From: Exiguobacterium sibiricum 7-3
GTDB lineage: Bacteria; Bacillota; Bacilli; Exiguobacteriales; Exiguobacteriaceae
NCBI RefSeq assembly: GCF_000620865.1
Contig: NZ_KK211190.1
Coordinates: forward strand, 124,001-188,000
Direction of reading: 5' to 3'
Length of the DNA: 64,000 bases
Shown here: piece by piece, positions 1 to 64,000 of the stretch
Layout of the letters: each line of letters opens with the position of its first letter
Position numbering within the stretch: the stretch's first letter is position 1
Translations under genes and position numbers: made by a program
The notes under the pieces: generated by a model
The model's input: the letters and a program-made list of their open reading frames with translations, nothing else
Databases searched by the model: none
What the model was told of the DNA's origin: nothing

Positions 1-359
1 GTGACTCCTTGCTTCTGCGCAAAGCGTTGCATCTTTTCAAACGATTTCCAAATCTCAATATCGGGACCTTCATGTTTCCAAAAAATATAACTGGCCGGAG
101 GAATATGATGTCCTTTCATCCCTTTAGGAATCTGGTCAAGTGACGCGACAGGAAGACCGATACACTGCATATGTTTGGTTCCGCGTTGTCCAAGTGACAA
201 ATCGAGTGGATAACTTCCGGGTTCAGCAGGAATCTCATGCGAACGGCGTGAAAATTCACGCCACAGTTCCGGCATGAGTGTATGCAATTCATTTTCTTCG
301 CATGTCAAACCAAGTCCGACAACATACAATTCGTGGCGATCGACAATTTTAGGATGCAT
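1..359 (-). CDS. GyrI-like / effector-binding domain protein (3' end missing)
   Basis: Partial gene running off the left edge. The start is an ATG at 359 preceded by AAAGGAG. The visible 119 or so residues begin MHPKIVDRHELYVVGLGL and include the segments MPELWREF, GQRGTKHMQCIGLPV and PASYIFWKHEGPD. This pattern resembles the GyrI-like small-molecule-binding domain found alone or fused to AraC regulators (integron-associated effector-binding proteins). No DNA-binding domain precedes it, so it is probably a stand-alone ligand-binding protein. Ligand unknown. It lies 22 bp downstream of the HD-GYP gene on the same strand, so the two may share a transcript. Confidence 0.55.
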   Translation of the reverse strand, partial: MHPKIVDRHELYVVGLGLTCEENELHTLMPELWREFSRRSHEIPAEPGSYPLDLSLGQRGTKHMQCIGLPVASLDQIPKGMKGHHIPPASYIFWKHEGPDIEIWKSFEKMQRFAQKQGV

Positions 360-380
360 AAGAAACTCCTTTCATGAGAG

Positions 381-1874
381 TCAAGAGGCAGTGATGACAG
401 AAGGTCTCTTTAAATCAAGGAACAATTGTGTGAAAGAAGCATCCCATTGTGTCCCGCGGCCTTCTTCCAAAATGGCGAGTGCTTTTGCAACGGGCATTCC
501 TTTCCGGTAAGGTCGATCGGATGTCATCGCGTCATAGGCATCAGCAATCGCCATAATTCGTCCGAAAACAGGAATCGCTTCCCCTGCCAAACCTTCTGGA
601 TAGCCTTTTCCATCATAACGCTCGTGGTGGTACTTTACCCCGGGAAGAATCGGTTGTAACTTCTCCGGTAGATGAACTTGCGATAAGATATGTACACCAA
701 TGACAGGATGTTGCTTGATTTTATCGAATTCTTCATCCGTCAAGCGTCCTTCCTTCAATAGAACATCATCACGGATTCCGATTTTTCCGATGTCATGTAA
801 AAGGGCAGACTTACGTAACAACTCAACTTGATCATCGGGCAATCCGGCGGCACGGGCAATCTCAACCGAATATTCCGCAACACGTAAGGAGTGTCCGGCG
901 GTATAGGGATCCCGGGCATCAAGTGTCGCAGCAAACAAGGTAAACAAACTGTCGAGCAACTGCTCGTTTTCCTGATCCCGTCCTTGGATCCCTTCGACCA
1001 TTAAGTTGAAGCCGCCAACTAATTGAGAGAATTCATCGGAAAAAGGATTATTGATCGTGTTCAATTGACCCGATTCAATCTGGGCAACCCCTTCTTGCAA
1101 AGCCAAAATCGGTTTTTGGATATTTTCATATAGAAGCAAACTGCAAAATGTCGCAAGACAAAGGATGACGACTAAGATTAAAGTCGACCAACTCCAGTAG
1201 GAGCGCAGACTTTCGTTCTCCGTCAATTGAACGGCAGAAGCGAGAACGAATAACAGGATCGGAAAGACACCGATGATCAGCGTACTGATCAACATTTTTT
1301 GACGCAGACTGATAAAATCCTTTTTTGTTAAGACGAGCTCACCATCACCGTATGTTTGAGAGTGAATGGTTAATTCCGCTAACATGGATTCCGTGACACG
1401 ATACGTCAAGAAAAATTCGATCAAAGCGTGCAGGATGGCGACGAGAACGGCACCGAAACAAGCGAGACCAATGAGATAATACGGCATTTCGAGCCAGTTG
1501 AAGTGAATGGCGAGTGCCGTTAAGGAAGAAGACGGAATCGATAATCCAAGGAAATGGGGTCCGAGGATACGTTTGATGGTCAGTAACGGAAAACGGTGAG
1601 TCGTCCGAAACGCAGCAGCAAGCTGCTCCTGACTTGGTACAGGTGTTTGAAAGAATTGATAGAGCGGACGCATGTGCTTTCGATAGACCGTATATTCAAA
1701 GCTGAACATCAGAAAAACAGAGAGAAACATGATTGTCAGTAAAATTGCACGTTCCTGGGCATCGAATGTCAATGTTTCGAAAATAAACAAACAGCCGACA
1801 CCGAAAACAGCGACAAAGGATCCGATTAAGTAATTTTTCAAAAGTTGCCGTTCGAATTTTTGGAGAGGTGTCAT
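381..1874 (-). CDS. Membrane-anchored HD-GYP domain phosphodiesterase
   Basis: 497 residues. The N-terminal 250 residues contain about six hydrophobic segments (near 14-34, 43-60, 105-122, 130-155, 192-213, 230-248), then a HAMP-like linker (about 250-300), then an HD-GYP domain (about 305-490). The metal-binding HD is H360-D361 in LLHDIGKIG, and the signature HHERYDGKGYP spans about 416-426. HD-GYP proteins hydrolyse cyclic di-GMP to pGpG or GMP, so the likely role is lowering c-di-GMP in response to a signal sensed by the membrane part. Start ATG with AAAGGAGG six bases upstream. It is divergent from the M6 protease gene. Intact active-site residues suggest activity; the sensed signal is unknown. 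Confidence 0.85.
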   Translation of the reverse strand: MTPLQKFERQLLKNYLIGSFVAVFGVGCLFIFETLTFDAQERAILLTIMFLSVFLMFSFEYTVYRKHMRPLYQFFQTPVPSQEQLAAAFRTTHRFPLLTIKRILGPHFLGLSIPSSSLTALAIHFNWLEMPYYLIGLACFGAVLVAILHALIEFFLTYRVTESMLAELTIHSQTYGDGELVLTKKDFISLRQKMLISTLIIGVFPILLFVLASAVQLTENESLRSYWSWSTLILVVILCLATFCSLLLYENIQKPILALQEGVAQIESGQLNTINNPFSDEFSQLVGGFNLMVEGIQGRDQENEQLLDSLFTLFAATLDARDPYTAGHSLRVAEYSVEIARAAGLPDDQVELLRKSALLHDIGKIGIRDDVLLKEGRLTDEEFDKIKQHPVIGVHILSQVHLPEKLQPILPGVKYHHERYDGKGYPEGLAGEAIPVFGRIMAIADAYDAMTSDRPYRKGMPVAKALAILEEGRGTQWDASFTQLFLDLKRPSVITAS

Positions 1875-2063
1875 AAGGTGCCTCCTTTAGAATTGGATCA
1901 TGTATGTAGCGTATCGCGAGAAGGAACCGACAATCTTCTCACTTTTAAAAAATGAGGGTAAGGATTAATGAACGTTTATTATTAATATCGGTCGATTTCC
2001 GTAAAAATGAACTAAATTCCAAAAATAGGTATGGTTACAAAGCACTAATTATTCTAAAAGTAA

Positions 2064-2092
2064 TTGATTAAGCAACTAAAACAATATATGAT
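2064..2092 (+). promoter_or_regulatory. Predicted SigA promoter for the M6 protease gene
   Basis: TTGATT at 2064-2069, a 17-base spacer, and TATGAT at 2087-2092. It lies about 60 bases upstream of the protease start in the 280-base divergent intergenic region, which is otherwise AT-rich with no further gene. Confidence 0.55.
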
Positions 2093-2154
2093 TTGAATAT
2101 TCAGAAAAGTTATCTCGGTCATGCTTTTCACTACTACATAGGGGGTCAGTTCAC

Positions 2155-4539
2155 GTGGGAAAAAAGAAACAGCTTAGCTTAGCCGTCTTATCCGGAATCA
2201 CGGCAGCCGCTTTTGCCGTTGGTCCAGTTTTACCTGGTGGGAAGGTAAAATCTGTTGAAGCTGCTGAAAAAGCAGTCGCCGGTGCACCGATGGATTTAAA
2301 CACGGTCGATCAGGATCGGTTATTAAAAGTGCTCGAAAAGCGTGGGGTCGTCTCAAAAGCTGCATCTGCAGCTGAAAAACAAAAAGCCGTTCAAAAGTAT
2401 CTTGATAAAAAGGCAAACGGAAAACCGGAAGCCAACCATGATCATGAGTCGGAAAAAGAAGCGAAATTTGATCAAAAAACAAAAGATTTCTTAACGAAAC
2501 AAAAAGATCAATTAGCGAAACAACTTGCTAAAAATCACAATAACTACAAAAAAGGTAAAAAAGATGGGTTTGTCAAAGTCGATAAAGCCAAACAAGCAGC
2601 TTACAACGGTTCTACTCGGACGGACAAAGTACTTGTCTTGCTCGTTGAATACAGTGATTTCAAACACAACAATGTCGTCCAAGAACCGGGCTACATGTAT
2701 TCGAAAGACTTCAACCAAAAACATTATCAGGACTTGATGTTCGGCGATAAGGAATTTGAACTGTTCAACGGCGATAAGGTCAAGACGTTCAAACAATATT
2801 ATGAAGAACAATCCGGCGGCAGCTATTCTGTCGATGGGAAAGTGTCGAACTGGTTAACAGTACCGGGTACGGCAAAAGATTACGGTTCAGACAATCCGAA
2901 AGGCGGCAACGATAACCTTCCGGGCGCAAAAGGACCACGCGGTCTTGTTAAAGATTCATTAAACGCAGCAGTGAAAGCCGGCATTAACCTGGCAGAGTAC
3001 GATCAATTCGATCAGTACGATCTAGATGGTGACGGCAACCTGAATGAGCCGGACGGTCTTGTCGATCACTTGATGATTCTTCATGCCGGAACAGGACAAG
3101 AAGCAGGCGGCGGAACGCTCGGCGACGACGCGATCTGGTCGCACCGTTGGACGCTAGATGGTGTTTACCCTATTGCAAACACAACTTCAAATTCTACAAA
3201 CTGGGGCGGCAAGATGGCAGCCTTCGATTACACGGTTCAACCGGAAGACGGCGCAGTCGGCGTCTTCGCGCACGAATTCGGACACGATCTTGGACTTCCG
3301 GATGAGTATGATACACAGTACACAGGTCAAGGAGAGCCGGTTGCTTCATGGTCAATCATGAGCGGCGGTAGCTGGAACGGGAACATTGCCGGAGCAGAGC
3401 CGACAAGCTTCTCACCACAAAACAAAGAGTTCTTCCAGAACGTCATGGGCGGGAACTGGGCTAACATCCAAAACGTTGATTTTGATTCACTCTCAAAAGC
3501 AGGAACGGCTTCGTACCTTGACCAAAGTGTAACGAAATCGAAAAATCCTGGCATCATCAAAGTCAATCTTCCGAAAAAACCGGTCAAAGGCATCGCCCCG
3601 GCTTTCGGTAAAAAATATTACTACAGCACAAAAGGAAATGATCTCCACACGTCAATGACATCTCCGGAATTCGATTTGACAGCTGCGACATCAGCGAAGT
3701 TCGATTACAAAGCGTACTTCGATGTCGAATACAACTATGACTTCCTGAAAGTCACAGCGACGGCTGACGGCGTCTCAAAAGAGATTGATGTGATTGGTAA
3801 CGATGATACAGACGGCGATCAACGCGCTGAATCTTCAAAAGGTGCATGGGTCGACAAATCATACGACCTCAGCGAATTTGCCGGTAAAAAAGTCACATTG
3901 ACGTTCGACTATACAGGTGATGCCGGTCTTGCCCTCGACGGCTTCGCACTGGATAACGCGAAATTGACAGTCGACGGAAAAGTCGTCTTTGAAGACGATG
4001 CAGAAGGTACTCCGAAATTCAAATTAGATGGCTTCGTTGCTTCGGATGGTTTCAGCTATGCGGACAACGCATACTACCTCGAATGGCGGAACTATGCAGG
4101 CTCAGACAAAGCGCTTGAGTATGCACGTGGCGTGAAATACAATACAGGTCTTGTCGTTTGGTATGCCGACAGCAGCTTCACGGACAACTGGGTTGGCGTT
4201 CATCCGGGTGAAGGATTCCTCGGTGTCGTCGATTCGCATCCTGAAGCAATCGTCGGAACTCTTAAAGGGAAACCGGTTGTTACAGGGAGCACACGTTACC
4301 AAATCGCGGATGCGGCTTTCAGCTTCGATAAAGCACCAGCATGGCTCATCGATTCGCCATCACGCGGTCTTTACGATTACAAAGGACTTGCAGGTGTGAC
4401 GAAGTTTGATGATTCTAAATCGTATATCGATCAATTGATTCCGGATGCAGGAAAACTGCTCCCGAACAACGGTCTTAAAATTCAAGTCATCGGTGAAGCG
4501 AAAGATAACTCTGCTGGAGCCGTCTGGATCCACCGTTAA
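2155..4539 (+). CDS. Secreted M6-family metalloprotease (immune inhibitor A-like)
   Basis: 794 residues starting at GTG, with AGGGGG 11 bases upstream. The N-terminus [14 protein letters not shown] plus a hydrophobic stretch ending near VEAAEK looks like a Sec signal peptide. A lysine-rich propeptide (about 40-150) is followed by the M6 catalytic domain; the zinc-binding motif [14 protein letters not shown] begins at H373, with H373, E374 and H377 as ligands and catalytic base. The C-terminal 280 residues hold a lectin/MAM-like beta region ([17 protein letters not shown]) as in Bacillus InhA proteases, which are of similar length. Role: extracellular protein degradation. Single-gene transcript with its own promoter and terminator. 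The subfamily is clear; the natural substrates are not. Confidence 0.93.
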
Positions 4540-4546
4540 TAAACAG

Positions 4547-4580
4547 AAGCAGGTTCGGATCATTCCAAACCTGCTTTTTT
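4547..4580 (+). terminator. Rho-independent terminator after the M6 protease gene
   Basis: Nine-base-pair stem AAGCAGGTT/AACCTGCTT followed by a T run, eight bases after the stop codon. Confidence 0.85.
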
Positions 4581-4623
4581 GTTTGAAAAGTGGAATCAAT
4601 TGGAAATTTATTGGTCAGACAAC

Positions 4624-4653
4624 TTGACTTTTAAAGCGCAATCATTTTATACT
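4624..4653 (+). promoter_or_regulatory. Predicted promoter of the cold-shock gene with a long 5' leader
   Basis: TTGACT at 4624-4629 and TATACT at 4648-4653, spacer 18. The distance to the start codon at 4803 predicts a leader of about 145 nucleotides, as in temperature-responsive csp mRNAs. The leader contains a perfect hairpin CATATGC/GCATATG at 4754-4770. Confidence 0.6.
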
Positions 4654-4802
4654 GACGTTAGCTTAATATTGTTATTGTCACTACTGATTCACATTGCGTC
4701 ACGAACAATCTTTTCGTCGCTCCATGTATTTCGGGACAATAATGAATTTCTTTCATATGCGAGGCATATGTATTAAGTAATTTATTTTTGGAGGTTGTTC
4801 CC

Positions 4803-5003
4803 ATGAACACAGGTAAAGTAAAATGGTTTAACGCAGAAAAAGGTTTCGGTTTCATCGAAGTTGAAGGCGGAGAAGACGTATTCGTACATTTCTCAGCAAT
4901 CACTGGTGAAGGTTTCAAATCACTTGACGAAGGTCAAGAAGTTGAATTCGAAATCACTGAAGGCGCACGTGGAGCACAAGCTGCTAACGTCGTAAAACTT
5001 TAA
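4803..5003 (+). CDS. Cold-shock protein, CspA/CspB family
   Basis: 66 residues from ATG at 4803, with GGAGG eight bases upstream. A single cold-shock (OB-fold) domain with RNP1 KGFGFIEV and RNP2 VFVHFS, the nucleic-acid-binding motifs. Length and sequence are standard for Bacillales Csp proteins, which act as RNA chaperones that melt secondary structure at low temperature or during growth. The gene is strongly codon-biased (GAA, GGT, GTA), unlike its neighbours, consistent with high expression. Monocistronic, with its own promoter, long leader and terminator. Confidence 0.95.
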
Positions 5004-5016
5004 TCTTAACTTTTCA

Positions 5017-5047
5017 ATCGTCCTTTTTCGGAAGGGCGATTTTTTTA
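5017..5047 (+). terminator. Terminator after csp
   Basis: Stem ATCGTCCTT/AAGGGCGAT (one G-T pair) with a T run. Confidence 0.8.
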
Positions 5048-5055
5048 ATGAGTTA

Positions 5056-5075
5056 ATATCTCGAATTCAAGATAT
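5056..5075. promoter_or_regulatory. MhqR-like operator overlapping the promoter of the dioxygenase gene
   Basis: ATATCTCGAATTCAAGATAT is an inverted repeat matching what I recall of the Bacillus MhqR box (ATCT-cgAAtTCg-AGAT). It sits over the expected -35 position; a -10 hexamer TATACT follows at 5084-5089. A related sequence (TCGAATCAAGATA) lies next to the MarR-type gene at 42.5 kb. Confidence 0.55.
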
Positions 5076-5129
5076 ATGTAAGATATACTGACGGTACCAA
5101 CTATTCATTCAGAAAAGGACGTGGCACAT

Positions 5130-6095
5130 ATGGAATTACTCGGTATTCATCATGTATCCATTTTAACGGGGATGGCAGAACGTAACTATCAATTTTATAC
5201 ACAGGTTCTTGGCATGCGTCTGATCAAAAAGACGGTCAATCAGGATGATACGACGTCTTATCATTTGTTTTACGGGGACGCAGAAGGGAATCCGGGAACA
5301 GATTTGACGTTTTTTGATATTCCGCATTTAGGGACAGGTGTACCGGGTGCGTCAAGCATCTCGTCGACATCCCTTCGCGTCAAAACGACAGCATCCCTTC
5401 AGTTTTGGGTAGAGCGCTTTACGCAACAAGGTGTCGATCATGATGCGATTGTCGAACGGGCAGGACGCCAGACGCTGGCATTCCGGGATCAGGAAGGAAC
5501 CCGCCTGATTCTCGTCGCAGAAGACGGGGAACAAGGTGTCGCAGGTGGCGTCCCATGGAAACACGATGAGATTCCGGCTGAACATGCCATCGTCGGCTTA
5601 GGTGCCGTGACATTGACCGTCAATGATCCAGAACCGACGGCTCTTGTCTTAACGGAAGTCCTCGGCTTTAAAAAAATCGGCAGTTATCCATCACTTGCCG
5701 GTGATTTTGCTGAAATTGACGTCTATTCAACAGGACAAGGCGGAATCGGGGCCGAGGTGCATCTCGAAGCCCGTCCTGATCTCGACCGGGAACGTCTCGG
5801 TCGCGGCGGCGTTCACCATGTAGCGTTCCGTGTCCCGAACAGTGAAGAGTATGATTTATGGGTGAAACGTTTGAAAGAATATCGTCTACCAAACTCAGGG
5901 AAAGTTGATCGCCATTATTTCCAAGCGCTCTATTTCCGCGAACCAAACCATATCCTGTTTGAATTATCGACGGATACGCCGGGATTCGCGACAGATGAAT
6001 CGGTCGAAACGCTCGGAGAGACATTGGCGTTACCGCCGTTTCTCGAACCGCAACGGGAACAGATTGAAGCCCGTCTCCGCCCACTTGAAATCTGA
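5130..6095 (+). CDS. Mhq-type ring-cleaving dioxygenase, VOC superfamily
   Basis: 321 residues from ATG at 5130 (AAGGA ten bases upstream; an in-frame GTG at 5121 is too close to that site). Two VOC modules: residues 1-150 begin MELLGIHHVSILTG, and residues 155-300 contain GVHHVAFRVPN and HILFELSTD, which carry likely metal ligands (His, His, Glu). Length and motifs match Bacillus MhqA/MhqE/MhqO, glyoxalase-like dioxygenases that open hydroquinone or catechol rings during quinone and aldehyde stress. The upstream MhqR-like operator supports this. The exact paralogue and substrate cannot be assigned from sequence. Confidence 0.82.
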   Translation: MELLGIHHVSILTGMAERNYQFYTQVLGMRLIKKTVNQDDTTSYHLFYGDAEGNPGTDLTFFDIPHLGTGVPGASSISSTSLRVKTTASLQFWVERFTQQGVDHDAIVERAGRQTLAFRDQEGTRLILVAEDGEQGVAGGVPWKHDEIPAEHAIVGLGAVTLTVNDPEPTALVLTEVLGFKKIGSYPSLAGDFAEIDVYSTGQGGIGAEVHLEARPDLDRERLGRGGVHHVAFRVPNSEEYDLWVKRLKEYRLPNSGKVDRHYFQALYFREPNHILFELSTDTPGFATDESVETLGETLALPPFLEPQREQIEARLRPLEI

Positions 6096-6101
6096 CAATC
6101 C

Positions 6102-6140
6102 TGTGACACAGGTCACAGACTGACGGGCGTCCCGTATACT
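6102..6140 (+). promoter_or_regulatory. Fnr/Crp-type palindrome plus -10 upstream of the DUF3817 gene
   Basis: TGTGACACAGGTCACA at 6102-6117 matches the TGTGA-N6-TCACA operator of Crp/Fnr-family regulators (Fnr in Bacillus, ArcR in Staphylococcus). A consensus -10 TATACT is at 6135-6140, with no good -35. The palindrome centre would lie at about -38 to -41, a class II activator position. Confidence 0.5.
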
Positions 6141-6172
6141 AAAGACAGGAACCAGAAAAAAGGAGTGACGGG

Positions 6173-6472
6173 ATGTTAGGAACTACGTTAGGTCAATTTC
6201 GATTGATTGCGATTTTAGAAGGTATTTCATTTTTAGTTTTACTGTTGATTGCCATGCCGTTAAAGTATATGGCAGGTGTTCCTGAAGCGGTTTCCGTCGT
6301 CGGAGCCATGCACGGTGTCTTGTTCGTCATGTATGCGTTATGGCTTGCTGTCGTTAAATTTAAATACCGCTGGTCGTTTGTCAAAGCAGGGATCGCCTTT
6401 ATTGCTTCGTTCATTCCATTCGGGACATTTGTACTCGATCGAAAGTTAAAACAGGAAGCAACAAACGCGTAA
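6173..6472 (+). CDS. DUF3817 family integral membrane protein
   Basis: 99 residues with three hydrophobic segments (about 8-28, 38-60, 70-90). The pattern LGTTLGQFRLIAILEGISF and the MHGVLFVMYALWL segment match the DUF3817 (YdzA-like) family of small membrane proteins. Molecular function unknown. Start ATG with AAAGGAG seven bases upstream. The gene is alone between a possible Fnr/Crp-controlled promoter and a strong terminator, which hints at control by oxygen or redox state; that link is inference. Confidence 0.8.
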   Translation: MLGTTLGQFRLIAILEGISFLVLLLIAMPLKYMAGVPEAVSVVGAMHGVLFVMYALWLAVVKFKYRWSFVKAGIAFIASFIPFGTFVLDRKLKQEATNA

Positions 6473-6496
6473 ATTGTGTATACTAGAAAAAGCACG

Positions 6497-6548
6497 GCTG
6501 TGGATAACTGTTTTTGTCGATTCGAAGCAGGTTATCCACAGCTTTTTT
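6497..6548 (+). terminator. Terminator after the DUF3817 gene
   Basis: Perfect 12-base stem GCTGTGGATAAC/GTTATCCACAGC followed by six T. The sequence CTGTGGATAA occurs once more directly downstream, before the helicase ribosome site. Confidence 0.85.
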
Positions 6549-6574
6549 CTGTGGATAATTTTTAGGAGGATACT

Positions 6575-7807
6575 ATGTCAACATTTGAAGCACTACACAT
6601 TCAAGAACAATGGGTCAAGAAATTACAAAAACAAGGCATCAAACAACCAACGCCGATTCAAGAGCAGGCGATTCCGCATTTGCTCGCCGGTCGTGATTTA
6701 ATAGGAAAAGCGCAAACCGGTACAGGGAAAACACTTGCGTTTCTTCTGCCGATTCTCGAACAAATCGATTTAGAAAGCAAAACGGTCCAAGCGTTGATTG
6801 TCGCACCGACACGTGAACTCGCGCGTCAGATTGCAGATGAAACACACAAGTTAATCCGGAACATGGAAGATATTCGTGCGCTTGCTGTGTACGGCGGGCA
6901 GGATGTCTTTAAACAAATTCAACGTCTTGGCCGCATGCCACAAATCATCATCGGGACGCCGGGGCGGATTTTGGATCACGTCGGTCGCGGAACACTTGAT
7001 TTGAGTGAATTGAAGACGCTTGTCTTAGATGAAGCGGATCAGATGTTGCAAATCGGATTCTTACCGGAAATCGAAGATATCATCGCAGCAGCACCAGTCG
7101 ATCGTCAGTTCGTCATGTTATCAGCGACGATGCCGGAAAAAGTCGAACAACTCGCGAAAACATATTTGCGCGATCCAATCGAAGTCCAAGTCGAAGCGGA
7201 AAAAGTAACCGTCGATGCAATCGAACAGTTCGTCGTTGAGACGACGGATCGTCGGAAACAGGCGACACTTCGGACGATGCTTGACGAGATGCGTCCCTAT
7301 GCCGCGATCATCTTCTGTCGGACACAGCGTCGTGTCAGCAAACTGAATGAAGAATTACAGATGCAAGGGTATCCGACGGATGAATTGCATGGTGGTTTGA
7401 CGCAAGGGAAACGTGAAAAGGCGATGGCGAAGTTCTATCAAGGAAAAACTCCATTCCTGATTGCAACCGACGTCGCATCACGTGGTCTTGACGTGACAGG
7501 TGTCACACACGTCTTCAACTACGATTTACCGGACGATGCGGAAAGTTATGTCCACCGGATTGGTCGGACAGGTCGTGCCGGAAACGACGGCGTGGCCATC
7601 TCGATCGTCACACCACGTGACGGCCGCAGCTTCCGTGATATGGAGCGGGAACTTGGTGTCGAAGTGACACCAATCGTTGTCGAACTTTCGGATGAAATGA
7701 TCCGTGCGCAGCACGATCAAAGTAAAGGCACGAAAAAACCGGCGGAAGGTCGCGGCAATACACGCCGCTCGAGCAACCGCCGTCCAGGCCGTGATCATCA
7801 TAAATAA
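6575..7807 (+). CDS. DEAD-box ATP-dependent RNA helicase
   Basis: 410 residues. Q motif region GIKQPTPIQEQ, Walker A AQTGTGKT (46-53), PTRELA, TPGR, DEAD (152-155), SAT (183-185), and in the second RecA domain FCRTQRRV, TDVASRGLD and HRIGRTGRAG. All helicase motifs are intact. A short basic tail rich in Arg/Lys/Asn (about 380-410) probably adds RNA affinity. Family role: ATP-driven unwinding of RNA in ribosome assembly, mRNA decay or cold adaptation. It is shorter than CshA, so I do not assign a CshA/CshB/CshC symbol. Start ATG with AGGAGG. Confidence 0.93.
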   Translation: MSTFEALHIQEQWVKKLQKQGIKQPTPIQEQAIPHLLAGRDLIGKAQTGTGKTLAFLLPILEQIDLESKTVQALIVAPTRELARQIADETHKLIRNMEDIRALAVYGGQDVFKQIQRLGRMPQIIIGTPGRILDHVGRGTLDLSELKTLVLDEADQMLQIGFLPEIEDIIAAAPVDRQFVMLSATMPEKVEQLAKTYLRDPIEVQVEAEKVTVDAIEQFVVETTDRRKQATLRTMLDEMRPYAAIIFCRTQRRVSKLNEELQMQGYPTDELHGGLTQGKREKAMAKFYQGKTPFLIATDVASRGLDVTGVTHVFNYDLPDDAESYVHRIGRTGRAGNDGVAISIVTPRDGRSFRDMERELGVEVTPIVVELSDEMIRAQHDQSKGTKKPAEGRGNTRRSSNRRPGRDHHK

Positions 7808-7818
7808 GTAAGTAAGTG

Positions 7819-7865
7819 AAAATCCCCTTTTCTCCATGGATCGTTTGGAGGAAAGGGGATTTTTT
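7819..7865. terminator. Bidirectional terminator between helicase and DUF2231 genes
   Basis: AAAATCCCCTTT/AAAGGGGATTTT stem, usable from both strands between convergent genes. Confidence 0.85.
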
Positions 7866-8277
7866 ATTTGGCGTAAACCATCTGTCCGCCGAGATGACCG
7901 GTATAAGCGAGTAAACCGCTTCCGACGACAGCGACGAGCAGGCTCAACATGAGCATCGTTTTTTTGTTCGAACGGTAGCCAAGTAACAGGAGAACGAAAG
8001 CGATACCAAAGGCGACGAGGCTGAACAAAGCGAAATTTTCATGATTCGAGATGGCCGCGTGCGTCGCACTGCTGAGGTTGGTTTCTGCATATTCTTCTGC
8101 TCCGTCACCGGATAAGTAAGCGGCGACGCCGGACAACAGGCCGGCAAATAACGTGATGAGAACAAATAGTTTTAACTGGACCCATTTTAAACTAAACAGT
8201 AATAAGAGTGTTGCGAACAGTAAAAGAGCGATCGGTGCGTGAACGAGCAGGGGATGAAGTGGTACGCCACCTAACAT
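7864..8277 (-). CDS. DUF2231 family membrane protein
   Basis: 137 residues with four hydrophobic helices. The N-terminus MLGGVPLHPLLVHAPIALLL is the typical DUF2231 opening (conserved HPLLVH and P), and a second conserved region is near GVAAYLSGDGAEE. Family members are predicted membrane proteins with possible haem-ligating histidines, but their function is not established. Start ATG with AAGGAGG. It is followed on its strand only by the terminator shared with the helicase gene; upstream lies the two-component system, in the same orientation. Confidence 0.75.
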   Translation of the reverse strand: MLGGVPLHPLLVHAPIALLLFATLLLLFSLKWVQLKLFVLITLFAGLLSGVAAYLSGDGAEEYAETNLSSATHAAISNHENFALFSLVAFGIAFVLLLLGYRSNKKTMLMLSLLVAVVGSGLLAYTGHLGGQMVYAK

Positions 8278-8352
8278 AAGATAACCTCCTTGATAAGTAA
8301 TAAGAACATACTGCTACTTTACCCGGGTTATCTGACAGTTAGCTGACGGGAA

Positions 8353-9525
8353 TCAAGAAATTGGAAAAAGAATCATGAACTGTGTTCCTGTTTCGGATGT
8401 TGACTCAACAAAGATGGTAGCGCCGTGAGCATCGGCAATGGATTTGGCGATGGCGAGCCCGAGCCCGGTTCCGGTGCCATGACGGGAATGGTCACCACGG
8501 AAAAACCGCTCAAATATCTTATCGTGGTTTTCGGATGGAATGCCGATTCCGTGATCGGCAATGGTCAGTTGAACATGGGTTGACGTTTGCTGCAGTTGAA
8601 CTTCGATATCGTCATCACTGTAAGCAACGGCATTTTCTAAAAAAATCGTCAACAGACGGATCAATTGGTTTGGGTCTCCCTTGATCAACAGATGTGGTGT
8701 GACGGTTAAAGACAATGCCCGATCGACTAACGTATGTTTAAACCGTTCAGAAGTCTGCGTGACGAGTGTACTTAAATCGACGGGACTCATGGATCCAGGT
8801 TGACCTTCCCGAGCCAATAACAGTAAATCAGAGACTAAATACTGCATCGATGCCGTTTCTGCCTTCAAATCGGCTAAGATCGTTTTTCCTTCCGTGCTGA
8901 GCGGTTCGGTCTCGAGTAACTCGATTCCACTGTATAAAATCGTCAGCGGAGTCCTTAGTTCATGGGAAGCATCTGATGTAAACCGACGCTGCCGGTCAAA
9001 AGCTTGTTGGACCGGAACGACTGAACGACCGGCTAATACATAGCTGAGTCCCATCAAGACGAGGGTCGACAGAATCGTGATACCGGCTAACATGGCAATC
9101 AATCGTTGCAGTGTATCTTGTGTGGCGGAGATATCTTTCATCAGGAGAATCATTCCCTGTTCATCATTTTCCCGTTGATAAAGGAGATAATGCCGATCTT
9201 CGAGCTCGATTTTCGTGGTCTCCTCGTCCGATTTAATGAATCGTTGGATGGTCTTGTTCGATAAGTCGTCAGGAAGCGACTTATAGCGGATCGATCCGTC
9301 CGAATTCATGATTTGAAAATAGATTGGATTGCGGATTAGCCGGTCTTCTCCATGTTCAATCCGTTCAAACAGATCACGGTCGGAGACCGACTTTAATTGG
9401 TTCAGCTCCGTTTGATCGAGCAGCCGGGCTGTCGTAAAGTACACCCCGACTAAAATCAGAATCAACAACAGTAAAAACGTTCCACTGAACAGTAACGTCA
9501 ACCGTTTTCGAATGGTTTCAAGCAT
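8353..9525 (-). CDS. Sensor histidine kinase of a two-component system
   Basis: 390 residues. Two transmembrane helices (about 11-33 and 143-165) enclose an extracytoplasmic sensor of about 110 residues. There is no convincing HAMP. HisKA has the phosphorylated H188 in SDASHELRTPLT. HATPase_c has an N box near LENAVAYS and G boxes ADHGIGIP and GTGTGLGLAI. It overlaps the response regulator gene by 8 bp, so the two are co-translated. The pair is divergent from the acidic protein/ApbE/ferric-reductase-like operon and is the obvious candidate regulator of it. Signal unknown. Confidence 0.9.
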   Translation of the reverse strand: MLETIRKRLTLLFSGTFLLLLILILVGVYFTTARLLDQTELNQLKSVSDRDLFERIEHGEDRLIRNPIYFQIMNSDGSIRYKSLPDDLSNKTIQRFIKSDEETTKIELEDRHYLLYQRENDEQGMILLMKDISATQDTLQRLIAMLAGITILSTLVLMGLSYVLAGRSVVPVQQAFDRQRRFTSDASHELRTPLTILYSGIELLETEPLSTEGKTILADLKAETASMQYLVSDLLLLAREGQPGSMSPVDLSTLVTQTSERFKHTLVDRALSLTVTPHLLIKGDPNQLIRLLTIFLENAVAYSDDDIEVQLQQTSTHVQLTIADHGIGIPSENHDKIFERFFRGDHSRHGTGTGLGLAIAKSIADAHGATIFVESTSETGTQFMILFPIS

Positions 9526-10195
9526 GAGGACCTCCGAGCCGGTAACCGAATCCGCGGACGGTTTGAATCAAAGCCGGTGCACCGGCAGCATCGAGCTTTT
9601 TCCGGACGAGCCGGACGAGTGCATCGAGGGCATTATCGGTGATATCTGCGCCGATTCCCCAGACGACTTCAATGATCAGCTCTCGTCCCATGACCTGTTC
9701 GGGACGACGAAGCAACAGCGAGAGAAATTCGAATTCACGGCGCGTCAGCTCAAGTAACTGACCGGCATAAGAAATCGTTTGGGTCGTAATATCAAGTTCG
9801 AGTTCTTGATACGACACGATGGAGACAAATGCTTTTTTCTGACGCCGGCTCAGGGCACGGAGGCGTGCTAACAGTTCGTTTGCCTGAAAGGGTTTCACGA
9901 GATAATCATCGGCGCCGCTGTCGAGTCCGTGTACCAAATCGATTTCCGTATCACGGGCTGTTAACATCAGGATCCCACCTTCGAAGCGTTCCCCGCGCAA
10001 TTCAGTCGCCACTTCAATCCCGCTTTTATGAGGCATCATCCAATCGAGAACGACTAAATCGTAACGAAAGGTCTGGCATTGTTCGATGGCTTCAAGACCG
10101 TCATGGGCAACGTCGACCTGATAGCCGGCACGTTCCAAATGGAGTCGCAACATTTTCGCAAGCCGCTTGTCATCCTCTGCAATCAAAATCCGCAT
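9518..10195 (-). CDS. OmpR/PhoB-family response regulator
   Basis: 225 residues. Receiver domain 1-115 with acidic pocket D8/D9 (IAEDD), phospho-acceptor D51 in VVLDWMMP and K in LVKPF. C-terminal winged-helix DNA-binding domain (about 125-222) with LELTRREFEFLSLL and VRGFGYRL. It forms a two-component pair with the kinase that overlaps it by 8 bp. Start ATG with GGGAGG upstream. The 110-base region between this start and the divergent operon presumably contains both promoters and the operator. Confidence 0.92.
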   Translation of the reverse strand: MRILIAEDDKRLAKMLRLHLERAGYQVDVAHDGLEAIEQCQTFRYDLVVLDWMMPHKSGIEVATELRGERFEGGILMLTARDTEIDLVHGLDSGADDYLVKPFQANELLARLRALSRRQKKAFVSIVSYQELELDITTQTISYAGQLLELTRREFEFLSLLLRRPEQVMGRELIIEVVWGIGADITDNALDALVRLVRKKLDAAGAPALIQTVRGFGYRLGGPHA

Positions 10196-10305
10196 CTTTG
10201 TTCCTCCCGTTTTGTTTTTTCTTATTATCCCACAGTTGTCATCAGCTAGTTGTCAGTTTTTATCGATACAGTAAAGATAACAGGAAACGAGAGGAGAGGA
10301 AAAAT

Positions 10306-10617
10306 GTGAAGCCAAAACCGTTTGCAAAGTGGATTGTTGGTCTAAGCAGCAGTGTCTTTTTAGGTCTTGCCATCGGACAATTAAGTGTTGCTTCAAATGA
10401 TCAGCCGGCGAACACGATCAATACAGGAGATTCTTATTCAAACGAGACGACGATTCCGAGTCAACCGTCTACAGGTGATGATGATGAATGGGGAGAGTCG
10501 GATGATGAAGGTGAACACTATTACGATGATGAGGATGAGGGATGGCAAAGTAACGATTCCTCTGGATTTAATCAACCGAGTGGCGGAAGTGATGGGCAGT
10601 CCAGTCATTCGAAATAG
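10306..10617 (+). CDS. Small extracytoplasmic acidic protein, membrane-anchored or secreted
   Basis: 103 residues starting at GTG 10306, placed correctly after AGGAGAGGA; the overlapping ATG at 10304 is followed directly by a stop. The N-terminus MKPKPFAKWIVGLSSSVFLG with a hydrophobic segment up to about residue 28 is a signal peptide or membrane anchor. The rest is low-complexity and strongly acidic (DDDEWGESDDEGEHYYDDED) with a Ser/Gly/Gln-rich tail. No known domain. It is the first gene of an operon with apbE and a ferric-reductase-like protein, 13 bp before apbE. A role in metal or flavin-linked redox chemistry at the cell surface is inferred from context only. Confidence 0.7.
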   Translation: MKPKPFAKWIVGLSSSVFLGLAIGQLSVASNDQPANTINTGDSYSNETTIPSQPSTGDDDEWGESDDEGEHYYDDEDEGWQSNDSSGFNQPSGGSDGQSSHSK

Positions 10618-10630
10618 GAGGTGAGACGAA

Positions 10631-11521
10631 ATGGAGCGGAAATTATATTCGATGCATAATAGCATCCGTTTTATCACGAACCAAATGATTGAAGAGAAAG
10701 AATGGCAGGAAATCGAACAATTCTTCCAATATGTCGACCGGCAGTGGTCGCGGTTTCGTTCTTCAAGCGAAGTCAGTCAGTTGAATCAATTGTTGATCGG
10801 TCAGACGTTAACCGTGTCGTTGCCGCTTGCCCGCTTGTTGCAACGGGCGATTCGTTATTTTGAGCAGACCGAACATTACTTTTCGCCCTTCTTACTCGAT
10901 CAGCAACGTGCAAACGGGTACGACCGATCATTTCCCTTCCGCCAGGCCGTTGAATCAGAAACGGTACTGCCGCCTGAAATCAGTCCGTTTTTAGTCGAAG
11001 GATGCGAAGTGACCCGGATTGGGGGAGGAACGATTGACTTAGGCGGAATCGGTAAAGGAGCGGCTGCGATGATGGTTGCCCAACGTTTACGGAAGAATCA
11101 GTCACGCGGGTTGATTGAGGCGGGCGGGGACGTCATCGTCTGGTCTGATGACGAGCCTTGGAAAATTGCCATCACGGATCCCGAGACGGAAACTGCAATC
11201 GCAGAAGTCCGGTTACGACAAGGGGCTGTCGCGACCTCGAGCCGGATGTATCGCTCCTGGAAAGTCGGCGGAAAAATAAATCATCATTTGTTAAGCGGCA
11301 AGACAGGGCGTCCAATTGAAAGCCGGTTCGTCCAAATCACGGCGTCCGCTCCACAACTCTATGAAGCAGAAGTGATGACGAAACTCGCGTTTCAGATGAC
11401 AGAAGCCGAACGGCAGGACAAACTGTTCAAGTGGTTTCCGAACGGACGGCTGCTGTTGATGGATGAATCAGGAAAAATGGTCGCGGAAGAGAAGGGAGGG
11501 CAAGCCATATGGACTGGATGA
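10631..11521 (+). CDS. apbE: FAD:protein FMN transferase (ApbE family)
   Basis: 296 residues. Conserved ApbE segments: MHNSIRF near the start, FSPFLLDQ, GGGTIDLGGIGKGAAA (about 134-149), EAGGDVIVW, VATSSRMYRSW and HHLLSGKTGRP. ApbE transfers FMN from FAD to a Thr or Ser of target proteins. Unlike many Gram-positive ApbE proteins there is no signal peptide or lipobox, so this copy should be cytoplasmic. No protein in the operon carries the canonical acceptor motif (D-x-x-S/T-G-A-S/T), so its substrate is probably encoded elsewhere or is non-standard. It overlaps the next gene by 13 bp. Confidence 0.85.
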   Translation: MERKLYSMHNSIRFITNQMIEEKEWQEIEQFFQYVDRQWSRFRSSSEVSQLNQLLIGQTLTVSLPLARLLQRAIRYFEQTEHYFSPFLLDQQRANGYDRSFPFRQAVESETVLPPEISPFLVEGCEVTRIGGGTIDLGGIGKGAAAMMVAQRLRKNQSRGLIEAGGDVIVWSDDEPWKIAITDPETETAIAEVRLRQGAVATSSRMYRSWKVGGKINHHLLSGKTGRPIESRFVQITASAPQLYEAEVMTKLAFQMTEAERQDKLFKWFPNGRLLLMDESGKMVAEEKGGQAIWTG

Positions 11522-12084
11522 AGTGGTTATTCTCAACATGGACGATGATTCGCTTGAGCGGACTGACCGGACATTTCTTTTTGACATTATCGGTGTTAGC
11601 CGGTCTACTCGGTTCATTCCCGGCATTGAAAAAACAAAAGGCCCGTCTGCATAATATTCATCTGTACAGTGGCTGGGCCGGTTTACTCGCGATTGTGCTG
11701 CATGCGACATTGATCATCGTCGATACGTATGCCCCTCTGAGTTTACTTGAAATCCTGATTCCGGGAACAGCATCGTATGAGCCGCTTTGGAACGCCTTTG
11801 GAACGATCAGTCTTTATCTGTTTGGTTTCGTCTTAGTCACTTCAGATTTCTTGAAAGAGACGCTCGGAAAAACGTTATGGAAATTAACGCACTGGCTTGT
11901 CCTGCCCGCCTGGCTTTTGATGACGCTCCACGGAATCTTCATCGGAACGGATACAGGAACACTCTTCACGACCATTTGGTACGCCTGTTCCACATTAACG
12001 CTGTTCACGCTGATTTTGTACCGGATGCAGGTTCGTCCAAAAACAGCAACACCTAAAAAGCAAGCATCCTCACTGGTGAAATGA
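11509..12084 (+). CDS. Ferric reductase-like transmembrane protein
   Basis: 191 residues with about five to six transmembrane helices. Histidines inside helices (HNIHLYSGWAGLLAIVLHA, THWLVLPAW, LLMTLHGIF) fit a haem b-binding ferric-reductase-like/YedZ-type core. It lacks an FAD- or NAD-binding domain, so electrons must come from a partner. Gene order with apbE and a surface protein fits a membrane electron-transfer unit, as proposed for ApbE-linked systems. The last codons lie inside the left arm of the terminator. Start ATG within the end of apbE, after GGGAGG. Confidence 0.75.
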   Translation: MDWMKWLFSTWTMIRLSGLTGHFFLTLSVLAGLLGSFPALKKQKARLHNIHLYSGWAGLLAIVLHATLIIVDTYAPLSLLEILIPGTASYEPLWNAFGTISLYLFGFVLVTSDFLKETLGKTLWKLTHWLVLPAWLLMTLHGIFIGTDTGTLFTTIWYACSTLTLFTLILYRMQVRPKTATPKKQASSLVK

Positions 12085-12099
12085 GGATGCTTGCTTTTT
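12055..12099. terminator. Bidirectional terminator overlapping the end of the ferric reductase-like CDS
   Basis: An 18-bp perfect stem begins AAAAAGCAAGCATCCTCA, with a 9-base loop that contains the stop codon region. The left arm encodes the last residues of the upstream protein; the other side abuts the stop of the convergent hydrolase gene. Confidence 0.9.
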
Positions 12100-12883
12100 A
12101 ATGTTGTTTTAACCACATTGTCCAGGCCTGGAAGGCAGCTTCCCGATTTTCGATATAGTTGTGGTCACTGTCCACAATGATTTGTTCAAAGGCACTGGCA
12201 TCCTGAAGTAAGTCATGATGAAGCGATTTGATGGACGTTTCATCCCGTTCTGACGTGACCAGCAGGGCTGAACGTGTATCGAGTTGTTCTTTCAGTGACA
12301 ACAGATTCCACTTCGCATGATGTTGTTTTAATTCATCGAGTAACGTATCACCGTCTGTATGCGACAGGAACTTGGCCCCACGACTCAACACACCCTGTAA
12401 CGCTTCTTCGTGTTCCGGATAATCGAGTACCAGTTGACCGATCAAACCGAAGTTGAATGGAGAAATGCCGATGTAATGGGCAATGTCCGGAACATCGACG
12501 AACGCATGAAGTCCGGCAAAGCCGCCCATACTGTGGCCGACGATTGAAATTTGATCGGCTGAGATGTCGTGTGCTTGCGTAAAGGCGGGAGAAACGACAT
12601 GTTGCATGATGGCAGTCGCATCTTCAAGGACATGTTGGAAACTGAATGCTCCCGGACTGCCAATCGTTCCGCGGTAAGACGTCACAAGGACGTGGAAGCC
12701 GAGATCTTGTAATTGAACAGCCCAGTCCATGTTCAATTGTTTCCCGGGGAATCCGTGAAACAGGACGATGAGTGGGGCAGGAGCGGTGAGTGCAGGAGAG
12801 TAGAGACGGCAAAATAAAGACTCGTCTCCACCGCTCGGGAGTTCGAGTAATGATAAGTTGGCTTTTTTAGTGATGGTTTCCAT
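12098..12883 (-). CDS. Alpha/beta hydrolase (serine esterase/peptidase-like)
   Basis: 261 residues when started at ATG 12883, eight bases after GAAGGAG; a longer frame to 12919 lacks a ribosome site. Core features: LFHGFPG (oxyanion region), nucleophile elbow GHSMGG, acid near TSERDE, and His in VDSDHNYIENREAA. This is the arrangement of prolyl-oligopeptidase-like S9/alpha-beta hydrolases. No signal peptide, so cytoplasmic. Substrate unknown. Single-gene unit, convergent with the redox operon. Confidence 0.8.
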   Translation of the reverse strand: METITKKANLSLLELPSGGDESLFCRLYSPALTAPAPLIVLFHGFPGKQLNMDWAVQLQDLGFHVLVTSYRGTIGSPGAFSFQHVLEDATAIMQHVVSPAFTQAHDISADQISIVGHSMGGFAGLHAFVDVPDIAHYIGISPFNFGLIGQLVLDYPEHEEALQGVLSRGAKFLSHTDGDTLLDELKQHHAKWNLLSLKEQLDTRSALLVTSERDETSIKSLHHDLLQDASAFEQIIVDSDHNYIENREAAFQAWTMWLKQH

Positions 12884-12980
12884 GACATCCACTCCTTCAG
12901 AAAAAGTTGCATCTGCCATTTAGTTTGATGCAAATCGATGAACAAGGCAATGATTAAGTCTATGAATTAAATGAAAGCAC

Positions 12981-13030
12981 AAAAAAGACGGAACGCAGGA
13001 CTCGATGTAAAATCGAGTTCCGCCTTCCGT
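12981..13030 (-). terminator. Terminator after the ABC-F gene
   Basis: On the minus strand, an imperfect stem (ACGGAA...TTCCGT with inner ACTCGAT/ATCGAGT) is followed by TTTTTT. Confidence 0.7.
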
Positions 13031-13046
13031 CAGATGGTGTTTACCT

Positions 13047-14603
13047 TTAGAACACTTTTGTCGTCCACGATTCACAATTCCATAAATCCGTTGCGACGGC
13101 TTCATAAAATTCAGGTTCATGTGAGATCAACAGAACTGTTCCTTTATATTCCTGTAACGCACGTTTGAGCTCTTCTTTTGCTTCGACGTCCAAGTGGTTG
13201 GTCGGCTCATCAAGAACCAGAATGTTGGATTCCGTGTTCATCAATTTACAAAGGCGGACTTTCGCCTTTTCCCCACCACTGAGGACTTCGATTTTCGATT
13301 CGATGTGTTTTGTCATCAGACCACATTTCGCGAGCATCGCCCGGACCTGTTGCTGTGTCAGAGAAGGGAACGTACCCCAGATCTCTTCAATACACGTGTT
13401 CGAATTTTTTTCTTTAATTTCCTGTTCGAAGTAGCCGATGTGAAGATTTTCCCCGCGTTCGACTGTACCGGAAACCGAAGGAATCTCACCAAGCAGACTT
13501 TTGAGTAACGTCGACTTCCCGATACCATTTGCCCCGTGTAAGGCGATTTTTTGACCGCGCTCAATCATCAAGTCAAGCGGACGGGAAAGTGGCTCATCGT
13601 ATCCGATGACAAGTCCTTTCGCTTCAAACATCAACTTACTTGGTGTCCGGGCTGTCTGGAAATGAAACTCAGGTTTCGGACGTTCCTGCGCGAGTTCGAT
13701 GACATCCATCTTATCGAGTTTCTTCTGACGGGACATCGCCATGTTACGTGTCGAGACACGGGCCTTATTTCGGGCGACGAAGTCTTTCAGCTCGGAAATT
13801 TCCTGCTGTTGACGTTTAAAGGCTGACTCATGTTGCTTCTTCTTCGCCTCATGGACAGTCAAGAAATTGTCGTAATCACCGACGTAACGATTGAGTCCTT
13901 GGTTTTCCATATGGTAAATCAAGTTGATGACACTGTTCAAGAATGGAATGTCGTGTGAAATCAAAATGAACGCATTTTCATAATCATTGAGGTAACGTTT
14001 CAACCATTCGATGTGCTGGACATCAAGATAGTTGGTCGGCTCATCGAGTAACAGGATGTCTGGTTTTTCAAGCAACAGTTTCGCGAGCAGGATTTTTGTC
14101 CGCTGACCGCCGCTGAGTTCCTGGACATCACGATCGAGACCGATCTCATCAAGACCTAGACCGCGTGCAATTTCTTCGACTTTCGCATCAATCGTATAAA
14201 AATCATTGTTCGTCAAGATGTCTTGTAAGACTCCGACTTCTTCTAACATTTTTTCGAGTTCGTCTGGTTCGACTTCGCCCATTTTTGTATACAAATCATT
14301 AATCTCCTGTTCGATGTCGAACAAGTATTGGAACGCTCCTTTTAAGGCATCACGAATCGTGAGTCCTTTGGAAAGAACAGCATGCTGATCCAGGTAGCCG
14401 ACGCGGACATGTTTCGCCCATTCGACTTTACCTTCGTCTGGTTCGAGCTGTGAAGTAATGATGTTCATGAACGTCGATTTACCCTCACCGTTTGCTCCGA
14501 CGAGACCGATGTGTTCCCCTTTTAACAGACGAAACGAGACATCTTCGAAAATCGCACGATCGCCAAAACCATGGCTTAAGTTTGATACCGTTAAAATACT
14601 CAT
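13047..14603 (-). CDS. yfmM: ABC-F family ATPase, YfmM-like
   Basis: 518 residues and no membrane segments. Two ABC ATPase domains: Walker A GANGEGKST and GANGIGKST, signatures LSGGQRTK and LSGGEKAK, Walker B ILLLDEPTN and ILVLDEPTN. The P-site tRNA-interaction linker lies between them (about 235-310, rich in Lys/Gln). ABC-F proteins act on ribosomes rather than in transport. Length and the opening MSILTVSNLSHGFGDRAIF match Bacillus subtilis YfmM as I recall it; whether it gives antibiotic resistance or relieves stalling cannot be told. It lies 27 bp downstream of a 57-residue basic protein gene on the same strand. Confidence 0.88.
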   Translation of the reverse strand: MSILTVSNLSHGFGDRAIFEDVSFRLLKGEHIGLVGANGEGKSTFMNIITSQLEPDEGKVEWAKHVRVGYLDQHAVLSKGLTIRDALKGAFQYLFDIEQEINDLYTKMGEVEPDELEKMLEEVGVLQDILTNNDFYTIDAKVEEIARGLGLDEIGLDRDVQELSGGQRTKILLAKLLLEKPDILLLDEPTNYLDVQHIEWLKRYLNDYENAFILISHDIPFLNSVINLIYHMENQGLNRYVGDYDNFLTVHEAKKKQHESAFKRQQQEISELKDFVARNKARVSTRNMAMSRQKKLDKMDVIELAQERPKPEFHFQTARTPSKLMFEAKGLVIGYDEPLSRPLDLMIERGQKIALHGANGIGKSTLLKSLLGEIPSVSGTVERGENLHIGYFEQEIKEKNSNTCIEEIWGTFPSLTQQQVRAMLAKCGLMTKHIESKIEVLSGGEKAKVRLCKLMNTESNILVLDEPTNHLDVEAKEELKRALQEYKGTVLLISHEPEFYEAVATDLWNCESWTTKVF

Positions 14604-14630
14604 AGTTACTCCCTTATTTCACGAATTCAA

Positions 14631-14804
14631 TTAGACGCCTGTCCGTTTTTTCTGGTTGTTCGTTTTTTTCGTTTTTTGGCTTGTCATTTGTTTTGTTTCT
14701 GTTCCGCGCAAACCGGTCGGACGTTTTGTCTGTGACTGTTTTTTTGCTTTTAATTGTTCAATCATTGCTTCTTGAAGAGACAATTTTTTTGGTTGTTCGC
14801 TCAT
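14631..14804 (-). CDS. Small basic hypothetical protein upstream of the ABC-F gene
   Basis: 57 residues, MSEQPKKLSLQEAMIEQL followed by a tail very rich in Lys, Gln and Thr and ending RTGV. Start ATG at 14804 with AGGTG upstream; stop at 14631. About 30% of residues are Lys or Arg, and the C-terminal 35 residues are probably disordered. No domain recognised. Position 27 bp before the ABC-F ATPase and the basic composition suggest it could bind RNA or ribosomes, or serve as a leader peptide, but this is inference. Confidence 0.65.
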   Translation of the reverse strand: MSEQPKKLSLQEAMIEQLKAKKQSQTKRPTGLRGTETKQMTSQKTKKTNNQKKRTGV

Positions 14805-14890
14805 GTGTGTTCACCTCGATTAATTCGTTCTTATCCTCTAGTATGCCAAAAAAAACGTGTCTTGAAAACGAACTATACTTAATTCTTTCA

Positions 14891-15337
14891 TTAAATGATT
14901 TCTTCACCTAAATAAATCACGTAACAATTTCGGTCTAAATCGACTTCACAACTATCTCTTTCAAAGACGCCGTGATCGGGTACGCTCAGTTTATCCTTAA
15001 CCAAAAAGCGCATGGCCTGGATATGATTCGGGACGGTCACCGTCTTGATGACCGGATGTGAAGCACTTTCCTGGAAGCGTCGGAATTCGAGATGAATTTG
15101 GTGCGGCGGATAAACACGGTCCGCCGGATCACGGGGGGAGGCTTCGACATGATCGACGATTAACTGGTCGTATTCACCATCCATTTCATTGGAGCGCAAC
15201 TCATACAAGTGACCTTCGATGATATGAAATTCGCAGAGTTGATGCGCAATGATTTCATCCGGTTCAATGGCAAAGCGGCTGTATTGATAAATGGATTTGA
15301 ATTCATTTTGATCTTCGACATAATAGGCGAGTGACAT
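14891..15337 (-). CDS. Hypothetical cytoplasmic protein
   Basis: 148 residues starting MSLAYYVEDQNEFKSIYQYS; ATG with GAGGA upstream. It is acidic and mixed alpha/beta in pattern, with no signal peptide, membrane segment or cysteine cluster. Segments EPDEIIAHQLCEF and VYPPHQIHLEFRRF are distinctive, but I do not recognise a family. It is transcribed away from the lipoprotein operon; the divergent spacer has a 9-bp inverted repeat AAAAAAGTT/AACTTTTTT (15384-15416). Confidence 0.6.
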   Translation of the reverse strand: MSLAYYVEDQNEFKSIYQYSRFAIEPDEIIAHQLCEFHIIEGHLYELRSNEMDGEYDQLIVDHVEASPRDPADRVYPPHQIHLEFRRFQESASHPVIKTVTVPNHIQAMRFLVKDKLSVPDHGVFERDSCEVDLDRNCYVIYLGEEII

Positions 15338-15383
15338 TTGATTTCCTCCTCAAGTCTTCTTCGTTATTCTACTGGCCTTAACA

Positions 15384-15416
15384 AAAAAAGTTCCGGAACG
15401 ACTTAGAAACTTTTTT
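15384..15416. repeat. Inverted repeat between divergent genes
   Basis: AAAAAAGTT and AACTTTTTT separated by 15 bases in the 133-base gap between divergent genes. It could be an operator or a fold in either leader. Confidence 0.35.
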
Positions 15417-15470
15417 GGTGGAAAAAGCGTATACTTAGAATAACAAATTGTGATGAAAGGGGTATGCGAT

Positions 15471-15809
15471 GTGAGTTGGATGAAGCAGGCGACACTTGCA
15501 GCTACGTTGTTGATCGGAACGACGCTCAGCGGATGTGGATCGGACAATGCAAAGGCGGAACGTCCGGATGATCCGGATTGTGATGATTATGAATATGATA
15601 ATGATGAGGGTGTTTGGTATTGTGATGATTCAAGCTCGACGCACTCCGGGTTCTTTTACTGGGGAGGAAGTTACTTTGCTTCGCGCGCCTTGATGCATAG
15701 TGCAATGCGAACGAAAGGATATACACCCCGATCAAAGGATGTCAAAAGTTATAATAGCAAGACAAAAGGATTCGGGACGGGATCATCGTCCGGCTTCTTC
15801 GGCGGATGA
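15471..15809 (+). CDS. Small Asp-rich lipoprotein of the amidoligase operon
   Basis: 112 residues starting at GTG 15471, eight bases after AAAGGGG. The signal peptide ends in lipobox LSGC, so the mature protein is lipid-anchored at about Cys23. The mature part opens with an Asp/Glu cluster (PDDPDCDDYEYDNDEG) with two Cys, then a Trp/Tyr-rich stretch (FFYWGGSYF), and ends GTGSSSGFFGG. This resembles YgiB-type partners of glutathionylspermidine synthase-like proteins. It overlaps the next gene by 4 bp (ATGA), implying translational coupling. The C-terminal Gly-Gly tail could be an acceptor for ligation; this is inference. Confidence 0.7.
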   Translation: MSWMKQATLAATLLIGTTLSGCGSDNAKAERPDDPDCDDYEYDNDEGVWYCDDSSSTHSGFFYWGGSYFASRALMHSAMRTKGYTPRSKDVKSYNSKTKGFGTGSSSGFFGG

Positions 15810-17032
15810 GGACGCGACAGGAATTGTACGGGGACATCGACGCTTTTTGGGATGTACTGGATGGCGAAATTTACGCCTTGGCGGAAGTAATGCCCGTTTC
15901 GAAAGAGACCATTCAAGAATTGCGGACAGCGGCACGAGAAGCGTATACCATCTTTGAAAAAGTGATTCCGATTCTTTGGACGATGGATGACGACGGATTG
16001 ATTGAACTCGGTTTTCCGAAGGCAGCTTTACCGTTTTTACGGTTACAGACGATGCGTCCTTTATCAGTTATCAGCCGCTTTGATTTCATTGTCACAGACA
16101 AACGGATATCGGTCATGGAATGGAACGCGGATACGCCGACGTTTATTAAGGAATCGTTTGAAGTCAACGACCGGATTGCGCGAAAAGTGGGTTTTGGGCC
16201 ACTCAATGACGGACAAGCGAAACAGTTGGCGGACAGCGTGGATCGTGCGGTGAAGGCGGCAAGTCATCGGATTCGTCACGATCAGCCGCACGTCGTCTTC
16301 ACTTCACATGGAGACAACATCGAAGACCGGTGGACGACAGAGTATCTGCAACAATTTGTTGCCGGTGCTACATACTGTCCTCTTGACGAACTGGAGATAC
16401 GGGCAGAAGATGGATTGTATGACCAACAGGGACGGCGAATCGACATACTGTACCGGCAGACGTTTCCGATTGAGATGGCATTACTCGATCGCGATGAAGA
16501 CGGAAAAGAACTGGGACGCTTGTTGCTTCAGCTCGTCGAGATGGGGTTGCTTGAAATCATCAATCCACCGTCCGCCTTCCTGATGCAGGCAAAGTCGGTC
16601 TTGGCATTGATTTGGCTTTTACATGAAACAGACCATCCTTATTTGACCGAGCACGATCATGAGGTCATTGCTCAGTACTTCTTGCCGACCTATTTGAGTC
16701 CGGAGCCGTTTTTACGTCAGAATCAAGCTTTCGTCGAAAAACCGATCTTTGGACGAGAAGGGGATACGGTCACTGTCCATCAAGGGGACGGGAATGTCCT
16801 GTTCAGCAACGAACAACGTTCATTCAGCAATCAGTCGGCCGTGTATCAACGTTATCAGGAATTACCGATGTGGTCATTAGAAAATGAAACAGAAGTCGCA
16901 TATATGTTTGGTGTGTTTGTTCTTGGCGGGCGACCAAGTGCTGTCGGGGTGCGGGCAGGTGAACGGATCACGGGGAATCGATCTTATTTCTTACCGATCG
17001 GACAACGTGAAAATCAAGAGGAGGATGGATGA
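15806..17032 (+). CDS. Glutathionylspermidine synthase-like ATP-grasp amidoligase (YgiC/YjfC type)
   Basis: 408 residues. Characteristic GspS-family elements: RFDFIVTDKRISVMEWNADTPT with FIKESFEVND (about 90-120), GDNIEDRWTTEYLQ and FVEKPIFGREG in the ATP-grasp core, and ERSYFLPI-like ends (NRSYFLPIGQ). It has only the synthetase half and no amidase domain. The family forms an amide bond between a carboxylate (peptide C-terminus or glutathione) and an amine using ATP. Most Bacillota lack glutathione, and bacillithiol genes are present at 31 kb, so glutathione is unlikely as substrate. The adjacent lipoprotein or a polyamine/peptide is more plausible. Confidence 0.8.
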   Translation: MRTRQELYGDIDAFWDVLDGEIYALAEVMPVSKETIQELRTAAREAYTIFEKVIPILWTMDDDGLIELGFPKAALPFLRLQTMRPLSVISRFDFIVTDKRISVMEWNADTPTFIKESFEVNDRIARKVGFGPLNDGQAKQLADSVDRAVKAASHRIRHDQPHVVFTSHGDNIEDRWTTEYLQQFVAGATYCPLDELEIRAEDGLYDQQGRRIDILYRQTFPIEMALLDRDEDGKELGRLLLQLVEMGLLEIINPPSAFLMQAKSVLALIWLLHETDHPYLTEHDHEVIAQYFLPTYLSPEPFLRQNQAFVEKPIFGREGDTVTVHQGDGNVLFSNEQRSFSNQSAVYQRYQELPMWSLENETEVAYMFGVFVLGGRPSAVGVRAGERITGNRSYFLPIGQRENQEEDG

Positions 17033-17667
17033 TGAAAGCAGCTATTTTAGGAGCAACCGGTTTAGTGGGGCAAGAACTGGTCGATCAACTATTGGCGCAT
17101 GATGAGTATCAAGAAGTACATGTTCTCGTACGTCGTCCGATGAATCGATTTCATCAAAAACTCGAAGAATGGGTGATTGATTTTGATCATGTGACGGAAA
17201 TCGAATTACCGGAAGTGGATCATGTTTACTGTGCACTAGGGACAACGATTAAACAGGCCGGATCGCAAGAAGCGTTTCGTCTCGTAGATTACACATATCC
17301 AATCGAGGTGGGACGAGAATTGCTTGATCTGGGGGCCACTCGATTTGCTCTGATTTCAGCACTCGGCGCCCACCCGAACGCGAAAACATTTTATAACCGC
17401 GTCAAAGGGGATGCGGAAAATGGATTACGTGTACTCGGTTACGATGCCTTACTTATTTTCCGACCTTCATTATTATTAGGCGAACGGGATGAATTCCGAT
17501 TCGGCGAACAGGCGGCGGCCCGGGTATCGACCGTGTTGCGTCCATTGTTGCGACGCAGCCCGTACGCACCGATTGAAGCGGCGAAGGTCGCACAGGCGAT
17601 GATTCACCATACGTTGCATGAACCGCCGGGAGTAACGATTGTTGAATCAAAAGAGATGCAGACATGA
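17029..17667 (+). CDS. NAD(P)-binding Rossmann protein, HTATIP2-like SDR
   Basis: 212 residues. The N-terminus KAAILGATGLVGQELV holds the GxxGxxG dinucleotide-binding loop; FALISALGAHPNAKTFYNRVKGDAE gives the Ser/Tyr-x3-Lys-like catalytic area of atypical SDRs, and LLIFRPSLLLGERDE matches oxidoreductase HTATIP2/YbjT-type proteins. Substrate unknown. Start ATG at 17029 overlaps the upstream stop, with GAGGAGGA before it (a second ATG follows at 17032). It closes the lipoprotein-amidoligase operon, though a general reductase with no role in that pathway remains possible. Confidence 0.75.
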   Translation: MMKAAILGATGLVGQELVDQLLAHDEYQEVHVLVRRPMNRFHQKLEEWVIDFDHVTEIELPEVDHVYCALGTTIKQAGSQEAFRLVDYTYPIEVGRELLDLGATRFALISALGAHPNAKTFYNRVKGDAENGLRVLGYDALLIFRPSLLLGERDEFRFGEQAAARVSTVLRPLLRRSPYAPIEAAKVAQAMIHHTLHEPPGVTIVESKEMQT

Positions 17668-17697
17668 GTGAGCGGATTTTTCGTATCACTCTTTTTT
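17668..17697 (+). terminator. Terminator after the SDR gene
   Basis: GAGTGA/TCACTC stem with seven T, directly after the stop codon. Confidence 0.65.
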
Positions 17698-17755
17698 TGT
17701 GTCCAGAAATTAATATTTGACTCATCAAATGATTTACGGTTGAATGATATAGTGC

Positions 17756-17785
17756 TGTCTCATAAACAAAAAAAGAAGTGAGACA
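17756..17785 (+). repeat. Inverted repeat in the leader of the peptide transporter gene
   Basis: TGTCTCA and TGAGACA separated by 16 A-rich bases, about 120 bases before the transporter start. Possible operator or leader hairpin; no known riboswitch recognised. Confidence 0.3.
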
Positions 17786-17904
17786 ATTCAGGCAAAACAG
17801 TGTATTTGCGTTCAATTGGTTCGTTCATGCTTATCGTTTGGGGAAAGCGGGAAAAAGATTGGACAATGTGCACATATCGAAGGTAGACGAAAGGAGCCGT
17901 TCAT

Positions 17905-19398
17905 ATGGCAGAGTTTGATCGCGATCAGGTCTACAAGACTGTTCCGCAAAAAGGATTCTTCGGAAATCCAAAAGGACTGTTCACGTTATTCTTTACTGAG
18001 TTTTGGGAGCGATTCTCCTACTACGGGATGCGTGCCATCCTCATCTTCTACATGTATGATTCAGTTGCTAACGGTGGTCTTGGAATCGACAAGCCGACTG
18101 CTGCATCAATCATGGCAGTATACGGTTCACTCGTTTACATGTCCGGTATCATCGGTGGTTGGGTCGCTGACCGACTGCTCGGTACTTCCCGGACCGTTTT
18201 CTATGGTGGAGTGCTTATCATGCTCGGACATATCGTCCTTGCGTTACCGGCCGGAATCACGGCATTGTTTATCTCAATGGGATTGATCGTCATCGGAACA
18301 GGATTCTTGAAACCAAACGTTTCGAACATCGTCGGTGATCTGTACAGCAAAACGGATAACCGCCGTGACGCTGGATTCAGTATCTTCTACATGGGAATCA
18401 ATGCCGGTGCCTTCCTGGCCCCGTTGATTGTTGGTAAAGTGTCGGACTCAGCAGGATATCACGCTGGTTTTGCACTCGCTGCAATCGGAATGTTCTTAGG
18501 TCTGATCGTCTTCGTCTTGACGAAGAAAAAGAACTTGGGACAAGCGGGAACATACGTCTTGAACCCGCTTGAAGGAAATGAACGGAAACGATTCTTTACG
18601 ATCGCAGCCGTTGTCGTTATCGTGCTTGCAGTTCTTGGAACGATTGCATCAATGACAGGATTATTGACAATCAGTCGCTTCACGCTTATGGTCACGTTCC
18701 TCGGAATCTTGATTCCGATTGCTTACTTCACCTTCATGTTGCGGAGTCCAAAAATTACGGATGATGAACGTTCGCGTCTGCTTGCGTATATTCCGCTCTT
18801 CATTGCGGCGGCAGTATTCTGGGCGATTCAAGAACAGGGTTCATATGTTCTTTCGATTTTTGCAGATGAACGGACAAATCTTTCGTTCCTCGGCTTTGGT
18901 CTGGAACCGGCCTTCTTCCAGTCCCTGAACCCACTGTTTATCATCGTCTTGGCACCTGTATTTGCAAGCTTTTGGGTGAAACTCGGTGATCGTCAACCAA
19001 CAACAATGCAGAAGTTTTCGTTTGGTTTAGTATTTGCCGGATTGTCATTTATCGTCATGATGTTACCGGGCTTGTTGTTCGGAACGGATACGACGGTCAG
19101 TCCGCTTTGGCTTGCGCTCAGCTTCTTCCTCGTTGTTATCGGTGAGTTGTTCTTATCACCGGTCGGATTATCGGCAACGACGAAATTGGCACCGGCTGCC
19201 TTCTCGGCACAGACGATGAGTTTGTGGTTCTTGACGAATGCGACCGGACAAGCCGTCAATGCTCAAATCGTAAAATATTATGGAGCAGATACCGAAGTGG
19301 CATACTTCGGAATTACAGGACTTGTTGCCATCATTCTTGGGGTTATCCTGTTCGCTTTCGCACCAAAACTTCAAAAATATATGCGGGGTATTCGTTAA
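17905..19398 (+). CDS. Proton-dependent oligopeptide transporter (POT/PTR2 family)
   Basis: 497 residues with 12-14 transmembrane helices. The family signature is FFTEFWERFSYYGMRAILIFYMY (E-x-x-E-R-F-x-Y-Y-G type, about residues 29-52), with the second signature near FSIFYMGINAGAFLAPL. It imports di- and tripeptides with protons, like lactococcal DtpT and Bacillus YclF. Start ATG with AAAGGAG. Monocistronic, with its own terminator. It fits a proteolytic lifestyle together with the secreted M6 protease, but the two are not linked genetically. Confidence 0.92.
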   Translation: MAEFDRDQVYKTVPQKGFFGNPKGLFTLFFTEFWERFSYYGMRAILIFYMYDSVANGGLGIDKPTAASIMAVYGSLVYMSGIIGGWVADRLLGTSRTVFYGGVLIMLGHIVLALPAGITALFISMGLIVIGTGFLKPNVSNIVGDLYSKTDNRRDAGFSIFYMGINAGAFLAPLIVGKVSDSAGYHAGFALAAIGMFLGLIVFVLTKKKNLGQAGTYVLNPLEGNERKRFFTIAAVVVIVLAVLGTIASMTGLLTISRFTLMVTFLGILIPIAYFTFMLRSPKITDDERSRLLAYIPLFIAAAVFWAIQEQGSYVLSIFADERTNLSFLGFGLEPAFFQSLNPLFIIVLAPVFASFWVKLGDRQPTTMQKFSFGLVFAGLSFIVMMLPGLLFGTDTTVSPLWLALSFFLVVIGELFLSPVGLSATTKLAPAAFSAQTMSLWFLTNATGQAVNAQIVKYYGADTEVAYFGITGLVAIILGVILFAFAPKLQKYMRGIR

Positions 19399-19410
19399 GA
19401 AGATGCCACG

Positions 19411-19463
19411 AAAAAAGACAGCCGGCTTGGATGCATACATTCCAAGATCAGCTGTCTTTTTTT
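19411..19463. terminator. Bidirectional terminator between transporter and permease
   Basis: AAAAAAGACAGC/GCTGTCTTTTTT stem with inner pairing CTTGGA/TCCAAG. Confidence 0.85.
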
Positions 19464-20733
19464 AATCATTCGTTCGGATATGACGCAGTGATTCAGCAAG
19501 CAAGGCGACGAGTGTTCCAAGGACAAGACCGTTCGACATCAATGTCGTGACGAGTGGAGGTAAATCAGAAGTGGCGCCTTTCGGAAGAAGCAGGGCACCG
19601 ATTCCGACGAGAACCGGCAATCCGACCGTAATCATCGCAGTCTGCCGGTTTAACTCCCGGGAAGCTTCCGTGACCCCGATAATCGCCATCCCGGCAACGA
19701 TCGGAGCAACCATCGCGTATCCGACAGCGACCGGAATCTTGGCAATCAGTCCGACGAATGGAGTGACGACGCTGAGGAACAGGCAAATGACGTTAGCGAT
19801 CGCAAAGGCTTTCCGGTCCGTATTGTCCGTCGAAGCGATGAAGCCGGCTGTTCCAGAAATTGCAACGGGACCAACCGTTCCGAACATCCCCGCGAAAATC
19901 TGACCGATTCCGGCTGTGACGCCGGCTGTCGCGACTTGTCCCTTCACTTGTTCACCACGTTTCGCACTGATGATACGTTCAATGACTTTGATGTTCGCCA
20001 AGACGTTTGTCATCAGCAGCAACGAGATGATCAGGGCTGTCGGGAGCAGGCTCCAGTCGAGCTGAATACCGCCAAACGGCATCAAATCAGGGAAGGTGAA
20101 GAATGGACCGTCGAATGTCGGCATTTCGGCACGACCAATCAAAGCAAACATGCTCCAACCGATGAGCAACGTGATCAATAACGCATACTGACGCAACCGA
20201 TCGCTACGTTCTAAATAAAGTGAGATGATGACGGTCAAGACAGAAATAACGGCAGGGAGCACCTGAATCTTTCCATCTTCGATATTGAGCAAACCTTTCA
20301 TGACCGAACCGGATAACTGAGCCGATAACAGCAACATATAAACACCGATGACTTGTGGTGTGAACAGGGGCACGAGTCGGCGTAGTACCCCGGTCAGGGT
20401 AAGAATGATACAGATGATCCCACTTAAGATGAGAAGAAAACCAAGCGACTGTAACGTGTTGGAGTAACTGCCGTACAAGGTGATCCCGATAGAAGAGTAA
20501 AGCGCGAACACGCCCCACCAAATACCGGCAGGACCTTCCATGATTGGGAGACGGTGACCGAATAACACTTGAATAAGACTTAAAATCGCAAAAACGAATA
20601 AACAACGGGATAAAAAGGCGAGGGTATCTGCACTTGATAGTTCAAATGAGGCGGCAATCGCGAGTGGCGGGGCAATGTTAGTACAAATAATAAACAAAAA
20701 CCACTGAATCGTGGAGACAACAGTACGTGGCAA
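19462..20733 (-). CDS. Nucleobase:cation symporter-2 (purine/pyrimidine permease)
   Basis: 423 residues with about 12-14 hydrophobic helices. NCS2-family features include QWFLFIICTNIAPPLAIA at the start and GTVGPVAISGTAGFIASTDN in the QHxGx-like substrate region. Start is TTG at 20733, following AAGGGG by 11 bases; no ATG is nearby. Family members import uracil, xanthine or other bases with protons or sodium. The divergence from UraA/PbuX consensus makes the base uncertain. No purine riboswitch is visible in its leader. Monocistronic; divergent from an alpha/beta hydrolase. Confidence 0.82.
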   Translation of the reverse strand: MPRTVVSTIQWFLFIICTNIAPPLAIAASFELSSADTLAFLSRCLFVFAILSLIQVLFGHRLPIMEGPAGIWWGVFALYSSIGITLYGSYSNTLQSLGFLLILSGIICIILTLTGVLRRLVPLFTPQVIGVYMLLLSAQLSGSVMKGLLNIEDGKIQVLPAVISVLTVIISLYLERSDRLRQYALLITLLIGWSMFALIGRAEMPTFDGPFFTFPDLMPFGGIQLDWSLLPTALIISLLLMTNVLANIKVIERIISAKRGEQVKGQVATAGVTAGIGQIFAGMFGTVGPVAISGTAGFIASTDNTDRKAFAIANVICLFLSVVTPFVGLIAKIPVAVGYAMVAPIVAGMAIIGVTEASRELNRQTAMITVGLPVLVGIGALLLPKGATSDLPPLVTTLMSNGLVLGTLVALLAESLRHIRTND

Positions 20734-20892
20734 AACAAATGATTCCCCTTTCGAATAACGGATGCTTTTTTAATCTTAAACCAAATATTGAAAAAGAGAT
20801 AGATACGCTTACATTAACTGAAAATTCAAAACAATGCTTTCATATGTGATTTTGCACACTACATTGGGTATCATAAAAGAGGAGGGATGAAC

Positions 20893-21588
20893 ATGAAAAG
20901 ATGGTTAAAACGAATAAGTGTCAGTTTGCTGATTCTAGTGGGTATCTTAGTTGCAGCATTCATGATTTGGGCTCAATTCGATTACAATCCAACAAAGGAA
21001 GCAAAACAGTATCTCGGTGAACCGGTCGGACAAGGTTATCAATTCGGAGACGACACGAGTGACACAGGCTTCATTTTTTATCAAGGGGCAAAAGTGAATC
21101 CGGGCGCCTACAGTTATCTCGGTCATCAATTAGCGAAAGAAGGATATTACGTCGCCTTGCCGAAACTGCCGTTTAATATTGCGCTGCTTGACTCTAAAAA
21201 GGGATTATCGATCATCGAAGAGCATCCAAAAATCAAGCAGTGGTATTTAATTGGTCACTCGTTAGGCGGAAGTGCAGCTTCAACAATTTTGGAAGACAGT
21301 CCAAAAATCAAAGGTATGATTTTCTTAGCCTCATATCCAATCGATGCAATCGCCATCCCGTCGCTAACCGTCTACGGTGGACGGGACGGCGTTTTACCAG
21401 TCGAGGATATTGAGGACAGCAAACAGGATGTCCGTTCCGATGCGGTATTTCATTTGATCAAAGATGGAAATCATGCAAACTTCGGAATGTATGGAAAACA
21501 AAAAGGCGACAACGAAAGTCCATTGATACCAAAAGAACAACAGGATGAAACGTTGAAGGTGATCCAGGAATTCGTATCGGCACAGTAA
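20893..21588 (+). CDS. Membrane-anchored alpha/beta hydrolase
   Basis: 231 residues from ATG 20893 (AGAGGAGGG seven bases upstream; ATG 20887 is too close). N-terminal Lys/Arg then a hydrophobic helix (about 9-27) anchors the protein outside the membrane. Catalytic features: GFIFYQGAKVNPGAYS, nucleophile GHSLGGSAA, Asp in YGGRDGVLP and His in DGNHANFGMYG. This is the alpha/beta hydrolase_5 type often seen in Bacillota. Substrate unknown. Stands alone, convergent with the fructokinase gene. Confidence 0.8.
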   Translation: MKRWLKRISVSLLILVGILVAAFMIWAQFDYNPTKEAKQYLGEPVGQGYQFGDDTSDTGFIFYQGAKVNPGAYSYLGHQLAKEGYYVALPKLPFNIALLDSKKGLSIIEEHPKIKQWYLIGHSLGGSAASTILEDSPKIKGMIFLASYPIDAIAIPSLTVYGGRDGVLPVEDIEDSKQDVRSDAVFHLIKDGNHANFGMYGKQKGDNESPLIPKEQQDETLKVIQEFVSAQ

Positions 21589-21630
21589 AAAAAGACCCGC
21601 TCTTCTGTCAGACCGGACAGGGGAGCGGGT
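21587..21630. terminator. Terminator at the end of the sucrose-type operon
   Basis: Minus-strand reading: ACCCGCTC...GAGCGGGT stem followed by CTTTTTTT; inner CTGTC/GACAG pairing. It also lies after the convergent hydrolase stop. Confidence 0.75.
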
Positions 21631-21665
21631 TTGATGTTGCTTGAAATATCGTGTTTCCGTCACGG

Positions 21666-22601
21666 TTACGTTAATCTTCGAGAGACCTCGTCAAGCGTCG
21701 GTAAGGCGACCATCGCGCCTTTAACCGAGGCGGCTAACCCTCCGGAAATCGCAGCAAATCGACCGATGTCCTGTAATTCTTCTTCATCCCAGTCGAACGA
21801 AAACGAGCGGATGGCACATTGATGCAGAAGACCGGACATGAAGGCGTCACCTGCTCCCGTCGTATCAATCGCATCAACAGAAATCGCTTGAATCTCTGCC
21901 ATCGAGCGGTCGGTATAAATGAGAGAACCTTCTGCCCCACGTGTTACAGCCAGCAAACGAATCGGATATTCTGCGAGCAGCTCGGCAGCTCCTTCATCCA
22001 GATTCGTCTGTCCTGTTAAAAAGGTCAGTTCTTCCTCCGCCAGTTTCACGATTTGAGCATCCGGTAAGACGGAACGAATCGTTGAACGAGCGGCATCTAA
22101 ATCAGACCACAACGACTCGCGTAAATTCGGGTCGTAAGAGATGGGTACGTCATGCGCTTTCGCAACTTCAATCGCCCGTCGGGTCGCTTCGACCGCATCT
22201 CCGGAAATTAATGAGATCGATCCGATGTGCAAGAGGTCCGCGTCTGCGAGTGAAGCTGGAATATCTTTTTCATGAAAACTCATATCCGCACGATAGCTGT
22301 TAATGAACTCAAATGACCGTTCACCATTCGCTGCGTTTGTGACGAGGACAAGACCGGTTTTATGCGTTGGATCAAAAACGATATGATCTGTTTTAACGCC
22401 ATAATGATGCAACGTATCTTTAAGGAAGTGTCCCATTGAATCATCGCCGACAGATCCTAAAAAATAACTGTCTGCTCCAAGACGCGCCAGACCGACGGCT
22501 ACATTTGCCGGTGCGCCACCGGGATTTTTTTGGAACGTTACATTATCGGCATCGAGTGGAATTAAATCGATCAGTGCTTCTCCGAGACTATAAATTTTCA
22601 T
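21666..22601 (-). CDS. Fructokinase, PfkB/ribokinase family
   Basis: 311 residues from ATG 22601 with AAAGGAG upstream; a longer frame reading into the antiterminator gene has no ribosome site. PfkB signatures: NPGGAPANVAVGLARLG (about 28-44) and DTTGAGDAFMSG with catalytic Asp near residue 255. Start overlaps the antiterminator gene by 14 bp. In a sucrose-type PTS operon its job would be to phosphorylate the fructose released from sucrose 6-phosphate (ScrK role). The hydrolase needed for that step is not encoded here. Confidence 0.85.
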   Translation of the reverse strand: MKIYSLGEALIDLIPLDADNVTFQKNPGGAPANVAVGLARLGADSYFLGSVGDDSMGHFLKDTLHHYGVKTDHIVFDPTHKTGLVLVTNAANGERSFEFINSYRADMSFHEKDIPASLADADLLHIGSISLISGDAVEATRRAIEVAKAHDVPISYDPNLRESLWSDLDAARSTIRSVLPDAQIVKLAEEELTFLTGQTNLDEGAAELLAEYPIRLLAVTRGAEGSLIYTDRSMAEIQAISVDAIDTTGAGDAFMSGLLHQCAIRSFSFDWDEEELQDIGRFAAISGGLAASVKGAMVALPTLDEVSRRLT

Positions 22602-23445
22602 GCGAATTACTCCTTTCGAAATCGGGGCGGATTCGTTCCACATGAAGGGCCATATAGCCGACTTCCGACAGAGGAACGGTTGTCTGTAATTCTTGTTCCA
22701 GCCAGTCTGCCATGTTTTCCGCACAACGGAAGGCATCCGTATAACGGGTTTGAACGGCGGATAAGATGACATCATCCATATCATGTAACGTTTGTCCTTG
22801 TTCGATCCGGGCTAAGACGAGTTTCATATGGGTGAAGAACCGGTAATAGGTCATCGATGTTGTTTCAATCGTCTGACCAAAAAAGACTTCAATTTGTTCA
22901 CGCAACTCATTTAGTAACGTAGCCGTCTGCAGGGCTGTTGCCATGTTGGGATGCCGTTGCCGTGCATTGTACAGGTGAAGGGCGATGTTCGCAGCTTCTT
23001 CTTTCGGTAATGAAACGGTCAACTTTTGTTCGATATGGGCGACTGCCCATTCCCCAATCTGATATTCCGCTGTATACAGTAACCGGATTTCTTCCGCCAA
23101 CCGATTGTGGACGACCAGTTGTTCCCGGGCAAGTCGGACCGCGTGGGCGAGGTGATCGGTCAGACTGACATGAATGTAGTCATGAAAAGGTGTTTTCAGT
23201 TCGCCTTCTGCATAAGAAATGATCTGCTCCGATAAATCGATGATATCGAGTGGAGTCGTCGTCAGGATTTCCTTGAACTGTTCGGCATTCTCAAAAGACG
23301 GGATAAACATTTTTTCGATTTTCGTCGGATCAACGGGATCCTTCTTTTTCTTACCAAAAGCAATGCCCGGTCCCATAATGATCCGTTCCTGACCTTGTTC
23401 TTTTGTGACGATGGCGTTGTTGTTGAGTACTTTATGAATAATCAG
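22588..23445 (-). CDS. BglG/SacT/LicT-family transcription antiterminator
   Basis: 285 residues when read from a CTG at 23445, which sits eight bases after AAAGGAGG. The frame gives LIIHKVLNNNAIV, the conserved opening of the RNA-binding (CAT) domain. No ATG, GTG or TTG is available; the first ATG (23376) would delete about 23 conserved residues. Two PRD domains follow (about 70-170 and 175-285) with phosphorylatable His in DYIHVSLTDHLAHA and ALHLYNA/ALHVERI. It is expected to bind the RNA target before the PTS gene and prevent termination when sugar is present. A TATAAT at 23470-23475 hints at its own promoter. Confidence 0.85.
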   Translation of the reverse strand: MIIHKVLNNNAIVTKEQGQERIIMGPGIAFGKKKKDPVDPTKIEKMFIPSFENAEQFKEILTTTPLDIIDLSEQIISYAEGELKTPFHDYIHVSLTDHLAHAVRLAREQLVVHNRLAEEIRLLYTAEYQIGEWAVAHIEQKLTVSLPKEEAANIALHLYNARQRHPNMATALQTATLLNELREQIEVFFGQTIETTSMTYYRFFTHMKLVLARIEQGQTLHDMDDVILSAVQTRYTDAFRCAENMADWLEQELQTTVPLSEVGYMALHVERIRPDFERSNSHENL

Positions 23446-23506
23446 TCTGACTACCTCCTTTCTACTTACATTATACGGGTTATCGTCGATCTAGGAAAAC
23501 TGACAA

Positions 23507-23540
23507 ATGCGACCCGAAGAGGATTCTCAAGGGGTCGCAT
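23507..23540 (-). terminator. Weak terminator or processing stem between PTS and antiterminator genes
   Basis: ATGCGACCC/GGGTCGCAT stem in minus orientation, followed by only TTTGTC. It may reduce but not stop read-through into the antiterminator and fructokinase genes. Confidence 0.45.
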
Positions 23541-23547
23541 CTTTTAA

Positions 23548-24960
23548 TTAAGCAGCCAAGTCCGTCTGCTTTTGTTTTCGTGCATCGAGACGCATCAAGA
23601 CGACCGTTGCGACAAAAGCCGTTGCGACAGCAATCGCAAAACCAACAAGATAGTTGATCAAGTTGGAAGCACCGAGCGGCGCAACGATGGCAATCATCGG
23701 AATTCCCGTCAATCCGTAAGCGTTCGCTGCGACTTGTGTCAAGACGACGTATCCGCCGCCGATCGCGCCGCCAATCGCTCCTCCGATAAATGGTTTACCG
23801 AGTCGAAGATTCACCCCGTAGATGACCGGTTCCGTAATTCCGAGGAAAGCAGAGAAGGCAGATGGGAGAGCGAGTGCTTTGAGTTTAACGTTTTTCGTCA
23901 TGAAGTAAACGGCAAGACCTGCTCCGCCCTGGGCGACGTTCGCCATCGACCAGATCGGGAGTAAGAAGTTTTTACCGATACTCTTATCGGCAAGGAGTCC
24001 TGCTTCGATTGCATGGAAACTGTGGTGCATCCCCGTAATGACGATTGTCGAGTACAGACCGCCGAACAGGAGACCGGCGACGACCGAGAATTGCTCATAG
24101 AAGAAGACGAGGACAAATGAGATTCCTTTACCGAGCAACGTTCCGATCGGACCGATGACGATCAGCGCGAGGAATCCAGTCACGAGAATCGTCACGAACG
24201 GTGTGACGAGGAGATCCAGTGTTTCCGGTGTCCGTTTGCGGACTTGTTGTTCGATTTTAGCCATGACCCAAACCGTCAGGAGGACCGGGAAGACCGTTCC
24301 TTGATAGCCGATCAATTCAATGTTCATCCCAAGGAAATGCATCACTTCCGGTTCACTGTTTCCGAGTGTCCACGGATTTAACAATGACGGATGGGTCATG
24401 ATTCCACCGATGACGGCACCGAGGTACGGATTGGCGCCGAACTCGCGTGCTGCTGAGAAACCGATCAAGATCGGTAAGATGATGAAGGCAGAGGACGAGA
24501 ACATATCGAGCAACTGGACGATGGGTGAATCGCCGCTGACCCAGCCGAATGCCTTGATCATTCCGAGCAGTCCCATTAACAGACCGGCAGCAACGATGGC
24601 CGGAATCAGTGGTACGAACACGTTGGACAGGGAACGTGCGAGACGGGCAAAGGGATTCAGTTTTTGAGAAGCTGCTTTTTTGACATCGAGCGGTTCTTCT
24701 CCGTCGAGCTTCACACCAGCGAGTGGTGCGAATTCAGCAAAAACTTTATTAACCGTTCCCGTTCCGAAGATAATTTGGTACTGACCAGAACTTGAGAAGG
24801 CACCGCTGACACCATCCAAATCTTCGAGTGCCGCTTGATCGACTTTGGATTCATCGTGTAAAACGAGACGCAGGCGCGTCGCACAATGGGCGGCTGTGAT
24901 GATGTTTTCTCGACCACCAACCAGTTCAAGGACACGTGCTGCAGTTTGCTTGTAATCCAT
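23548..24960 (-). CDS. PTS sugar transporter EIIBC, sucrose type
   Basis: 470 residues. N-terminal EIIB domain (1-80) with phospho-accepting C26 in AAHCATRLRL, then an EIIC membrane domain with about ten helices (GITEPVIYGVNLRL near 370). No EIIA domain, so phosphate must come from the EIIA of another permease, as for sucrose permeases SacP/ScrA. The opening and GAFSSSGQYQIIFGTG resemble SacP as I recall it; trehalose EIIBC is the main alternative. Neighbouring fructokinase favours sucrose. Start ATG with AAAGGAGG. Controlled by a RAT/terminator leader. Confidence 0.85.
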   Translation of the reverse strand: MDYKQTAARVLELVGGRENIITAAHCATRLRLVLHDESKVDQAALEDLDGVSGAFSSSGQYQIIFGTGTVNKVFAEFAPLAGVKLDGEEPLDVKKAASQKLNPFARLARSLSNVFVPLIPAIVAAGLLMGLLGMIKAFGWVSGDSPIVQLLDMFSSSAFIILPILIGFSAAREFGANPYLGAVIGGIMTHPSLLNPWTLGNSEPEVMHFLGMNIELIGYQGTVFPVLLTVWVMAKIEQQVRKRTPETLDLLVTPFVTILVTGFLALIVIGPIGTLLGKGISFVLVFFYEQFSVVAGLLFGGLYSTIVITGMHHSFHAIEAGLLADKSIGKNFLLPIWSMANVAQGGAGLAVYFMTKNVKLKALALPSAFSAFLGITEPVIYGVNLRLGKPFIGGAIGGAIGGGYVVLTQVAANAYGLTGIPMIAIVAPLGASNLINYLVGFAIAVATAFVATVVLMRLDARKQKQTDLAA

Positions 24961-25006
24961 GTTGATTTCCTCCTTTTAGGAAAGGCGTGCGATGGCAACA
25001 GGCCAC

Positions 25007-25063
25007 AAAAAAAGGCAAGACCGAACAACACCTTCACGAACGAGGTGTTGAATCGGTCTTGCC
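25007..25063 (-). terminator. Conditional leader terminator before the PTS gene
   Basis: Minus-strand stem begins GGCAAGACCGA and closes with TCGGTCTTGCC followed by seven T. Its ascending arm shares GGCAAGACC with the antiterminator RNA target, so the two structures exclude each other. Confidence 0.88.
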
Positions 25064-25082
25064 AGCCGTACTGTCACAATCC
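25055..25082 (-). promoter_or_regulatory. Ribonucleic antiterminator (RAT) target of the BglG-type protein
   Basis: 28 nt on the minus strand, beginning GGATTGTGAC and ending GGCAAGACC, matching the LicT/SacT RAT pattern (GGATTGTTAC...GGCAAAACC). It lies directly upstream of and overlaps the leader terminator. Confidence 0.85.
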
Positions 25083-25104
25083 GCACTATTTACTTGTTGC
25101 CCTC

Positions 25105-25133
25105 ATCATAATGAGAAAAGAAAGCGTTGTCAA
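25105..25133 (-). promoter_or_regulatory. Promoter of the sucrose-type PTS operon with cre-like site
   Basis: Perfect TTGACA (25128-25133), 17-base spacer, TATGAT (25105-25110). TGACAACGCTTTCT (25119-25132) overlaps the -35 and matches the CcpA cre consensus at all but two positions, suggesting catabolite repression. Confidence 0.75.
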
Positions 25134-25136
25134 CAG

Positions 25137-25940
25137 TTAAATCGGTTCTTTTTGAATGGAAATATCAACCTCGACGCCAAAGTGATCGGAGACGACCGGT
25201 GCCAAGACACCGTCAAACACGACACCAACACGATCGACATCAATTTTTCGGTTCGATAAGACAAGGTCGAGACGCAAGCCGTGTTGATTTTCTTCCCAAC
25301 CATCAATTTTTCCTTCGACCGTCTCGACACCGACGGTTTCCTGTGCCAACAAAAAGACGTCGTGAAGTCCGCGTTGCACCATGTAGTCATAACCCGTTCC
25401 GCGTTCTAAAGCATCATTGTTGAAGTCGCCGAGGAACAGTGTCCATTCGAGTGGATCCATCCGTGCAATCAAGTGATTAAATTGTTCACTGAACGGTTCC
25501 TCCGCATCTTCCCACCATCCGAGATGACAGGAGTTGAACGTGATGTGTGTTCCATTGACATCAATCGTCGCCCGGACGATTTTCCGGGATTTCCAGTCCA
25601 TCGTATCCTGACTCCGGCTGATGTAATAGGAATCAGATTTGATGATCGGATGTTTGGTCAAGAGAGCAAGACCTTCTTCGTAGGCATCATACCCGATATG
25701 CGAAAAATCCCAGACGAACGAATAGTCGAGACCTTGTTTACGCAATGCTTGTTGAATCAAGTAGACAAAATTATCTTCACGGATATTGTCATAGAGGATT
25801 GGTGTATCCATCAGCTGACTCACTTCCTGTAAAGCGATCACATCATAATCCTGCTGGATGATGTGCGTGACGATTTGATTTAATTTATCAAGTTGTTGTT
25901 CTTCCTGCCATGAGTGGCAATTTAACGTAAGTAGTCGCAT
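25137..25940 (-). CDS. Endonuclease/exonuclease/phosphatase (EEP) family protein
   Basis: 267 residues. EEP-fold motifs in order: LLTLNCHSW, ALQEVSQ (metal-binding Glu), LGWWEDAEEPF, LFLGDFNNDA (Asp/Asn pair), and SDHFGVEVDI (catalytic Asp-His). The fold covers exonuclease III, DNase I, sphingomyelinase and inositol phosphatases; no signal peptide, so a cytoplasmic phosphodiesterase is likely. Start ATG with AGGAGG. It sits between two PTS genes, 4 bp upstream of the sucrose operon promoter, and has a terminator between it and the glucose-type PTS gene, so it is probably transcribed on its own. Confidence 0.8.
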   Translation of the reverse strand: MRLLTLNCHSWQEEQQLDKLNQIVTHIIQQDYDVIALQEVSQLMDTPILYDNIREDNFVYLIQQALRKQGLDYSFVWDFSHIGYDAYEEGLALLTKHPIIKSDSYYISRSQDTMDWKSRKIVRATIDVNGTHITFNSCHLGWWEDAEEPFSEQFNHLIARMDPLEWTLFLGDFNNDALERGTGYDYMVQRGLHDVFLLAQETVGVETVEGKIDGWEENQHGLRLDLVLSNRKIDVDRVGVVFDGVLAPVVSDHFGVEVDISIQKEPI

Positions 25941-25963
25941 CTGCTGTTCCTCCTGATTTTCAA

Positions 25964-26001
25964 TAAAGAAAGGTGAAACTCATGATGAGCTTCACCTTTT
26001 C
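25964..26001 (-). terminator. Terminator after the glucose/maltose-type PTS gene
   Basis: GGTGAAGCTCATCATGAGTT-type hairpin in minus orientation closing with CACC and TTTCTTT. Confidence 0.75.
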
Positions 26002-26024
26002 TTATTTACCCTAATCCACTTGGT

Positions 26025-27680
26025 TTATGCGCCGATTCGATCCTGGATATCCGATTTCAGAACATCCGCTTTAGGACCGTAAATGGCTTGCACGCCATTA
26101 TTTTTTAGGATTAATCCAAGTGCACCATTGGATTTCCAATCAGATTCCGGTGCGACAAGACTTGGATCTTTAACCGTGACGCGTAAACGCGTCATGCAGG
26201 CATCGACTTCTTCGATGTTCGCTTGACCACCAAGTAACCCGATGATTTTTGATGCTTGTGATTGATCGGTTGTTGCAGCCGCTTCGTTCGTAGCTTGAGC
26301 ATTGTCTGAAACGACGACATCATCCAAGTAGTTTCCGTTACGGCCCGGTGTGGCATAATTGAACTTTTTAATAACAAAACGGAATGTAAAGAAGTTCAAG
26401 AAGAAGAAGAAGACACATACACCGATGAAGCGGATTAAGTCACCGATCAGTCCCGCTTTTGCAATCAGCGGAATCCGTGTCAGCAATTCAATGGCTCCGA
26501 ACGCATGGATCCGGAGATGCATGATGTCAGCTAGCGCAAAGGCAACACCTGTTAAGACAGCGTAGACGACGTAAAGGACAGGCGCGATGAACATGAACAT
26601 GAATTCGATCGGCTCTGTAACACCCGTTAAGAAAACAGCGAGACCAGCAGATAAGAAGACCGGTTTATACGCTTTCTTTTTGTCTTCATCAACCGACATG
26701 TACATGGCAACAGCGACACCGATTAAAGAAGCCAGGGAAGTGACGACTTGTCCTTCTTTGAAACGTGCCGGGACGACGCTGTTGATTAAATCGTTGTACC
26801 CTTGTGTGTTACCTGCTTGTTTTAAGTTGACGAGATCGGTAATCCAAGCGAGCCATAATGGATCTTGACCTGCGACAGTTGAACCTTGCGCCGCACCCGT
26901 TAAGATTTTATACGTTCCACCGAGTTCCGTATAGTTCATCGGAACAGTCAACATGTGGTGAAGACCAAACGGTAAGAGCAGACGTTCCAGTGTTCCGTAA
27001 ACAAATGGAGCAAGGATTGGTGCCGTATCGCGTGACGTCGCGATCCAGCGTCCGAAGTCATTCAGCAATCCTTGAACGAACGGCCAAACGAGTGATAAAA
27101 CGAACGCGGCAACAACGGATCCACCGATGACGACGAATGGTACAAACCGTTTACCGTTAAAGAACGCAAGTGCATCAGGCAACTTGCTGAAGTTATAAAA
27201 TTTGTTGAAGAGTACGGCTCCAAGGAAACCGGAAATGATTCCGACGAATACGCCCATGTTGAGCGCCGGAGCACCAAGGACAGAAGTGAAATAATCTTTC
27301 ACGATTAAATCAGAACCAAGTAAAGATGTGACGGTTGCTTTTGGATCAGCAAGCATCGTCGAATTGACACCAAAGATGGCACCGGTAACACGGTTGACTA
27401 AAATAAATGCAAGTAAGGCTGCAAATGCTCCGCCGGCCCGTTCTTTTGCCCACGATCCACCGATCGCAACAGCGAACAAGACATGGAGGTTAGTAATAAT
27501 GGCCCAACCTAAATCTTCAACGATTCTTGCAACCGTTTGCATAAACACGATGTCGCCGCCGTACATTCCGATCAACTTCCCGATCGAGATCATGATTCCG
27601 GCAGCTGGCATGACTGCGATGACTACCATTAACGCTTTTCCTAGCTTTTGCCAGAAATCAAATGAAATTTTGTTTTTCAT
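26025..27680 (-). CDS. PTS sugar transporter EIICB, glucose/maltose type
   Basis: 551 residues. EIIC domain with about ten helices (MPAAGIMISIG near 25; ITEPIEF-like TGVTEPIEFMFMF near 355) followed by a linker rich in Ala/Thr and a C-terminal EIIB domain with phospho-acceptor C495 in VDACMTRLRV. No EIIA domain. The opening FDFWQKLGKALMVVIAVMPAAG resembles the PtsG/MalT-type permeases of streptococci and relatives, which carry glucose and/or maltose; the sugar is not certain. Start ATG after GAGGAG. Upstream are three cre-like boxes. Confidence 0.85.
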   Translation of the reverse strand: MKNKISFDFWQKLGKALMVVIAVMPAAGIMISIGKLIGMYGGDIVFMQTVARIVEDLGWAIITNLHVLFAVAIGGSWAKERAGGAFAALLAFILVNRVTGAIFGVNSTMLADPKATVTSLLGSDLIVKDYFTSVLGAPALNMGVFVGIISGFLGAVLFNKFYNFSKLPDALAFFNGKRFVPFVVIGGSVVAAFVLSLVWPFVQGLLNDFGRWIATSRDTAPILAPFVYGTLERLLLPFGLHHMLTVPMNYTELGGTYKILTGAAQGSTVAGQDPLWLAWITDLVNLKQAGNTQGYNDLINSVVPARFKEGQVVTSLASLIGVAVAMYMSVDEDKKKAYKPVFLSAGLAVFLTGVTEPIEFMFMFIAPVLYVVYAVLTGVAFALADIMHLRIHAFGAIELLTRIPLIAKAGLIGDLIRFIGVCVFFFFLNFFTFRFVIKKFNYATPGRNGNYLDDVVVSDNAQATNEAAATTDQSQASKIIGLLGGQANIEEVDACMTRLRVTVKDPSLVAPESDWKSNGALGLILKNNGVQAIYGPKADVLKSDIQDRIGA

Positions 27681-27730
27681 GTGGTCTCACTCCTCTATGT
27701 ATCTGTTATCTGTGTAATTAGTGCAAAAAA

Positions 27731-27779
27731 TGTAAGCGATTAATGCAACCGCTTGCACTTAAAATTGTAAGCGATAACT
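27731..27779. promoter_or_regulatory. Cluster of three cre/LacI-type operator-like boxes upstream of the EIICB gene
   Basis: TGTAAGCGATTAAT (27731-27744), TGCAACCGCTTGCA (27744-27757) and TGTAAGCGATAACT (27766-27779). Against TGWAANCGNTNWCA they have two, two and one mismatches. Likely binding sites for CcpA or a sugar-specific LacI-family regulator. Confidence 0.6.
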
Positions 27780-27932
27780 TTTTAAAAAGCTAGTTCTTTT
27801 TTATGATTTTTTTGAAATTATATTTTAGTTAGTAAATAGTATGAAGAGAAGAAGTGTTGAAAAGTGAAATTCGGGAATAAATTAACAGGATTAAAGGTAG
27901 AAAGTCATGTGCTTAGAAAAGGAGATTACATC

Positions 27933-28217
27933 ATGAGTGAAACGATAAGTCCTCTCGAAAATTATGGAGAGCGGATTCGTACATTACGTGAACGGCAAGA
28001 AATCAATCAGGAGCAATTGGCTGAACTGACAGAGACGACACCCGAAATGATGGAACGGATTGAGCAGAGTATCGCACACCCTTCATTTTCGATGATTGAA
28101 CGTTTGGCAAAAGCACTTAACGTCCCATATGAACATTTAGTGCGGCATATTTGGCCTGCTCAAATCATCCGGCTTCACGAAGAAGGGGCAAAAATCATTG
28201 ATTTACCGTCGAGTTGA
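27933..28217 (+). CDS. XRE-family helix-turn-helix regulator
   Basis: 94 residues from ATG 27933 with AAAGGAG ten bases upstream; an earlier in-frame ATG (27864) lacks a ribosome site. Residues 12-65 form a Cro/C1-type HTH (RIRTLRERQEINQEQLAELTE, then IEQSIAHPSFSMIERLAKAL). The tail (VRHIWPAQIIRLHEEGAKII) is not a known sensor domain. Monocistronic with terminator. Its targets cannot be told; the divergent EIICB gene is a candidate only by position. Confidence 0.82.
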   Translation: MSETISPLENYGERIRTLRERQEINQEQLAELTETTPEMMERIEQSIAHPSFSMIERLAKALNVPYEHLVRHIWPAQIIRLHEEGAKIIDLPSS

Positions 28218-28224
28218 TCGCGTT

Positions 28225-28262
28225 AAAAATCCTCCACTGCCTAAGGCAATGGAGGATTTTTC
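28225..28262. terminator. Bidirectional terminator between the XRE gene and queF
   Basis: AAAAATCCTCCA/TGGAGGATTTTT stem with inner TGCC/GGCA. Confidence 0.85.
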
Positions 28263-28267
28263 GAGTC

Positions 28268-28756
28268 TTAGCGATTGTCGATCGTTTCAGGATATAAATC
28301 ATGATTAAAGAGACGGTGTTCGGCCATCTGTTCATATTTCGTATCCGGTTTACCGTAGTTGTAGTAAGGATCAATCGAAATTCCACCGCGTGGCGTGAAT
28401 TTCCCCCAAACTTCGAGGTAACGGGGTTCCATCAGTTTGACGAGATCCTTTCCGATGACATTGATGCAGTTTTCATGGAAATCTCCGTGATTACGGAAGC
28501 TGAACAGATAAAGTTTTAGTGATTTTGATTCGACCAGCTTCTCATCCGGAATGTAAGAAATATAAATGGTCGCAAAATCCGGTTGATTCGTAATCGGGCA
28601 GAGGCTCGTAAATTCAGGTGCATTAAACTTTACGAAGTAGTCGTTTTCTGGGTGACGGTTCGGGAAGGCTTCAAGCACTTCCGGTTGATATTCAAAAATA
28701 TAAGGGACAGACTTTTGACCAAGTAAGGACAAATCGTTTAAATCTTCTGGACGCAT
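28268..28756 (-). CDS. queF: NADPH-dependent 7-cyano-7-deazaguanine reductase
   Basis: 162 residues, the length of the short unimodular QueF type. Nucleophilic Cys in [17 protein letters not shown] (about residue 55), the QueF motif [20 protein letters not shown], and GGISIDPY at the C-terminus. It reduces preQ0 to preQ1 in queuosine biosynthesis. Last gene of the queC-queD-queE-queF operon; ATG with AAGGAG, 11 bp after queE. Confidence 0.95.
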
Positions 28757-28767
28757 AATTAATCTCC

Positions 28768-29484
28768 TTAAACGCCGCGGTCGTTTGCGAAAACGAGGGC
28801 ATGTAGTTGTGGAAGAACCCGTGCATGATTAAATCGTTCGTCAGTTGCAACGCGTTCCCATAAAGTTTTTAAGTCGGATAACATCCGCGGTGCAATCGTA
28901 CCTTCTTCCGCAGGATCAGGATTACCGAGTGATAGATATAAGGTTTTTAAGGCGTAACGTTCTGAAATGGCAGCAGCAAAGTCAAGATCTGCCTCGTCAA
29001 AAATGACGATTTTAACGGCCCGTTGCTGTTCAGGCAACCGTTTGAAAAAGACATCAAGCCGGTCATAATCAACCGTCATCCCACTCGACGGTGGTTTCGG
29101 ACTGATCGTGACGTCTTCGATATCGAGCACCCAGTTTTGCCAGTAAGAACCTTGTGTTTCGACCGACATCGTGATGCCACGGCTCTTCAAGGCGTCGACG
29201 AGCGTTCCAATCGACGCATGTAACAACGGGTTACCGCCGGAAATCGTGACATGACCATATGAACCGAGGGCATCAAGTTGCGTCAGGATTTCTTCTGCTG
29301 TCAGTAAATCCGGTTTTTCCGATCCGTCCCAAGTAAAGGCCGAGTCACACCAGGCACAGGAATAGTCACAGCCACCAGTCCGGACGAACATCGTTTTTTG
29401 ACCGATCGAACGTCCTTCACCTTGGAAGGTCGGACCAAAGATTTCAAGAACAGGAATCTTCGGTGTTTTCTTCAATTGACTCAT
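28768..29484 (-). CDS. queE: 7-carboxy-7-deazaguanine synthase (radical SAM)
   Basis: 238 residues. The QueE-type cluster loop with C39, C43 and C46 ([14 protein letters not shown]) has the CxxxCxxC spacing. SAM-binding segments GGNPLLH and [12 protein letters not shown] follow. It converts 6-carboxytetrahydropterin to 7-carboxy-7-deazaguanine. Start overlaps the queD stop by 4 bp (ATGA). Confidence 0.95.
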
Positions 29485-29936
29485 GATTCAAGCATCCATT
29501 CCCGGCGGACTTCTGCAAAAGCAGTCGGAGTTTCGTACAGTTTGACGAACTCTACACGGAGACCGCGTTCATCGGGCAGGTGTTTACCGAGTGTTTCAAA
29601 AATCCACGCTGACATGTTTTCAGCGGTCGTATTCATGTAAGGAAGAGACTCATTCAAGTAACGGTGATCGAGCAATGGTTCGAGGTGCTCTTTGAAAATT
29701 TTCTTCAAATCACCAAAGTCGAGTGTCATCCCGCGGTGGTCAAGGAATCCGCTGATGCCGAGATCGACGTGATACGTATGACCGTGGAGGGCGCGACACT
29801 TGCCGTCATAGTCATACAGGTGATGGGCTGCATCAAATGTCAGTTTTTTAACAATCATGACACGTGATTTTGTATAAATAAGCGAGTCGCCGGTCGGGCG
29901 CTCGACGGTTTCGGGTGCTTCATAGTTGAATTTCAT
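29481..29936 (-). CDS. queD: 6-carboxy-5,6,7,8-tetrahydropterin synthase
   Basis: 151 residues from ATG 29936 with AGGAGG ten bases upstream; longer readings go into queC without a ribosome site. Zinc ligands in FDAAHHL and HGHTYHVDL, catalytic Cys in [11 protein letters not shown], and the C-terminal Glu in [10 protein letters not shown]. Converts dihydroneopterin triphosphate to carboxytetrahydropterin. Overlaps queC and queE by 4 bp each. Confidence 0.93.
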
Positions 29937-30589
29937 GTGTGTTGGACCTCCTCGATGTAGGCATCTAAGCCTTTTTTCCGTAATTCGCAAGCCGGGCAAT
30001 CGCCGCAGCCGTCTCCGATGATTCCGTTGTAACACGTCAATGTCCGTTCGCGGACAAACTCAAACGCGCCGAGTGAATCAGCTAATGCCCATGTCTCTTT
30101 TTTGTCGAGCCACATGAGCGGAGTATGAATCACGAATGGATAGTCCATCGCGAGGTTAAGCGTCACGTTCAGTGACTTGATGAAGGAATCACGACAGTCG
30201 GGATAACCGGAAAAGTCTGTTTCGCATACACCGGTAATGATATGGCGGATGCCACGTCCTTTAGCGAGTACGGCTGCGAAAGACAGGAACAGGTGGTTTC
30301 GACCATCTACAAAGGTAGAGGGAAGCCCATCTTCATTCGTCGTGATTGATTGTGAGTGGTCAGTCAAGGAATTGCTCGTCAATTGACTGAGGAGTGAGAG
30401 ATCGAGCTCGTGATGTTTCACACCGAGTTCGGATGCGATTTCGCGAGCGACATCGAGTTCTGCGGCATGACGTTGCCCATAGTTGAAGGTAACGACTTCA
30501 ACTTCTGAATAATCGGCGAGTGCCTGAAACAGGCAGGTCGTCGAATCTTGACCGCCACTGAAGACGACAAGAGCACGTTCATTTTTCAT
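29933..30589 (-). CDS. queC: 7-cyano-7-deazaguanine synthase
   Basis: 218 residues from ATG 30589; the in-frame ATG at 30604 lies on top of AGGA and cannot use it. PP-loop SGGQDSTT near residue 10, and zinc-binding cysteines at the C-terminus ([19 protein letters not shown]). It converts carboxydeazaguanine to preQ0 using ATP and ammonia. First gene of the queuosine operon, directly under a preQ1 riboswitch. Confidence 0.95.
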
Positions 30590-30605
30590 AGTGTACACTT
30601 CCATT

Positions 30606-30640
30606 CCTAGTTTTTGTGACGGAGGAGGTTACGAACTCCG
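30606..30640 (-). ncRNA. preQ1-I riboswitch in the queC leader
   Basis: 35 nt on the minus strand: P1 arm CGGAG, loop UUCGUAACCUC, P1 return CUCCG, and A-rich tail UCACAAAAACUAGG. The order and tail match the class I preQ1 aptamer (compare the AACCCC and ACAAAACAAGG segments of the Thermoanaerobacter example). The tail runs into the AGGA/GGAAG before queC, so binding of preQ1 probably hides the ribosome site. Confidence 0.88.
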
Positions 30641-30715
30641 GAGACACAGTCTCAACTATTCACACTAGCAGAAGGCGACACAAAAGTCGACTGACAATCG
30701 AGGATTTCGCAAGAC

Positions 30716-30757
30716 AAAAAAGCACCCTTGAACGAAAGAACGTCCAAGGGTGAAAAA
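30716..30757. terminator. Terminator after bshB2
   Basis: CACCCTTG/CAAGGGTG stem; on the minus strand it is followed by CTTTTTTG. Confidence 0.8.
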
Positions 30758-30758
30758 A

Positions 30759-31418
30759 TCATAATGGGTAATGATAATAGCGTTCTTTGACGAGCAAATC
30801 ACGGATGTTCGAGTCTTCTGAGATGACTTTCATCAAACCGCCTGTTTGCGAGGCATGTGCTTGAAGGGCTGCAATTTTTTGATCGGTATACGCACTGACA
30901 TCATGGATGAACGTTCCTTCACCGAGTTCGTCACGTGTATTGTTAGCGAAGGCAACCGCTAAAAATTCAGGACGCTGACTTTCGTCGATCGCACGAAGCG
31001 CCCGGACGACGGCACGTGCTGTTGCTTCGTGATCCGGATGGACGGCATATCCCGGATAAAATGAAATCACCCGTGTCGGTTGCGTTTTCGTAATCAATTG
31101 TCCAATCCGTTCAGCAAGCATCGCTTCATCTTCGAATTCGACTGTTTTGTCGCGAAGTCCCCACATTTGTAAATCGGAAATCTTCATTTTTTCAGATGCG
31201 GCAATCAGTTCACGTTTGCGGATTGTTGCGAGCTCCTCGCGGTTCGTAAAGACAGGACGACCCATGTTGCGTCCCATTTCACCGAGTGTCAGGCAGGCAT
31301 ACGTGACAGGTCCGCGGTTTTCTGCATGTTCGATAATCGTTCCAGCCGAGCTGAACGCTTCATCATCCGGGTGAGGGAAGATGACGAGTAGATGATCTTG
31401 TTCGTTGTAAGCCATCAT
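30759..31418 (-). CDS. bshB2: Bacillithiol biosynthesis deacetylase, PIG-L family
   Basis: 219 residues. Zinc-binding motif FPHPDDEAFSSAG near residue 15 and the second ligand in YAVHPDHEATARA. PIG-L/LmbE fold that removes acetate from GlcNAc-malate, the second step of bacillithiol synthesis. Partnered with YojF, which overlaps it by 4 bp, the same pair as Bacillus yojF-bshB2. Two adjacent ATGs (31418, 31415) are possible; the second has better spacing to GAGGAGG. Confidence 0.9.
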   Translation of the reverse strand: MMAYNEQDHLLVIFPHPDDEAFSSAGTIIEHAENRGPVTYACLTLGEMGRNMGRPVFTNREELATIRKRELIAASEKMKISDLQMWGLRDKTVEFEDEAMLAERIGQLITKTQPTRVISFYPGYAVHPDHEATARAVVRALRAIDESQRPEFLAVAFANNTRDELGEGTFIHDVSAYTDQKIAALQAHASQTGGLMKVISEDSNIRDLLVKERYYHYPL

Positions 31419-31780
31419 TCTACCTCCTCTGCGCCTTGCGCGAATGGAGTCGGACTGAGCTCGAAGGCAATCGCAAGACGTCCTTCAATGTCGTGTCCGG
31501 CAATCAACAGTTGATCGCCTGCAAATTCATAATCGGTTAAACCTTCACCGTACAACCAACCGTGGGCGAGTTTCAGTCCGATCCGGTACGGACCGTTTCC
31601 AGTAATCAGACCACGTTCGTACGTAATCTCGGCATTGCGGAAAAACATGCCGGCACTGTGGAACGTCGGATCCTGGTGTGTCGCGTACGCACCGTTCGTC
31701 GTTTCGACGTGTACGTAAAGTGGTGTATTGGCATACTTGTCGATATAGTTTTGTACAGCTGTTAAATCAAGTGCTTGCAT
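31415..31780 (-). CDS. yojF: YojF family (DUF1806) protein
   Basis: 121 residues, no signal peptide. Segments YVHVETTNGAYATH, RNAEITYERGLITG and RIGLKLAHGWLYGEGLT match the DUF1806/YojF family, always found next to bshB2 in Bacillales. Biochemical role unknown; probably supports bacillithiol synthesis. ATG after AAAGGGG. First gene of the two-gene operon. Confidence 0.88.
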   Translation of the reverse strand: MQALDLTAVQNYIDKYANTPLYVHVETTNGAYATHQDPTFHSAGMFFRNAEITYERGLITGNGPYRIGLKLAHGWLYGEGLTDYEFAGDQLLIAGHDIEGRLAIAFELSPTPFAQGAEEVE

Positions 31781-31804
31781 GATGAATCCCCTTTCCTATA
31801 CAGA

Positions 31805-31835
31805 AAGAAGTCCGCGGTCAGTGCGCGGACTTCTT
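31805..31835 (-). terminator. Terminator after pdxK
   Basis: AAGAAGTCCGCG/CGCGGACTTCTT stem of 12 bp in minus orientation followed by TCTGT. Confidence 0.75.
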
Positions 31836-31841
31836 GAGCGA

Positions 31842-32657
31842 TTAAGACGTTACTGTTCGGTGAGCAGCGTGGTCAGTCGGACCGACATATTCATTCAAGC
31901 GGAATGAATGACGAATCGCCGAAGTGATAAACGATTTCGCTGTACGGACCGCTTGCTCCACGGAAGCTCCTTTTGCGAGTTCAGCCGTGATTGCAGCAGA
32001 GTAGGTGCATCCTGCTCCGTGCGTATACGGTGTCTCAATACGCTCGTCCTCAATTAGGATAAACTCTTTTCCGTCATAAAGCACGTCAACTGCTCGTGGG
32101 TGGTCAATCTTGCTGCCACCTTTAACAAGAACGTATTGAGCACCTTTTTCATGAATCCGTGCAGCTGCCAGCTTCATTTCATCGATTGTCGAAGGTGTTT
32201 TTCCAAGACCGGACAATTGACCTGCTTCAAAGACATTAGGGGTCACGACCGTTGCGAGCGGTGTCAGGACATCGCGTAAAGCGTTCGCTGTATCGGGATT
32301 CAGAACTTCATCTTCACCTTTACAAACCATGACGGGATCGATGACGACATTTTTGACGCCAGATGACTTGATTTTTTCAGCAACGACTTCAATGATTTCG
32401 ACAGTCGGGAGCATACCCGTCTTCATCGCATCTACACCAATTCCTCCAAGGACCGTATGGATTTGTGTCCGGACGAGTTCGGCATCGATCGGGTAAACCG
32501 CATGGTGCCAAGAATGATCGGGATCTTGAGCGACGATGACCGTCAATGCGTTCATTCCATAGACTTCAAGTTCCTGGAACGTTTTTAAATCAGCTTGAAT
32601 ACCAGCGCCGCCACTCGTGTCAGAACCGGCAATCGTTAAAGCTTTACGTTTTGTCAT
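31842..32657 (-). CDS. pdxK: Pyridoxine/pyridoxal/pyridoxamine kinase of the ThiD-like type
   Basis: 271 residues. IAGSDTSGGAGIQADLKTFQ at the N-terminus and TPYTHGAGCTYSAAITAELAKG at the C-terminus are ribokinase-fold ThiD/PdxK signatures. Length and details (GIGVDAMKTGMLPT, DPVMVCKG) match Bacillus PdxK rather than ThiD; the vitamin B6 salvage activity is therefore preferred, with HMP kinase as alternative. No thiamine genes and no TPP riboswitch are nearby. Single-gene unit with AGGAGG and terminator. Confidence 0.82.
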   Translation of the reverse strand: MTKRKALTIAGSDTSGGAGIQADLKTFQELEVYGMNALTVIVAQDPDHSWHHAVYPIDAELVRTQIHTVLGGIGVDAMKTGMLPTVEIIEVVAEKIKSSGVKNVVIDPVMVCKGEDEVLNPDTANALRDVLTPLATVVTPNVFEAGQLSGLGKTPSTIDEMKLAAARIHEKGAQYVLVKGGSKIDHPRAVDVLYDGKEFILIEDERIETPYTHGAGCTYSAAITAELAKGASVEQAVRTAKSFITSAIRHSFRLNEYVGPTDHAAHRTVTS

Positions 32658-32753
32658 GTGGAATTCCTCCTAAATAAAATAAGCATATCTTCTTGCCATC
32701 AATCATAGCGAATTCTAGTCCAAGCGACAACTGCAGGGGCTTAATTGAGAGAG

Positions 32754-32782
32754 AAAAACCCCACCTAGCCGACTAGATGGGG
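32754..32782 (-). terminator. Terminator after the phosphate transporter gene
   Basis: CCCCATCTAG/CTAGGTGGGG stem and TTTTT in minus orientation. Confidence 0.85.
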
Positions 32783-32789
32783 AATGAAA

Positions 32790-33794
32790 TCATTTAATGA
32801 AAAGGAAATCTAAAATGTAGTAGATGAGCGCCGCCACTGCCATTGAAATCGGCAATGTGATGACCCATGTAATCAACATCCGTTGTGCTGTTCCCCATTT
32901 AACACCTTTTTTTCGGTGTGATGTACCTACACCGAGAATGGCAGAAGAAATAACGTGTGTCGTTGAAACCGGTAAGTGAATCGCTGTCGCACCAAAGATG
33001 ATGGCAGCAGACGTCAAGTCAGCCGCAACCCCGTTGACCGGACGGATTTTCATAATCTGTCCACCAACCGTCTTGATGATCCGCCATCCACCGACGGATG
33101 TTCCGAGACCCATTGCGACCGCACACGATAGTTTAACCCAAAGTGCGACTTCGTGATCGGTTTGGAAACCGGATGAAATAAGGGCGAGCGTGATGATACC
33201 CATCGCTTTTTGTGCATCATTCGTTCCGTGTGTGTACGATTGAAGAGCTGCTGTTGCGATTTGCATATGACGGAAACGACGATTCGTCTTCGCCAAGTTT
33301 CCTTTTTTGAAAACTACTTTAAAGATGCCGTAAACGATAAATCCAAGAGTGAAGGCAAGAATCGGTGAAATGATCAGTGCCTGAACGATTTTTAAAATTC
33401 CTTTTGCTTCGATTCCGCCAAAGCCGACAGATGCGATAGCCGCACCGGCGATTGAACCGATCAATGTGTGCGAAGAACTAGACGGAATACCGAAATACCA
33501 CGTCAAGAGGTTCCAGGCGATAGCAGAAAGTAAAGCAGCAATGACGACATAACTTCCGTGCTCAAGCGTCGAAGGATCGACGATATCACTGGAAATTGTT
33601 TTAGCGACGCCAGTAAACGTGATTGCACCTAAAAAATTCATCGTCGCGGCAAGAATGATAGCGTGACGTGGTTTCAAAGCACGAGTCGACACCGAAGTCG
33701 CAATCGAGTTCGCTGTATCGTGGAAACCATTAATGAAGTCGAAGCTAAGTGCGAGAATGACGATTATGGCGGTGATGATAAAAAGACTATCCAT
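32790..33794 (-). CDS. pit: Low-affinity inorganic phosphate transporter, PiT family
   Basis: 334 residues with about ten helices. PiT signatures GFHDTANSIATSVSTRAL (near 24-41) and the repeat GTNDAQKAMGIIT; C-terminal VSTTHVISSAILGVG. Transports phosphate (often as metal-phosphate) with protons. Start ATG with GAGGAG, 16 bp after the DUF47 gene, giving the standard ykaA-pit operon. Confidence 0.92.
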   Translation of the reverse strand: MDSLFIITAIIVILALSFDFINGFHDTANSIATSVSTRALKPRHAIILAATMNFLGAITFTGVAKTISSDIVDPSTLEHGSYVVIAALLSAIAWNLLTWYFGIPSSSSHTLIGSIAGAAIASVGFGGIEAKGILKIVQALIISPILAFTLGFIVYGIFKVVFKKGNLAKTNRRFRHMQIATAALQSYTHGTNDAQKAMGIITLALISSGFQTDHEVALWVKLSCAVAMGLGTSVGGWRIIKTVGGQIMKIRPVNGVAADLTSAAIIFGATAIHLPVSTTHVISSAILGVGTSHRKKGVKWGTAQRMLITWVITLPISMAVAALIYYILDFLFIK

Positions 33795-33810
33795 CTCGTT
33801 AGCTCCTCAC

Positions 33811-34428
33811 TTATGCGTTTTTCATGATGATCGTTTCAATGACGTTTGCTGCATCCTGGCAGTAATCGGCGATTGACTCGAGCGACTCATAAATTTCTTT
33901 GTATTGAATGATTTTGATTGGATCTGTTTCTGTTGCGAACAATGCTTTGATTGATTTACGACGCAAGTTATCGCAGATCGTTTCCTGTTCTTTTACTTTG
34001 ATAACGTGTTCACGCATCGGTTGGAGTTTACGTGCGACTAACAAATCCATAGATAAAGCGAGCTCATTAACGGCAATGTGGATCTCATCCACAAAACGGA
34101 TCATATGCTCGTCTGCTTTTACGATATTGTAAATTTCGAAAATAGCTGAACATTCTTCAAAACCATCGAGGACATCGTCAAGTGAGTTAGCAAGCGCTAA
34201 TAAATCTTCCCGGTCGATTGGTGTAATGAACGCGTTGTTCAAATCGATGATCAGTTGATGCATCAGATCGTCACCAGCTGTTTCAAAATCTTTTACTTTA
34301 TGGGCGAATTCTTTGACATCGGCAATACCATTGATTTTAAAGTCGACGAAAAATTGTGACGTTCGTTGCAGGTGTCCTGCAATCTCAGATAATTTAACCG
34401 CGAATGGATCTTGTTTTTTACTGAACAT
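33811..34428 (-). CDS. DUF47/PhoU-like regulator of the phosphate transporter
   Basis: 205 residues from ATG 34428 (GGAGG eight bases upstream; the longer frame to 34518 has none). All-helical PhoU-like domain: DFETAGDDLMHQLIIDLNNAF and DVLDGFEECSAIFEIYNI carry the Glu/Asp metal-binding repeats of the YkaA family. It is thought to modulate Pit activity. First gene of the operon; upstream are CTTTAC/CTTAAT direct repeats that might bind PhoP. Confidence 0.9.
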   Translation of the reverse strand: MFSKKQDPFAVKLSEIAGHLQRTSQFFVDFKINGIADVKEFAHKVKDFETAGDDLMHQLIIDLNNAFITPIDREDLLALANSLDDVLDGFEECSAIFEIYNIVKADEHMIRFVDEIHIAVNELALSMDLLVARKLQPMREHVIKVKEQETICDNLRRKSIKALFATETDPIKIIQYKEIYESLESIADYCQDAANVIETIIMKNA

Positions 34429-34770
34429 TTCTTCTGCCTCCATATTAAGAACAAGAATAGAATAGTGAAGTGACTTCACGAGTTCGATTGTATCAGACGC
34501 TATTGTAAAAGAATACAACTATGTCCCGTCTTTACGAAATCTTAATAAATCTTAATACTAAGGGGATTGTTGAATTAATAAAGAATTAAAAATTGCGGAA
34601 ATAAGATGGATTCGCTTATTAATCTTGAGGAAAATTGTGTTTTCTCTTGGCGCTTGTGAGGGAATAGAAGAAAAGCAGGAGAAGGAAGAGCGGAAGCGAA
34701 TAAGAAATTAAGTTAGAGCGCCATGTAAATCAGGTATAATGATGTTAAAGGAAAGAGGAGGACGTTTTGT
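34429..34770. other. 342-base divergent intergenic region
   Basis: AT-rich with no ORF. It holds three spaced repeats CTTTAC (34529), CTTAAT (34540) and CTTAAT (34550) at 11- and 10-base steps, a PhoP-box-like layout near the DUF47-pit side, and a consensus -10 TATAAT at 34735-34740 for the CBS/ACT gene (no good -35). The rest shows no recognisable RNA. Confidence 0.5.
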
Positions 34771-35409
34771 ATGCTCGTTCAAAGTTTGTGTATTCCGAAA
34801 CACCAGTGTGTCAAGATTTTAGAAACCGCTACGATTCGAGAAGCATTACAGACGCTAGAAGAAACAGGATATCGTTGTGTCCCGGTTCTTGATCAGACCG
34901 GTCAATTGTTCAAGGGGAACATTTACAAGATGCATATTTACCGCCACGGAATGAACGGTGGTAGCTTAGACGATAACGTCATGACGTTGATCAAAAACAC
35001 CACGAAGTTCATCTACACAGGCAGTAACTTCTTTGAAGTCTTTTTCTCAATCAAAGAATTGCCTTACATCGCAGTCTTGAATGATGATGGACAGTTCTTC
35101 GGCATCTTACCACACGGAAAGATGCTTGGTATGCTCGAAGAAGCATGGAATCGTGATTCAGGCAGCTATATCTTAACGGTTGCACTCAGTGAACAAAAAG
35201 GTGCCCTTGAAAAGATCGCTAAAATCGTCAATAAGTACTCAACCGTGGCGAGTTTGATGACACTTGATGCGAAAAGCAGTGTCATGCGCCGGGTCTTGAT
35301 CACATTACCGACGGACTGTGATGAGAAAACGAAAAAGAAAATCGTCAAGAAATTAAATGAAAAAGGACTCCGTGTCGTTGCTGTGGAAGACTTGGCAGTT
35401 CGTGTATAA
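34771..35409 (+). CDS. cbpA: CBS-ACT domain protein, CbpA-like c-di-AMP binding candidate
   Basis: 212 residues. Two CBS motifs (about 1-65 and 75-125, with CVPVLDQTGQLFKGNI and IAVLNDDGQFFGILP) followed by an ACT domain (about 135-210, SYILTVALSEQKGALEKIAKIV). This architecture and the opening MLVQSLCIPKHQCV match the c-di-AMP-binding protein CbpA described in Listeria, from memory. Role: nucleotide sensor, partner unknown. Start ATG with GAGGAGG. Followed by a terminator, so proC has its own unit or depends on read-through. Confidence 0.72.
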   Translation: MLVQSLCIPKHQCVKILETATIREALQTLEETGYRCVPVLDQTGQLFKGNIYKMHIYRHGMNGGSLDDNVMTLIKNTTKFIYTGSNFFEVFFSIKELPYIAVLNDDGQFFGILPHGKMLGMLEEAWNRDSGSYILTVALSEQKGALEKIAKIVNKYSTVASLMTLDAKSSVMRRVLITLPTDCDEKTKKKIVKKLNEKGLRVVAVEDLAVRV

Positions 35410-35427
35410 TGACTAGGAAATCTGAAG

Positions 35428-35451
35428 GGACCAGCAAGTGGTCCTTTTTTT
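35428..35451 (+). terminator. Terminator between the CBS-ACT gene and proC
   Basis: GGACCA/TGGTCC stem and seven T; the short stem may allow read-through to proC, whose ribosome site begins five bases later. Confidence 0.75.
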
Positions 35452-35467
35452 GTTGGGAGGAATAAAA

Positions 35468-36235
35468 ATGAAAATTTTAATGGTAGGGGCAGGTTCGATG
35501 AGCGAATCCTTAGTCAAAGGATGGCTTGATTCGGGTATATCCCCTCAAACGATCACGATGACCAATCGAACCGACCGGACACGTCTGTTCGCTCTGGCGG
35601 AGCAGTACGGTGTTCGGACGACGGCCGAGGAACAGGTCGAACAATTTGATGTCGTTGTTTTAGCCATGCAGCCGGACGGAGTTCTCGACTACATCAAACA
35701 ACAGACTTGGACGGATCAGCTGGTGGTGTCCGTCGCCGCGCACATCACACCGTCAGACATCGAAGCATACGTTTCGTGTGGTGCTGTCTGTGCGATGCCG
35801 AATACACCCGTCGCCTTTCAGACAGGAATGACGGGCCTATGGTTTGGTGACCTCGTATCCGATAAGAAAAGACAACAAGCGACGGCATTGTTTGAACGAG
35901 TGGGTCAGACGGTTGAAACGAATGCGACAACGATGCCTTATTTGATGGCAGCAGCGGGATGCAGTCCTGCTTTCTTCTATGAAATCGCCGGCGCGATGAC
36001 ACCTGTATTAACGAAAGCAGGTTTTGATTCTTCTTCTGCCCGGAAAATCATTGCACAGGCGATGAAAGGATCGGCGGAACTATTATTGCATGAAGAACGT
36101 CCGACAGCGGAATTGATTGACGATGTAGCGGCTCCGGGTGGTCCGACGGATCGTGGAGTCCGCGTTCTGCGCGAGCATCACTTGGCACAAGCGATGCATG
36201 CTGCTTTGATGGAAAGTGCGCGGGAAGATAACTGA
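35468..36235 (+). CDS. proC: Pyrroline-5-carboxylate reductase
   Basis: 255 residues from ATG 35468 (GGGAGG eight bases upstream). Rossmann loop MVGAGSMSESLVKGW, MPNTPVAF, and the C-terminal P5CR signature ELIDDVAAPGGPTDRGV. Final step of proline synthesis: NAD(P)H reduction of pyrroline-5-carboxylate. Slightly short versus the usual 265-275 residues but with all signatures. Only a terminator hairpin separates it from the CBS-ACT gene. Confidence 0.9.
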   Translation: MKILMVGAGSMSESLVKGWLDSGISPQTITMTNRTDRTRLFALAEQYGVRTTAEEQVEQFDVVVLAMQPDGVLDYIKQQTWTDQLVVSVAAHITPSDIEAYVSCGAVCAMPNTPVAFQTGMTGLWFGDLVSDKKRQQATALFERVGQTVETNATTMPYLMAAAGCSPAFFYEIAGAMTPVLTKAGFDSSSARKIIAQAMKGSAELLLHEERPTAELIDDVAAPGGPTDRGVRVLREHHLAQAMHAALMESAREDN

Positions 36236-36246
36236 ATATCATCTGA

Positions 36247-36292
36247 AACGTCTACCGGTTCTCGATTCGAAGAACGCAGGTAGGCGTTTTTT
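36247..36292 (+). terminator. Terminator after proC
   Basis: AACGTCTACC/GGTAGGCGTT stem with inner GTTCTC/GAAGAAC pairing and T run. Confidence 0.75.
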
Positions 36293-36320
36293 GATCAGAT
36301 TCGACTCATATAATACGAAG

Positions 36321-36336
36321 CGTTTCACGTGAAACA
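36321..36336. promoter_or_regulatory. parS-like site (ParB/Spo0J binding)
   Basis: CGTTTCACGTGAAACA matches the parS consensus TGTTNCACGTGAAACA at every position except the first. The central 14 bp GTTTCACGTGAAAC is a perfect palindrome. It lies in an intergenic region between proC and the TetR gene. parS sites cluster near the replication origin in Bacillota. Confidence 0.75.
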
Positions 36337-36347
36337 TTGATTTAATC

Positions 36348-36376
36348 TTGCAAAGTAGGGCAGAACACCGTATATT
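36348..36376 (+). promoter_or_regulatory. Promoter of the TetR/RND operon
   Basis: TTGCAA (36348-36353), 17-base spacer, TATATT (36371-36376). Confidence 0.65.
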
Positions 36377-36386
36377 AAAAAAAGAA

Positions 36387-36400
36387 ACCGTCCAGACGGT
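36387..36400. promoter_or_regulatory. Candidate TetR operator
   Basis: ACCGTCCAGACGGT, a palindrome with 6-bp arms, starting 11 bases after the -10 of the TetR gene, at the expected transcription start. Confidence 0.6.
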
Positions 36401-36426
36401 ACAGTAAAATAGAAAGGAGAAAAATG

Positions 36427-36984
36427 ATGGTCAGTACAAAAGCGTTAGAAACACGACGGCGAATCACGGATGCGACTGTTCAAGTCATGCTGACTCAAGG
36501 GTTTCCACAACTGACACTTGAAGAAGTGGCGAAACAGGCGAATGTCTCCAAAGGCGGATTGTTGTATCATTTTTCTTCCAAAGAAGAATTATTGATGGGT
36601 GTGATTGAAGAACAGGAACGGCGTCAGTTTCAGCAATATCAGACGTACCGGGAAGAGGGATTCGGTCCAATGGAAGCATTCGTCCTGTTGCAAGCACGGT
36701 GGGACGAAGAATTTTGCCTCGACATCGATACGGTATTGTTTTTGTTGTCCCTGTTAAAGGAAAATGCCGCTTTTGTGGAAGAACGAAAAAAGCAGGTCCA
36801 TCAGTTTTTTGATCAGTTGATGGAACAAGCGGATCCTGTAGACGCGATGATGATTCGGTTTACGTTGGACGGGCTAAAGATGTCGGAACATTTTCAGTTC
36901 GGTCAACCTGCACCTGACGTACGACAGGCCTTGATTGAACGGTTATTGAAACAAGCACGCAAGATTGATCAAGCATCAAAATAA
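36427..36984 (+). CDS. TetR-family regulator of the RND pump
   Basis: 185 residues from ATG 36427 (ATG 36424 is closer to AAAGGAGA than usual). N-terminal TetR HTH: RRRITDATVQVMLTQGFPQLTLEEVAKQANVSKGGLLYHFSSKEELL (only part is needed to see the motif VSKGGLLYHF). C-terminal ligand-binding helices are variable. It lies 44 bp before an RND efflux gene and under a promoter with an adjacent palindrome, so self-regulation and pump control are likely. Confidence 0.88.
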   Translation: MVSTKALETRRRITDATVQVMLTQGFPQLTLEEVAKQANVSKGGLLYHFSSKEELLMGVIEEQERRQFQQYQTYREEGFGPMEAFVLLQARWDEEFCLDIDTVLFLLSLLKENAAFVEERKKQVHQFFDQLMEQADPVDAMMIRFTLDGLKMSEHFQFGQPAPDVRQALIERLLKQARKIDQASK

Positions 36985-37028
36985 TAAGGTGGAATTGAAA
37001 AAGAAGAGAGAGAAGGCGGATTTTTACC

Positions 37029-40000
37029 ATGAAGCGTATCATTCAATTTTCAGTCAATAATAAGTTTGCCCTTTGGTTGCTGACGATTATCATCACAGTC
37101 GCCGGAATTTATGCCGGAACGACGATGAAACTCGAGACATTGCCGGATATCACGACACCAACCGTGTCCGTGACGACGATTTATCCGGGAGCAACACCGG
37201 AACAAGTACTCGATGAAGTCAGCCGTGAACTTGAAAGTAAGGTCGAGAATCTCGGCGGAGTCGAAACCGTCCGCTCGTCCTCTTTCCAGAATGCCTCAAA
37301 TCTACAAATCGACTACAGCTTCAGTACAGACATGGACGAAGCGGAACAAAAAGTCAAAGAAGCATTGGCGAACGTGGAGTTACCGGAAGGCGCCCAGGAA
37401 CCTCAAGTTTCCCGAATTTCCTTTGATGCCTTCCCGGTCATCGGATTTGCTGTATCGGACGAAAAACGTTCCTTGTCCGACTTGACCAAACTGGTCGAAA
37501 ACGAACTTCAACCAAAACTCGAAGGAATCGAAGGCGCACAAACGGTTCAAATTGCCGGTCAAGAAATCCGCCGAATTGAGATCCGATTTGACGAAAAGAA
37601 ACTGCAACAGTATGGATTGACGGAAGAAAACGTCAAACAACTGATTCAAGCGAATGATTCCCGCTTGGCACTTGGATTATATGAATTAGGTGATAAAGAA
37701 CAGGCTGTTGTCCTCGATGGAAAGGCAACGACAGTCACTGAACTGAAAAATCTCCGTCTGCCTTACACACCACAAACAGCAACAGGACAAGCACCTGAAG
37801 CAGGCGCGGGACAAGGACAGACGCAAGCACCTGCGCAATCGGCGCCGACAGATGCGGCTTCGGCACAAGCCTCGAGTCCGGCAGCAGTTGCACCGACGCA
37901 AGTCCCGACCGTTAAATTATCGCAACTGGCGACGATTGAAGACAAAGGGATCGAAGAATCAATTTCCCGGTCAAACGGGGAACGTTCGATCGGCGTCCAG
38001 GTGACGAAATCACAAGACGCGAATACGGTCGAAGTCGTCAATGCGGTCAAAGAGACGATTAAAGACTTTGAGAAAGACAACGCTAGCGTAAAAGCATCGA
38101 TCACACTCGACCAAGGGAAGCCGATTGAAGAATCGGTCTCAACGATGATCAGCAAAGCATTGATTGGTGCCTTGTTTGCCGTCGTCATCATTCTCTTGTT
38201 CCTGCGTAACATCAAATCAACGATCATTGCCGTTATCTCGATTCCATTATCTCTGCTGATGGCGATTTTAGTCTTGAAACAATTGGATATCTCTCTCAAC
38301 ATCATGACACTGGGTGCGATGACGGTTGCGATTGGTCGTGTCGTGGATGATTCGATTGTCGTCATTGAGAACATTTACCGTCGATTGACGGATCCAACTG
38401 AACCGTTAAAAGGGAAAGCGCTCATCATCGATGCGACACGTGAAGTCTTCATTCCGGTCGCTTCATCTACAATCGTCACGATTGCCGTCTTCCTGCCGCT
38501 TGGATTTGTCACAGGATTCGTCGGAGAACTGTTCCTTCCATTCGCCTTGACAGTCGTCTTTGCGCTCTTTGCCTCGTTGATCGTGGCGGTAACGGTTGTT
38601 CCGATGTTTGCTGACTCACTCTTTAAACGCGGAAAGGCACCAAAACCTGAAAAAGAAGATGGCGGAAAACTCGCCAATTGGTACCGGGGTGTACTAAATT
38701 GGTCATTGAATCATAAACTCGTCGTGTTTGGTCTCGCCGTCCTGCTGTTGATCGGCAGTTTCGCGCTTGTTCCAACAATCGGCGTCAACTTCTTGAATCA
38801 AGAAAGTGAAAAAACATTTTATGTGACCTATAATCCAAAACCGGGTCAAACACTTGATGATTCTTTAAAGGCAGCAGACCAGGCAGAAGCTTATTTTGAC
38901 AAGCAAAGTGATATAGATAATCTTCAATTTACAGTCGGTGGAGAAAATCCATTAAATCCTGGAAATACAAAACAGGCTGTCTTCATTGCCCAGTATGATC
39001 CGGATACAGCCGATTTTGCAGATGTGAAGCAACAGGCAATCAAACAATTGAATAAAGAGATTCCGACAGGAGAATGGAAAGAACAGGACTTTAGTGGAGG
39101 AGCAGCTTCTTCTGGTGTCTCATACTCCGTTTATGCGAATTCCATCGACGATTTACAAACGATGACACCTAAATTCGTGAAAGCGATTGAAGGTGAATCG
39201 AAATACGTGCGTAAAGTAACAACCGACTTAAAAGAGTCGTATACGCAGTACACGTTCGAAGTCGATCAACAAAAAGCCGCTGAATTCGGTATCTCGACAG
39301 CGCAATTGGCACAAGGGATTGCCAATGTGCAGGGTGAAGAAAAACCACTTTCTACTATAAAAGTAGACGGCAAGGAACTTGATGTCATCGTTCCGAACGA
39401 ACAGACGACATATGGTTCCATCAATGATTTACAAAAAACAGATGTCACGACGCCGCTTGGTGTCCGGAAACTGTCGGATTTCGTCTCCGTTAAAAAAGGG
39501 ACGACACCGGATTCACTCAGTGAACGGGACGGCAAATTGGTCGCGACGGTCACTGCAGAATTAAAAACAGACAAAGCAACAGAAGCTTCACAAGCCATCG
39601 ATAAAACAGTCAGAAAAATTGATCTTCCGACAGGTGTTTCGTATAAAGCAGGTGGTGTGACGGAGCAAATTCAAGAGTCGTTCACGCAACTCGGACTTGC
39701 GATGGCAGCAGCAGTCGCCATCGTCTACCTTGTTCTCGTCGTCACCTTTGGAGGCGCATTGACACCACTTGTCATCTTGTTCTCGCTTCCGTTTGCCATC
39801 ATCGGCGGATTACTCGCGCTGTTGATTACAGGCGAAACGATTTCAGTATCTTCATTAATCGGTGCATTGATGTTGATCGGAATCGTCGTGACGAACGCCA
39901 TCGTTCTGATTGATCGCGTCATTCACAAGGAAAAAGAAGGACTTGATACACGTGAAGCCTTGTTGGATGCATCAGGAACACGACTTCGTCCGATCTTGAT

Positions 40001-40190
40001 GACAGCGCTCGCGACAATTGGCGCCCTATCACCATTGGCACTAGGTCTTGAAGGCGGTGCTTTGATTTCGAAAGGGCTCGGGGTGACGGTCATTGGCGGA
40101 TTAACAAGTTCAACGTTATTAACCTTGTTGATTGTCCCGATCGTCTACGAATTCTTTGCACGGTTTCGGAAAAAGAAGTCAATGGATTAA
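37029..40190 (+). CDS. RND-family efflux transporter (SwrC/AcrB-like)
   Basis: 1053 residues with the RND duplication: TM1 at the N-terminus, large porter loop 35-360, TM2-6, central loop, second porter 570-860, TM8-12. Features include PDITTPTVSVTTIYPGATPEQV, VGRVVDDSIVVIENI-type IGRVVDDSIVVIENIYR (proton-relay helix 4 region, Asp-Asp), and GIVVTNAIVLIDRV. An unusual insertion of about 45 residues rich in Ala, Gln, Pro and Thr (about 247-292) sits in the first porter loop. No membrane fusion or outer channel gene is adjacent, as for Bacillus SwrC. Substrates unknown. Confidence 0.9.
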   Translation: MKRIIQFSVNNKFALWLLTIIITVAGIYAGTTMKLETLPDITTPTVSVTTIYPGATPEQVLDEVSRELESKVENLGGVETVRSSSFQNASNLQIDYSFSTDMDEAEQKVKEALANVELPEGAQEPQVSRISFDAFPVIGFAVSDEKRSLSDLTKLVENELQPKLEGIEGAQTVQIAGQEIRRIEIRFDEKKLQQYGLTEENVKQLIQANDSRLALGLYELGDKEQAVVLDGKATTVTELKNLRLPYTPQTATGQAPEAGAGQGQTQAPAQSAPTDAASAQASSPAAVAPTQVPTVKLSQLATIEDKGIEESISRSNGERSIGVQVTKSQDANTVEVVNAVKETIKDFEKDNASVKASITLDQGKPIEESVSTMISKALIGALFAVVIILLFLRNIKSTIIAVISIPLSLLMAILVLKQLDISLNIMTLGAMTVAIGRVVDDSIVVIENIYRRLTDPTEPLKGKALIIDATREVFIPVASSTIVTIAVFLPLGFVTGFVGELFLPFALTVVFALFASLIVAVTVVPMFADSLFKRGKAPKPEKEDGGKLANWYRGVLNWSLNHKLVVFGLAVLLLIGSFALVPTIGVNFLNQESEKTFYVTYNPKPGQTLDDSLKAADQAEAYFDKQSDIDNLQFTVGGENPLNPGNTKQAVFIAQYDPDTADFADVKQQAIKQLNKEIPTGEWKEQDFSGGAASSGVSYSVYANSIDDLQTMTPKFVKAIEGESKYVRKVTTDLKESYTQYTFEVDQQKAAEFGISTAQLAQGIANVQGEEKPLSTIKVDGKELDVIVPNEQTTYGSINDLQKTDVTTPLGVRKLSDFVSVKKGTTPDSLSERDGKLVATVTAELKTDKATEASQAIDKTVRKIDLPTGVSYKAGGVTEQIQESFTQLGLAMAAAVAIVYLVLVVTFGGALTPLVILFSLPFAIIGGLLALLITGETISVSSLIGALMLIGIVVTNAIVLIDRVIHKEKEGLDTREALLDASGTRLRPILMTALATIGALSPLALGLEGGALISKGLGVTVIGGLTSSTLLTLLIVPIVYEFFARFRKKKSMD

Positions 40191-40216
40191 GCGGACTTAG
40201 TCTTTCATCATTTAAG

Positions 40217-40267
40217 CAGGTATCATGAAACGGCTCCAGACTGCCATTTCATGACCTGTTTTTTTAT
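40217..40267 (+). terminator. Terminator after the RND pump gene
   Basis: CAGGTATCATGAAA pairs with TTTCATGACCTG, followed by T run. Confidence 0.75.
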
Positions 40268-40298
40268 TTGTTGCAAAATTGTTACGAAAAACTATCCC

Positions 40299-40315
40299 TG
40301 TTAATAAACTGTAAC
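40299..40315 (+). promoter_or_regulatory. WalR-like box upstream of the NlpC/P60 gene
   Basis: TGTTAA-N5-TGTAAC exactly fits the WalR consensus TGTWAH-N5-TGTWAH, about 95 bases before the start of a predicted cell-wall hydrolase, the class of gene WalR controls. Confidence 0.5.
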
Positions 40316-40407
40316 ACGACGATAGAAAACAGCATGATAGGATAAAAACAGTAATTATCTGATAATTTAGTTTTTCACATAGACTTACTTACAAGGGAGA
40401 TAGACGG

Positions 40408-41070
40408 ATGAAAAGTTCATTTTTAGTTCGTGTCATCGTATTTGCAACGTTGCTCATCAGTAGTTTTGCCGCTGTTCCCCAACAAACGAAAGCCAGTGCA
40501 TCCAAAAAAGTTGTCGTGGCAGTCGACGTGTTGAATGTCCGTTCACAAGCAACGACGACGGGTCAAAAGCTCGGTCAACTGAAATTAGGACAAACGGTAA
40601 CAGTCCTTGGAAAAACGGCAAACAACTGGTATCAACTCCGGTATGCAGGAAAAACTGCTTACATAGCGGCTACATACACAAAAGCTTTTAATGCAAAAGC
40701 GACGACAGGATTAACTAAAAATGGAGCAGCCGTCGTATCCGTGGCGGAAGGATTAAAAGGACGTCCTTACGTATTTGGCGCGACGGGGCCTGTCAGCTTC
40801 GACTGTTCCGGCTTTACGCGTTATGTCTACAATGCGTTGGGTAAGTCATTACCACGAACAGCGGCTGCCCAATATGGCGCGACGAAACGAACGGCTCCAG
40901 TTGCCGGTGATCTCGTCTTCTTCACGCACGGAAGCGGAATTCAGCACGTTGGGATTGCGGTGGATGGATCGACGATGATCAATGCCAATTCGTATTACGG
41001 ACAAGTCGTCAAAGAATCATTCCGGAGCGGCTACTGGGGATCGCGTTACGTTGCGGCCGGATCTTTATAA
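40408..41070 (+). CDS. Secreted SH3b-NlpC/P60 peptidoglycan endopeptidase
   Basis: 220 residues. Signal peptide 1-30 ending near QQTKASA; bacterial SH3 domain (about 33-92, VLNVRSQATTTGQKLG, typical of cell-wall binding); NlpC/P60 catalytic domain (about 105-220) with C133 in SFDCSGFTRYVY, H180 in QHVGIAVDG and a polar third residue near N193. Cleaves gamma-D-Glu-meso-DAP/Lys-type bonds in stem peptides. ATG after AAGGGAG. Single-gene unit with bidirectional terminator. Confidence 0.93.
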   Translation: MKSSFLVRVIVFATLLISSFAAVPQQTKASASKKVVVAVDVLNVRSQATTTGQKLGQLKLGQTVTVLGKTANNWYQLRYAGKTAYIAATYTKAFNAKATTGLTKNGAAVVSVAEGLKGRPYVFGATGPVSFDCSGFTRYVYNALGKSLPRTAAAQYGATKRTAPVAGDLVFFTHGSGIQHVGIAVDGSTMINANSYYGQVVKESFRSGYWGSRYVAAGSL

Positions 41071-41085
41071 AAAAGAAAACCAACC

Positions 41086-41129
41086 AAAAACCCGCTCTTG
41101 ACGCATTTGCGAGACAAGAGCGGGTTTTT
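41086..41129. terminator. Bidirectional terminator after the endopeptidase gene
   Basis: AAAAACCCGCTCTTG/CAAGAGCGGGTTTTT stem. Confidence 0.88.
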
Positions 41130-41132
41130 CAT

Positions 41133-42098
41133 CTATTCATGGGATTCAAGTGCGGTTAATCCACTCAGAAGAGTGGTCGGGATTTCCACCTGGGGATGAT
41201 TCCGCCAGTCGTCACTGGTTGCGATGGAGAAGGCTTGGCGGCCGATTGTCTCATAAGGGACGGCAACGGTCGTCATGTTGAGGACGACCGCTAACTCACT
41301 TCCGTCAAACCCGATGACCGCTAAATCTTCCGGAATCTGATACCCTTGTTTGCGAAGCTCCAGGATGATGCCCGCTGCCACATGATCACTTGCAGTCAAT
41401 AAAGCGGTCGGACGATAGGTTTGCTTGGCCCACTGCCGTGCAATCCGGGCCCCATCTTCAATCGTCAATGCCTGCTGATAGACCCAGTCAGCGTCGGCCA
41501 GCGATACGGTATCCTGATAAGCACGTTTTCGGGCGCGACTGTTCGTGCTGTCGGGACGACCGAGACAAATCCCGATCTGGATATGACCGAAAGTCTGAAG
41601 TGCCTTTAACCCGCTCTGAAACGCGGTATAATGATTAATGTAGACCGAAGAGACATCTTCATGATGTTCACAAAACACAATCGGACCATATTGTTCGTAT
41701 TGTAAAATGTCTTCGACCGGCAGACTGTGTGACACGACAATCAGTCCATCGACTTCACGTTGTGCAAGGGCTTGAAGAACCGTTTGTTCATGTGATGCGA
41801 TGTAGTTCGTCTGCCAAGTTAAAAAACGGTACTCCTCTTCAAAAGCAGACTGGGCAATGCCGTGTAAGATGGCAGCGTGATAAGGATGATCGACATAAGG
41901 CAACATGACGCCGATGGTTTTCGTTTGACCGGTCGATAAATGGACGGCAGTTTGATTGCGGATGTAGCCGAGTTTTGTGATGGCATCCCGTACGGCCTGG
42001 CGTTTATCTTCCGCGACGTAAGGATGATCATTGAGGACACGCGAGACTGTCGTCACTGAAACATCTGCTTCACGTGCTAAGTCACGAATGTTGGTCAT
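41133..42098 (-). CDS. LacI-family transcriptional regulator
   Basis: 321 residues from ATG 42098 (AGGAGG eight bases upstream). N-terminal HTH with TNIRDLAREADVSVTTVSRVL and the hinge helix; periplasmic-binding-protein-like core (about 60-320) with IGVMLPYVDHPYH, PTALLTASDHVAAGIIL and DLAVIGFDGSELAVVLNMT. The effector is a sugar or sugar phosphate by family, not identified. Ten bp downstream of an 85-residue gene with a LacI-type palindrome upstream of both, so autoregulation is likely. No sugar genes adjacent. Confidence 0.88.
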   Translation of the reverse strand: MTNIRDLAREADVSVTTVSRVLNDHPYVAEDKRQAVRDAITKLGYIRNQTAVHLSTGQTKTIGVMLPYVDHPYHAAILHGIAQSAFEEEYRFLTWQTNYIASHEQTVLQALAQREVDGLIVVSHSLPVEDILQYEQYGPIVFCEHHEDVSSVYINHYTAFQSGLKALQTFGHIQIGICLGRPDSTNSRARKRAYQDTVSLADADWVYQQALTIEDGARIARQWAKQTYRPTALLTASDHVAAGIILELRKQGYQIPEDLAVIGFDGSELAVVLNMTTVAVPYETIGRQAFSIATSDDWRNHPQVEIPTTLLSGLTALESHE

Positions 42099-42110
42099 CA
42101 AAAGTTCCTC

Positions 42111-42368
42111 CTAGCTGTTGGATAATTGTTGATGAATCTGAATCCAGTCGTGCTTCGTAATCGGACCTTCAAGCCAAGGCGAACGCTCGAGTTGTTCTGA
42201 AATTTTTTGTAACAGCTCGACTTGATGCGCCGGCGGTAAGTCCGGATACTGGTCGACTAACGTATGTTTACACAAATAGTACCCGGTCGGTGTATAAAGC
42301 TGTTCAATCGCTAGCTCATAAGCGACATTTTTTTGAATCAGACGAGATAAGATTGTTTGGAAAGACAC
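42111..42368 (-). CDS. Small hypothetical protein in operon with the LacI regulator
   Basis: 85 residues starting at GTG 42368, seven bases after GGGAGG; a longer frame to 42635 has no ribosome site and overlaps the MarR-like gene. Helical pattern: SFQTILSRLIQKNVAYELAI, LYTPTGYYLCKHTLVDQYPD and KISEQLERSPWLEG. No signal peptide and no recognised family. It comes first in the operon, separated by 10 bp from the LacI gene. Confidence 0.6.
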   Translation of the reverse strand: MSFQTILSRLIQKNVAYELAIEQLYTPTGYYLCKHTLVDQYPDLPPAHQVELLQKISEQLERSPWLEGPITKHDWIQIHQQLSNS

Positions 42369-42409
42369 AAGAAGACCTCCCTTGTAGTGTATATCAAGAC
42401 CATAATATA

Positions 42410-42423
42410 TGGAACGCGTTTCA
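42410..42423. promoter_or_regulatory. LacI-type operator upstream of the regulator operon
   Basis: TGGAACGCGTTTCA, an inverted repeat with one mismatched pair around the central ACGCGT, about 40 bases before the GTG start of the small gene. Confidence 0.5.
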
Positions 42424-42476
42424 CGGCAAGAGAAAATCGGGATGTCCTTCAAAAAAGTTGGAAATCCGGGCTGGAA

Positions 42477-42518
42477 TTGACCTATGGAAAAAAGAGGACT
42501 ATGATTGTTTCGAATCAA
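42477..42518 (+). promoter_or_regulatory. Promoter and MhqR-like operator of the MarR-family gene
   Basis: TTGACC (42477), 17-base spacer, TATGAT (42500-42505). Directly after it is TTGTTTCGAATCAA (42505-42518), an inverted repeat extended by GATAAA, so TCGAATCAAGATA resembles the box at 5056-5075. Confidence 0.6.
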
Positions 42519-42540
42519 GATAAAGAGGGGCGAACGTAAA

Positions 42541-42999
42541 ATGGAATCGACAGACTCGAAGCTGGCATTAAAAATGCTCGTTGTTCTATCTCGTACAATG
42601 CATGCAGTAGCAGAACAAGTGAAGGTAGACATCAAGACCCATCAGCTGAACTTATCGGAATTTGGTGTTCTCGAATTGTTGTACCACAAAGGAGATACGC
42701 CACTCCAACAAATCGGCGATAAAATCTTATTAACAAGTGGCAGTGTCACATATGTCGTGGATAAATTAGAGAATCGGGGGCTTCTTGCCCGACGATCTTG
42801 CCCGACGGATCGTCGCGTGACGTTCGGAACACTGACGGAGGCCGGAAGAGAACTGATGGAAGAAACTTTTCCAAAGCACGAAGCGTTCCTCACGGACTTG
42901 TTCAGTGATCTTTCGATTCCAGAAAAAGAACAGTTGATTGACCAGTTAAAACGGATTGGTCATCGCGCAGACCATTATAAACACTCAGAAAAAGCCTAA
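42541..42999 (+). CDS. MarR-family regulator, MhqR-like
   Basis: 152 residues from ATG 42541 (GAGGGG upstream). Winged-helix MarR fold: EFGVLELLYHKGDTPLQQIG, LTSGSVTYVVDKLENRGLL and PTDRRVTFGTLTEAG in the wing. The line VLELLYHKG-PLQQIG-SGSVTYVVDKLE matches Bacillus MhqR as I recall it. A conserved sensing Cys cannot be assigned with confidence (RRSCPTD has one). It is immediately upstream of an azoreductase with its own promoter; the predicted regulon includes azoR and the dioxygenase gene at 5.1 kb. Confidence 0.85.
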   Translation: MESTDSKLALKMLVVLSRTMHAVAEQVKVDIKTHQLNLSEFGVLELLYHKGDTPLQQIGDKILLTSGSVTYVVDKLENRGLLARRSCPTDRRVTFGTLTEAGRELMEETFPKHEAFLTDLFSDLSIPEKEQLIDQLKRIGHRADHYKHSEKA

Positions 43000-43021
43000 T
43001 CATCATGATTAAGCTTTTTTT
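42989..43021 (+). terminator. Terminator overlapping the end of the MarR gene
   Basis: AAAAAGCCTAATCAT/ATGATTAAGCTTTTT stem spanning the stop codon, with T run. Confidence 0.75.
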
Positions 43022-43046
43022 GTTGATTTCTTTGAAATCAAACTAA

Positions 43047-43075
43047 TTGACAAAAGAAAATGGTGTTGGTATATT
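43047..43075 (+). promoter_or_regulatory. Promoter of azoR
   Basis: TTGACA (43047-43052), 17-base spacer, TATATT (43070-43075). Confidence 0.75.
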
Positions 43076-43115
43076 TACTTACAGAAATTACTTTAGATAA
43101 AAGGGAGAAATAAAA

Positions 43116-43748
43116 ATGACTAAATTACTTTATGTAACTGTAAACCCGAAATCAACAGAACATTCATTCAGCCTTCAAGCTGGTGAAGCTTTCCTCGAAA
43201 GCTACAAAGCAGCTAACCCGAACGCTGAAGTTCAAGTCCTTGATCTATATAAAGAAGATGTCCAAGAAATCGATACAGACGTACTCAGCGCATGGGGCAA
43301 ATTCGCAACAGGCGAAGAGCTTTCAGAAGTTGAAATCGCTAAAGTCGGTACAATGACGAAACACCTGGAGCAGTATATGGAAGCGGACGAATATGTATTC
43401 GTGACGCCAATGTGGAACTTCTCATTCCCAGCACGTCTTAAAATGTACATCGACAGCGTTCTTCTTGCAGGCAAAACATTTGCTTACACGGCAGAAGGTC
43501 CTAAAGGATTGATGGAAGGCAAAAAAGCGCTCCACATTCAAGCAACAGGCGGCGTATACACTGGTTCTGGCCTCAACTTCGGAGATGACTACCTCCGTCA
43601 AGCACTCGCTTTCACTGGCGTAACGGACTACAACTCATTGTTCATCGAAGGTATGGCAATGAATCCAGAAAAAGCAGAAGAAATCAAACAAGCAGCAATC
43701 GCAGAAGCAAAAGAACTTGGTCGTTCATTCTCAACAGTCAACGCATAA
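43116..43748 (+). CDS. azoR: FMN-dependent NADH:quinone oxidoreductase / azoreductase
   Basis: 210 residues with a flavodoxin-like fold. FMN-binding segments VNPKSTEHSFSLQAGEAF, TPMWNFSFPARLKMYIDSV and the QATGGVYTGSGLNFGD loop are characteristic of AzoR proteins. Reduces quinones and azo dyes by two electrons, protecting against thiol-reactive quinones. Codon use is strongly biased (GCA, GAA, CTT), suggesting high expression. The MhqR-like gene lies just upstream. ATG after GGGAG. Confidence 0.93.
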   Translation: MTKLLYVTVNPKSTEHSFSLQAGEAFLESYKAANPNAEVQVLDLYKEDVQEIDTDVLSAWGKFATGEELSEVEIAKVGTMTKHLEQYMEADEYVFVTPMWNFSFPARLKMYIDSVLLAGKTFAYTAEGPKGLMEGKKALHIQATGGVYTGSGLNFGDDYLRQALAFTGVTDYNSLFIEGMAMNPEKAEEIKQAAIAEAKELGRSFSTVNA

Positions 43749-43754
43749 GAAACG

Positions 43755-43794
43755 AAAACACCCGCTGTCCGGTCAACCGGACAGCGGGTGTTTT
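43755..43794. terminator. Bidirectional terminator after azoR
   Basis: Perfect 19-bp stem beginning AAAACACCCGCTGTCCGGT with a two-base loop region, between convergent genes. Confidence 0.9.
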
Positions 43795-43798
43795 GCGT

Positions 43799-44521
43799 TT
43801 ACAAATGAGTTTTTTTCCGTAAGACGAGCGACGCAAAAAGGAACAAGTCCTTTAATTTCTCCAATCCGCGCGGATGACTGGAAATCCGGTACAGCCATTC
43901 GAGCTTCAGCTTCCGGAACAGCTTCGGAGCACGTTTACTGTGACCCGACCAGACATCAAATGCACCTCCGACACCGATGAAAAGACCGTGATCCACCTGG
44001 TCGTAAACGGATGCGATCCATTCTTCCTGTTTCGGCGCGCCGAGGGCCACCAAAATCAAATCAGCTTCGACCGATTGAATCGCTTTTGCGGCTTCTGCTT
44101 CTTTGCCGAATCCGTGAAAGGTTCCGACGAACTGGATATCAGGAAAACGAATCGACAATTGCTGGATCAGCGACTTCATGACTTCCGGGCGTCCGCCAAG
44201 CAGGAAGACCCGTTTTTTCAAAGCATCGGCTGTTCGAAGCAACTCCCGTGCCGTCTCGATTCCGGGCAACGTCGCAGTGAGCGGTTGTCCCATTCGTTTG
44301 CTGGCTGCCGTCACACCGATTCCGTCAGGTGTGATGAACGTTGCTTGTTGTAAGATATGCTTATAAGCGGGTTCGCGCAAAGAACGTAAGACCAGTTCGG
44401 GATTAGCTGTAACAAGAAAGGCTTTTTCGTTATTGTGTAAAATCGTTTTAATATGGGTATACCAACTCGACGGTGTTGCGTCGACAAAAGGCAAACCAAA
44501 TAACTGTGTTGTTTGAATCAT
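43799..44521 (-). CDS. tagA: WecG/TagA/CpsF-family glycosyltransferase
   Basis: 240 residues, no membrane helices. Family hallmarks: TANPELVLRS, ATFITPDGIGVTAASKRMG (catalytic Asp region), FLLGGRPEVM, LILVALGAPKQEEWI and GVGGAFDVWSGHSKRAP near the C-terminus. TagA adds ManNAc to undecaprenyl-PP-GlcNAc in wall teichoic acid linkage formation. No other teichoic acid gene is nearby, so assignment rests on the sequence; a capsule or polysaccharide transferase of the same family remains possible. ATG with AGGTGG. Confidence 0.82.
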   Translation of the reverse strand: MIQTTQLFGLPFVDATPSSWYTHIKTILHNNEKAFLVTANPELVLRSLREPAYKHILQQATFITPDGIGVTAASKRMGQPLTATLPGIETARELLRTADALKKRVFLLGGRPEVMKSLIQQLSIRFPDIQFVGTFHGFGKEAEAAKAIQSVEADLILVALGAPKQEEWIASVYDQVDHGLFIGVGGAFDVWSGHSKRAPKLFRKLKLEWLYRISSHPRGLEKLKDLFLFASLVLRKKTHL

Positions 44522-44603
44522 CTTTATTCCACCTCATTATTCATCATAGCAGAATCGGGCCGGACGAACAGGGGCTTGAGACTGAAAAAAAGGAGCGATC
44601 GGG

Positions 44604-45263
44604 ATGCATGCAGCCTGGCAGGAGATTTTAAAAGAAGAGAAAGAAAAAGACTACTTTATCCGATTATGGGATTTTATCAAGACCGCTTACCGGGAAACGA
44701 CGGTGTATCCGCCGAAGGATCAGATTTTTCATGCGTTTGACGCGGTGGCGCCGCAGGATGTCCGTTGCGTCATCCTGGGTCAGGATCCATACCATGGACC
44801 GAATCAGGCCAATGGATTAAGCTTTTCCGTTAATGACGGCATTGCGATTCCGCCGTCTTTACGTAATATGTACAAGGAATTAGTGTCCGATATCGGATGT
44901 CCTGTGCCGACGACGGGCAATCTTGAAGCCTGGTCGCAGCAGGGGGTGTTTCTGTTGAATACGTCACTGACCGTTGAAGCTGGAAAAGCGGGTTCCCATG
45001 CGAAAAAAGGCTGGGAATCCTTTACGGACCGCGTCATCGAAGTGCTCGGACAACAGGAGCAACCGATTGTATTCATTCTCTGGGGAAATCACGCAAAAAG
45101 TAAAAAAAGTTTGATTGATACGAACCGGCATCTCGTTCTCGAATCCGTTCATCCAAGCCCGCTTTCGGCGAGCCGCGGTTTTTTTGGCAGTCGACCGTAT
45201 TCGCAAACCAATGACTGGTTACAGCAGCAAAATCGAACACCGATCGATTGGTGTATGTCATAA
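44604..45263 (+). CDS. ung: Uracil-DNA glycosylase, family 1
   Basis: 219 residues. Catalytic water-activating motif GQDPYHGPNQANGLSFS with D61, the uracil-binding VFILWGNHAK and the DNA intercalation loop HPSPLSASRGFFGSRPYS. Removes uracil from DNA in base excision repair. ATG with AAAGGAG. Divergent from tagA, single-gene unit with terminator. Confidence 0.96.
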   Translation: MHAAWQEILKEEKEKDYFIRLWDFIKTAYRETTVYPPKDQIFHAFDAVAPQDVRCVILGQDPYHGPNQANGLSFSVNDGIAIPPSLRNMYKELVSDIGCPVPTTGNLEAWSQQGVFLLNTSLTVEAGKAGSHAKKGWESFTDRVIEVLGQQEQPIVFILWGNHAKSKKSLIDTNRHLVLESVHPSPLSASRGFFGSRPYSQTNDWLQQQNRTPIDWCMS

Positions 45264-45270
45264 CACATGA

Positions 45271-45313
45271 AAAACCAATTTACTCCGTCCTTGTGGAGTA
45301 AATTGGTTTTTTT
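45271..45313. terminator. Bidirectional terminator between ung and the HAD gene
   Basis: AAAACCAATTTACTCC/GGAGTAAATTGGTTTT stem. Confidence 0.88.
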
Positions 45314-45315
45314 GT

Positions 45316-46122
45316 TCAGTCCATCATGAATTTTTCGATGACGAGGGCAATGCCATCCTCATCATTAGAAGCTGTCATGTACTGTGCTTTTTCTTTGACA
45401 GTATCGGCGGCATTCGCCATCGCGACACCAAGCCCGGCCCATTCGATCATCGATAAATCATTGTTGCCGTCTCCGCAGGCAATGACATCCGACTGCTTGA
45501 TTCCGAGACGTTCAGCGAGTAGGGCAAGACTCGTTCCTTTCGTCACGCCAGCTTCCGTAAACTCAAGGAAAAATGGCTTCGAGCGGGCGACAGCGAGCTC
45601 ACCGGCTAACTCGACTTGAAGTTTTTGCTCGACTTCGGCCAAACGATTTTCTTCCGCAAGCATCAAACATTTGACGACCGGCTCTGTGATGGATGCTTTG
45701 AAATCCGTCACAGTAATGACATCCATTCCCGTCAGTTCCCCTTCAATTGTCGTAAAGGCGTTCGCTCTCTCCGTCAAAATTTCGTGTCCGACATACGTGT
45801 GGATGTCGATGTTTTCCCGTTTACTTAAATCGTAGAGACGATGGACGGTTTCCGGAAGAAGGGTACTGGAGAAGAGGGACTCATTTGTTTTACAGTCGAT
45901 GATGGAAGCCCCGTTGAAACTTAGGATATAGCTGCCGTATCGGGCAAGCTCCAACTCTTTTGCCAAATCGATCATAGCGTAAGTCGGACGACCACTCGCA
46001 AGCACCACTTTTTTTCCGCGACGCTGTGCATCGAGTAACGATTCTTTCGTTTTTGGAGAAATCGTATGGTCGCTCGTCAATAATGTATCGTCAAGATCAA
46101 GTACAATCATTTCGTAAGCCAT
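45316..46122 (-). CDS. Cof-type HAD-superfamily phosphatase
   Basis: 268 residues. HAD motif I IVLDLDDTLLTSD with nucleophile Asp, motif II ASGRPTY, motif III Lys near VTKGTSLALLAERL, motif IV ACGDGNNDLSMIEWAGLGVAM. Cof-type IIB cap. These enzymes dephosphorylate sugar phosphates, FMN, PLP or haloacids; specificity is not readable. ATG with AAAGGGG. Divergent from the lipoprotein operon. Confidence 0.9.
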   Translation of the reverse strand: MAYEMIVLDLDDTLLTSDHTISPKTKESLLDAQRRGKKVVLASGRPTYAMIDLAKELELARYGSYILSFNGASIIDCKTNESLFSSTLLPETVHRLYDLSKRENIDIHTYVGHEILTERANAFTTIEGELTGMDVITVTDFKASITEPVVKCLMLAEENRLAEVEQKLQVELAGELAVARSKPFFLEFTEAGVTKGTSLALLAERLGIKQSDVIACGDGNNDLSMIEWAGLGVAMANAADTVKEKAQYMTASNDEDGIALVIEKFMMD

Positions 46123-46247
46123 AAATATAAACCCCTTTCGAATATCTGTTACATCTTAACAAGTTGACTCTTCTTCCACAATATACTCTCGCTTGAAAGA
46201 GTGTGATAAAGTTTGAGAAGAGCATGTATGGAAAGGATTTAAGTCTG

Positions 46248-47510
46248 ATGAAATATTTTGTAATTTTCTTATCGACCCTATATTTGGCGGGATGCGGTCT
46301 TACGTTGCCCCATCCTGCTTCATTACTCGAACACCCGGCGTTACCGGAATGGGAAAAGTCGTTAAAAGCAAAAATCGATACCGATCTTCCGACAGAGGCG
46401 GAAATCGTGGCACCGCGGAATCAATCTATTTCAAGGCTGTATGAATTGATTGATTTGAACCGGGATGGACGTGATGAAGCCATTACGTTTTATCGGATTG
46501 AACAGCGAGGGACATTTCAAATCAAGGTGTTGGTCCACGAACGTCTGAAGAACAAGTGGGTTTTACGTGTGAGCCAGCCGATTGCGACAGGCCGATCGAT
46601 TGATCAACTTCACGTCATCCTCGATGAATCCAAAAAAGTGAATCAACTGATGATTGGTGTGACGAGTCTTGAAGAGAATACGGTCTATCTCCTGAAAGAT
46701 TTGATGAAGCCATCGATTAACATTACTAAAATCGATACATATGATCGATTGACGATTGCCGATTTGAATCAAGATCGACGTCAGGATATGGTATTACTCA
46801 AAAAAGGACGGACGACAGAACTTGTGTATTATGAGGAAGCCTTGAAGCCGACCAACCGACAAGATGTCACATTGCCAGTCAAAGAAGGCGATTTATTTGC
46901 GGATCATGATCTATTTGAAATTGATACCGTGAATCCGGCTAAGAAAAAAGGTGTATTCGTCTCCTTTACCCGTGAGGCAAAAATGCATTTGCTCGTCTTT
47001 CAGCTCGAACAAGCCCGGCTGACATCCGTCCGCTGGGGTGAGACATCAGAAATTGTCGAGCCGATGTATACGTTCCCGAAAGACGTTGACCAGGACGGTG
47101 TCATCGAATTTGCACATCAATACACGCCTGAAGGAAGTATAGGACGCGTGTCTGAAGAAAAACCAAGAATCACTGCTTATTATGCGTGGAATGGATCCGA
47201 CGTTCAGCCATTTCTCGAAAGTGGATTTGAGCTTCGGGAAGAGCAATACATTGATCTCGAATACAATTTCGTGATGCGTTTTCCCGCAAACTGGGCGACG
47301 CGTGAAACTATTGAGAAAAAGGACAACCGGGTCCGGTTCATCAACCGGGAGACCGGAACAATTGATTTTGAGCTGGAGATCATTCCAAAAACTCAATATA
47401 TCGCCAGCCATCGCAAGAAGAAAATTAAAGAAGGCATTGATTACGTGTATGTCATCTCTACCAATCAATCCTATGAAGAGTACGCTGCCAACGTAGCGCT
47501 CGTGGAATAA
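46248..47510 (+). CDS. Large lipoprotein upstream of a two-component system
   Basis: 420 residues from ATG 46248 (AAAGGA ten bases upstream). Signal peptide with lipobox LAGC, so lipid-anchored at about Cys15. The mature part contains EF-hand-like or beta-propeller-like DxNxDG repeats: LNRDGRDEA, LNQDRRQDM and VDQDGVIEF, as in FG-GAP/VCBS proteins, then a distinct C-terminal domain (about 330-420). No firm family. 23 bp upstream of a response regulator-kinase pair, so it may act as the sensor or a co-regulated surface protein. Confidence 0.75.
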   Translation: MKYFVIFLSTLYLAGCGLTLPHPASLLEHPALPEWEKSLKAKIDTDLPTEAEIVAPRNQSISRLYELIDLNRDGRDEAITFYRIEQRGTFQIKVLVHERLKNKWVLRVSQPIATGRSIDQLHVILDESKKVNQLMIGVTSLEENTVYLLKDLMKPSINITKIDTYDRLTIADLNQDRRQDMVLLKKGRTTELVYYEEALKPTNRQDVTLPVKEGDLFADHDLFEIDTVNPAKKKGVFVSFTREAKMHLLVFQLEQARLTSVRWGETSEIVEPMYTFPKDVDQDGVIEFAHQYTPEGSIGRVSEEKPRITAYYAWNGSDVQPFLESGFELREEQYIDLEYNFVMRFPANWATRETIEKKDNRVRFINRETGTIDFELEIIPKTQYIASHRKKKIKEGIDYVYVISTNQSYEEYAANVALVE

Positions 47511-47533
47511 AGTAAAAGCAGGAGGAAAATAAG

Positions 47534-48226
47534 ATGACTAAAATATTAGTGGCCGAGGATGAACATGCGATTCGTAGTTTCATCGTCATTAATTTAAAAC
47601 GTGCAGGATATGAAGTGATTGAAGCAGAAAACGGACGGGAAGCATTGGACTACTTTGAGCAGCAAACGTTCGACATCCTGCTGCTCGACATCATGATGCC
47701 GGAAGTCGACGGATTCGCGGTTTGTGAACAAGCCCGCTCGAAAGATGAAGTCGTCGGCATCATCATGCTGACAGCACGGACGCGCGAAGAAGATAAAGTC
47801 ATGGGACTCAGTGTCGGTGCGGATGATTATATTGCGAAGCCGTTCAGCCCGGCTGAACTGTTGGCGCGTATTCAATCCTTACTCCGCCGAGTCGAGACAC
47901 TTCGCCGCCGAAAACAACCCCGTGAACTGATCTCAGGTCCTTTTCGAATTGACCTCGGAGCAAAGCGGGTCCAAAAAGCAGGTGTTGATGTCGAAGTCAC
48001 ACCGACAGAATACGATTTGTTATGCCATTTCATTAAAAATGAAGATCAGGTCATGTCCCGGGATGAGTTGCTCGATGCAGTGTGGGGCGAAAATTATTTT
48101 GGAGACCGTAAGACGGTCGACGTCAACATTCGGCGCCTGCGTCAGAAAATCGAAGAAAATCCAGCAGAACCCGAGTTCATCGAGACGTTATGGGGACACG
48201 GCTACAAGTGGCGTAACGAAAAATGA
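47534..48226 (+). CDS. OmpR/PhoB-family response regulator
   Basis: 230 residues. Receiver 1-115 with acidic pair E8-D9, D52 in LLLDIMMPEVDG and K in IAKPFSPAEL; winged helix 130-228 with VTPTEYDLLCHFIKNEDQVMSRDEL and LWGHGYKW. Start ATG with AGGAGG. Overlaps the kinase by 4 bp, in a lipoprotein-regulator-kinase operon. Confidence 0.93.
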   Translation: MTKILVAEDEHAIRSFIVINLKRAGYEVIEAENGREALDYFEQQTFDILLLDIMMPEVDGFAVCEQARSKDEVVGIIMLTARTREEDKVMGLSVGADDYIAKPFSPAELLARIQSLLRRVETLRRRKQPRELISGPFRIDLGAKRVQKAGVDVEVTPTEYDLLCHFIKNEDQVMSRDELLDAVWGENYFGDRKTVDVNIRRLRQKIEENPAEPEFIETLWGHGYKWRNEK

Positions 48227-49608
48227 AACGACAGATTTTGATGCGGTTCATGACGATCATTACGGTAACGGTTTTGCTGGTCATCGGAATTTTATCCTTC
48301 GTGACGTATAACTATTATTATGTGACGGCGACAGATGTCTTGAAACGGCATGCCAATGCAAGTGCCATCTTATTTGCAAACAGTGGTCTGGCTTATGATT
48401 TTCAAGACTCAGAAGCGACGATTCATGACGTGCTTGATTCATATGCCTACACAGATGCGGAAATTGAAGTATTGGATGTGAAGGGAATTCCCCGCTATTC
48501 GTCGACAGGTTTCGTCTCGAAACGGAATATGACGAAACAGGAAGTGACACGTCTGTTGAGCGGTGGAACGATCACAAAACGTTATGATGATCCGACGACG
48601 AATGAACATCTGCTTGAGGTGGCGGAACCGATCGTATCCTTCGGACAGACGACAGGAGCGCTACGTTATACGACGTCGCTTGCCAAGATTGATCAACGGG
48701 TCATTGAAATTTGTTTGGCGATTTTCTTATTAGGTGTCGTGATTTGGGGACTGGCCTACATTTATTCCTCCCGTCTCGTTTCGTCGATCGTTCGACCGAT
48801 TCAGGAAGTTATCGGTGCATCCGATCAAATCGCAAAACAGCATTATGACGTCAAGGTCAATGAGGAGTATACGTTTGAACTGGGGGAACTTGCCCGAACG
48901 ATCAACTATATGGGACAACAGATCAAGCAACAGGAAACATTGAAGGATGAGTTCATCTCCGGGATTTCGCACGAGTTACGAACACCGCTCACTTCCATTA
49001 AAGGATGGAGTGAAACATTACTGGCAGAACCGGAACGTTTACCGGAGGAAGCGTCGCTCGGGATGGGAATCATCCATTCGGAGACGGAACGGTTGATTTC
49101 GTTAGTGGAACAGTTGCTTGATTTTTCGAAACTGGAGACGAGCCGGCTCGTCTTATACCGGCAGGAAGTAAATTTGACTGAAATCATTGAAACGGTAACG
49201 GCACAATTGCGTCAAAAACTGGAAGAAAAAAACATCCGTATTGTCCGCAAATTGCCGGCACAGGTGATTGGTCTTTACGATGAAAACCGTTTAAAACAGG
49301 TCTTTTTAAATTTACTGGATAACGCGATCCGCTTTTCGCCGATTGACGGCGAAATCACAATTCGCCTTGTCCGCTCAGAACGTGTCCTCTTTTTATCTTT
49401 CAGCGATGAAGGACCCGGTATTCCTAAAAATCACCTCAGACATGTCACGGAAAAGTTTTATCAGGTTCAAAAAGGGAAAGGTGGAACAGGGTTAGGTCTC
49501 GCAATTTGCCGTGAACTGGTTGAAGCACATGAAGGGAAATTGTTCATCGATAATCAACCGGAAGGCGGAGCGATTGCAACGATCCTCCTGCCGGTCACGA
49601 AAGCATAA
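48223..49608 (+). CDS. Sensor histidine kinase with HAMP domain
   Basis: 461 residues. Two helices (about 9-32 and 162-182) enclosing a 130-residue extracytoplasmic sensor; HAMP about 183-236; HisKA with H250 in GISHELRTPLTSIKGW; HATPase_c with LLDNAIRFSP and GTGLGLAICREL. WalK/PhoR-like layout without PAS. ATG overlaps the regulator stop (ATGA). The signal may involve the upstream lipoprotein. Confidence 0.93.
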   Translation: MKRQILMRFMTIITVTVLLVIGILSFVTYNYYYVTATDVLKRHANASAILFANSGLAYDFQDSEATIHDVLDSYAYTDAEIEVLDVKGIPRYSSTGFVSKRNMTKQEVTRLLSGGTITKRYDDPTTNEHLLEVAEPIVSFGQTTGALRYTTSLAKIDQRVIEICLAIFLLGVVIWGLAYIYSSRLVSSIVRPIQEVIGASDQIAKQHYDVKVNEEYTFELGELARTINYMGQQIKQQETLKDEFISGISHELRTPLTSIKGWSETLLAEPERLPEEASLGMGIIHSETERLISLVEQLLDFSKLETSRLVLYRQEVNLTEIIETVTAQLRQKLEEKNIRIVRKLPAQVIGLYDENRLKQVFLNLLDNAIRFSPIDGEITIRLVRSERVLFLSFSDEGPGIPKNHLRHVTEKFYQVQKGKGGTGLGLAICRELVEAHEGKLFIDNQPEGGAIATILLPVTKA

Positions 49609-49705
49609 CGGGAAAGTCAAATGAGAAGCGCTTTCGAAACTGAACTGGTAAAGTGAAATGAGGATAACGATTTACAGCAAGACGAAACGAATGGAGGAAT
49701 CAGTC

Positions 49706-50083
49706 ATGGCACTTGGCGTATCGAACGGCAGATTAAGTCCGCTTACAGGGAAACCGAACGCGGTATCGACACAGACGGATAAAGAAGCGTTGAAGATGAC
49801 ACCTTTACCGTTCAACGGAAATCTAGCAGAATCAAAATTTCAAATCATGCGAGTTCTTCAAAGTCTTGACCGGGTGACAGTAGTCAAAGAAGATCCAACG
49901 TACATTCATGTTGTCTTCTCGAGTAAAGTCCTTCGTTTTAAAGATGATGTTGAATTTTATTTCGACGAAGCTTCTCAAAAAATTCATTTCCGCTCAGCTT
50001 CCCGTGTCGGCTATTCCGACTGGGGCGTTAACCGAAAACGAATGGAAGACATTTCGGCACGATATAAGGAGGCTTCCCGATGA
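49706..50083 (+). CDS. DUF1499 family protein
   Basis: 125 residues from ATG 49706 with GGAGG upstream; a longer frame to 49658 has no ribosome site. Conserved DUF1499 segments: SNGRLSPLTGKPNAVSTQ, VTVVKEDPTYIHVVFSSKVLRFKDDVEFYFD and HFRSASRVGYSDWGVNRKRMEDI. Function of the family unknown; often co-occurs with redox enzymes. No signal peptide, so cytoplasmic. Overlaps the flavoprotein gene by 4 bp. Confidence 0.85.
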   Translation: MALGVSNGRLSPLTGKPNAVSTQTDKEALKMTPLPFNGNLAESKFQIMRVLQSLDRVTVVKEDPTYIHVVFSSKVLRFKDDVEFYFDEASQKIHFRSASRVGYSDWGVNRKRMEDISARYKEASR

Positions 50084-51507
50084 AAAGTTATCAGTTGGTC
50101 GTAATTGGTGGTGGAGCAGCCGGAATGACAATTGCGGCAGGAGCAGCCAGTCTTGGTGCCCATGTCGCATTGATTGAGCGTCATACACATTTAGGTGGAG
50201 ATTGTTTGCATTACGGTTGTGTCCCGTCAAAAGCGTTGATTGAAGCTGCACATGACGTCCATGTCATGAAGCAGACGGCAGCCAAATACAACGTGACATT
50301 AAACGGAGACGCAGTGTACAGCAAAACAAAAGCAAGCGTCGACCGTGCCCGGAATATCATTCAGTCGCATGACGGAACGAAACGGTTCGAAGAGCTTGGT
50401 GTCGATGTTTACATCGGCGAAGCCAGTTTCTTGAGTGCCAATGAAGTTGAAGTAGCGGGTCAACTGGTTGTCGGAGAGAAATTCGCGATTTCGACGGGAT
50501 CACAGCCGATCATTCCGCCGATTGAGGGGCTTGATACGATTCCGTACTTAACGAATGAGACGATTTTTGAACAAACGGAACGCCCTGAACGATTGCTGGT
50601 CATCGGCGGCGGAGCGATTGGTCTCGAATTATCGCAAGCCTATGCCCATCTCGGAACGGAAGTGACCGTGATTGAAGGTGCTAAATCCTTGATGCCAAAA
50701 GAAGACCGCAGCATGGTCACGGTACTACAACGACAAATCGAACAAGAATTGACACTCCATTTGGATACGACCGTCACAAGTGTCCGGAAAGCTGCGAACG
50801 GAATCGAAGTCACAGTCAAAACAGGCGAAGAATCCCGTGTCATTGAAACGGATGCCGTACTCGTGGCTGTTGGCCGGAAGCCGCGGATTGATGCGTTACG
50901 CCTTGATCGCGCAGGTGTTCATGTTGAAAAAGGTTATGTTCAAGTCGATGGTTCCCTTCGGACGAACCAACGTCATATCTTTGCTGTCGGTGATACGATT
51001 CAATCGTTGCCGTTTACGCACGTGGCTGGTCTTGAAGGGAAAACAGTCGTTACGAACGCTTTGTTCGGCTTACGTACTAAACCAGATTACCGTGCCGTTC
51101 CATGGGTGACGTTTACGACACCTGAACTGTTCCACCTGGGACTGACAGAAGAAGAAGCACGTCAAAAATACAGCGACATCAAAGTTTACGAAACCGGACT
51201 TGATGAAGTCGATCGGTTTGTCATCAATGGTCGGACGGAAGGACGCGTCAAACTGATTGCCGATAAACGCGGTAAACTGATTGGTGCCCATGCAATTGGT
51301 GAGCAAGCCGGCGAATGGATGCAGGAAGTCGTTTATGCGATGGCTCGTAAAGATAAGGTCGGTCAGTTATCCCGTGTCGTTCATCCGTATCCGATTCGTG
51401 GTGCTGCGGTCCAACGTGCAGCTGATTTATACTGGCGTGAACGTCTCTTTGACGGTCCGTTGCCAAAATGGTTAAAACGATACTTTGATTGGAAACAAGG
51501 AGAATAA
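50080..51507 (+). CDS. FAD-dependent pyridine nucleotide-disulfide oxidoreductase (Lpd/MerA-like)
   Basis: 475 residues. FAD loop VIGGGAAGMTIAAGAASLG; redox-active disulfide GGDCLHYGCVPSKAL (C45 and C50 type spacing); NAD(P) loop VIGGGAIGLELSQAYAHLG; FAD phosphate site FAVGDTIQ; C-terminal base His in VVHPYPIRGAAVQRAADLY instead of the usual HAHPT of lipoamide dehydrogenase. No N-terminal metal-binding domain. Likely a soluble flavin reductase; substrate unknown. In an operon with DUF1499 and DUF420 proteins, so a thiol or membrane redox role is suggested. Confidence 0.88.
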   Translation: MKSYQLVVIGGGAAGMTIAAGAASLGAHVALIERHTHLGGDCLHYGCVPSKALIEAAHDVHVMKQTAAKYNVTLNGDAVYSKTKASVDRARNIIQSHDGTKRFEELGVDVYIGEASFLSANEVEVAGQLVVGEKFAISTGSQPIIPPIEGLDTIPYLTNETIFEQTERPERLLVIGGGAIGLELSQAYAHLGTEVTVIEGAKSLMPKEDRSMVTVLQRQIEQELTLHLDTTVTSVRKAANGIEVTVKTGEESRVIETDAVLVAVGRKPRIDALRLDRAGVHVEKGYVQVDGSLRTNQRHIFAVGDTIQSLPFTHVAGLEGKTVVTNALFGLRTKPDYRAVPWVTFTTPELFHLGLTEEEARQKYSDIKVYETGLDEVDRFVINGRTEGRVKLIADKRGKLIGAHAIGEQAGEWMQEVVYAMARKDKVGQLSRVVHPYPIRGAAVQRAADLYWRERLFDGPLPKWLKRYFDWKQGE

Positions 51508-51510
51508 TAC

Positions 51511-52044
51511 ATGCAACAATCTGCTAAAAAACGTAATTTCGTTCCGGTCGTCATCCTCTTGACGCTCGTCATCAATCTGTTGGTCGCGCTGTTGTTTTTT
51601 GCACCGCCTTTACAGATCGGTGACGGGTTTGACTGGACGCTGCTTCCTTTTTTAAACGCCATCTTCAACAGCTTCACGTTCATGTTGTTGCTCGGTGCCT
51701 GGATTTCGATCCGTCGGGGAAACCGGATCAATCACCGTCGCTTTATCGGCGGTGCCATGACGACGACGACGTTATTCTTGATTTCGTACGTGACGTATCA
51801 TGCGGTCAGTGAATCGACGAAGTTCGGCGGAGAAGGGTTTGTCCGTCCCATCTATTTCTTTATTCTGATTTCGCATATCATTTTAGCAGCGGTCATCGTT
51901 CCGCTCGTCTTGATGTCGCTCGCTCATGCATTGAATCAAAATTTTGAGAAACATAAGAAGTGGACGCGTTTTACGATGCCGCTTTGGTTATATGTCAGTC
52001 TCACGGGTGTTATCGTCTATGTGATGATTCGTCCGTACTATTAA
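51511..52044 (+). CDS. DUF420 (YozB/CtaM-like) membrane protein
   Basis: 177 residues with four helices and conserved His in SYVTYHAVSE, LISHIILAAVIVP and LAHALN. DUF420 proteins include Bacillus YozB and CtaM, which support assembly of haem-copper oxidases in staphylococci. Ends the DUF1499-flavoprotein operon, 3 bp after it, with AAGGAG before the ATG. Oxidase-assembly role is inference from the family. Confidence 0.85.
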   Translation: MQQSAKKRNFVPVVILLTLVINLLVALLFFAPPLQIGDGFDWTLLPFLNAIFNSFTFMLLLGAWISIRRGNRINHRRFIGGAMTTTTLFLISYVTYHAVSESTKFGGEGFVRPIYFFILISHIILAAVIVPLVLMSLAHALNQNFEKHKKWTRFTMPLWLYVSLTGVIVYVMIRPYY

Positions 52045-52055
52045 AACCGCACATC

Positions 52056-52098
52056 AAAACAGGCCCATTCCGATTTTTCTCGGAGTGGGCCTGTTTTT
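52056..52098. terminator. Bidirectional terminator between the DUF420 gene and motB
   Basis: AAAACAGGCCCA...TGGGCCTGTTTT stem with inner TCCGA/TCGGA. Confidence 0.9.
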
Positions 52099-52128
52099 GA
52101 TTGCCGAATCGTCATACAGCAAAGGAGA

Positions 52129-52902
52129 TTACGGTTTTACCTTCGTTTTATCCAAGACATTTTGTGCTTTGATGTCAATTAGTGGACGGATCAAGACCTC
52201 AACACGCCGGTTTTGACTGCGACCGTTTTCTGAATCATTTGAAGCAATCGGTTGATACTCTCCGTATCCGCTGACCGTAAATCGTTTTGGAGCAAGCTGT
52301 GGATTCCGCTGAAGGGCACGCATGAAACTGATGGCCCGTTCTGCACTGAGTTCCCAGTTCGACGGATACTGAACGGTATTAATCGGAATGTTATCCGTAT
52401 GACCCGAAACCTGGATCTGACGCTGTCCTGCTTTGACAAGCAGGGTACTCATGCCTTGAGCGATTTGAATCGCATCACCTTTTACATCTGCTTGGGCAGG
52501 TGAAAAGAGGGCCCGGTCACGGATCGTAAAGACAAGCCCTTCATTCGTGACCTCAACTTTGATGTCTTTTTCAAGCTTCTGCTGTTTGATGTAGTCATTT
52601 GCTTCTTCTTTGATTTTTTCGAGTTCAGCGATTTCATAGCTTTGTGCTTTCGTTCGGGCATCAGTCTTTTTCGAGTCCTCTTCTTCCTGTGAGGTCGATA
52701 AGGAACTGTTCGTAATCATGCCTGAACCACCATTGAAGACAGAACTGAACGATTGAGACATTGCTTTCAGTTTGACGGCATCGACGTTACTCGAAGCGAA
52801 AAGAACGATGAACAGAGCGAGTAACAAGGTAAGGAGATCGGCATAAGGAATCAGCCAGCCTTCGGAAATGTGTTCATCATGCGGCTTCTTTTTCCGTTTC
52901 AT
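52129..52902 (-). CDS. motB: Flagellar motor stator protein MotB
   Basis: 257 residues from ATG 52902 (AAGGAG ten bases upstream). Single TM with the proton/sodium-binding D22 in PYADLLTLLLALFIVLFA; linker with Ser/Glu/Asp/Lys; C-terminal OmpA-like peptidoglycan-binding domain (about 130-240, SGHTDNIPINTVQYPSNWELS). Pairs with MotA; starts 26 bp inside the motA gene. Confidence 0.93.
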   Translation of the reverse strand: MKRKKKPHDEHISEGWLIPYADLLTLLLALFIVLFASSNVDAVKLKAMSQSFSSVFNGGSGMITNSSLSTSQEEEDSKKTDARTKAQSYEIAELEKIKEEANDYIKQQKLEKDIKVEVTNEGLVFTIRDRALFSPAQADVKGDAIQIAQGMSTLLVKAGQRQIQVSGHTDNIPINTVQYPSNWELSAERAISFMRALQRNPQLAPKRFTVSGYGEYQPIASNDSENGRSQNRRVEVLIRPLIDIKAQNVLDKTKVKP

Positions 52903-53662
52903 ACGTCGCACGCTCCTTCGGTGTCAGATAGACAAGTAACTTATCCTCCAGGTTTTTAGGAGATTCTCCGTTCTGGATTGATAAGATTCCTTCAATCATC
53001 ATTTCATAGAGTTGGATTTCAGTGGCTGACTTCTGCTTTAACTTTGTCGCAAATGGGAACCATAGGACATATCCTGTGAAAATCCCAAATAGCGTTGCGA
53101 TGAAGGCCCCGGAAATCGCGTGCCCCAGCTTTTCGATATCTGATAGATCGGATAGCGCGGCAACGAGTCCGACGACAGCCCCGAGTACACCGAGGGTCGG
53201 TGCATATGTACCGGCTTGCGTGAAGATGTTGGCATTCGCATGGTGCCGTTCGGTCATGTTTTCAAGGTCGCGGGTCATGACGTCTTCGACGTATTCTGAC
53301 GGTTGACCATCGATAACCATCATGACACCGCGGCGCATGAACGCATTATCCACTTCTTCGAGTGCCGTTTCAAGTGACAATAAACCTTCTTTTCGGGCTT
53401 GTGTCGAGAGGGTTAAAAATTGTTGAAGCAATGTCTGTTTCGTCATCAGTTGTTGTTCAAAGAAAATGACTTTAAACAAAGCAGGGATGATTTTTAAGCG
53501 TTCTTTCGGGAACGAAATCATGATTGCTGCCGCTGTACCGACAAAAATAATAACGAGTGCCGCGGGGTTCAGCAATGCGATCGGAGAGGCCCCTTTTAAA
53601 ATCATTCCTCCGACTAAGGTGATGAGCCCTAGTATAATACCAATAATCGACACGATATCCAT
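52877..53662 (-). CDS. motA: Flagellar motor stator protein MotA
   Basis: 261 residues from ATG 53662 (AAAGGTGG ten bases upstream). Four TM helices; ILGLITLVGGMILKG at the start, a cytoplasmic charged loop (AFMRRGVMMVIDG, EVDN), and AVVGLVAALSDLSDIEKLGHAISGAFIATLFGI with the conserved prolines of the stator (TYAPTLGVLGA). Only about 40 bases separate its start from the upstream terminator, so the promoter is either short or part of the upstream gene. Confidence 0.93.
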   Translation of the reverse strand: MDIVSIIGIILGLITLVGGMILKGASPIALLNPAALVIIFVGTAAAIMISFPKERLKIIPALFKVIFFEQQLMTKQTLLQQFLTLSTQARKEGLLSLETALEEVDNAFMRRGVMMVIDGQPSEYVEDVMTRDLENMTERHHANANIFTQAGTYAPTLGVLGAVVGLVAALSDLSDIEKLGHAISGAFIATLFGIFTGYVLWFPFATKLKQKSATEIQLYEMMIEGILSIQNGESPKNLEDKLLVYLTPKERATYETEKEAA

Positions 53663-53704
53663 TTCATTTGTGCCACCTTTCCCCATGTTGTCTGATCGTG
53701 AACG

Positions 53705-53739
53705 AAAAATAAAAAGAGCAGAAGAGGCGTCTTCTGCTC
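53705..53739 (-). terminator. Terminator between the small gene and motA
   Basis: GAGCAGAAGA/TCTTCTGCTC stem and TTTTTATTTTT in minus orientation. Confidence 0.8.
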
Positions 53740-53759
53740 GGAAATCCAAAAACCGAGAA

Positions 53760-53999
53760 TCACGCGCCGTTTTCATCGATAAGCAATTGAATGCTTTCGT
53801 TTCGTTCGTCACGTTCTATATCGGTTAATACATCGTATTTTTTTAATGCAATATACAATTCGTTTAGAATTGATTGATCCACATGTAGCGATAGTAACTC
53901 CTCGAATTGATAATATAGCTGTGCGGGCATCCATTGTGATTGGCGTTCCAGCCTTCGCGAGACATCTTCAATCGAATGTTCAGCCGTCCTAGGGTCCAC
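53760..53999 (-). CDS. Small hypothetical protein upstream of motAB
   Basis: 79 residues from GTG 53999; an in-frame TTG at 54011 is directly on AAAGGAGG and too close. Helical and amphipathic (DVSRRLERQSQWMPAQLYYQ, ELLSLHVDQSILNELYIAL, IERDERNESIQLLID). No recognised family. Could be a chaperone or regulator of motility, or unrelated. Ends in a terminator before motA. Confidence 0.55.
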   Translation of the reverse strand: MDPRTAEHSIEDVSRRLERQSQWMPAQLYYQFEELLSLHVDQSILNELYIALKKYDVLTDIERDERNESIQLLIDENGA

Positions 54000-54070
54000 T
54001 GTTTCCCTCAACCTCCTTTTATGATTAAACGTCGACTTTTATCTATTTTACCAAAAAAAAACGAAAACGT

Positions 54071-54170
54071 TTAGTAGATTGCAGATTTAATTGAACTACC
54101 TCCACCTACGCTTCACTAAGAGATGGAGGATTCCTGAGTTATCCGACCTAGCGGTTGAAACCTGATCAGG
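54071..54170 (-). ncRNA. Predicted omega-RNA (reRNA) of TnpB
   Basis: By family rule the omega-RNA covers the 3' end of tnpB and the right end, with the following 20 bases as guide. Here that guide would be TTAAATCTGCAATCTACTAA (minus strand, 54090 down to 54071). The 5' boundary is inside the CDS and not exact. Confidence 0.45.
54091..54129 (-). mobile_element. Predicted right end of the tnpB element (hairpin and TCAA cut site)
   Basis: Downstream of tnpB on the minus strand: hairpin CCTCCA...TGGAGG (54099-54129), then TAGTTCAA ending at about 54091. The TCAA end is the IS608-type right cleavage motif. On cutting, the omega-RNA guide would start at 54090. Confidence 0.55.
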
Positions 54171-55338
54171 CTAGCCCCGTCGTCCCGACGGTTGAAGAAG
54201 CTAAGATGCGTTCTGCTTCTTGTTTGAGATTCTGTCCTGCATTCACATCACGATCGTGGTGGATGCCGCAAATCGGGCATGTCCATTCACGTAAACCAAG
54301 ATGTTTCACGTCTTTGTGTTGATGGCCGCAACTCGAGCAGAGTTGGCTCGAAGCAAAGGTCTTTCCGACCTTCACGACGGCCTTCCCGTACCAGTCCGCC
54401 TTGTATTCCAGCATACGGAAAAACTCCGACCAGCTGACGTCCGAGATGACCTTGCTCAACTTCCGATTTTTCTGCATGTTCTTCACCTGCAAGGTCTCGA
54501 TTCCGATGACGTCGTGGTTTTTGACGATCTCGGTGGATACCTTGTGCAAGAAGTCGATTCGCTTGTTGGCAATCTTTGCGTGGATGCGGGCGACCTTTCG
54601 CTTCTGCTTCTGGTAGTTCTTCGACTCGGAAAGTTTCACTTTCTTGTTCAAGGCCATGCGCTGACGACGAGAGAGCTTGCGTTGCTCGCGCGCCAGTTTT
54701 TTCTCGAGCGAACGGAAGTAGCGGTCGTTCTTGTATACCGTACCATCCGACAGGATGGCAAAGTTTTTCAACCCGACGTCGACGCCGACGGAGGAACCGG
54801 TCTTCGGCAGTTCGTGGATTTCCTGCTCGACGAGCAGGGAGACGAAGTATTTTCCTGAAGCGTTACGCCGGATGGTTGCGCTCAAGATGCGTCCTGCGAC
54901 CTGCCTCGATTTGGCGAAACGCACCCACTTCAGCTTCGGAAGTTTGAGCTTGCTGCCGACGATCGAGACCTCGGGAAGCTGGTTCTTCTTCTCGATATTG
55001 GTCTTGTAGGATTGGACGGGATTGCGCTTCGATTTGAATCGAGGCCGTTCGTTCTGCTTCTTGAAGAAGCGGTCATACGCATCGGTCAGGTGTTTGACAC
55101 TCGATTGAAGCGAATGGCTATCGACTTCTTTCAGCCAGTCGAACTCTTGCTTCAGCATCGGGATTTCTTTCGAACAAGAACCGTAAGACAGTCCTTTGCC
55201 TATCGCTTTATACGTCTCATCCCACTTCGATAAGAAGTAGTTGAAGACGAAGCGCGAACAACCAATGGTCTTCGCGATCAGGATTTCCTGCTCTTTTGTC
55301 GGGTAGATTCTAAATTTGTAGGCCTTATGCTTCAACAT
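54166..55338 (-). CDS. tnpB: RNA-guided endonuclease TnpB (IS200/IS605 family)
   Basis: 390 residues from ATG 55338 with AAGGAGG eight bases upstream. The RuvC-like nuclease is intact: D187 in [13 protein letters not shown]281 in [13 protein letters not shown] and D364 in [11 protein letters not shown]; zinc-finger cysteines C334, C337, C354, C357. N-terminal OrfB_IS605 and helix-turn-helix region with [10 protein letters not shown]. No tnpA is present. Codon use is richer in GC than neighbours, suggesting recent transfer. Functions as nuclease at TAM-flanked targets. Confidence 0.93.
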
Positions 55339-55430
55339 GATTTTCACCTCCTTGAGAGGTTTATACCCGAAAGGGAGGGGGGCGATTCACTTCCCACTTT
55401 CACTTCGTTTAGAAATGGGAGTACTTTCGC
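55339..55430 (-). mobile_element. Predicted left end of the tnpB element
   Basis: A subterminal hairpin CCCACTTTC/GAAATGGG (55393-55419) lies about 55 bases before the tnpB start, typical of IS605-type ends. The exact boundary is not resolved; the flanks toward ktrB show TTAGGCGAAAGTAC (minus strand). Confidence 0.45.
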
Positions 55431-55508
55431 CTAATTTATATAGAACAAATGTTTTCGAGGGAGTATGATAGATACAATTGGGTCATTTCATCTAGGAGGA
55501 ATACGAAC

Positions 55509-56900
55509 ATGTTTTCACATAAAAGACGTTCGCGATTAGCCAAGTTTGGACGATTCGGGGAACTGATTTATCATCAGTTATTCGATAAGCCGGCCCGGTT
55601 CATTGCGACCGGTTTTACCTTGACCATTTTATTGGGTGGTTTTTTCCTTTGGTTACCGATGTCTCAACAGGCAGGTCAGGATGTATCGTTCATTGACTGT
55701 CTGTTCGTCGCGACGTCAGCGGGAACGGTAACGGGTCTCTCAACGATTAATATTGCGGAATCCTTTAATCTGCTGGGACAAATCATCATGATGTTGCTGA
55801 TTCAGGTCGGCGGACTCGGGTTCATGACGATTGCGCTTGTCCTATTAAGCGTGACGGGACGGAAAATCGGTATCCGGCAACGGATCATCATTCAGGAGAT
55901 GTTTAACCTCGACAGCCCGGGCGGTACGATTCGTCTTACCCGTAACATCATCCTGACGACCGTCGTCGTTGAATTGATCGGGATGCTGTTGATTGCCCTC
56001 GACTTATTTATCCAATATAAGTATACGTTCGGCAAATCGCTATATTATGGATTGTTCCATGCCGTATCAGCCTTCAATAATGCCGGTTTTGCATTATGGG
56101 GCGATAACCTAGTCGGTTTTCAACAGGATACGACGTTCATCCTGACGATTTCAGCGTTATTGATGATCGGTGGACTCGGCTTTACCGTCATTGCGGATTT
56201 ATCTGCTAAACGGAGTTTTAAGAAGATTTCCTTGCATTCAAAACTGATGGTATTATCGCTTGTTGTCATCAATGGCCTTGGGGTCCTCGCGATGATGATT
56301 TATGAATGGGTGTCGCACCTCGGATCGCTTCACGATAAATCCTTTTTTGAAGCGTTACACATCGTCTTCTTCCAAGTCGTCACGACGCGGACGGCCGGTT
56401 TCCAGACAATCGATTTAACGACGATGGTTCCGTTATCGATTGGATTGATGATGGTCTTGATGTACATCGGGGCAGGTTCTGCTTCGACGGGATCCGGAAT
56501 CAAGGTCACGACGGCAGCTGTCATCTTGAAAAACGTCTGGACGTATCTGCGCGGACAACGGGAGACGGTCTTGATGCGACGGACAGTTCGACCACAGGCG
56601 ATTCAAAAAGCTTACGCCATTGCTGTGTTCAGTCTCCTGTTCATTGCCTTGATTACGACGTTGCTTGCTTTGTCACAACCGAACATCTCCTTTGTCGGCT
56701 TGTTTTTCGAGACTGTATCAGCGTTCGGGACAGTTGGTCTGTCGTTGAATGTCACTGCGGAATTAAACGACTTCGGGAAAGCTTTGATCATGTTTATGAT
56801 GTTGCTTGGTCGGGTCGGATCGTTGACGATTCTGTTCACGTTTGCCGCTCAACACGATCGCTTGATTCGTTATCCGAAAGAAAACATGTTGATTGGTTGA
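55509..56900 (+). CDS. Potassium channel-transporter subunit, TrkH/KtrB type
   Basis: 463 residues from ATG 55509 (AGGAGG nine bases upstream); a longer frame to 55449 has no ribosome site and runs into the element flank. Eight-plus helices with selectivity-filter-like segments VATSAGTVTGLSTIN, FHAVSAFNNAGFAL, TTRTAGFQTIDL and FETVSAFGTVGLSLN, and the K-loop GAGSASTGSGIKV. It needs a cytoplasmic KtrA/KtrC RCK partner, which is not in this window. The tnpB element sits upstream, possibly altering its promoter. Confidence 0.9.
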   Translation: MFSHKRRSRLAKFGRFGELIYHQLFDKPARFIATGFTLTILLGGFFLWLPMSQQAGQDVSFIDCLFVATSAGTVTGLSTINIAESFNLLGQIIMMLLIQVGGLGFMTIALVLLSVTGRKIGIRQRIIIQEMFNLDSPGGTIRLTRNIILTTVVVELIGMLLIALDLFIQYKYTFGKSLYYGLFHAVSAFNNAGFALWGDNLVGFQQDTTFILTISALLMIGGLGFTVIADLSAKRSFKKISLHSKLMVLSLVVINGLGVLAMMIYEWVSHLGSLHDKSFFEALHIVFFQVVTTRTAGFQTIDLTTMVPLSIGLMMVLMYIGAGSASTGSGIKVTTAAVILKNVWTYLRGQRETVLMRRTVRPQAIQKAYAIAVFSLLFIALITTLLALSQPNISFVGLFFETVSAFGTVGLSLNVTAELNDFGKALIMFMMLLGRVGSLTILFTFAAQHDRLIRYPKENMLIG

Positions 56901-56915
56901 TGTTCAACAACAGCC

Positions 56916-56966
56916 AAAAAAGTGTCCTCCATCCCGTATTGACCGGGATGGAGGACACTTTTTTAA
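56916..56966. terminator. Bidirectional terminator between ktr and the SDR operon
   Basis: AAAAAAGTGTCCTCCATCCCG pairs with its complement and ends in TTTTTT (stem about 20 bp). Confidence 0.92.
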
Positions 56967-57706
56967 TGGACGAAGGATAGGCGTTCTGAAATCGGTCGGA
57001 TGGCGACCCGTGAATCGGTCATCCGATCATCGCGCGTCATCCGGTTATCTTCGGTAATCTGCCACTTCGACCCATGCAGGATGTTCAAAGCTGTCGCGAT
57101 TTCAAAAAATGAATGACTTGAATTCCCGTTTGCCAGATAAAGACCGGGTGTATACGTCGTGACAATCGTATAAAGCGTCTGTGCCGTATCCTCTAAAAAG
57201 GCGCAGGAAGGATACCACTGTGTGCTGGCGGGAATCGGACCTGTGACAGCGTGGCGTTCCAAATAATCAATCATATTATTGGAGCCGGCTGCCTGTCCGA
57301 TCTGCCAACCGATCCGGACGATGTAGGCGTCGGGATTGACCGCTTGGATCAGACGTTCGCACGTTCGTTTATAAGCCCCGTACTCATCCATTGCTGCCGG
57401 CACGACTGCAGGATCATGCGGTCCTTTTTGATTGTCGGAATAGACGGAAGCCGTACTTGTAAAAAGAAACGGAATGTTTCGTTCAAACGACAGGCGTGCA
57501 AGTGTTTCGGCGAATTCAGCCGAACCCATCCCGATATGCAGCAACAGGTCGGGTTGAACACGATCGATGAACGCTTCCATGACGGCAGGATCAGTCGTTG
57601 AGACGACGGACCGGTCCCAGGCGGTGATGTCGTAGTGATGGGAACGGAAGACGTCTGCGAGGACGGGAGCGACCGTTCCGTTCATCCCGGTGATTAAAAC
57701 GTTCAT
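56963..57706 (-). CDS. NAD(P)-dependent sugar epimerase/RmlD-like SDR
   Basis: 247 residues. Extended SDR: GxxGxxA-type loop ITGMNGTVAPVLADVF, catalytic STASVYSD and YGAYKRTCERLI (Y-x3-K), and late RmlD-like IGQAAGSNNMIDYL. Related to dTDP-4-dehydrorhamnose reductase but short. Substrate unknown. Overlaps the upstream SDR gene by 4 bp (ATGA); third in a PAS kinase-SDR-SDR operon. Confidence 0.8.
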   Translation of the reverse strand: MNVLITGMNGTVAPVLADVFRSHHYDITAWDRSVVSTTDPAVMEAFIDRVQPDLLLHIGMGSAEFAETLARLSFERNIPFLFTSTASVYSDNQKGPHDPAVVPAAMDEYGAYKRTCERLIQAVNPDAYIVRIGWQIGQAAGSNNMIDYLERHAVTGPIPASTQWYPSCAFLEDTAQTLYTIVTTYTPGLYLANGNSSHSFFEIATALNILHGSKWQITEDNRMTRDDRMTDSRVAIRPISERLSFVH

Positions 57707-58788
57707 AGTGTTTCTCCTATCTGTGAATGTTGTGTTTTGTAATAGGCAACAAGGCGGGGAACCAGTTCCGCCAAATCCGGACAGATGATACCGGTCCCGT
57801 CCAAATCACGCAAGGCGTTACTCGTATCATATCGGGCCGGATGTACGAAGTAATCAAGCGTCTGCCGCTGCATCTGCAAGCGTTTGGCGATACGCGGCGT
57901 GAGCAGAGACGTGACCAGACGGAAGGGAACAGTACCTCTCGGGTAAGAACCGTAATAGACGACGTGAAGCATTTCGTAAATCGCCCGGGCGCCATGCGGG
58001 AAGGGGTCTGTCAGATGATAAGTCGTCCGAACCCCTGCAGGTGCATGACTGAGATAGGTCGTCGCGTTGACGACATAATCATACGGAACGAGATTAACGA
58101 GTGCGTTCGCTCGTCCGGCATAAGGTAACGGTGCAAATGGACTCAACAACCGTAAAGCATTCAGGATGAAATAGACGCCATCCCATTTCGGTGTTTCACC
58201 CGTCTGTGAATTCCCGACGACGATTCCGGGACGGATGATGGTATAGGGTAACGTTCCGATTTCTTCACGGAATCGTACTTCTGCAATGTATTTTGTTTCT
58301 TCATAGGCATTTTTAAAGTCCGCCCGATGTGATAATTCATTTTCAGAGATTGTTCCTGTTCGAAGACCGGAAACGTATGCCGTACTGAAGTAGACATACC
58401 GCTCCAGGTGGACGAACGTATGGGCAAGACGTGTCACATGAGACGTACCGGTGACGTTAATTCGAAAGGCAATGTCATAAGAAGTGGCTAAGTCATACAG
58501 GGCAGCGAGATGGAAGAGATGGGTGACACGACCAGCCAGCTCCTCCCGGATGGAGCCGGGCAAACCCAATCCCTCTTTTGTGATGTCGCCTTCAATTAAA
58601 ATCAACTGTTCTTCCTTAAGCGGGGTCGTCCGTAAAAACTGTTCTTTCTGCGAAACAGCGCTCGCATGTTCATGTTTAAGATGCAACAGATAAAAGCAGT
58701 CAATTTGTTCAGGAACAAGAGCCAGGCGTTCAATCAACTTTGTTGCCAAAAAGCCGGGAAAGCCCGTCATCAGATAAGTTCGGTTCAT
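57703..58788 (-). CDS. NAD-binding_4 (male sterility-type) SDR, fatty acyl/thioester reductase-like
   Basis: 361 residues. TGFPGFLATKLIERLALVP loop, FHLAALYDLATSYD, VYFSTAYVSGLRTG and AYEETKYIAEVRF (Y-x3-K). This is the reductase domain of fatty acyl-CoA reductases and of carboxylic acid reductases, here free-standing without adenylation or carrier domains. Probably reduces an activated acyl group or acts as a UDP-sugar-like epimerase; unknown. Operon middle gene, overlapping its neighbours by 4 bp each. Confidence 0.78.
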   Translation of the reverse strand: MNRTYLMTGFPGFLATKLIERLALVPEQIDCFYLLHLKHEHASAVSQKEQFLRTTPLKEEQLILIEGDITKEGLGLPGSIREELAGRVTHLFHLAALYDLATSYDIAFRINVTGTSHVTRLAHTFVHLERYVYFSTAYVSGLRTGTISENELSHRADFKNAYEETKYIAEVRFREEIGTLPYTIIRPGIVVGNSQTGETPKWDGVYFILNALRLLSPFAPLPYAGRANALVNLVPYDYVVNATTYLSHAPAGVRTTYHLTDPFPHGARAIYEMLHVVYYGSYPRGTVPFRLVTSLLTPRIAKRLQMQRQTLDYFVHPARYDTSNALRDLDGTGIICPDLAELVPRLVAYYKTQHSQIGETL

Positions 58789-60929
58789 TTCTTCTCAAAA
58801 TCCTTTCGTGGATCAAGCTCCAATACAATCGTGAACGTCGATCCTTGATGTAATTCCGATTCGACAGAGATGGCACCTCCGTGGGATTCGATGATTTCCT
58901 TGCAGATGGCGAGCCCTAAACCGGTTCCACCGATTTTTCGGACGGCCGAATTGTCGACACGGTAAAATTTCGTGAATAATTTATCAAAGGCAGTTGAAGG
59001 AATGCCGAGCCCGTAATCCGTCACGCTCAAGATGGCCTGGTCTGTTGTTTTTTCGAGGCGTACATCAATCTGGTCGGAAGTGGGCGAATATTTGATGGCA
59101 TTGGATAACAGATTGATGATGACCTGTTTGACCTTGTCCTCATCGGCAAAAATAACGATCGGGTCATCATCCATTGTGGCGTGAATCGTATGTGTCTCTG
59201 CCGTCTCACCGAATGTTTCAATCGTTTCGGCTAACAGTTGACGTAACGAAAACGGTTTGAAGACATAGTCTTGTTTGCCGCCTTCCATTCGTTGGATGTC
59301 TAAAAAATCATTCAGAAGATTAGTCAGGCGTTTGGCTTCTTCATGGACGATTTCAACGTATCGGGTCGTCTTTTCAGGTGTCGGTTGCCGGTAACGCAAC
59401 AGTTCCATGAAACCAAGGATGGATGAGAGCGGCGTCCGCAATTCATGGGAGACGGTGCTGATCAGTTCATCTTTGACGTGATCCATTTTCTGTTCTTCCG
59501 TCCGGTCACGGAAGACGAACAAGAAGCCGTGACGAGAAAAGCGGCTGCGTTCTTTTTTGATCGAGGTCGCATAAAATTCAAAGTAATGATGACTTGATTC
59601 GTCCGGTTGCTGCAAGGTGAAGCGGAAGGAAATCTCAGAATGTTTCCCTGCCAGTAATTCCTCGACCTGTTGCAGCATGGCGTAACGTGTCGCTAAATCG
59701 AGATTCGGAATCATGCTGATTCGCTCCTGGATTTTACTTGGTGCGATGCCCGGCACATCCAGCAGTTTACGCGCTTTGACATTCATGTAGGCGAAACTGC
59801 CGTCTTCCCCCGTCAGTAAAAAGCCTTCATTGGAAGCTTGGAGGATCGATTGTGTAATATCGCGTTGGCGCATGATGGCATTTTTTTCCCGTTCCAACAT
59901 TTTTTCGATTTTTTTCTGTTCGCTGATATCACGGACGACAGCGACGCGCATCCGGGTTTTGTCATATGTGATTTCGCGGGGAAACACTTCGATTTCGACA
60001 GAAGTGCCGTCTGCCCGCCGTCCGATGACTTCATATGGTTCTTCATAATGACTCGTGATCCGGTGAATGACGGATTCCTGAAACTCGGGTTGAATAAAAT
60101 CAAGGATCTGATGTCCTTTCATCAGTTCGAGTCGGGTCCGGAAAATGATTTCCGCCGTCCGGTTAGCATCGAGAATGACGCCGTCATCATGAAAGATGAC
60201 GGCTTCAAGGACAGATTCGGCAATCAGACGGAACCGGCGTTCACTTTTTGCGAGATGCAGTTCGACTTGTTTTTGGGAACTGATGTCCGTAATGAATAAG
60301 AAGAAACCACCATTTTGGAGACGTGTCATATACAAGCGACCATAAAACTGAGAACCGTCTGTTCGATGATACGTCCATTCATTTTCTGTATCCCGTCCGT
60401 GTAACAAGAGGATATCTTCATCGGACAGGTTTTTTAAATTTAACTGCTCCAGATGTTGTTTCCGGAGCTGGAATTCTTCCGGATCATGTATTGAGAGTGG
60501 TGTCATTTCCTGAGGCAGCGCAGCAGGATCGACGCCGAACATCGTCCCGGCTGTCTCGTTGATGTCTGTGATGCGAAAATCAGAATCTGTTACGAGAAGC
60601 GCGGCGTCAATTGTTGAAGCCAATAATTGATGGAAATCAAGGGACTTGATTGTGACTAAAAAGAAGTCGGTCTGCTCGACTGGGGAAATCATCAATGTGT
60701 AAGGAAGAGAAACGACCTGAATCCGATTTGAAATCGGGAAAATCGTATCTTCTAATAAAAAAAATGAAGCAAGGGACGTATCAGCTGACGACAGACGGAA
60801 CTGTTGATGAAATGCAGGATTCGCAAAGTCGATGATACCAAGTCGATTCACTAATACGACAGGCTCTTCGAGAGCGCGCAACGTTGCATGAATGACTCTA
60901 CTGGAAGAAGGAGATGAATGTTCTGCCAT
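58785..60929 (-). CDS. Soluble multi-PAS sensor histidine kinase
   Basis: 714 residues, no transmembrane helix, so cytoplasmic. About four PAS domains (near 15-90, 105-215, 230-335, 355-475; WTYHRTDGSQFYGRLY and RVAVVRDISEQKK are PAC motifs). HisKA with H495 in STVSHELRTPLSSIL; HATPase_c with N610 (LLSNAIKYS), DYGLGIP and GGTGLGLAICKEI. No response regulator is adjacent. Starts the SDR operon with AAGGAGG before the ATG; two SDRs follow with 4-bp overlaps. It may sense an intracellular redox or metabolic signal via a PAS-bound cofactor. Confidence 0.9.
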   Translation of the reverse strand: MAEHSSPSSSRVIHATLRALEEPVVLVNRLGIIDFANPAFHQQFRLSSADTSLASFFLLEDTIFPISNRIQVVSLPYTLMISPVEQTDFFLVTIKSLDFHQLLASTIDAALLVTDSDFRITDINETAGTMFGVDPAALPQEMTPLSIHDPEEFQLRKQHLEQLNLKNLSDEDILLLHGRDTENEWTYHRTDGSQFYGRLYMTRLQNGGFFLFITDISSQKQVELHLAKSERRFRLIAESVLEAVIFHDDGVILDANRTAEIIFRTRLELMKGHQILDFIQPEFQESVIHRITSHYEEPYEVIGRRADGTSVEIEVFPREITYDKTRMRVAVVRDISEQKKIEKMLEREKNAIMRQRDITQSILQASNEGFLLTGEDGSFAYMNVKARKLLDVPGIAPSKIQERISMIPNLDLATRYAMLQQVEELLAGKHSEISFRFTLQQPDESSHHYFEFYATSIKKERSRFSRHGFLFVFRDRTEEQKMDHVKDELISTVSHELRTPLSSILGFMELLRYRQPTPEKTTRYVEIVHEEAKRLTNLLNDFLDIQRMEGGKQDYVFKPFSLRQLLAETIETFGETAETHTIHATMDDDPIVIFADEDKVKQVIINLLSNAIKYSPTSDQIDVRLEKTTDQAILSVTDYGLGIPSTAFDKLFTKFYRVDNSAVRKIGGTGLGLAICKEIIESHGGAISVESELHQGSTFTIVLELDPRKDFEKK

Positions 60930-61049
60930 GAGCTGCCTCCTTAAAAGAAATGAGCGGTAAACGGATATGTGTAAAGATCAGTAAAGTGACGTATTCTCTA
61001 TATATTCTCCATCCCATGACATCTTTCCTATCGCCTACGCGAGAGAAGC

Positions 61050-61073
61050 CTGAATTTAGTATGATGAATTCAG
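61050..61073. repeat. Inverted repeat around the -10 of the nuclease gene
   Basis: CTGAATT and AATTCAG (10-base spacer) enclose TATGAT at 61060-61065, a plausible -10. Might be an operator. Confidence 0.35.
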
Positions 61074-61145
61074 AGAATGATCCGAACCAAGGACTGTATC
61101 GTACGCAAAACAGATGAACAGATTCAGAAGGGCGGTAACAGAACG

Positions 61146-61670
61146 ATGCAAAAACAAATGAAACGAAGAATGATGGCCTTGCTATTTGCGGTGACCGGAG
61201 GAGTCGCCACTTATTTTTTTTCGAGTTCTTGGGAACCTTTAATCTTGATTGTGAGTATAGTAGGGTGTACACTCTTTTTAATCCTTTCCTTCCTGACCCC
61301 GTCATTAGCAAACCGACTGGACCGGATGGAAGGACGAGAGTTTGAGGAATGGTTGGTCGAGCTTTTTGAAACAGCCGGGTATCGTGTCGAGTTGACACCG
61401 GCCTCACGTGATTTCGGAGCAGATTTATTGATTGAAGACGCACAAGGGTATAGGATTGCGATTCAAGCGAAACGATATGGTTCGGTCGTAGGACTCGAAG
61501 CTGTTCAACAAGTGGCAGCTGCTGTCCCGTTTTACGGTATGGATGAAGGGTGGGTCGTGACAAACTCGACCTATACGGAAGCCGCGTATCGTTTGGCAGA
61601 ACCGAATCGGGTTCGGTTGATTGATCGAAACGAATTACTGGAATTTGCTCATGAAATTGGCTTTCGCTAA
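61146..61670 (+). CDS. Membrane-anchored Mrr-type restriction endonuclease-like protein
   Basis: 174 residues from ATG 61146; ribosome site weak (GAAGG 13 bases away) and an ATG at 61077 is possible. Two N-terminal helices (about 10-28 and 33-52), then a Mrr/PD-(D/E)xK domain: REFEEWLVELFETAGYRVE, SRDFGADLLIEDAQGYRIAIQAKRY (D-x-Q-A-K type) and GWVVTNSTYT. Mrr_cat domains cut DNA, often methylated; here anchored to the membrane. Role in defence, DNA uptake or repair unknown. Confidence 0.78.
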   Translation: MQKQMKRRMMALLFAVTGGVATYFFSSSWEPLILIVSIVGCTLFLILSFLTPSLANRLDRMEGREFEEWLVELFETAGYRVELTPASRDFGADLLIEDAQGYRIAIQAKRYGSVVGLEAVQQVAAAVPFYGMDEGWVVTNSTYTEAAYRLAEPNRVRLIDRNELLEFAHEIGFR

Positions 61671-61672
61671 TG

Positions 61673-61746
61673 TTGTCGAATGATTGTCGACAAAAGGGGG
61701 TTGTCAATTTGTTCAAACGGTGCAATAATCATTTTCGTTAACGAAA
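61673..61746. repeat. Repeats upstream of the LURP-one-like gene
   Basis: Direct repeats TTGTCGA at 61673 and 61684 (11-base period; the second completes palindrome TTGTCGACAA) and a perfect palindrome TTTCGTTAACGAAA at 61733-61746. A -10 TATACT is at 61791-61796. Candidate regulator-binding sites. Confidence 0.4.
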
Positions 61747-61842
61747 TATCAGTCAGATAAAGAAAATCAAAATTATACGGAATGTCTAAATATACTGGGG
61801 ACGAAATACCAGCACTTTTTAGCAGTGAGAGGAGAATTTCTG

Positions 61843-62319
61843 TTGCGCAAAGTTGTCTATGTGCAGGGTTGCGTTTTTTCGCAAGGTCATGCCGCGATTT
61901 ATGATGAATCCCACCAAATGATTGGTGCGGTTCAACACGACGAAACAGGTCGTGTTCAAGTAATGAATGGTGAAGGTAGAGGGGTAGCGTTTGGTAAGTT
62001 CATCCCGACATGTAAGAAATGGGTCGTGATGAACCACGATGGTCAAGAAGTAGGTCAAATGCGTGAGAAATTTTCACTCTTCTCGAAGAAATGTGAGTAC
62101 AACGTTTACGAACGCGGTACGTACACGATTTCCTTCGACCTGACAAAAGGAAAATTCTCAGTACGGAGTTCAGCGGGAGAAGTCGTCGCAGAATTGCTGC
62201 AAGACGGCGATGAATACCGTCTTGTCAAAGATGCGGATAAACTTTCGATGTACGAGTTACTCTCGGTTCTAAAAAGCCTGACGAATAACGTCAACTATAA
62301 ATCACTTACAGCAGTTTAA
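61843..62319 (+). CDS. LURP-one-related (tubby-like) protein
   Basis: 158 residues starting at TTG 61843, eight bases after GAGGAG; a GTG at 61825 has no ribosome site. Beta-rich repeat pattern: GHAAIYDESHQMIGAVQHDE, KKWVVMNHDGQEVGQMREKFSLF and SFDLTKGKFSVRSSAGEVVAELL, as in the LURP-one/tubby C-terminal fold. Function of bacterial members unknown. Single-gene unit with terminator. Confidence 0.7.
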   Translation: MRKVVYVQGCVFSQGHAAIYDESHQMIGAVQHDETGRVQVMNGEGRGVAFGKFIPTCKKWVVMNHDGQEVGQMREKFSLFSKKCEYNVYERGTYTISFDLTKGKFSVRSSAGEVVAELLQDGDEYRLVKDADKLSMYELLSVLKSLTNNVNYKSLTAV

Positions 62320-62322
62320 AAC

Positions 62323-62367
62323 AAAAAAAGATGTCCGGCCATTATTGATGGCTGGACATCTTTTTTT
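62323..62367. terminator. Bidirectional terminator
   Basis: AAAAAAAGATGTCC/GGACATCTTTTTTT stem with inner GGCCA/TGGCT. Confidence 0.88.
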
Positions 62368-62368
62368 G

Positions 62369-62989
62369 TTAAGTTTGTAAGACATGCTGGAGACGCTGCT
62401 TCGCTTCATGCGTCAGGTGCGATATACGGCGTGCGTAGAGACAGAGCTGGAGAACATGGACGGTTTCAGGGCGATAGGCATTGATGCGCTCTAATGACCG
62501 TCTCAAACGTTTTTCTGTTAATTCAATTGGACCGCTTGTTTCCGCATGTTGTGTATACACAAGGTAGAAATCAAGGGGACTGATTAGGTCATCTTCATCG
62601 ATGTTCGGATTTTTGAAGACAATCGTCAATAATTCACGTGTTTCTTCCAGTGAAAACAGATGCTTTAAATCATCAAGTAAGTAAATGATGGCAGCCTGGT
62701 TAATGGAGTACTTCTTACCACGGTGCGGAACACCGATGATGTCACGAACTTCACGTTTCGTCCAATTTTGAATCGTCGTTGCCGACATATGCTCCCCGAT
62801 CAATGCATTGGCAAGGTGGACGATTTCATTAATGGACAAACCATTTTTAGAAGGATCAAACTGTTTGAGGCGGGTCATTACTTTCGGCAAATCGGCTTCC
62901 TCTTCTGACCCGAGTGTTCCGATTCCTTTGCCTTCTTTCAAACGAAGCAGGCAACTGGATAACGTTTGTACGGCTTGAGCATCATACAT
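62369..62989 (-). CDS. DUF1836 family protein
   Basis: 206 residues, cytoplasmic. Residues 65-115 (LSINEIVHLANALIGEHMSATTIQNWTKREVRDIIG, in parts) look like a MerR-type HTH without a coiled-coil; this layout is the DUF1836 family. It may bind DNA. ATG with AGAGGAAG upstream. No partner gene. Confidence 0.75.
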   Translation of the reverse strand: MYDAQAVQTLSSCLLRLKEGKGIGTLGSEEEADLPKVMTRLKQFDPSKNGLSINEIVHLANALIGEHMSATTIQNWTKREVRDIIGVPHRGKKYSINQAAIIYLLDDLKHLFSLEETRELLTIVFKNPNIDEDDLISPLDFYLVYTQHAETSGPIELTEKRLRRSLERINAYRPETVHVLQLCLYARRISHLTHEAKQRLQHVLQT

Positions 62990-63105
62990 GCAGAATACTT
63001 CCTCTCTAGAACGTCATTTGACCTTATGTTAACAAATGAAGGTTCGAAAGAGCAAACGCCAATCGAACGAAGTACAATGAAACTATCAGAAAAAGGGGGA
63101 TTCGT

Positions 63106-63753
63106 ATGGAGTGGATTGCGGCAATCGGAACAATCGTCATCGTTGGAATCGTCTTAGCCCTTCTCGAATGGACGGGAAAGAAATTGCAGGTGCAACCCGA
63201 GACGATACGGAAGTGGATTCATATCGCGGTCGGGCACTGGGTATTCTTAGCACTCGCTTGGATGGAGCATTGGTATGTCGCCATCACACCGCTACTATTT
63301 TTTACACTGGTCAATTTGATCACTTTAAAGCGAGGAACCGGGCGAATGAATCAGGTGGAACGGGTTTCGTATGGAACGGTGTATTATCCGATCGCCTTGG
63401 CCCTGCTGGTTCTGTTCTTTTTCGAACAGGAACCGATGGCGCTTGTCGCAGGAAGCATGGTCCTTGCCTGGGGAGACGGATTAGCGGCCCTCGTCGGAAA
63501 ACGCTTTGGGAAAACATTCTACACCCGTGGAAAAATCCGTCGTTCATTCGAAGGCAGCATCGCGATGTTTTTAGCATCTTTTCTCGTATTGACAGTGACA
63601 TTTCTATTTTATGAAGAACCGGCCTGGCTTGCCGTCAGTTACGGTTTTTTACTGGCCAACATTGCGGCCTTGATTGAAGCGGTCTCTTACCGGGATACCG
63701 ATAATCTGTTGATTCCGCTGACAATCGGAGCCCTTGTCGCATTCGCCCTTTAA
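63106..63753 (+). CDS. Dolichol/polyprenol kinase-like integral membrane protein (SEC59/DGK1/VTE5 family)
   Basis: 215 residues with about seven helices. Conserved RKWIHIAVGHWVF, LAWGDGLAALVGKRFGKTFY and KIRRSFEGSIAMFLASF are typical of the CTP-dependent lipid kinase family (dolichol kinase, diacylglycerol kinase Dgk1, phytol kinase). Substrate is probably a polyprenol or diacylglycerol. ATG with AAAGGGGG. Convergent with a truncated gene. Confidence 0.78.
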   Translation: MEWIAAIGTIVIVGIVLALLEWTGKKLQVQPETIRKWIHIAVGHWVFLALAWMEHWYVAITPLLFFTLVNLITLKRGTGRMNQVERVSYGTVYYPIALALLVLFFFEQEPMALVAGSMVLAWGDGLAALVGKRFGKTFYTRGKIRRSFEGSIAMFLASFLVLTVTFLFYEEPAWLAVSYGFLLANIAALIEAVSYRDTDNLLIPLTIGALVAFAL

Positions 63754-63754
63754 A

Positions 63755-64000
63755 TTACGGACGGTGAAACAGACGACGCATGAAGTACCGGGACCGGATT
63801 GTCAGGTAGAGCGGAATGGACCGGATTCCAGCATGCCGATACGTCAAGTCACGGCAGATTGTATCAAAAACGGTCCGATACATCCGGTCTTTCGTCTGAT
63901 CGTAGACGGCCGCCCACATGCTGTGTTCGACCATCAGGGAAAGCATGGAATCGAGCCGGAAGACGGTTGCTTCATCCGGTTCGCCGTCCAGTGCCTGATG
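63755..64000 (-). CDS. Unknown protein, C-terminal part only
   Basis: Runs off the right edge; the last 81 residues are visible, ending LTIRSRYFMRRLFHRP. Segment LDSMLSLMVEHSMWAAVYDQ and ICRDLTYRHAGIRSIPLY. No family recognised from this part. Stop one base after the end of the convergent kinase-like gene. Confidence 0.5.
   Translation of the reverse strand, partial: HQALDGEPDEATVFRLDSMLSLMVEHSMWAAVYDQTKDRMYRTVFDTICRDLTYRHAGIRSIPLYLTIRSRYFMRRLFHRP

Follow-up and report, generated by a model that had tools for sequence, protein, structure and literature searches.

A lipoprotein with a conserved Gly-Gly tail as a candidate substrate of its neighbouring ATP-grasp ligase in Exiguobacterium

Introduction

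In Escherichia coli, the lipoproteins YgiB and YjfM end in RSMGG and HWGG, respectively, and each adjoins its own ATP-grasp ligase, YgiC or YjfC. RefSeq names both enzymes peptide--spermidine ligases, a naming that reportedly goes back to work by Pederick in 2023. In these two pairs (YjfM-YjfC is accompanied by YjfL, a DUF350 protein), the lipoprotein lies directly upstream of the ligase and carries a tail of the form GG[F/Y]G...GG. Operons composed of PspA, DUF350, a GspS-like ATP-grasp ligase and a DUF1190 lipoprotein have also been described and are linked to polyamines (PMC11237479).

Here, we analyse a related locus in a 64,000-nucleotide stretch of Exiguobacterium sibiricum 7-3 (the window, to which all coordinates refer). 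Its ligase shares the family and fold of YgiC and YjfC, and its lipoprotein is likewise encoded directly upstream with a tail of the same kind. Unlike the E. coli pairs, it has a lipoprotein that is not detectably of the DUF1190 family, lacks an adjacent DUF350 gene and is followed by an SDR gene. Among the matches listed from open-licence PMC articles, at the level of titles and abstract openings, none proposed the lipoprotein tail as the substrate of the ligase.

The Exiguobacterium locus

The first-pass annotation of the window described overlapping genes joined by ATGA, encoding a small Asp-rich lipoprotein ending in SGFFGG, a GspS-family synthetase without an amidase domain and a Rossmann SDR. 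Each of these descriptions holds (Table 1). The ATGA shared by the lipoprotein stop and the ligase start is kept in all 19 genomes of the genus, and the SDR matches four Pfam families above cut-off (Semialdhyde_dh, NAD_binding_10, NAD_binding_4 and Epimerase). The GTG start of the lipoprotein lies 8 bases downstream of AAAGGGG. Among the matches listed, the window ligase is 95% identical to that of named relatives, E. sibiricum 255-15 included.

Table 1. Features of the lipoprotein-ligase locus and of other genes in the window
Feature	Position	Strand	Remarks
148-aa protein, unnamed family	14891..15337	-	Divergent here; family relatives near the ligase elsewhere in Bacilli
Acidic lipoprotein, 112 aa	15471..15809	+	GTG start; lipobox LSGC (Cys22); C-terminus SGFFGG
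Lipoprotein Asp/Cys core, residues 33-53	15567..15629	+	Conserved in the Exiguobacterium-type sub-group
Lipoprotein C-terminal 14 residues, SGFFGG end	15765..15806	+	Proposed acyl substrate of the ligase
GSP_synth ATP-grasp ligase (YgiC/YjfC type), 408 aa	15806..17032	+	PF03738, 2.3e-54; without amidase domain
SDR / NAD(P)-binding protein	17029..17667 (start 17029/17032)	+	Probably a genus-specific passenger
Terminator-like stem-loop with T-run	17666..17698	+	Begins at the SDR stop; -11 kcal/mol, z -2.5
POT-family peptide:H+ symporter	17905..19398		Downstream of the SDR
BshB2	30759..31418		TIGR04000, 1.4e-87

Four of 200 shuffled sequences fold as well as the stem-loop at the SDR stop, which is absent from the output of the consensus terminator scan; the promoter and terminator scans returned no more sites than they did in shuffled sequence. 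An Rfam search of 14500-18200 gave no match.

Sampling of ligase loci

The ligase was sought in 398 Bacilli genomes and found in 169. From 116 of these, 119 loci were drawn, covering 54 of the 57 ligase-positive genera: 19 from the Exiguobacterium genus, in which all 19 genomes have the ligase, all 19 of its sister genus and 81 chosen to cover other genera. In three of the 19 genus genomes (L009, L011 and L016), the search marks one stop within the matched ligase stretch. A candidate partner was assigned at all 119 loci, with 24 picks set by hand. The uncorrected automatic lipobox rule gives 100 picks at these loci, 78 of them with a GG end and some of them wrong. A lipobox-like motif occurs within the first 60 residues of 108 of the 119 candidates. 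In 111 loci, the partner stop lies at most 320 nt from the ligase; in the other eight it is further upstream, with DUF350 between. Neighbouring families were scored with tblastn (cut-off 1e-3) in the stretches that were read around each ligase.

Conservation of the Gly-Gly tail

The partners at the 119 Bacilli loci end in GG in 99 cases, in Ser in 13, in a single Gly in six and in Asp in one; the terminal GG is thus not universal, as 20 loci end otherwise. When the first locus of each genus is counted, the GG end is present in 46 of 54 genera, whereas shuffled versions of the last 30 residues give an expectation of 3.6 and at most 12 in 5000 simulations. Of the 675 other ORFs of 120 aa or more at the same loci, one has it. 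In right-aligned tails from the 54 genera, the two final positions hold 3.8 and 3.7 bits and the third 2.2; within the last 20 residues, conservation is highest at the Gly-Gly. Further inside the tail, a G-hydrophobic-G motif is found in 49 genera (15.1 by shuffling). Gly/Ser-rich tails are common in the partner set, and four Gly-poor tails keep an FGG or SGG end. Within the genus the Gly-Gly is invariant, and six comparisons, with six of the nine named relatives, give 33 synonymous and 0 nonsynonymous differences in the last 14 codons; the lipoprotein as a whole has a pN/pS of 0.07, compared with 0.21 in the ligase and 0.09 in the SDR. These comparisons lend support to the first-pass proposal that the Gly-Gly C-terminus may be the joining site, for which an alignment of the C-termini in homologous operons had been suggested as the check.

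Tail type switches nine times on a 129-tip ligase tree, and the ligase positions that separate GG from other tails (170, 362, 224, 300, 381 and 168, among others) are confounded by ancestry.

Two types of lipoprotein with one type of tail

All Pfam matches of the window lipoprotein fall below cut-off (DUF2457, E 0.096; LptM, E 0.2). PF06693 (DUF1190) does not match it at E 1 and has 0 matches in the genome. In a profile comparison, alignment between Exiguobacterium-type and DUF1190 lipoproteins is confined to the signal peptide, although remote homology is possible. On these two grounds, membership of the window lipoprotein in the DUF1190 (YgiB/YjfM) family is rejected. What it has in common with DUF1190 lipoproteins is a G-h-G ... 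GG tail and a ligase neighbour, and the YgiB-type connection drawn in the first-pass annotation stands in that respect and not as family membership.

A sub-family model of the Exiguobacterium type, built from ligase neighbours, matches in 66 of the 398 Bacilli genomes. Of these, 64 are ligase-positive, compared with 169 of 398 overall; the matches in the two ligase-negative genomes (G044 and G389) are partial, at 3.2e-4 and 4.6e-4. In the Asp/Cys core, two Cys and one Asp are invariant in all 21 rows of the sub-group alignment. Asp-rich stretches of a different kind occur in other Bacilli partners. DUF1190-type partners share the tail and not the core. The predicted lipoprotein model (mean pLDDT 42, lowest at the last residues) comes from a shallow alignment of 10 sequences and is given no weight.

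Spread beyond Bacilli chromosomes

Sixteen plasmid stretches were read, from 164 and 117 matched records, together with four stretches from 53 phage records with a ligase match, 32 of which are Aeromonas phages (phiAS4 was read), and four of five viral contigs from IMG/VR. On plasmid stretches, GG-ended ligase neighbours occur in Rhizobium, Pseudomonas syringae, Methylobacterium, Sulfitobacter, Tistrella, Roseomonas, Acinetobacter, Deinococcus, Curtobacterium and a B. subtilis plasmid; in Sulfitobacter and Roseomonas the pairing persists in swapped gene order, with the lipoprotein after the ligase. Phage tails with a GG end are found in Bacillus phages FADO and 2S-4 and in Sinorhizobium phage Phosso. 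An Asticcacaulis neighbour ends in CCG, and Ser-ended neighbours occur in two cyanobacteria (GGSSS or GGASS), Tsukamurella and a Geobacillus plasmid. Candidate partners on the four viral contigs end in GGVVS, GSCCS, GGE and GGGGS, none of them a GG end. In the Azospirillum plasmid and Aeromonas phage phiAS4 stretches, no such partner is adjacent to the ligase. The Ser-ended and extended viral tails may mean that the enzyme tolerates other C-termini, that tails are trimmed, or that a modification reading is wrong for those tails.

Several individual arrangements stand out. The ligase-lipoprotein pair of Bacillus phage FADO (L092, 2.9-5.3 kb) and the gene that follows it recur as a very similar block in a B. 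subtilis record classed as a plasmid (L224), where the following gene is annotated as a poly-gamma-glutamate hydrolase. On a Roseomonas plasmid (L219), two ligases side by side precede DUF350 and DUF1190, and a Curtobacterium plasmid (L225) has a GG-ended DUF1190 protein next to a ligase whose annotation is split in two. The viral-contig tail with an SSGGE end (L229) is reminiscent of Pup, which ends in GGE or GGQ.

Ligase family, active-site residues and fold

The single domain match of the window ligase, to GSP_synth, spans residues 19-397 of 408; this full-length match, the catalytic and ATP residues and the absence of an amidase domain place the enzyme in the YgiC/YjfC type. Residues R316, D318, E330, N332, K498, K533 and R598 of E. 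coli Gss, which we take to have catalytic or ATP roles, correspond to R91, D93, E105, N107, K263, K312 and R383 of the window ligase, and each is kept in 135-137 of 137 ligases (Gss included). Gss Ser337 is replaced by Thr112. Glu391 of Gss is a spermidine-site residue (PMC6272389), and its equivalent is kept in 134 of the 137. The Gss spermidine pocket has four acidic residues; two of them, Asp387 and Asp389, are not conserved, and an amine other than spermidine is therefore possible. The Azospirillum ligase has lost five of these eight residues (the seven catalytic or ATP residues and Glu391), and that of phiAS4 has Asp in place of the Glu391 equivalent. The window ligase thus keeps the residues of a peptide--polyamine ligase, an activity that is predicted from its sequence.

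An AlphaFold model of the ligase (14 sequences, mean pLDDT 83) finds its best fold matches in E. coli Gss (TM 0.74) and YjfC; PDB 7uk6 (YjfC) is matched both by sequence and by fold (TM 0.77/0.81). Although alike in fold and catalytic residues, the window ligase differs from Gss in lacking an amidase domain, in having a lipoprotein partner and in residing in a genome without PF04262. No hydrophobic stretch is apparent by eye at its N-terminus, and its action is therefore expected in the cytosol, while export is still incomplete.

The genome contains homologues of AdoMet_dc (speD) and Spermine_synth (speE). In four wider Bacilli stretches (L203, L205, L208 and L209; 18-19.5 kb), no polyamine genes were seen by eye in the ORF lists. 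A search with the glutamate-cysteine ligase family PF04262 gave no match in the genome, and bshB2 is present; glutathione therefore seems an unlikely substrate of the ligase, as the first-pass annotation had argued.

Neighbouring genes

The SDR gene lies next to the ligase in all 19 loci of the genus and near it in 0 of the 100 other Bacilli loci. Every one of the 19 sister-genus genomes has a relative with 50-54% identity away from the ligase; it lies on another contig in 14 and more than 500 kb away on the same contig in five. Because this linkage is confined to the genus, the unit appears to be the lipoprotein-ligase pair, with the SDR probably a genus-specific passenger. On the same linkage, the SDR is rejected as an enzyme of the pathway, and outside the genus the co-occurrence reduces to that of the lipoprotein and the ligase.

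Outside the genus, 80 of the 100 loci have DUF350 near the ligase, compared with none of the 19 inside it; the two DUF350 genes of this genome both lie away from the pair. The operons described in PMC11237479 resemble the present pair in their ligase and lipoprotein, and they differ from this genome in the position of DUF350; the present pair is a relative of those operons with a different lipoprotein. None of the ORFs of at least 80 aa listed around the two DUF350 genes of this genome has a GG end. As the genus also lacks DUF350 beside the pair, a role for DUF350 as a reader of the tail is unneeded.

The unnamed family of about 150 aa, to which the 148-aa protein of the window belongs, occurs near the ligase at 90 of the 119 loci (71 of 100 outside the genus, 19 of 19 inside). 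Its gene is divergent in some other genera as well and co-directional in most. Glu84, Glu131, Asp133, Arg136 and Tyr142 are invariant in an alignment of 37 representatives. Pfam gives no match to the window protein; three Pfam families each match one of the 37 members (E 0.06-0.07), and the best PDB sequence match has E 0.26. At one Bacilli locus (L104; G311 C7:303634-306467), two GSP_synth ligases stand in tandem.

Discussion

On balance, we consider it probable that the lipoprotein and the ligase are a substrate-enzyme pair, in which the ligase joins the tail carboxylate to a polyamine, most likely spermidine. The pairing of a GG-tailed lipoprotein with a relative of spermidine ligases recurs across phyla and phages, and for this reason the tail, judged from sequence comparison, is probably what the ligase modifies. 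In such a mechanism, ATGA coupling may place the two products together, and the cytosolic ligase would bind the flexible C-terminal tail before or during export. With ATP, it would phosphorylate the terminal Gly carboxylate, and the resulting acyl phosphate would be converted to an amide with the polyamine. The lipoprotein's C-terminal glycine would thereby take the role that the C-terminal glycine of glutathione has in Gss, and the product would be a lipid-anchored lipoprotein of the outer leaflet bearing a cationic C-terminal amide. The retained ligase residues and the speD and speE homologues in the genome also favour this proposal. Against it stand the tails that do not end in GG (20 Bacilli loci, the cyanobacteria and the four viral contigs), the nine changes of tail type on the ligase tree, the loss of two pocket aspartates, the lack of polyamine genes in the four ORF lists and the ligases without an adjacent partner; in addition, a ligase in the cytosol would have little time to encounter a lipoprotein that is exported.

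An unlikely alternative is that the ligase makes small peptide-polyamine conjugates and that the lipoprotein functions separately, as an envelope sensor or metal-binding partner, its tail merely docking to the ligase or to another partner. The peptide--spermidine ligase names of YgiC and YjfC are compatible with this, as are the acidic Asp/Cys core and the ligases that have no adjacent partner; in PMC11237479, DUF1190 is termed a metal-chelating lipoprotein in polyamine-linked operons. Docking alone, however, leaves unexplained that the strongest constraint falls on the last two tail residues. Less likely again is a ubiquitin-like or Pup-like reaction that joins the terminal carboxylate to an amine that is not a polyamine, such as a protein lysine, an aminophospholipid or a wall amine. 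The combination of a small GG-ended protein with an ATP-dependent ligase would suit it, as would the loss of the two pocket aspartates and the viral GGE tail, but the near-universal retention of the Glu391 equivalent argues for a polyamine.

That the tail is a structural Gly/Ser-rich extension and that the gene pair is retained for co-regulation only would agree with the abundance of Gly/Ser-rich tails and the occurrence of Ser ends. We regard it as improbable, given the excess of GG ends over shuffled tails, the persistence of GG in Gly-poor tails and a GG end common to two lipoprotein types with no alignment beyond the signal peptide. Least probable by far is the other first-pass suggestion, that Asp side chains serve as acceptors and that the SDR has a part in making or consuming the product. 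The Asp-rich core of the sub-group, the other Asp-rich stretches in Bacilli partners and the genus-wide position of the SDR beside the ligase had favoured it; the comparisons lend neither half support, as the core is missing from DUF1190-type partners that share the tail, and the SDR is linked to the ligase in this genus and in none of the other Bacilli loci.

If tail modification by polyamine is the correct explanation for the pair, it may represent a widespread and unrecognised protein modification: in Bacillota, Pseudomonadota, Deinococcota and some phages, dedicated ATP-grasp ligases would cap exported lipoproteins with a polyamine at their C-terminal Gly-Gly. We put this wider proposal forward tentatively, as a serious possibility; under it, the tail would be the visible feature common to otherwise unlike carrier proteins. 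The YgiC/YjfC peptide--spermidine ligases gain a specific candidate substrate. Should the proposal be true, bacteria and some phages would use a C-terminal Gly-Gly to attach polyamines to lipoproteins of the surface, and polyamine metabolism would be linked to the cell envelope.
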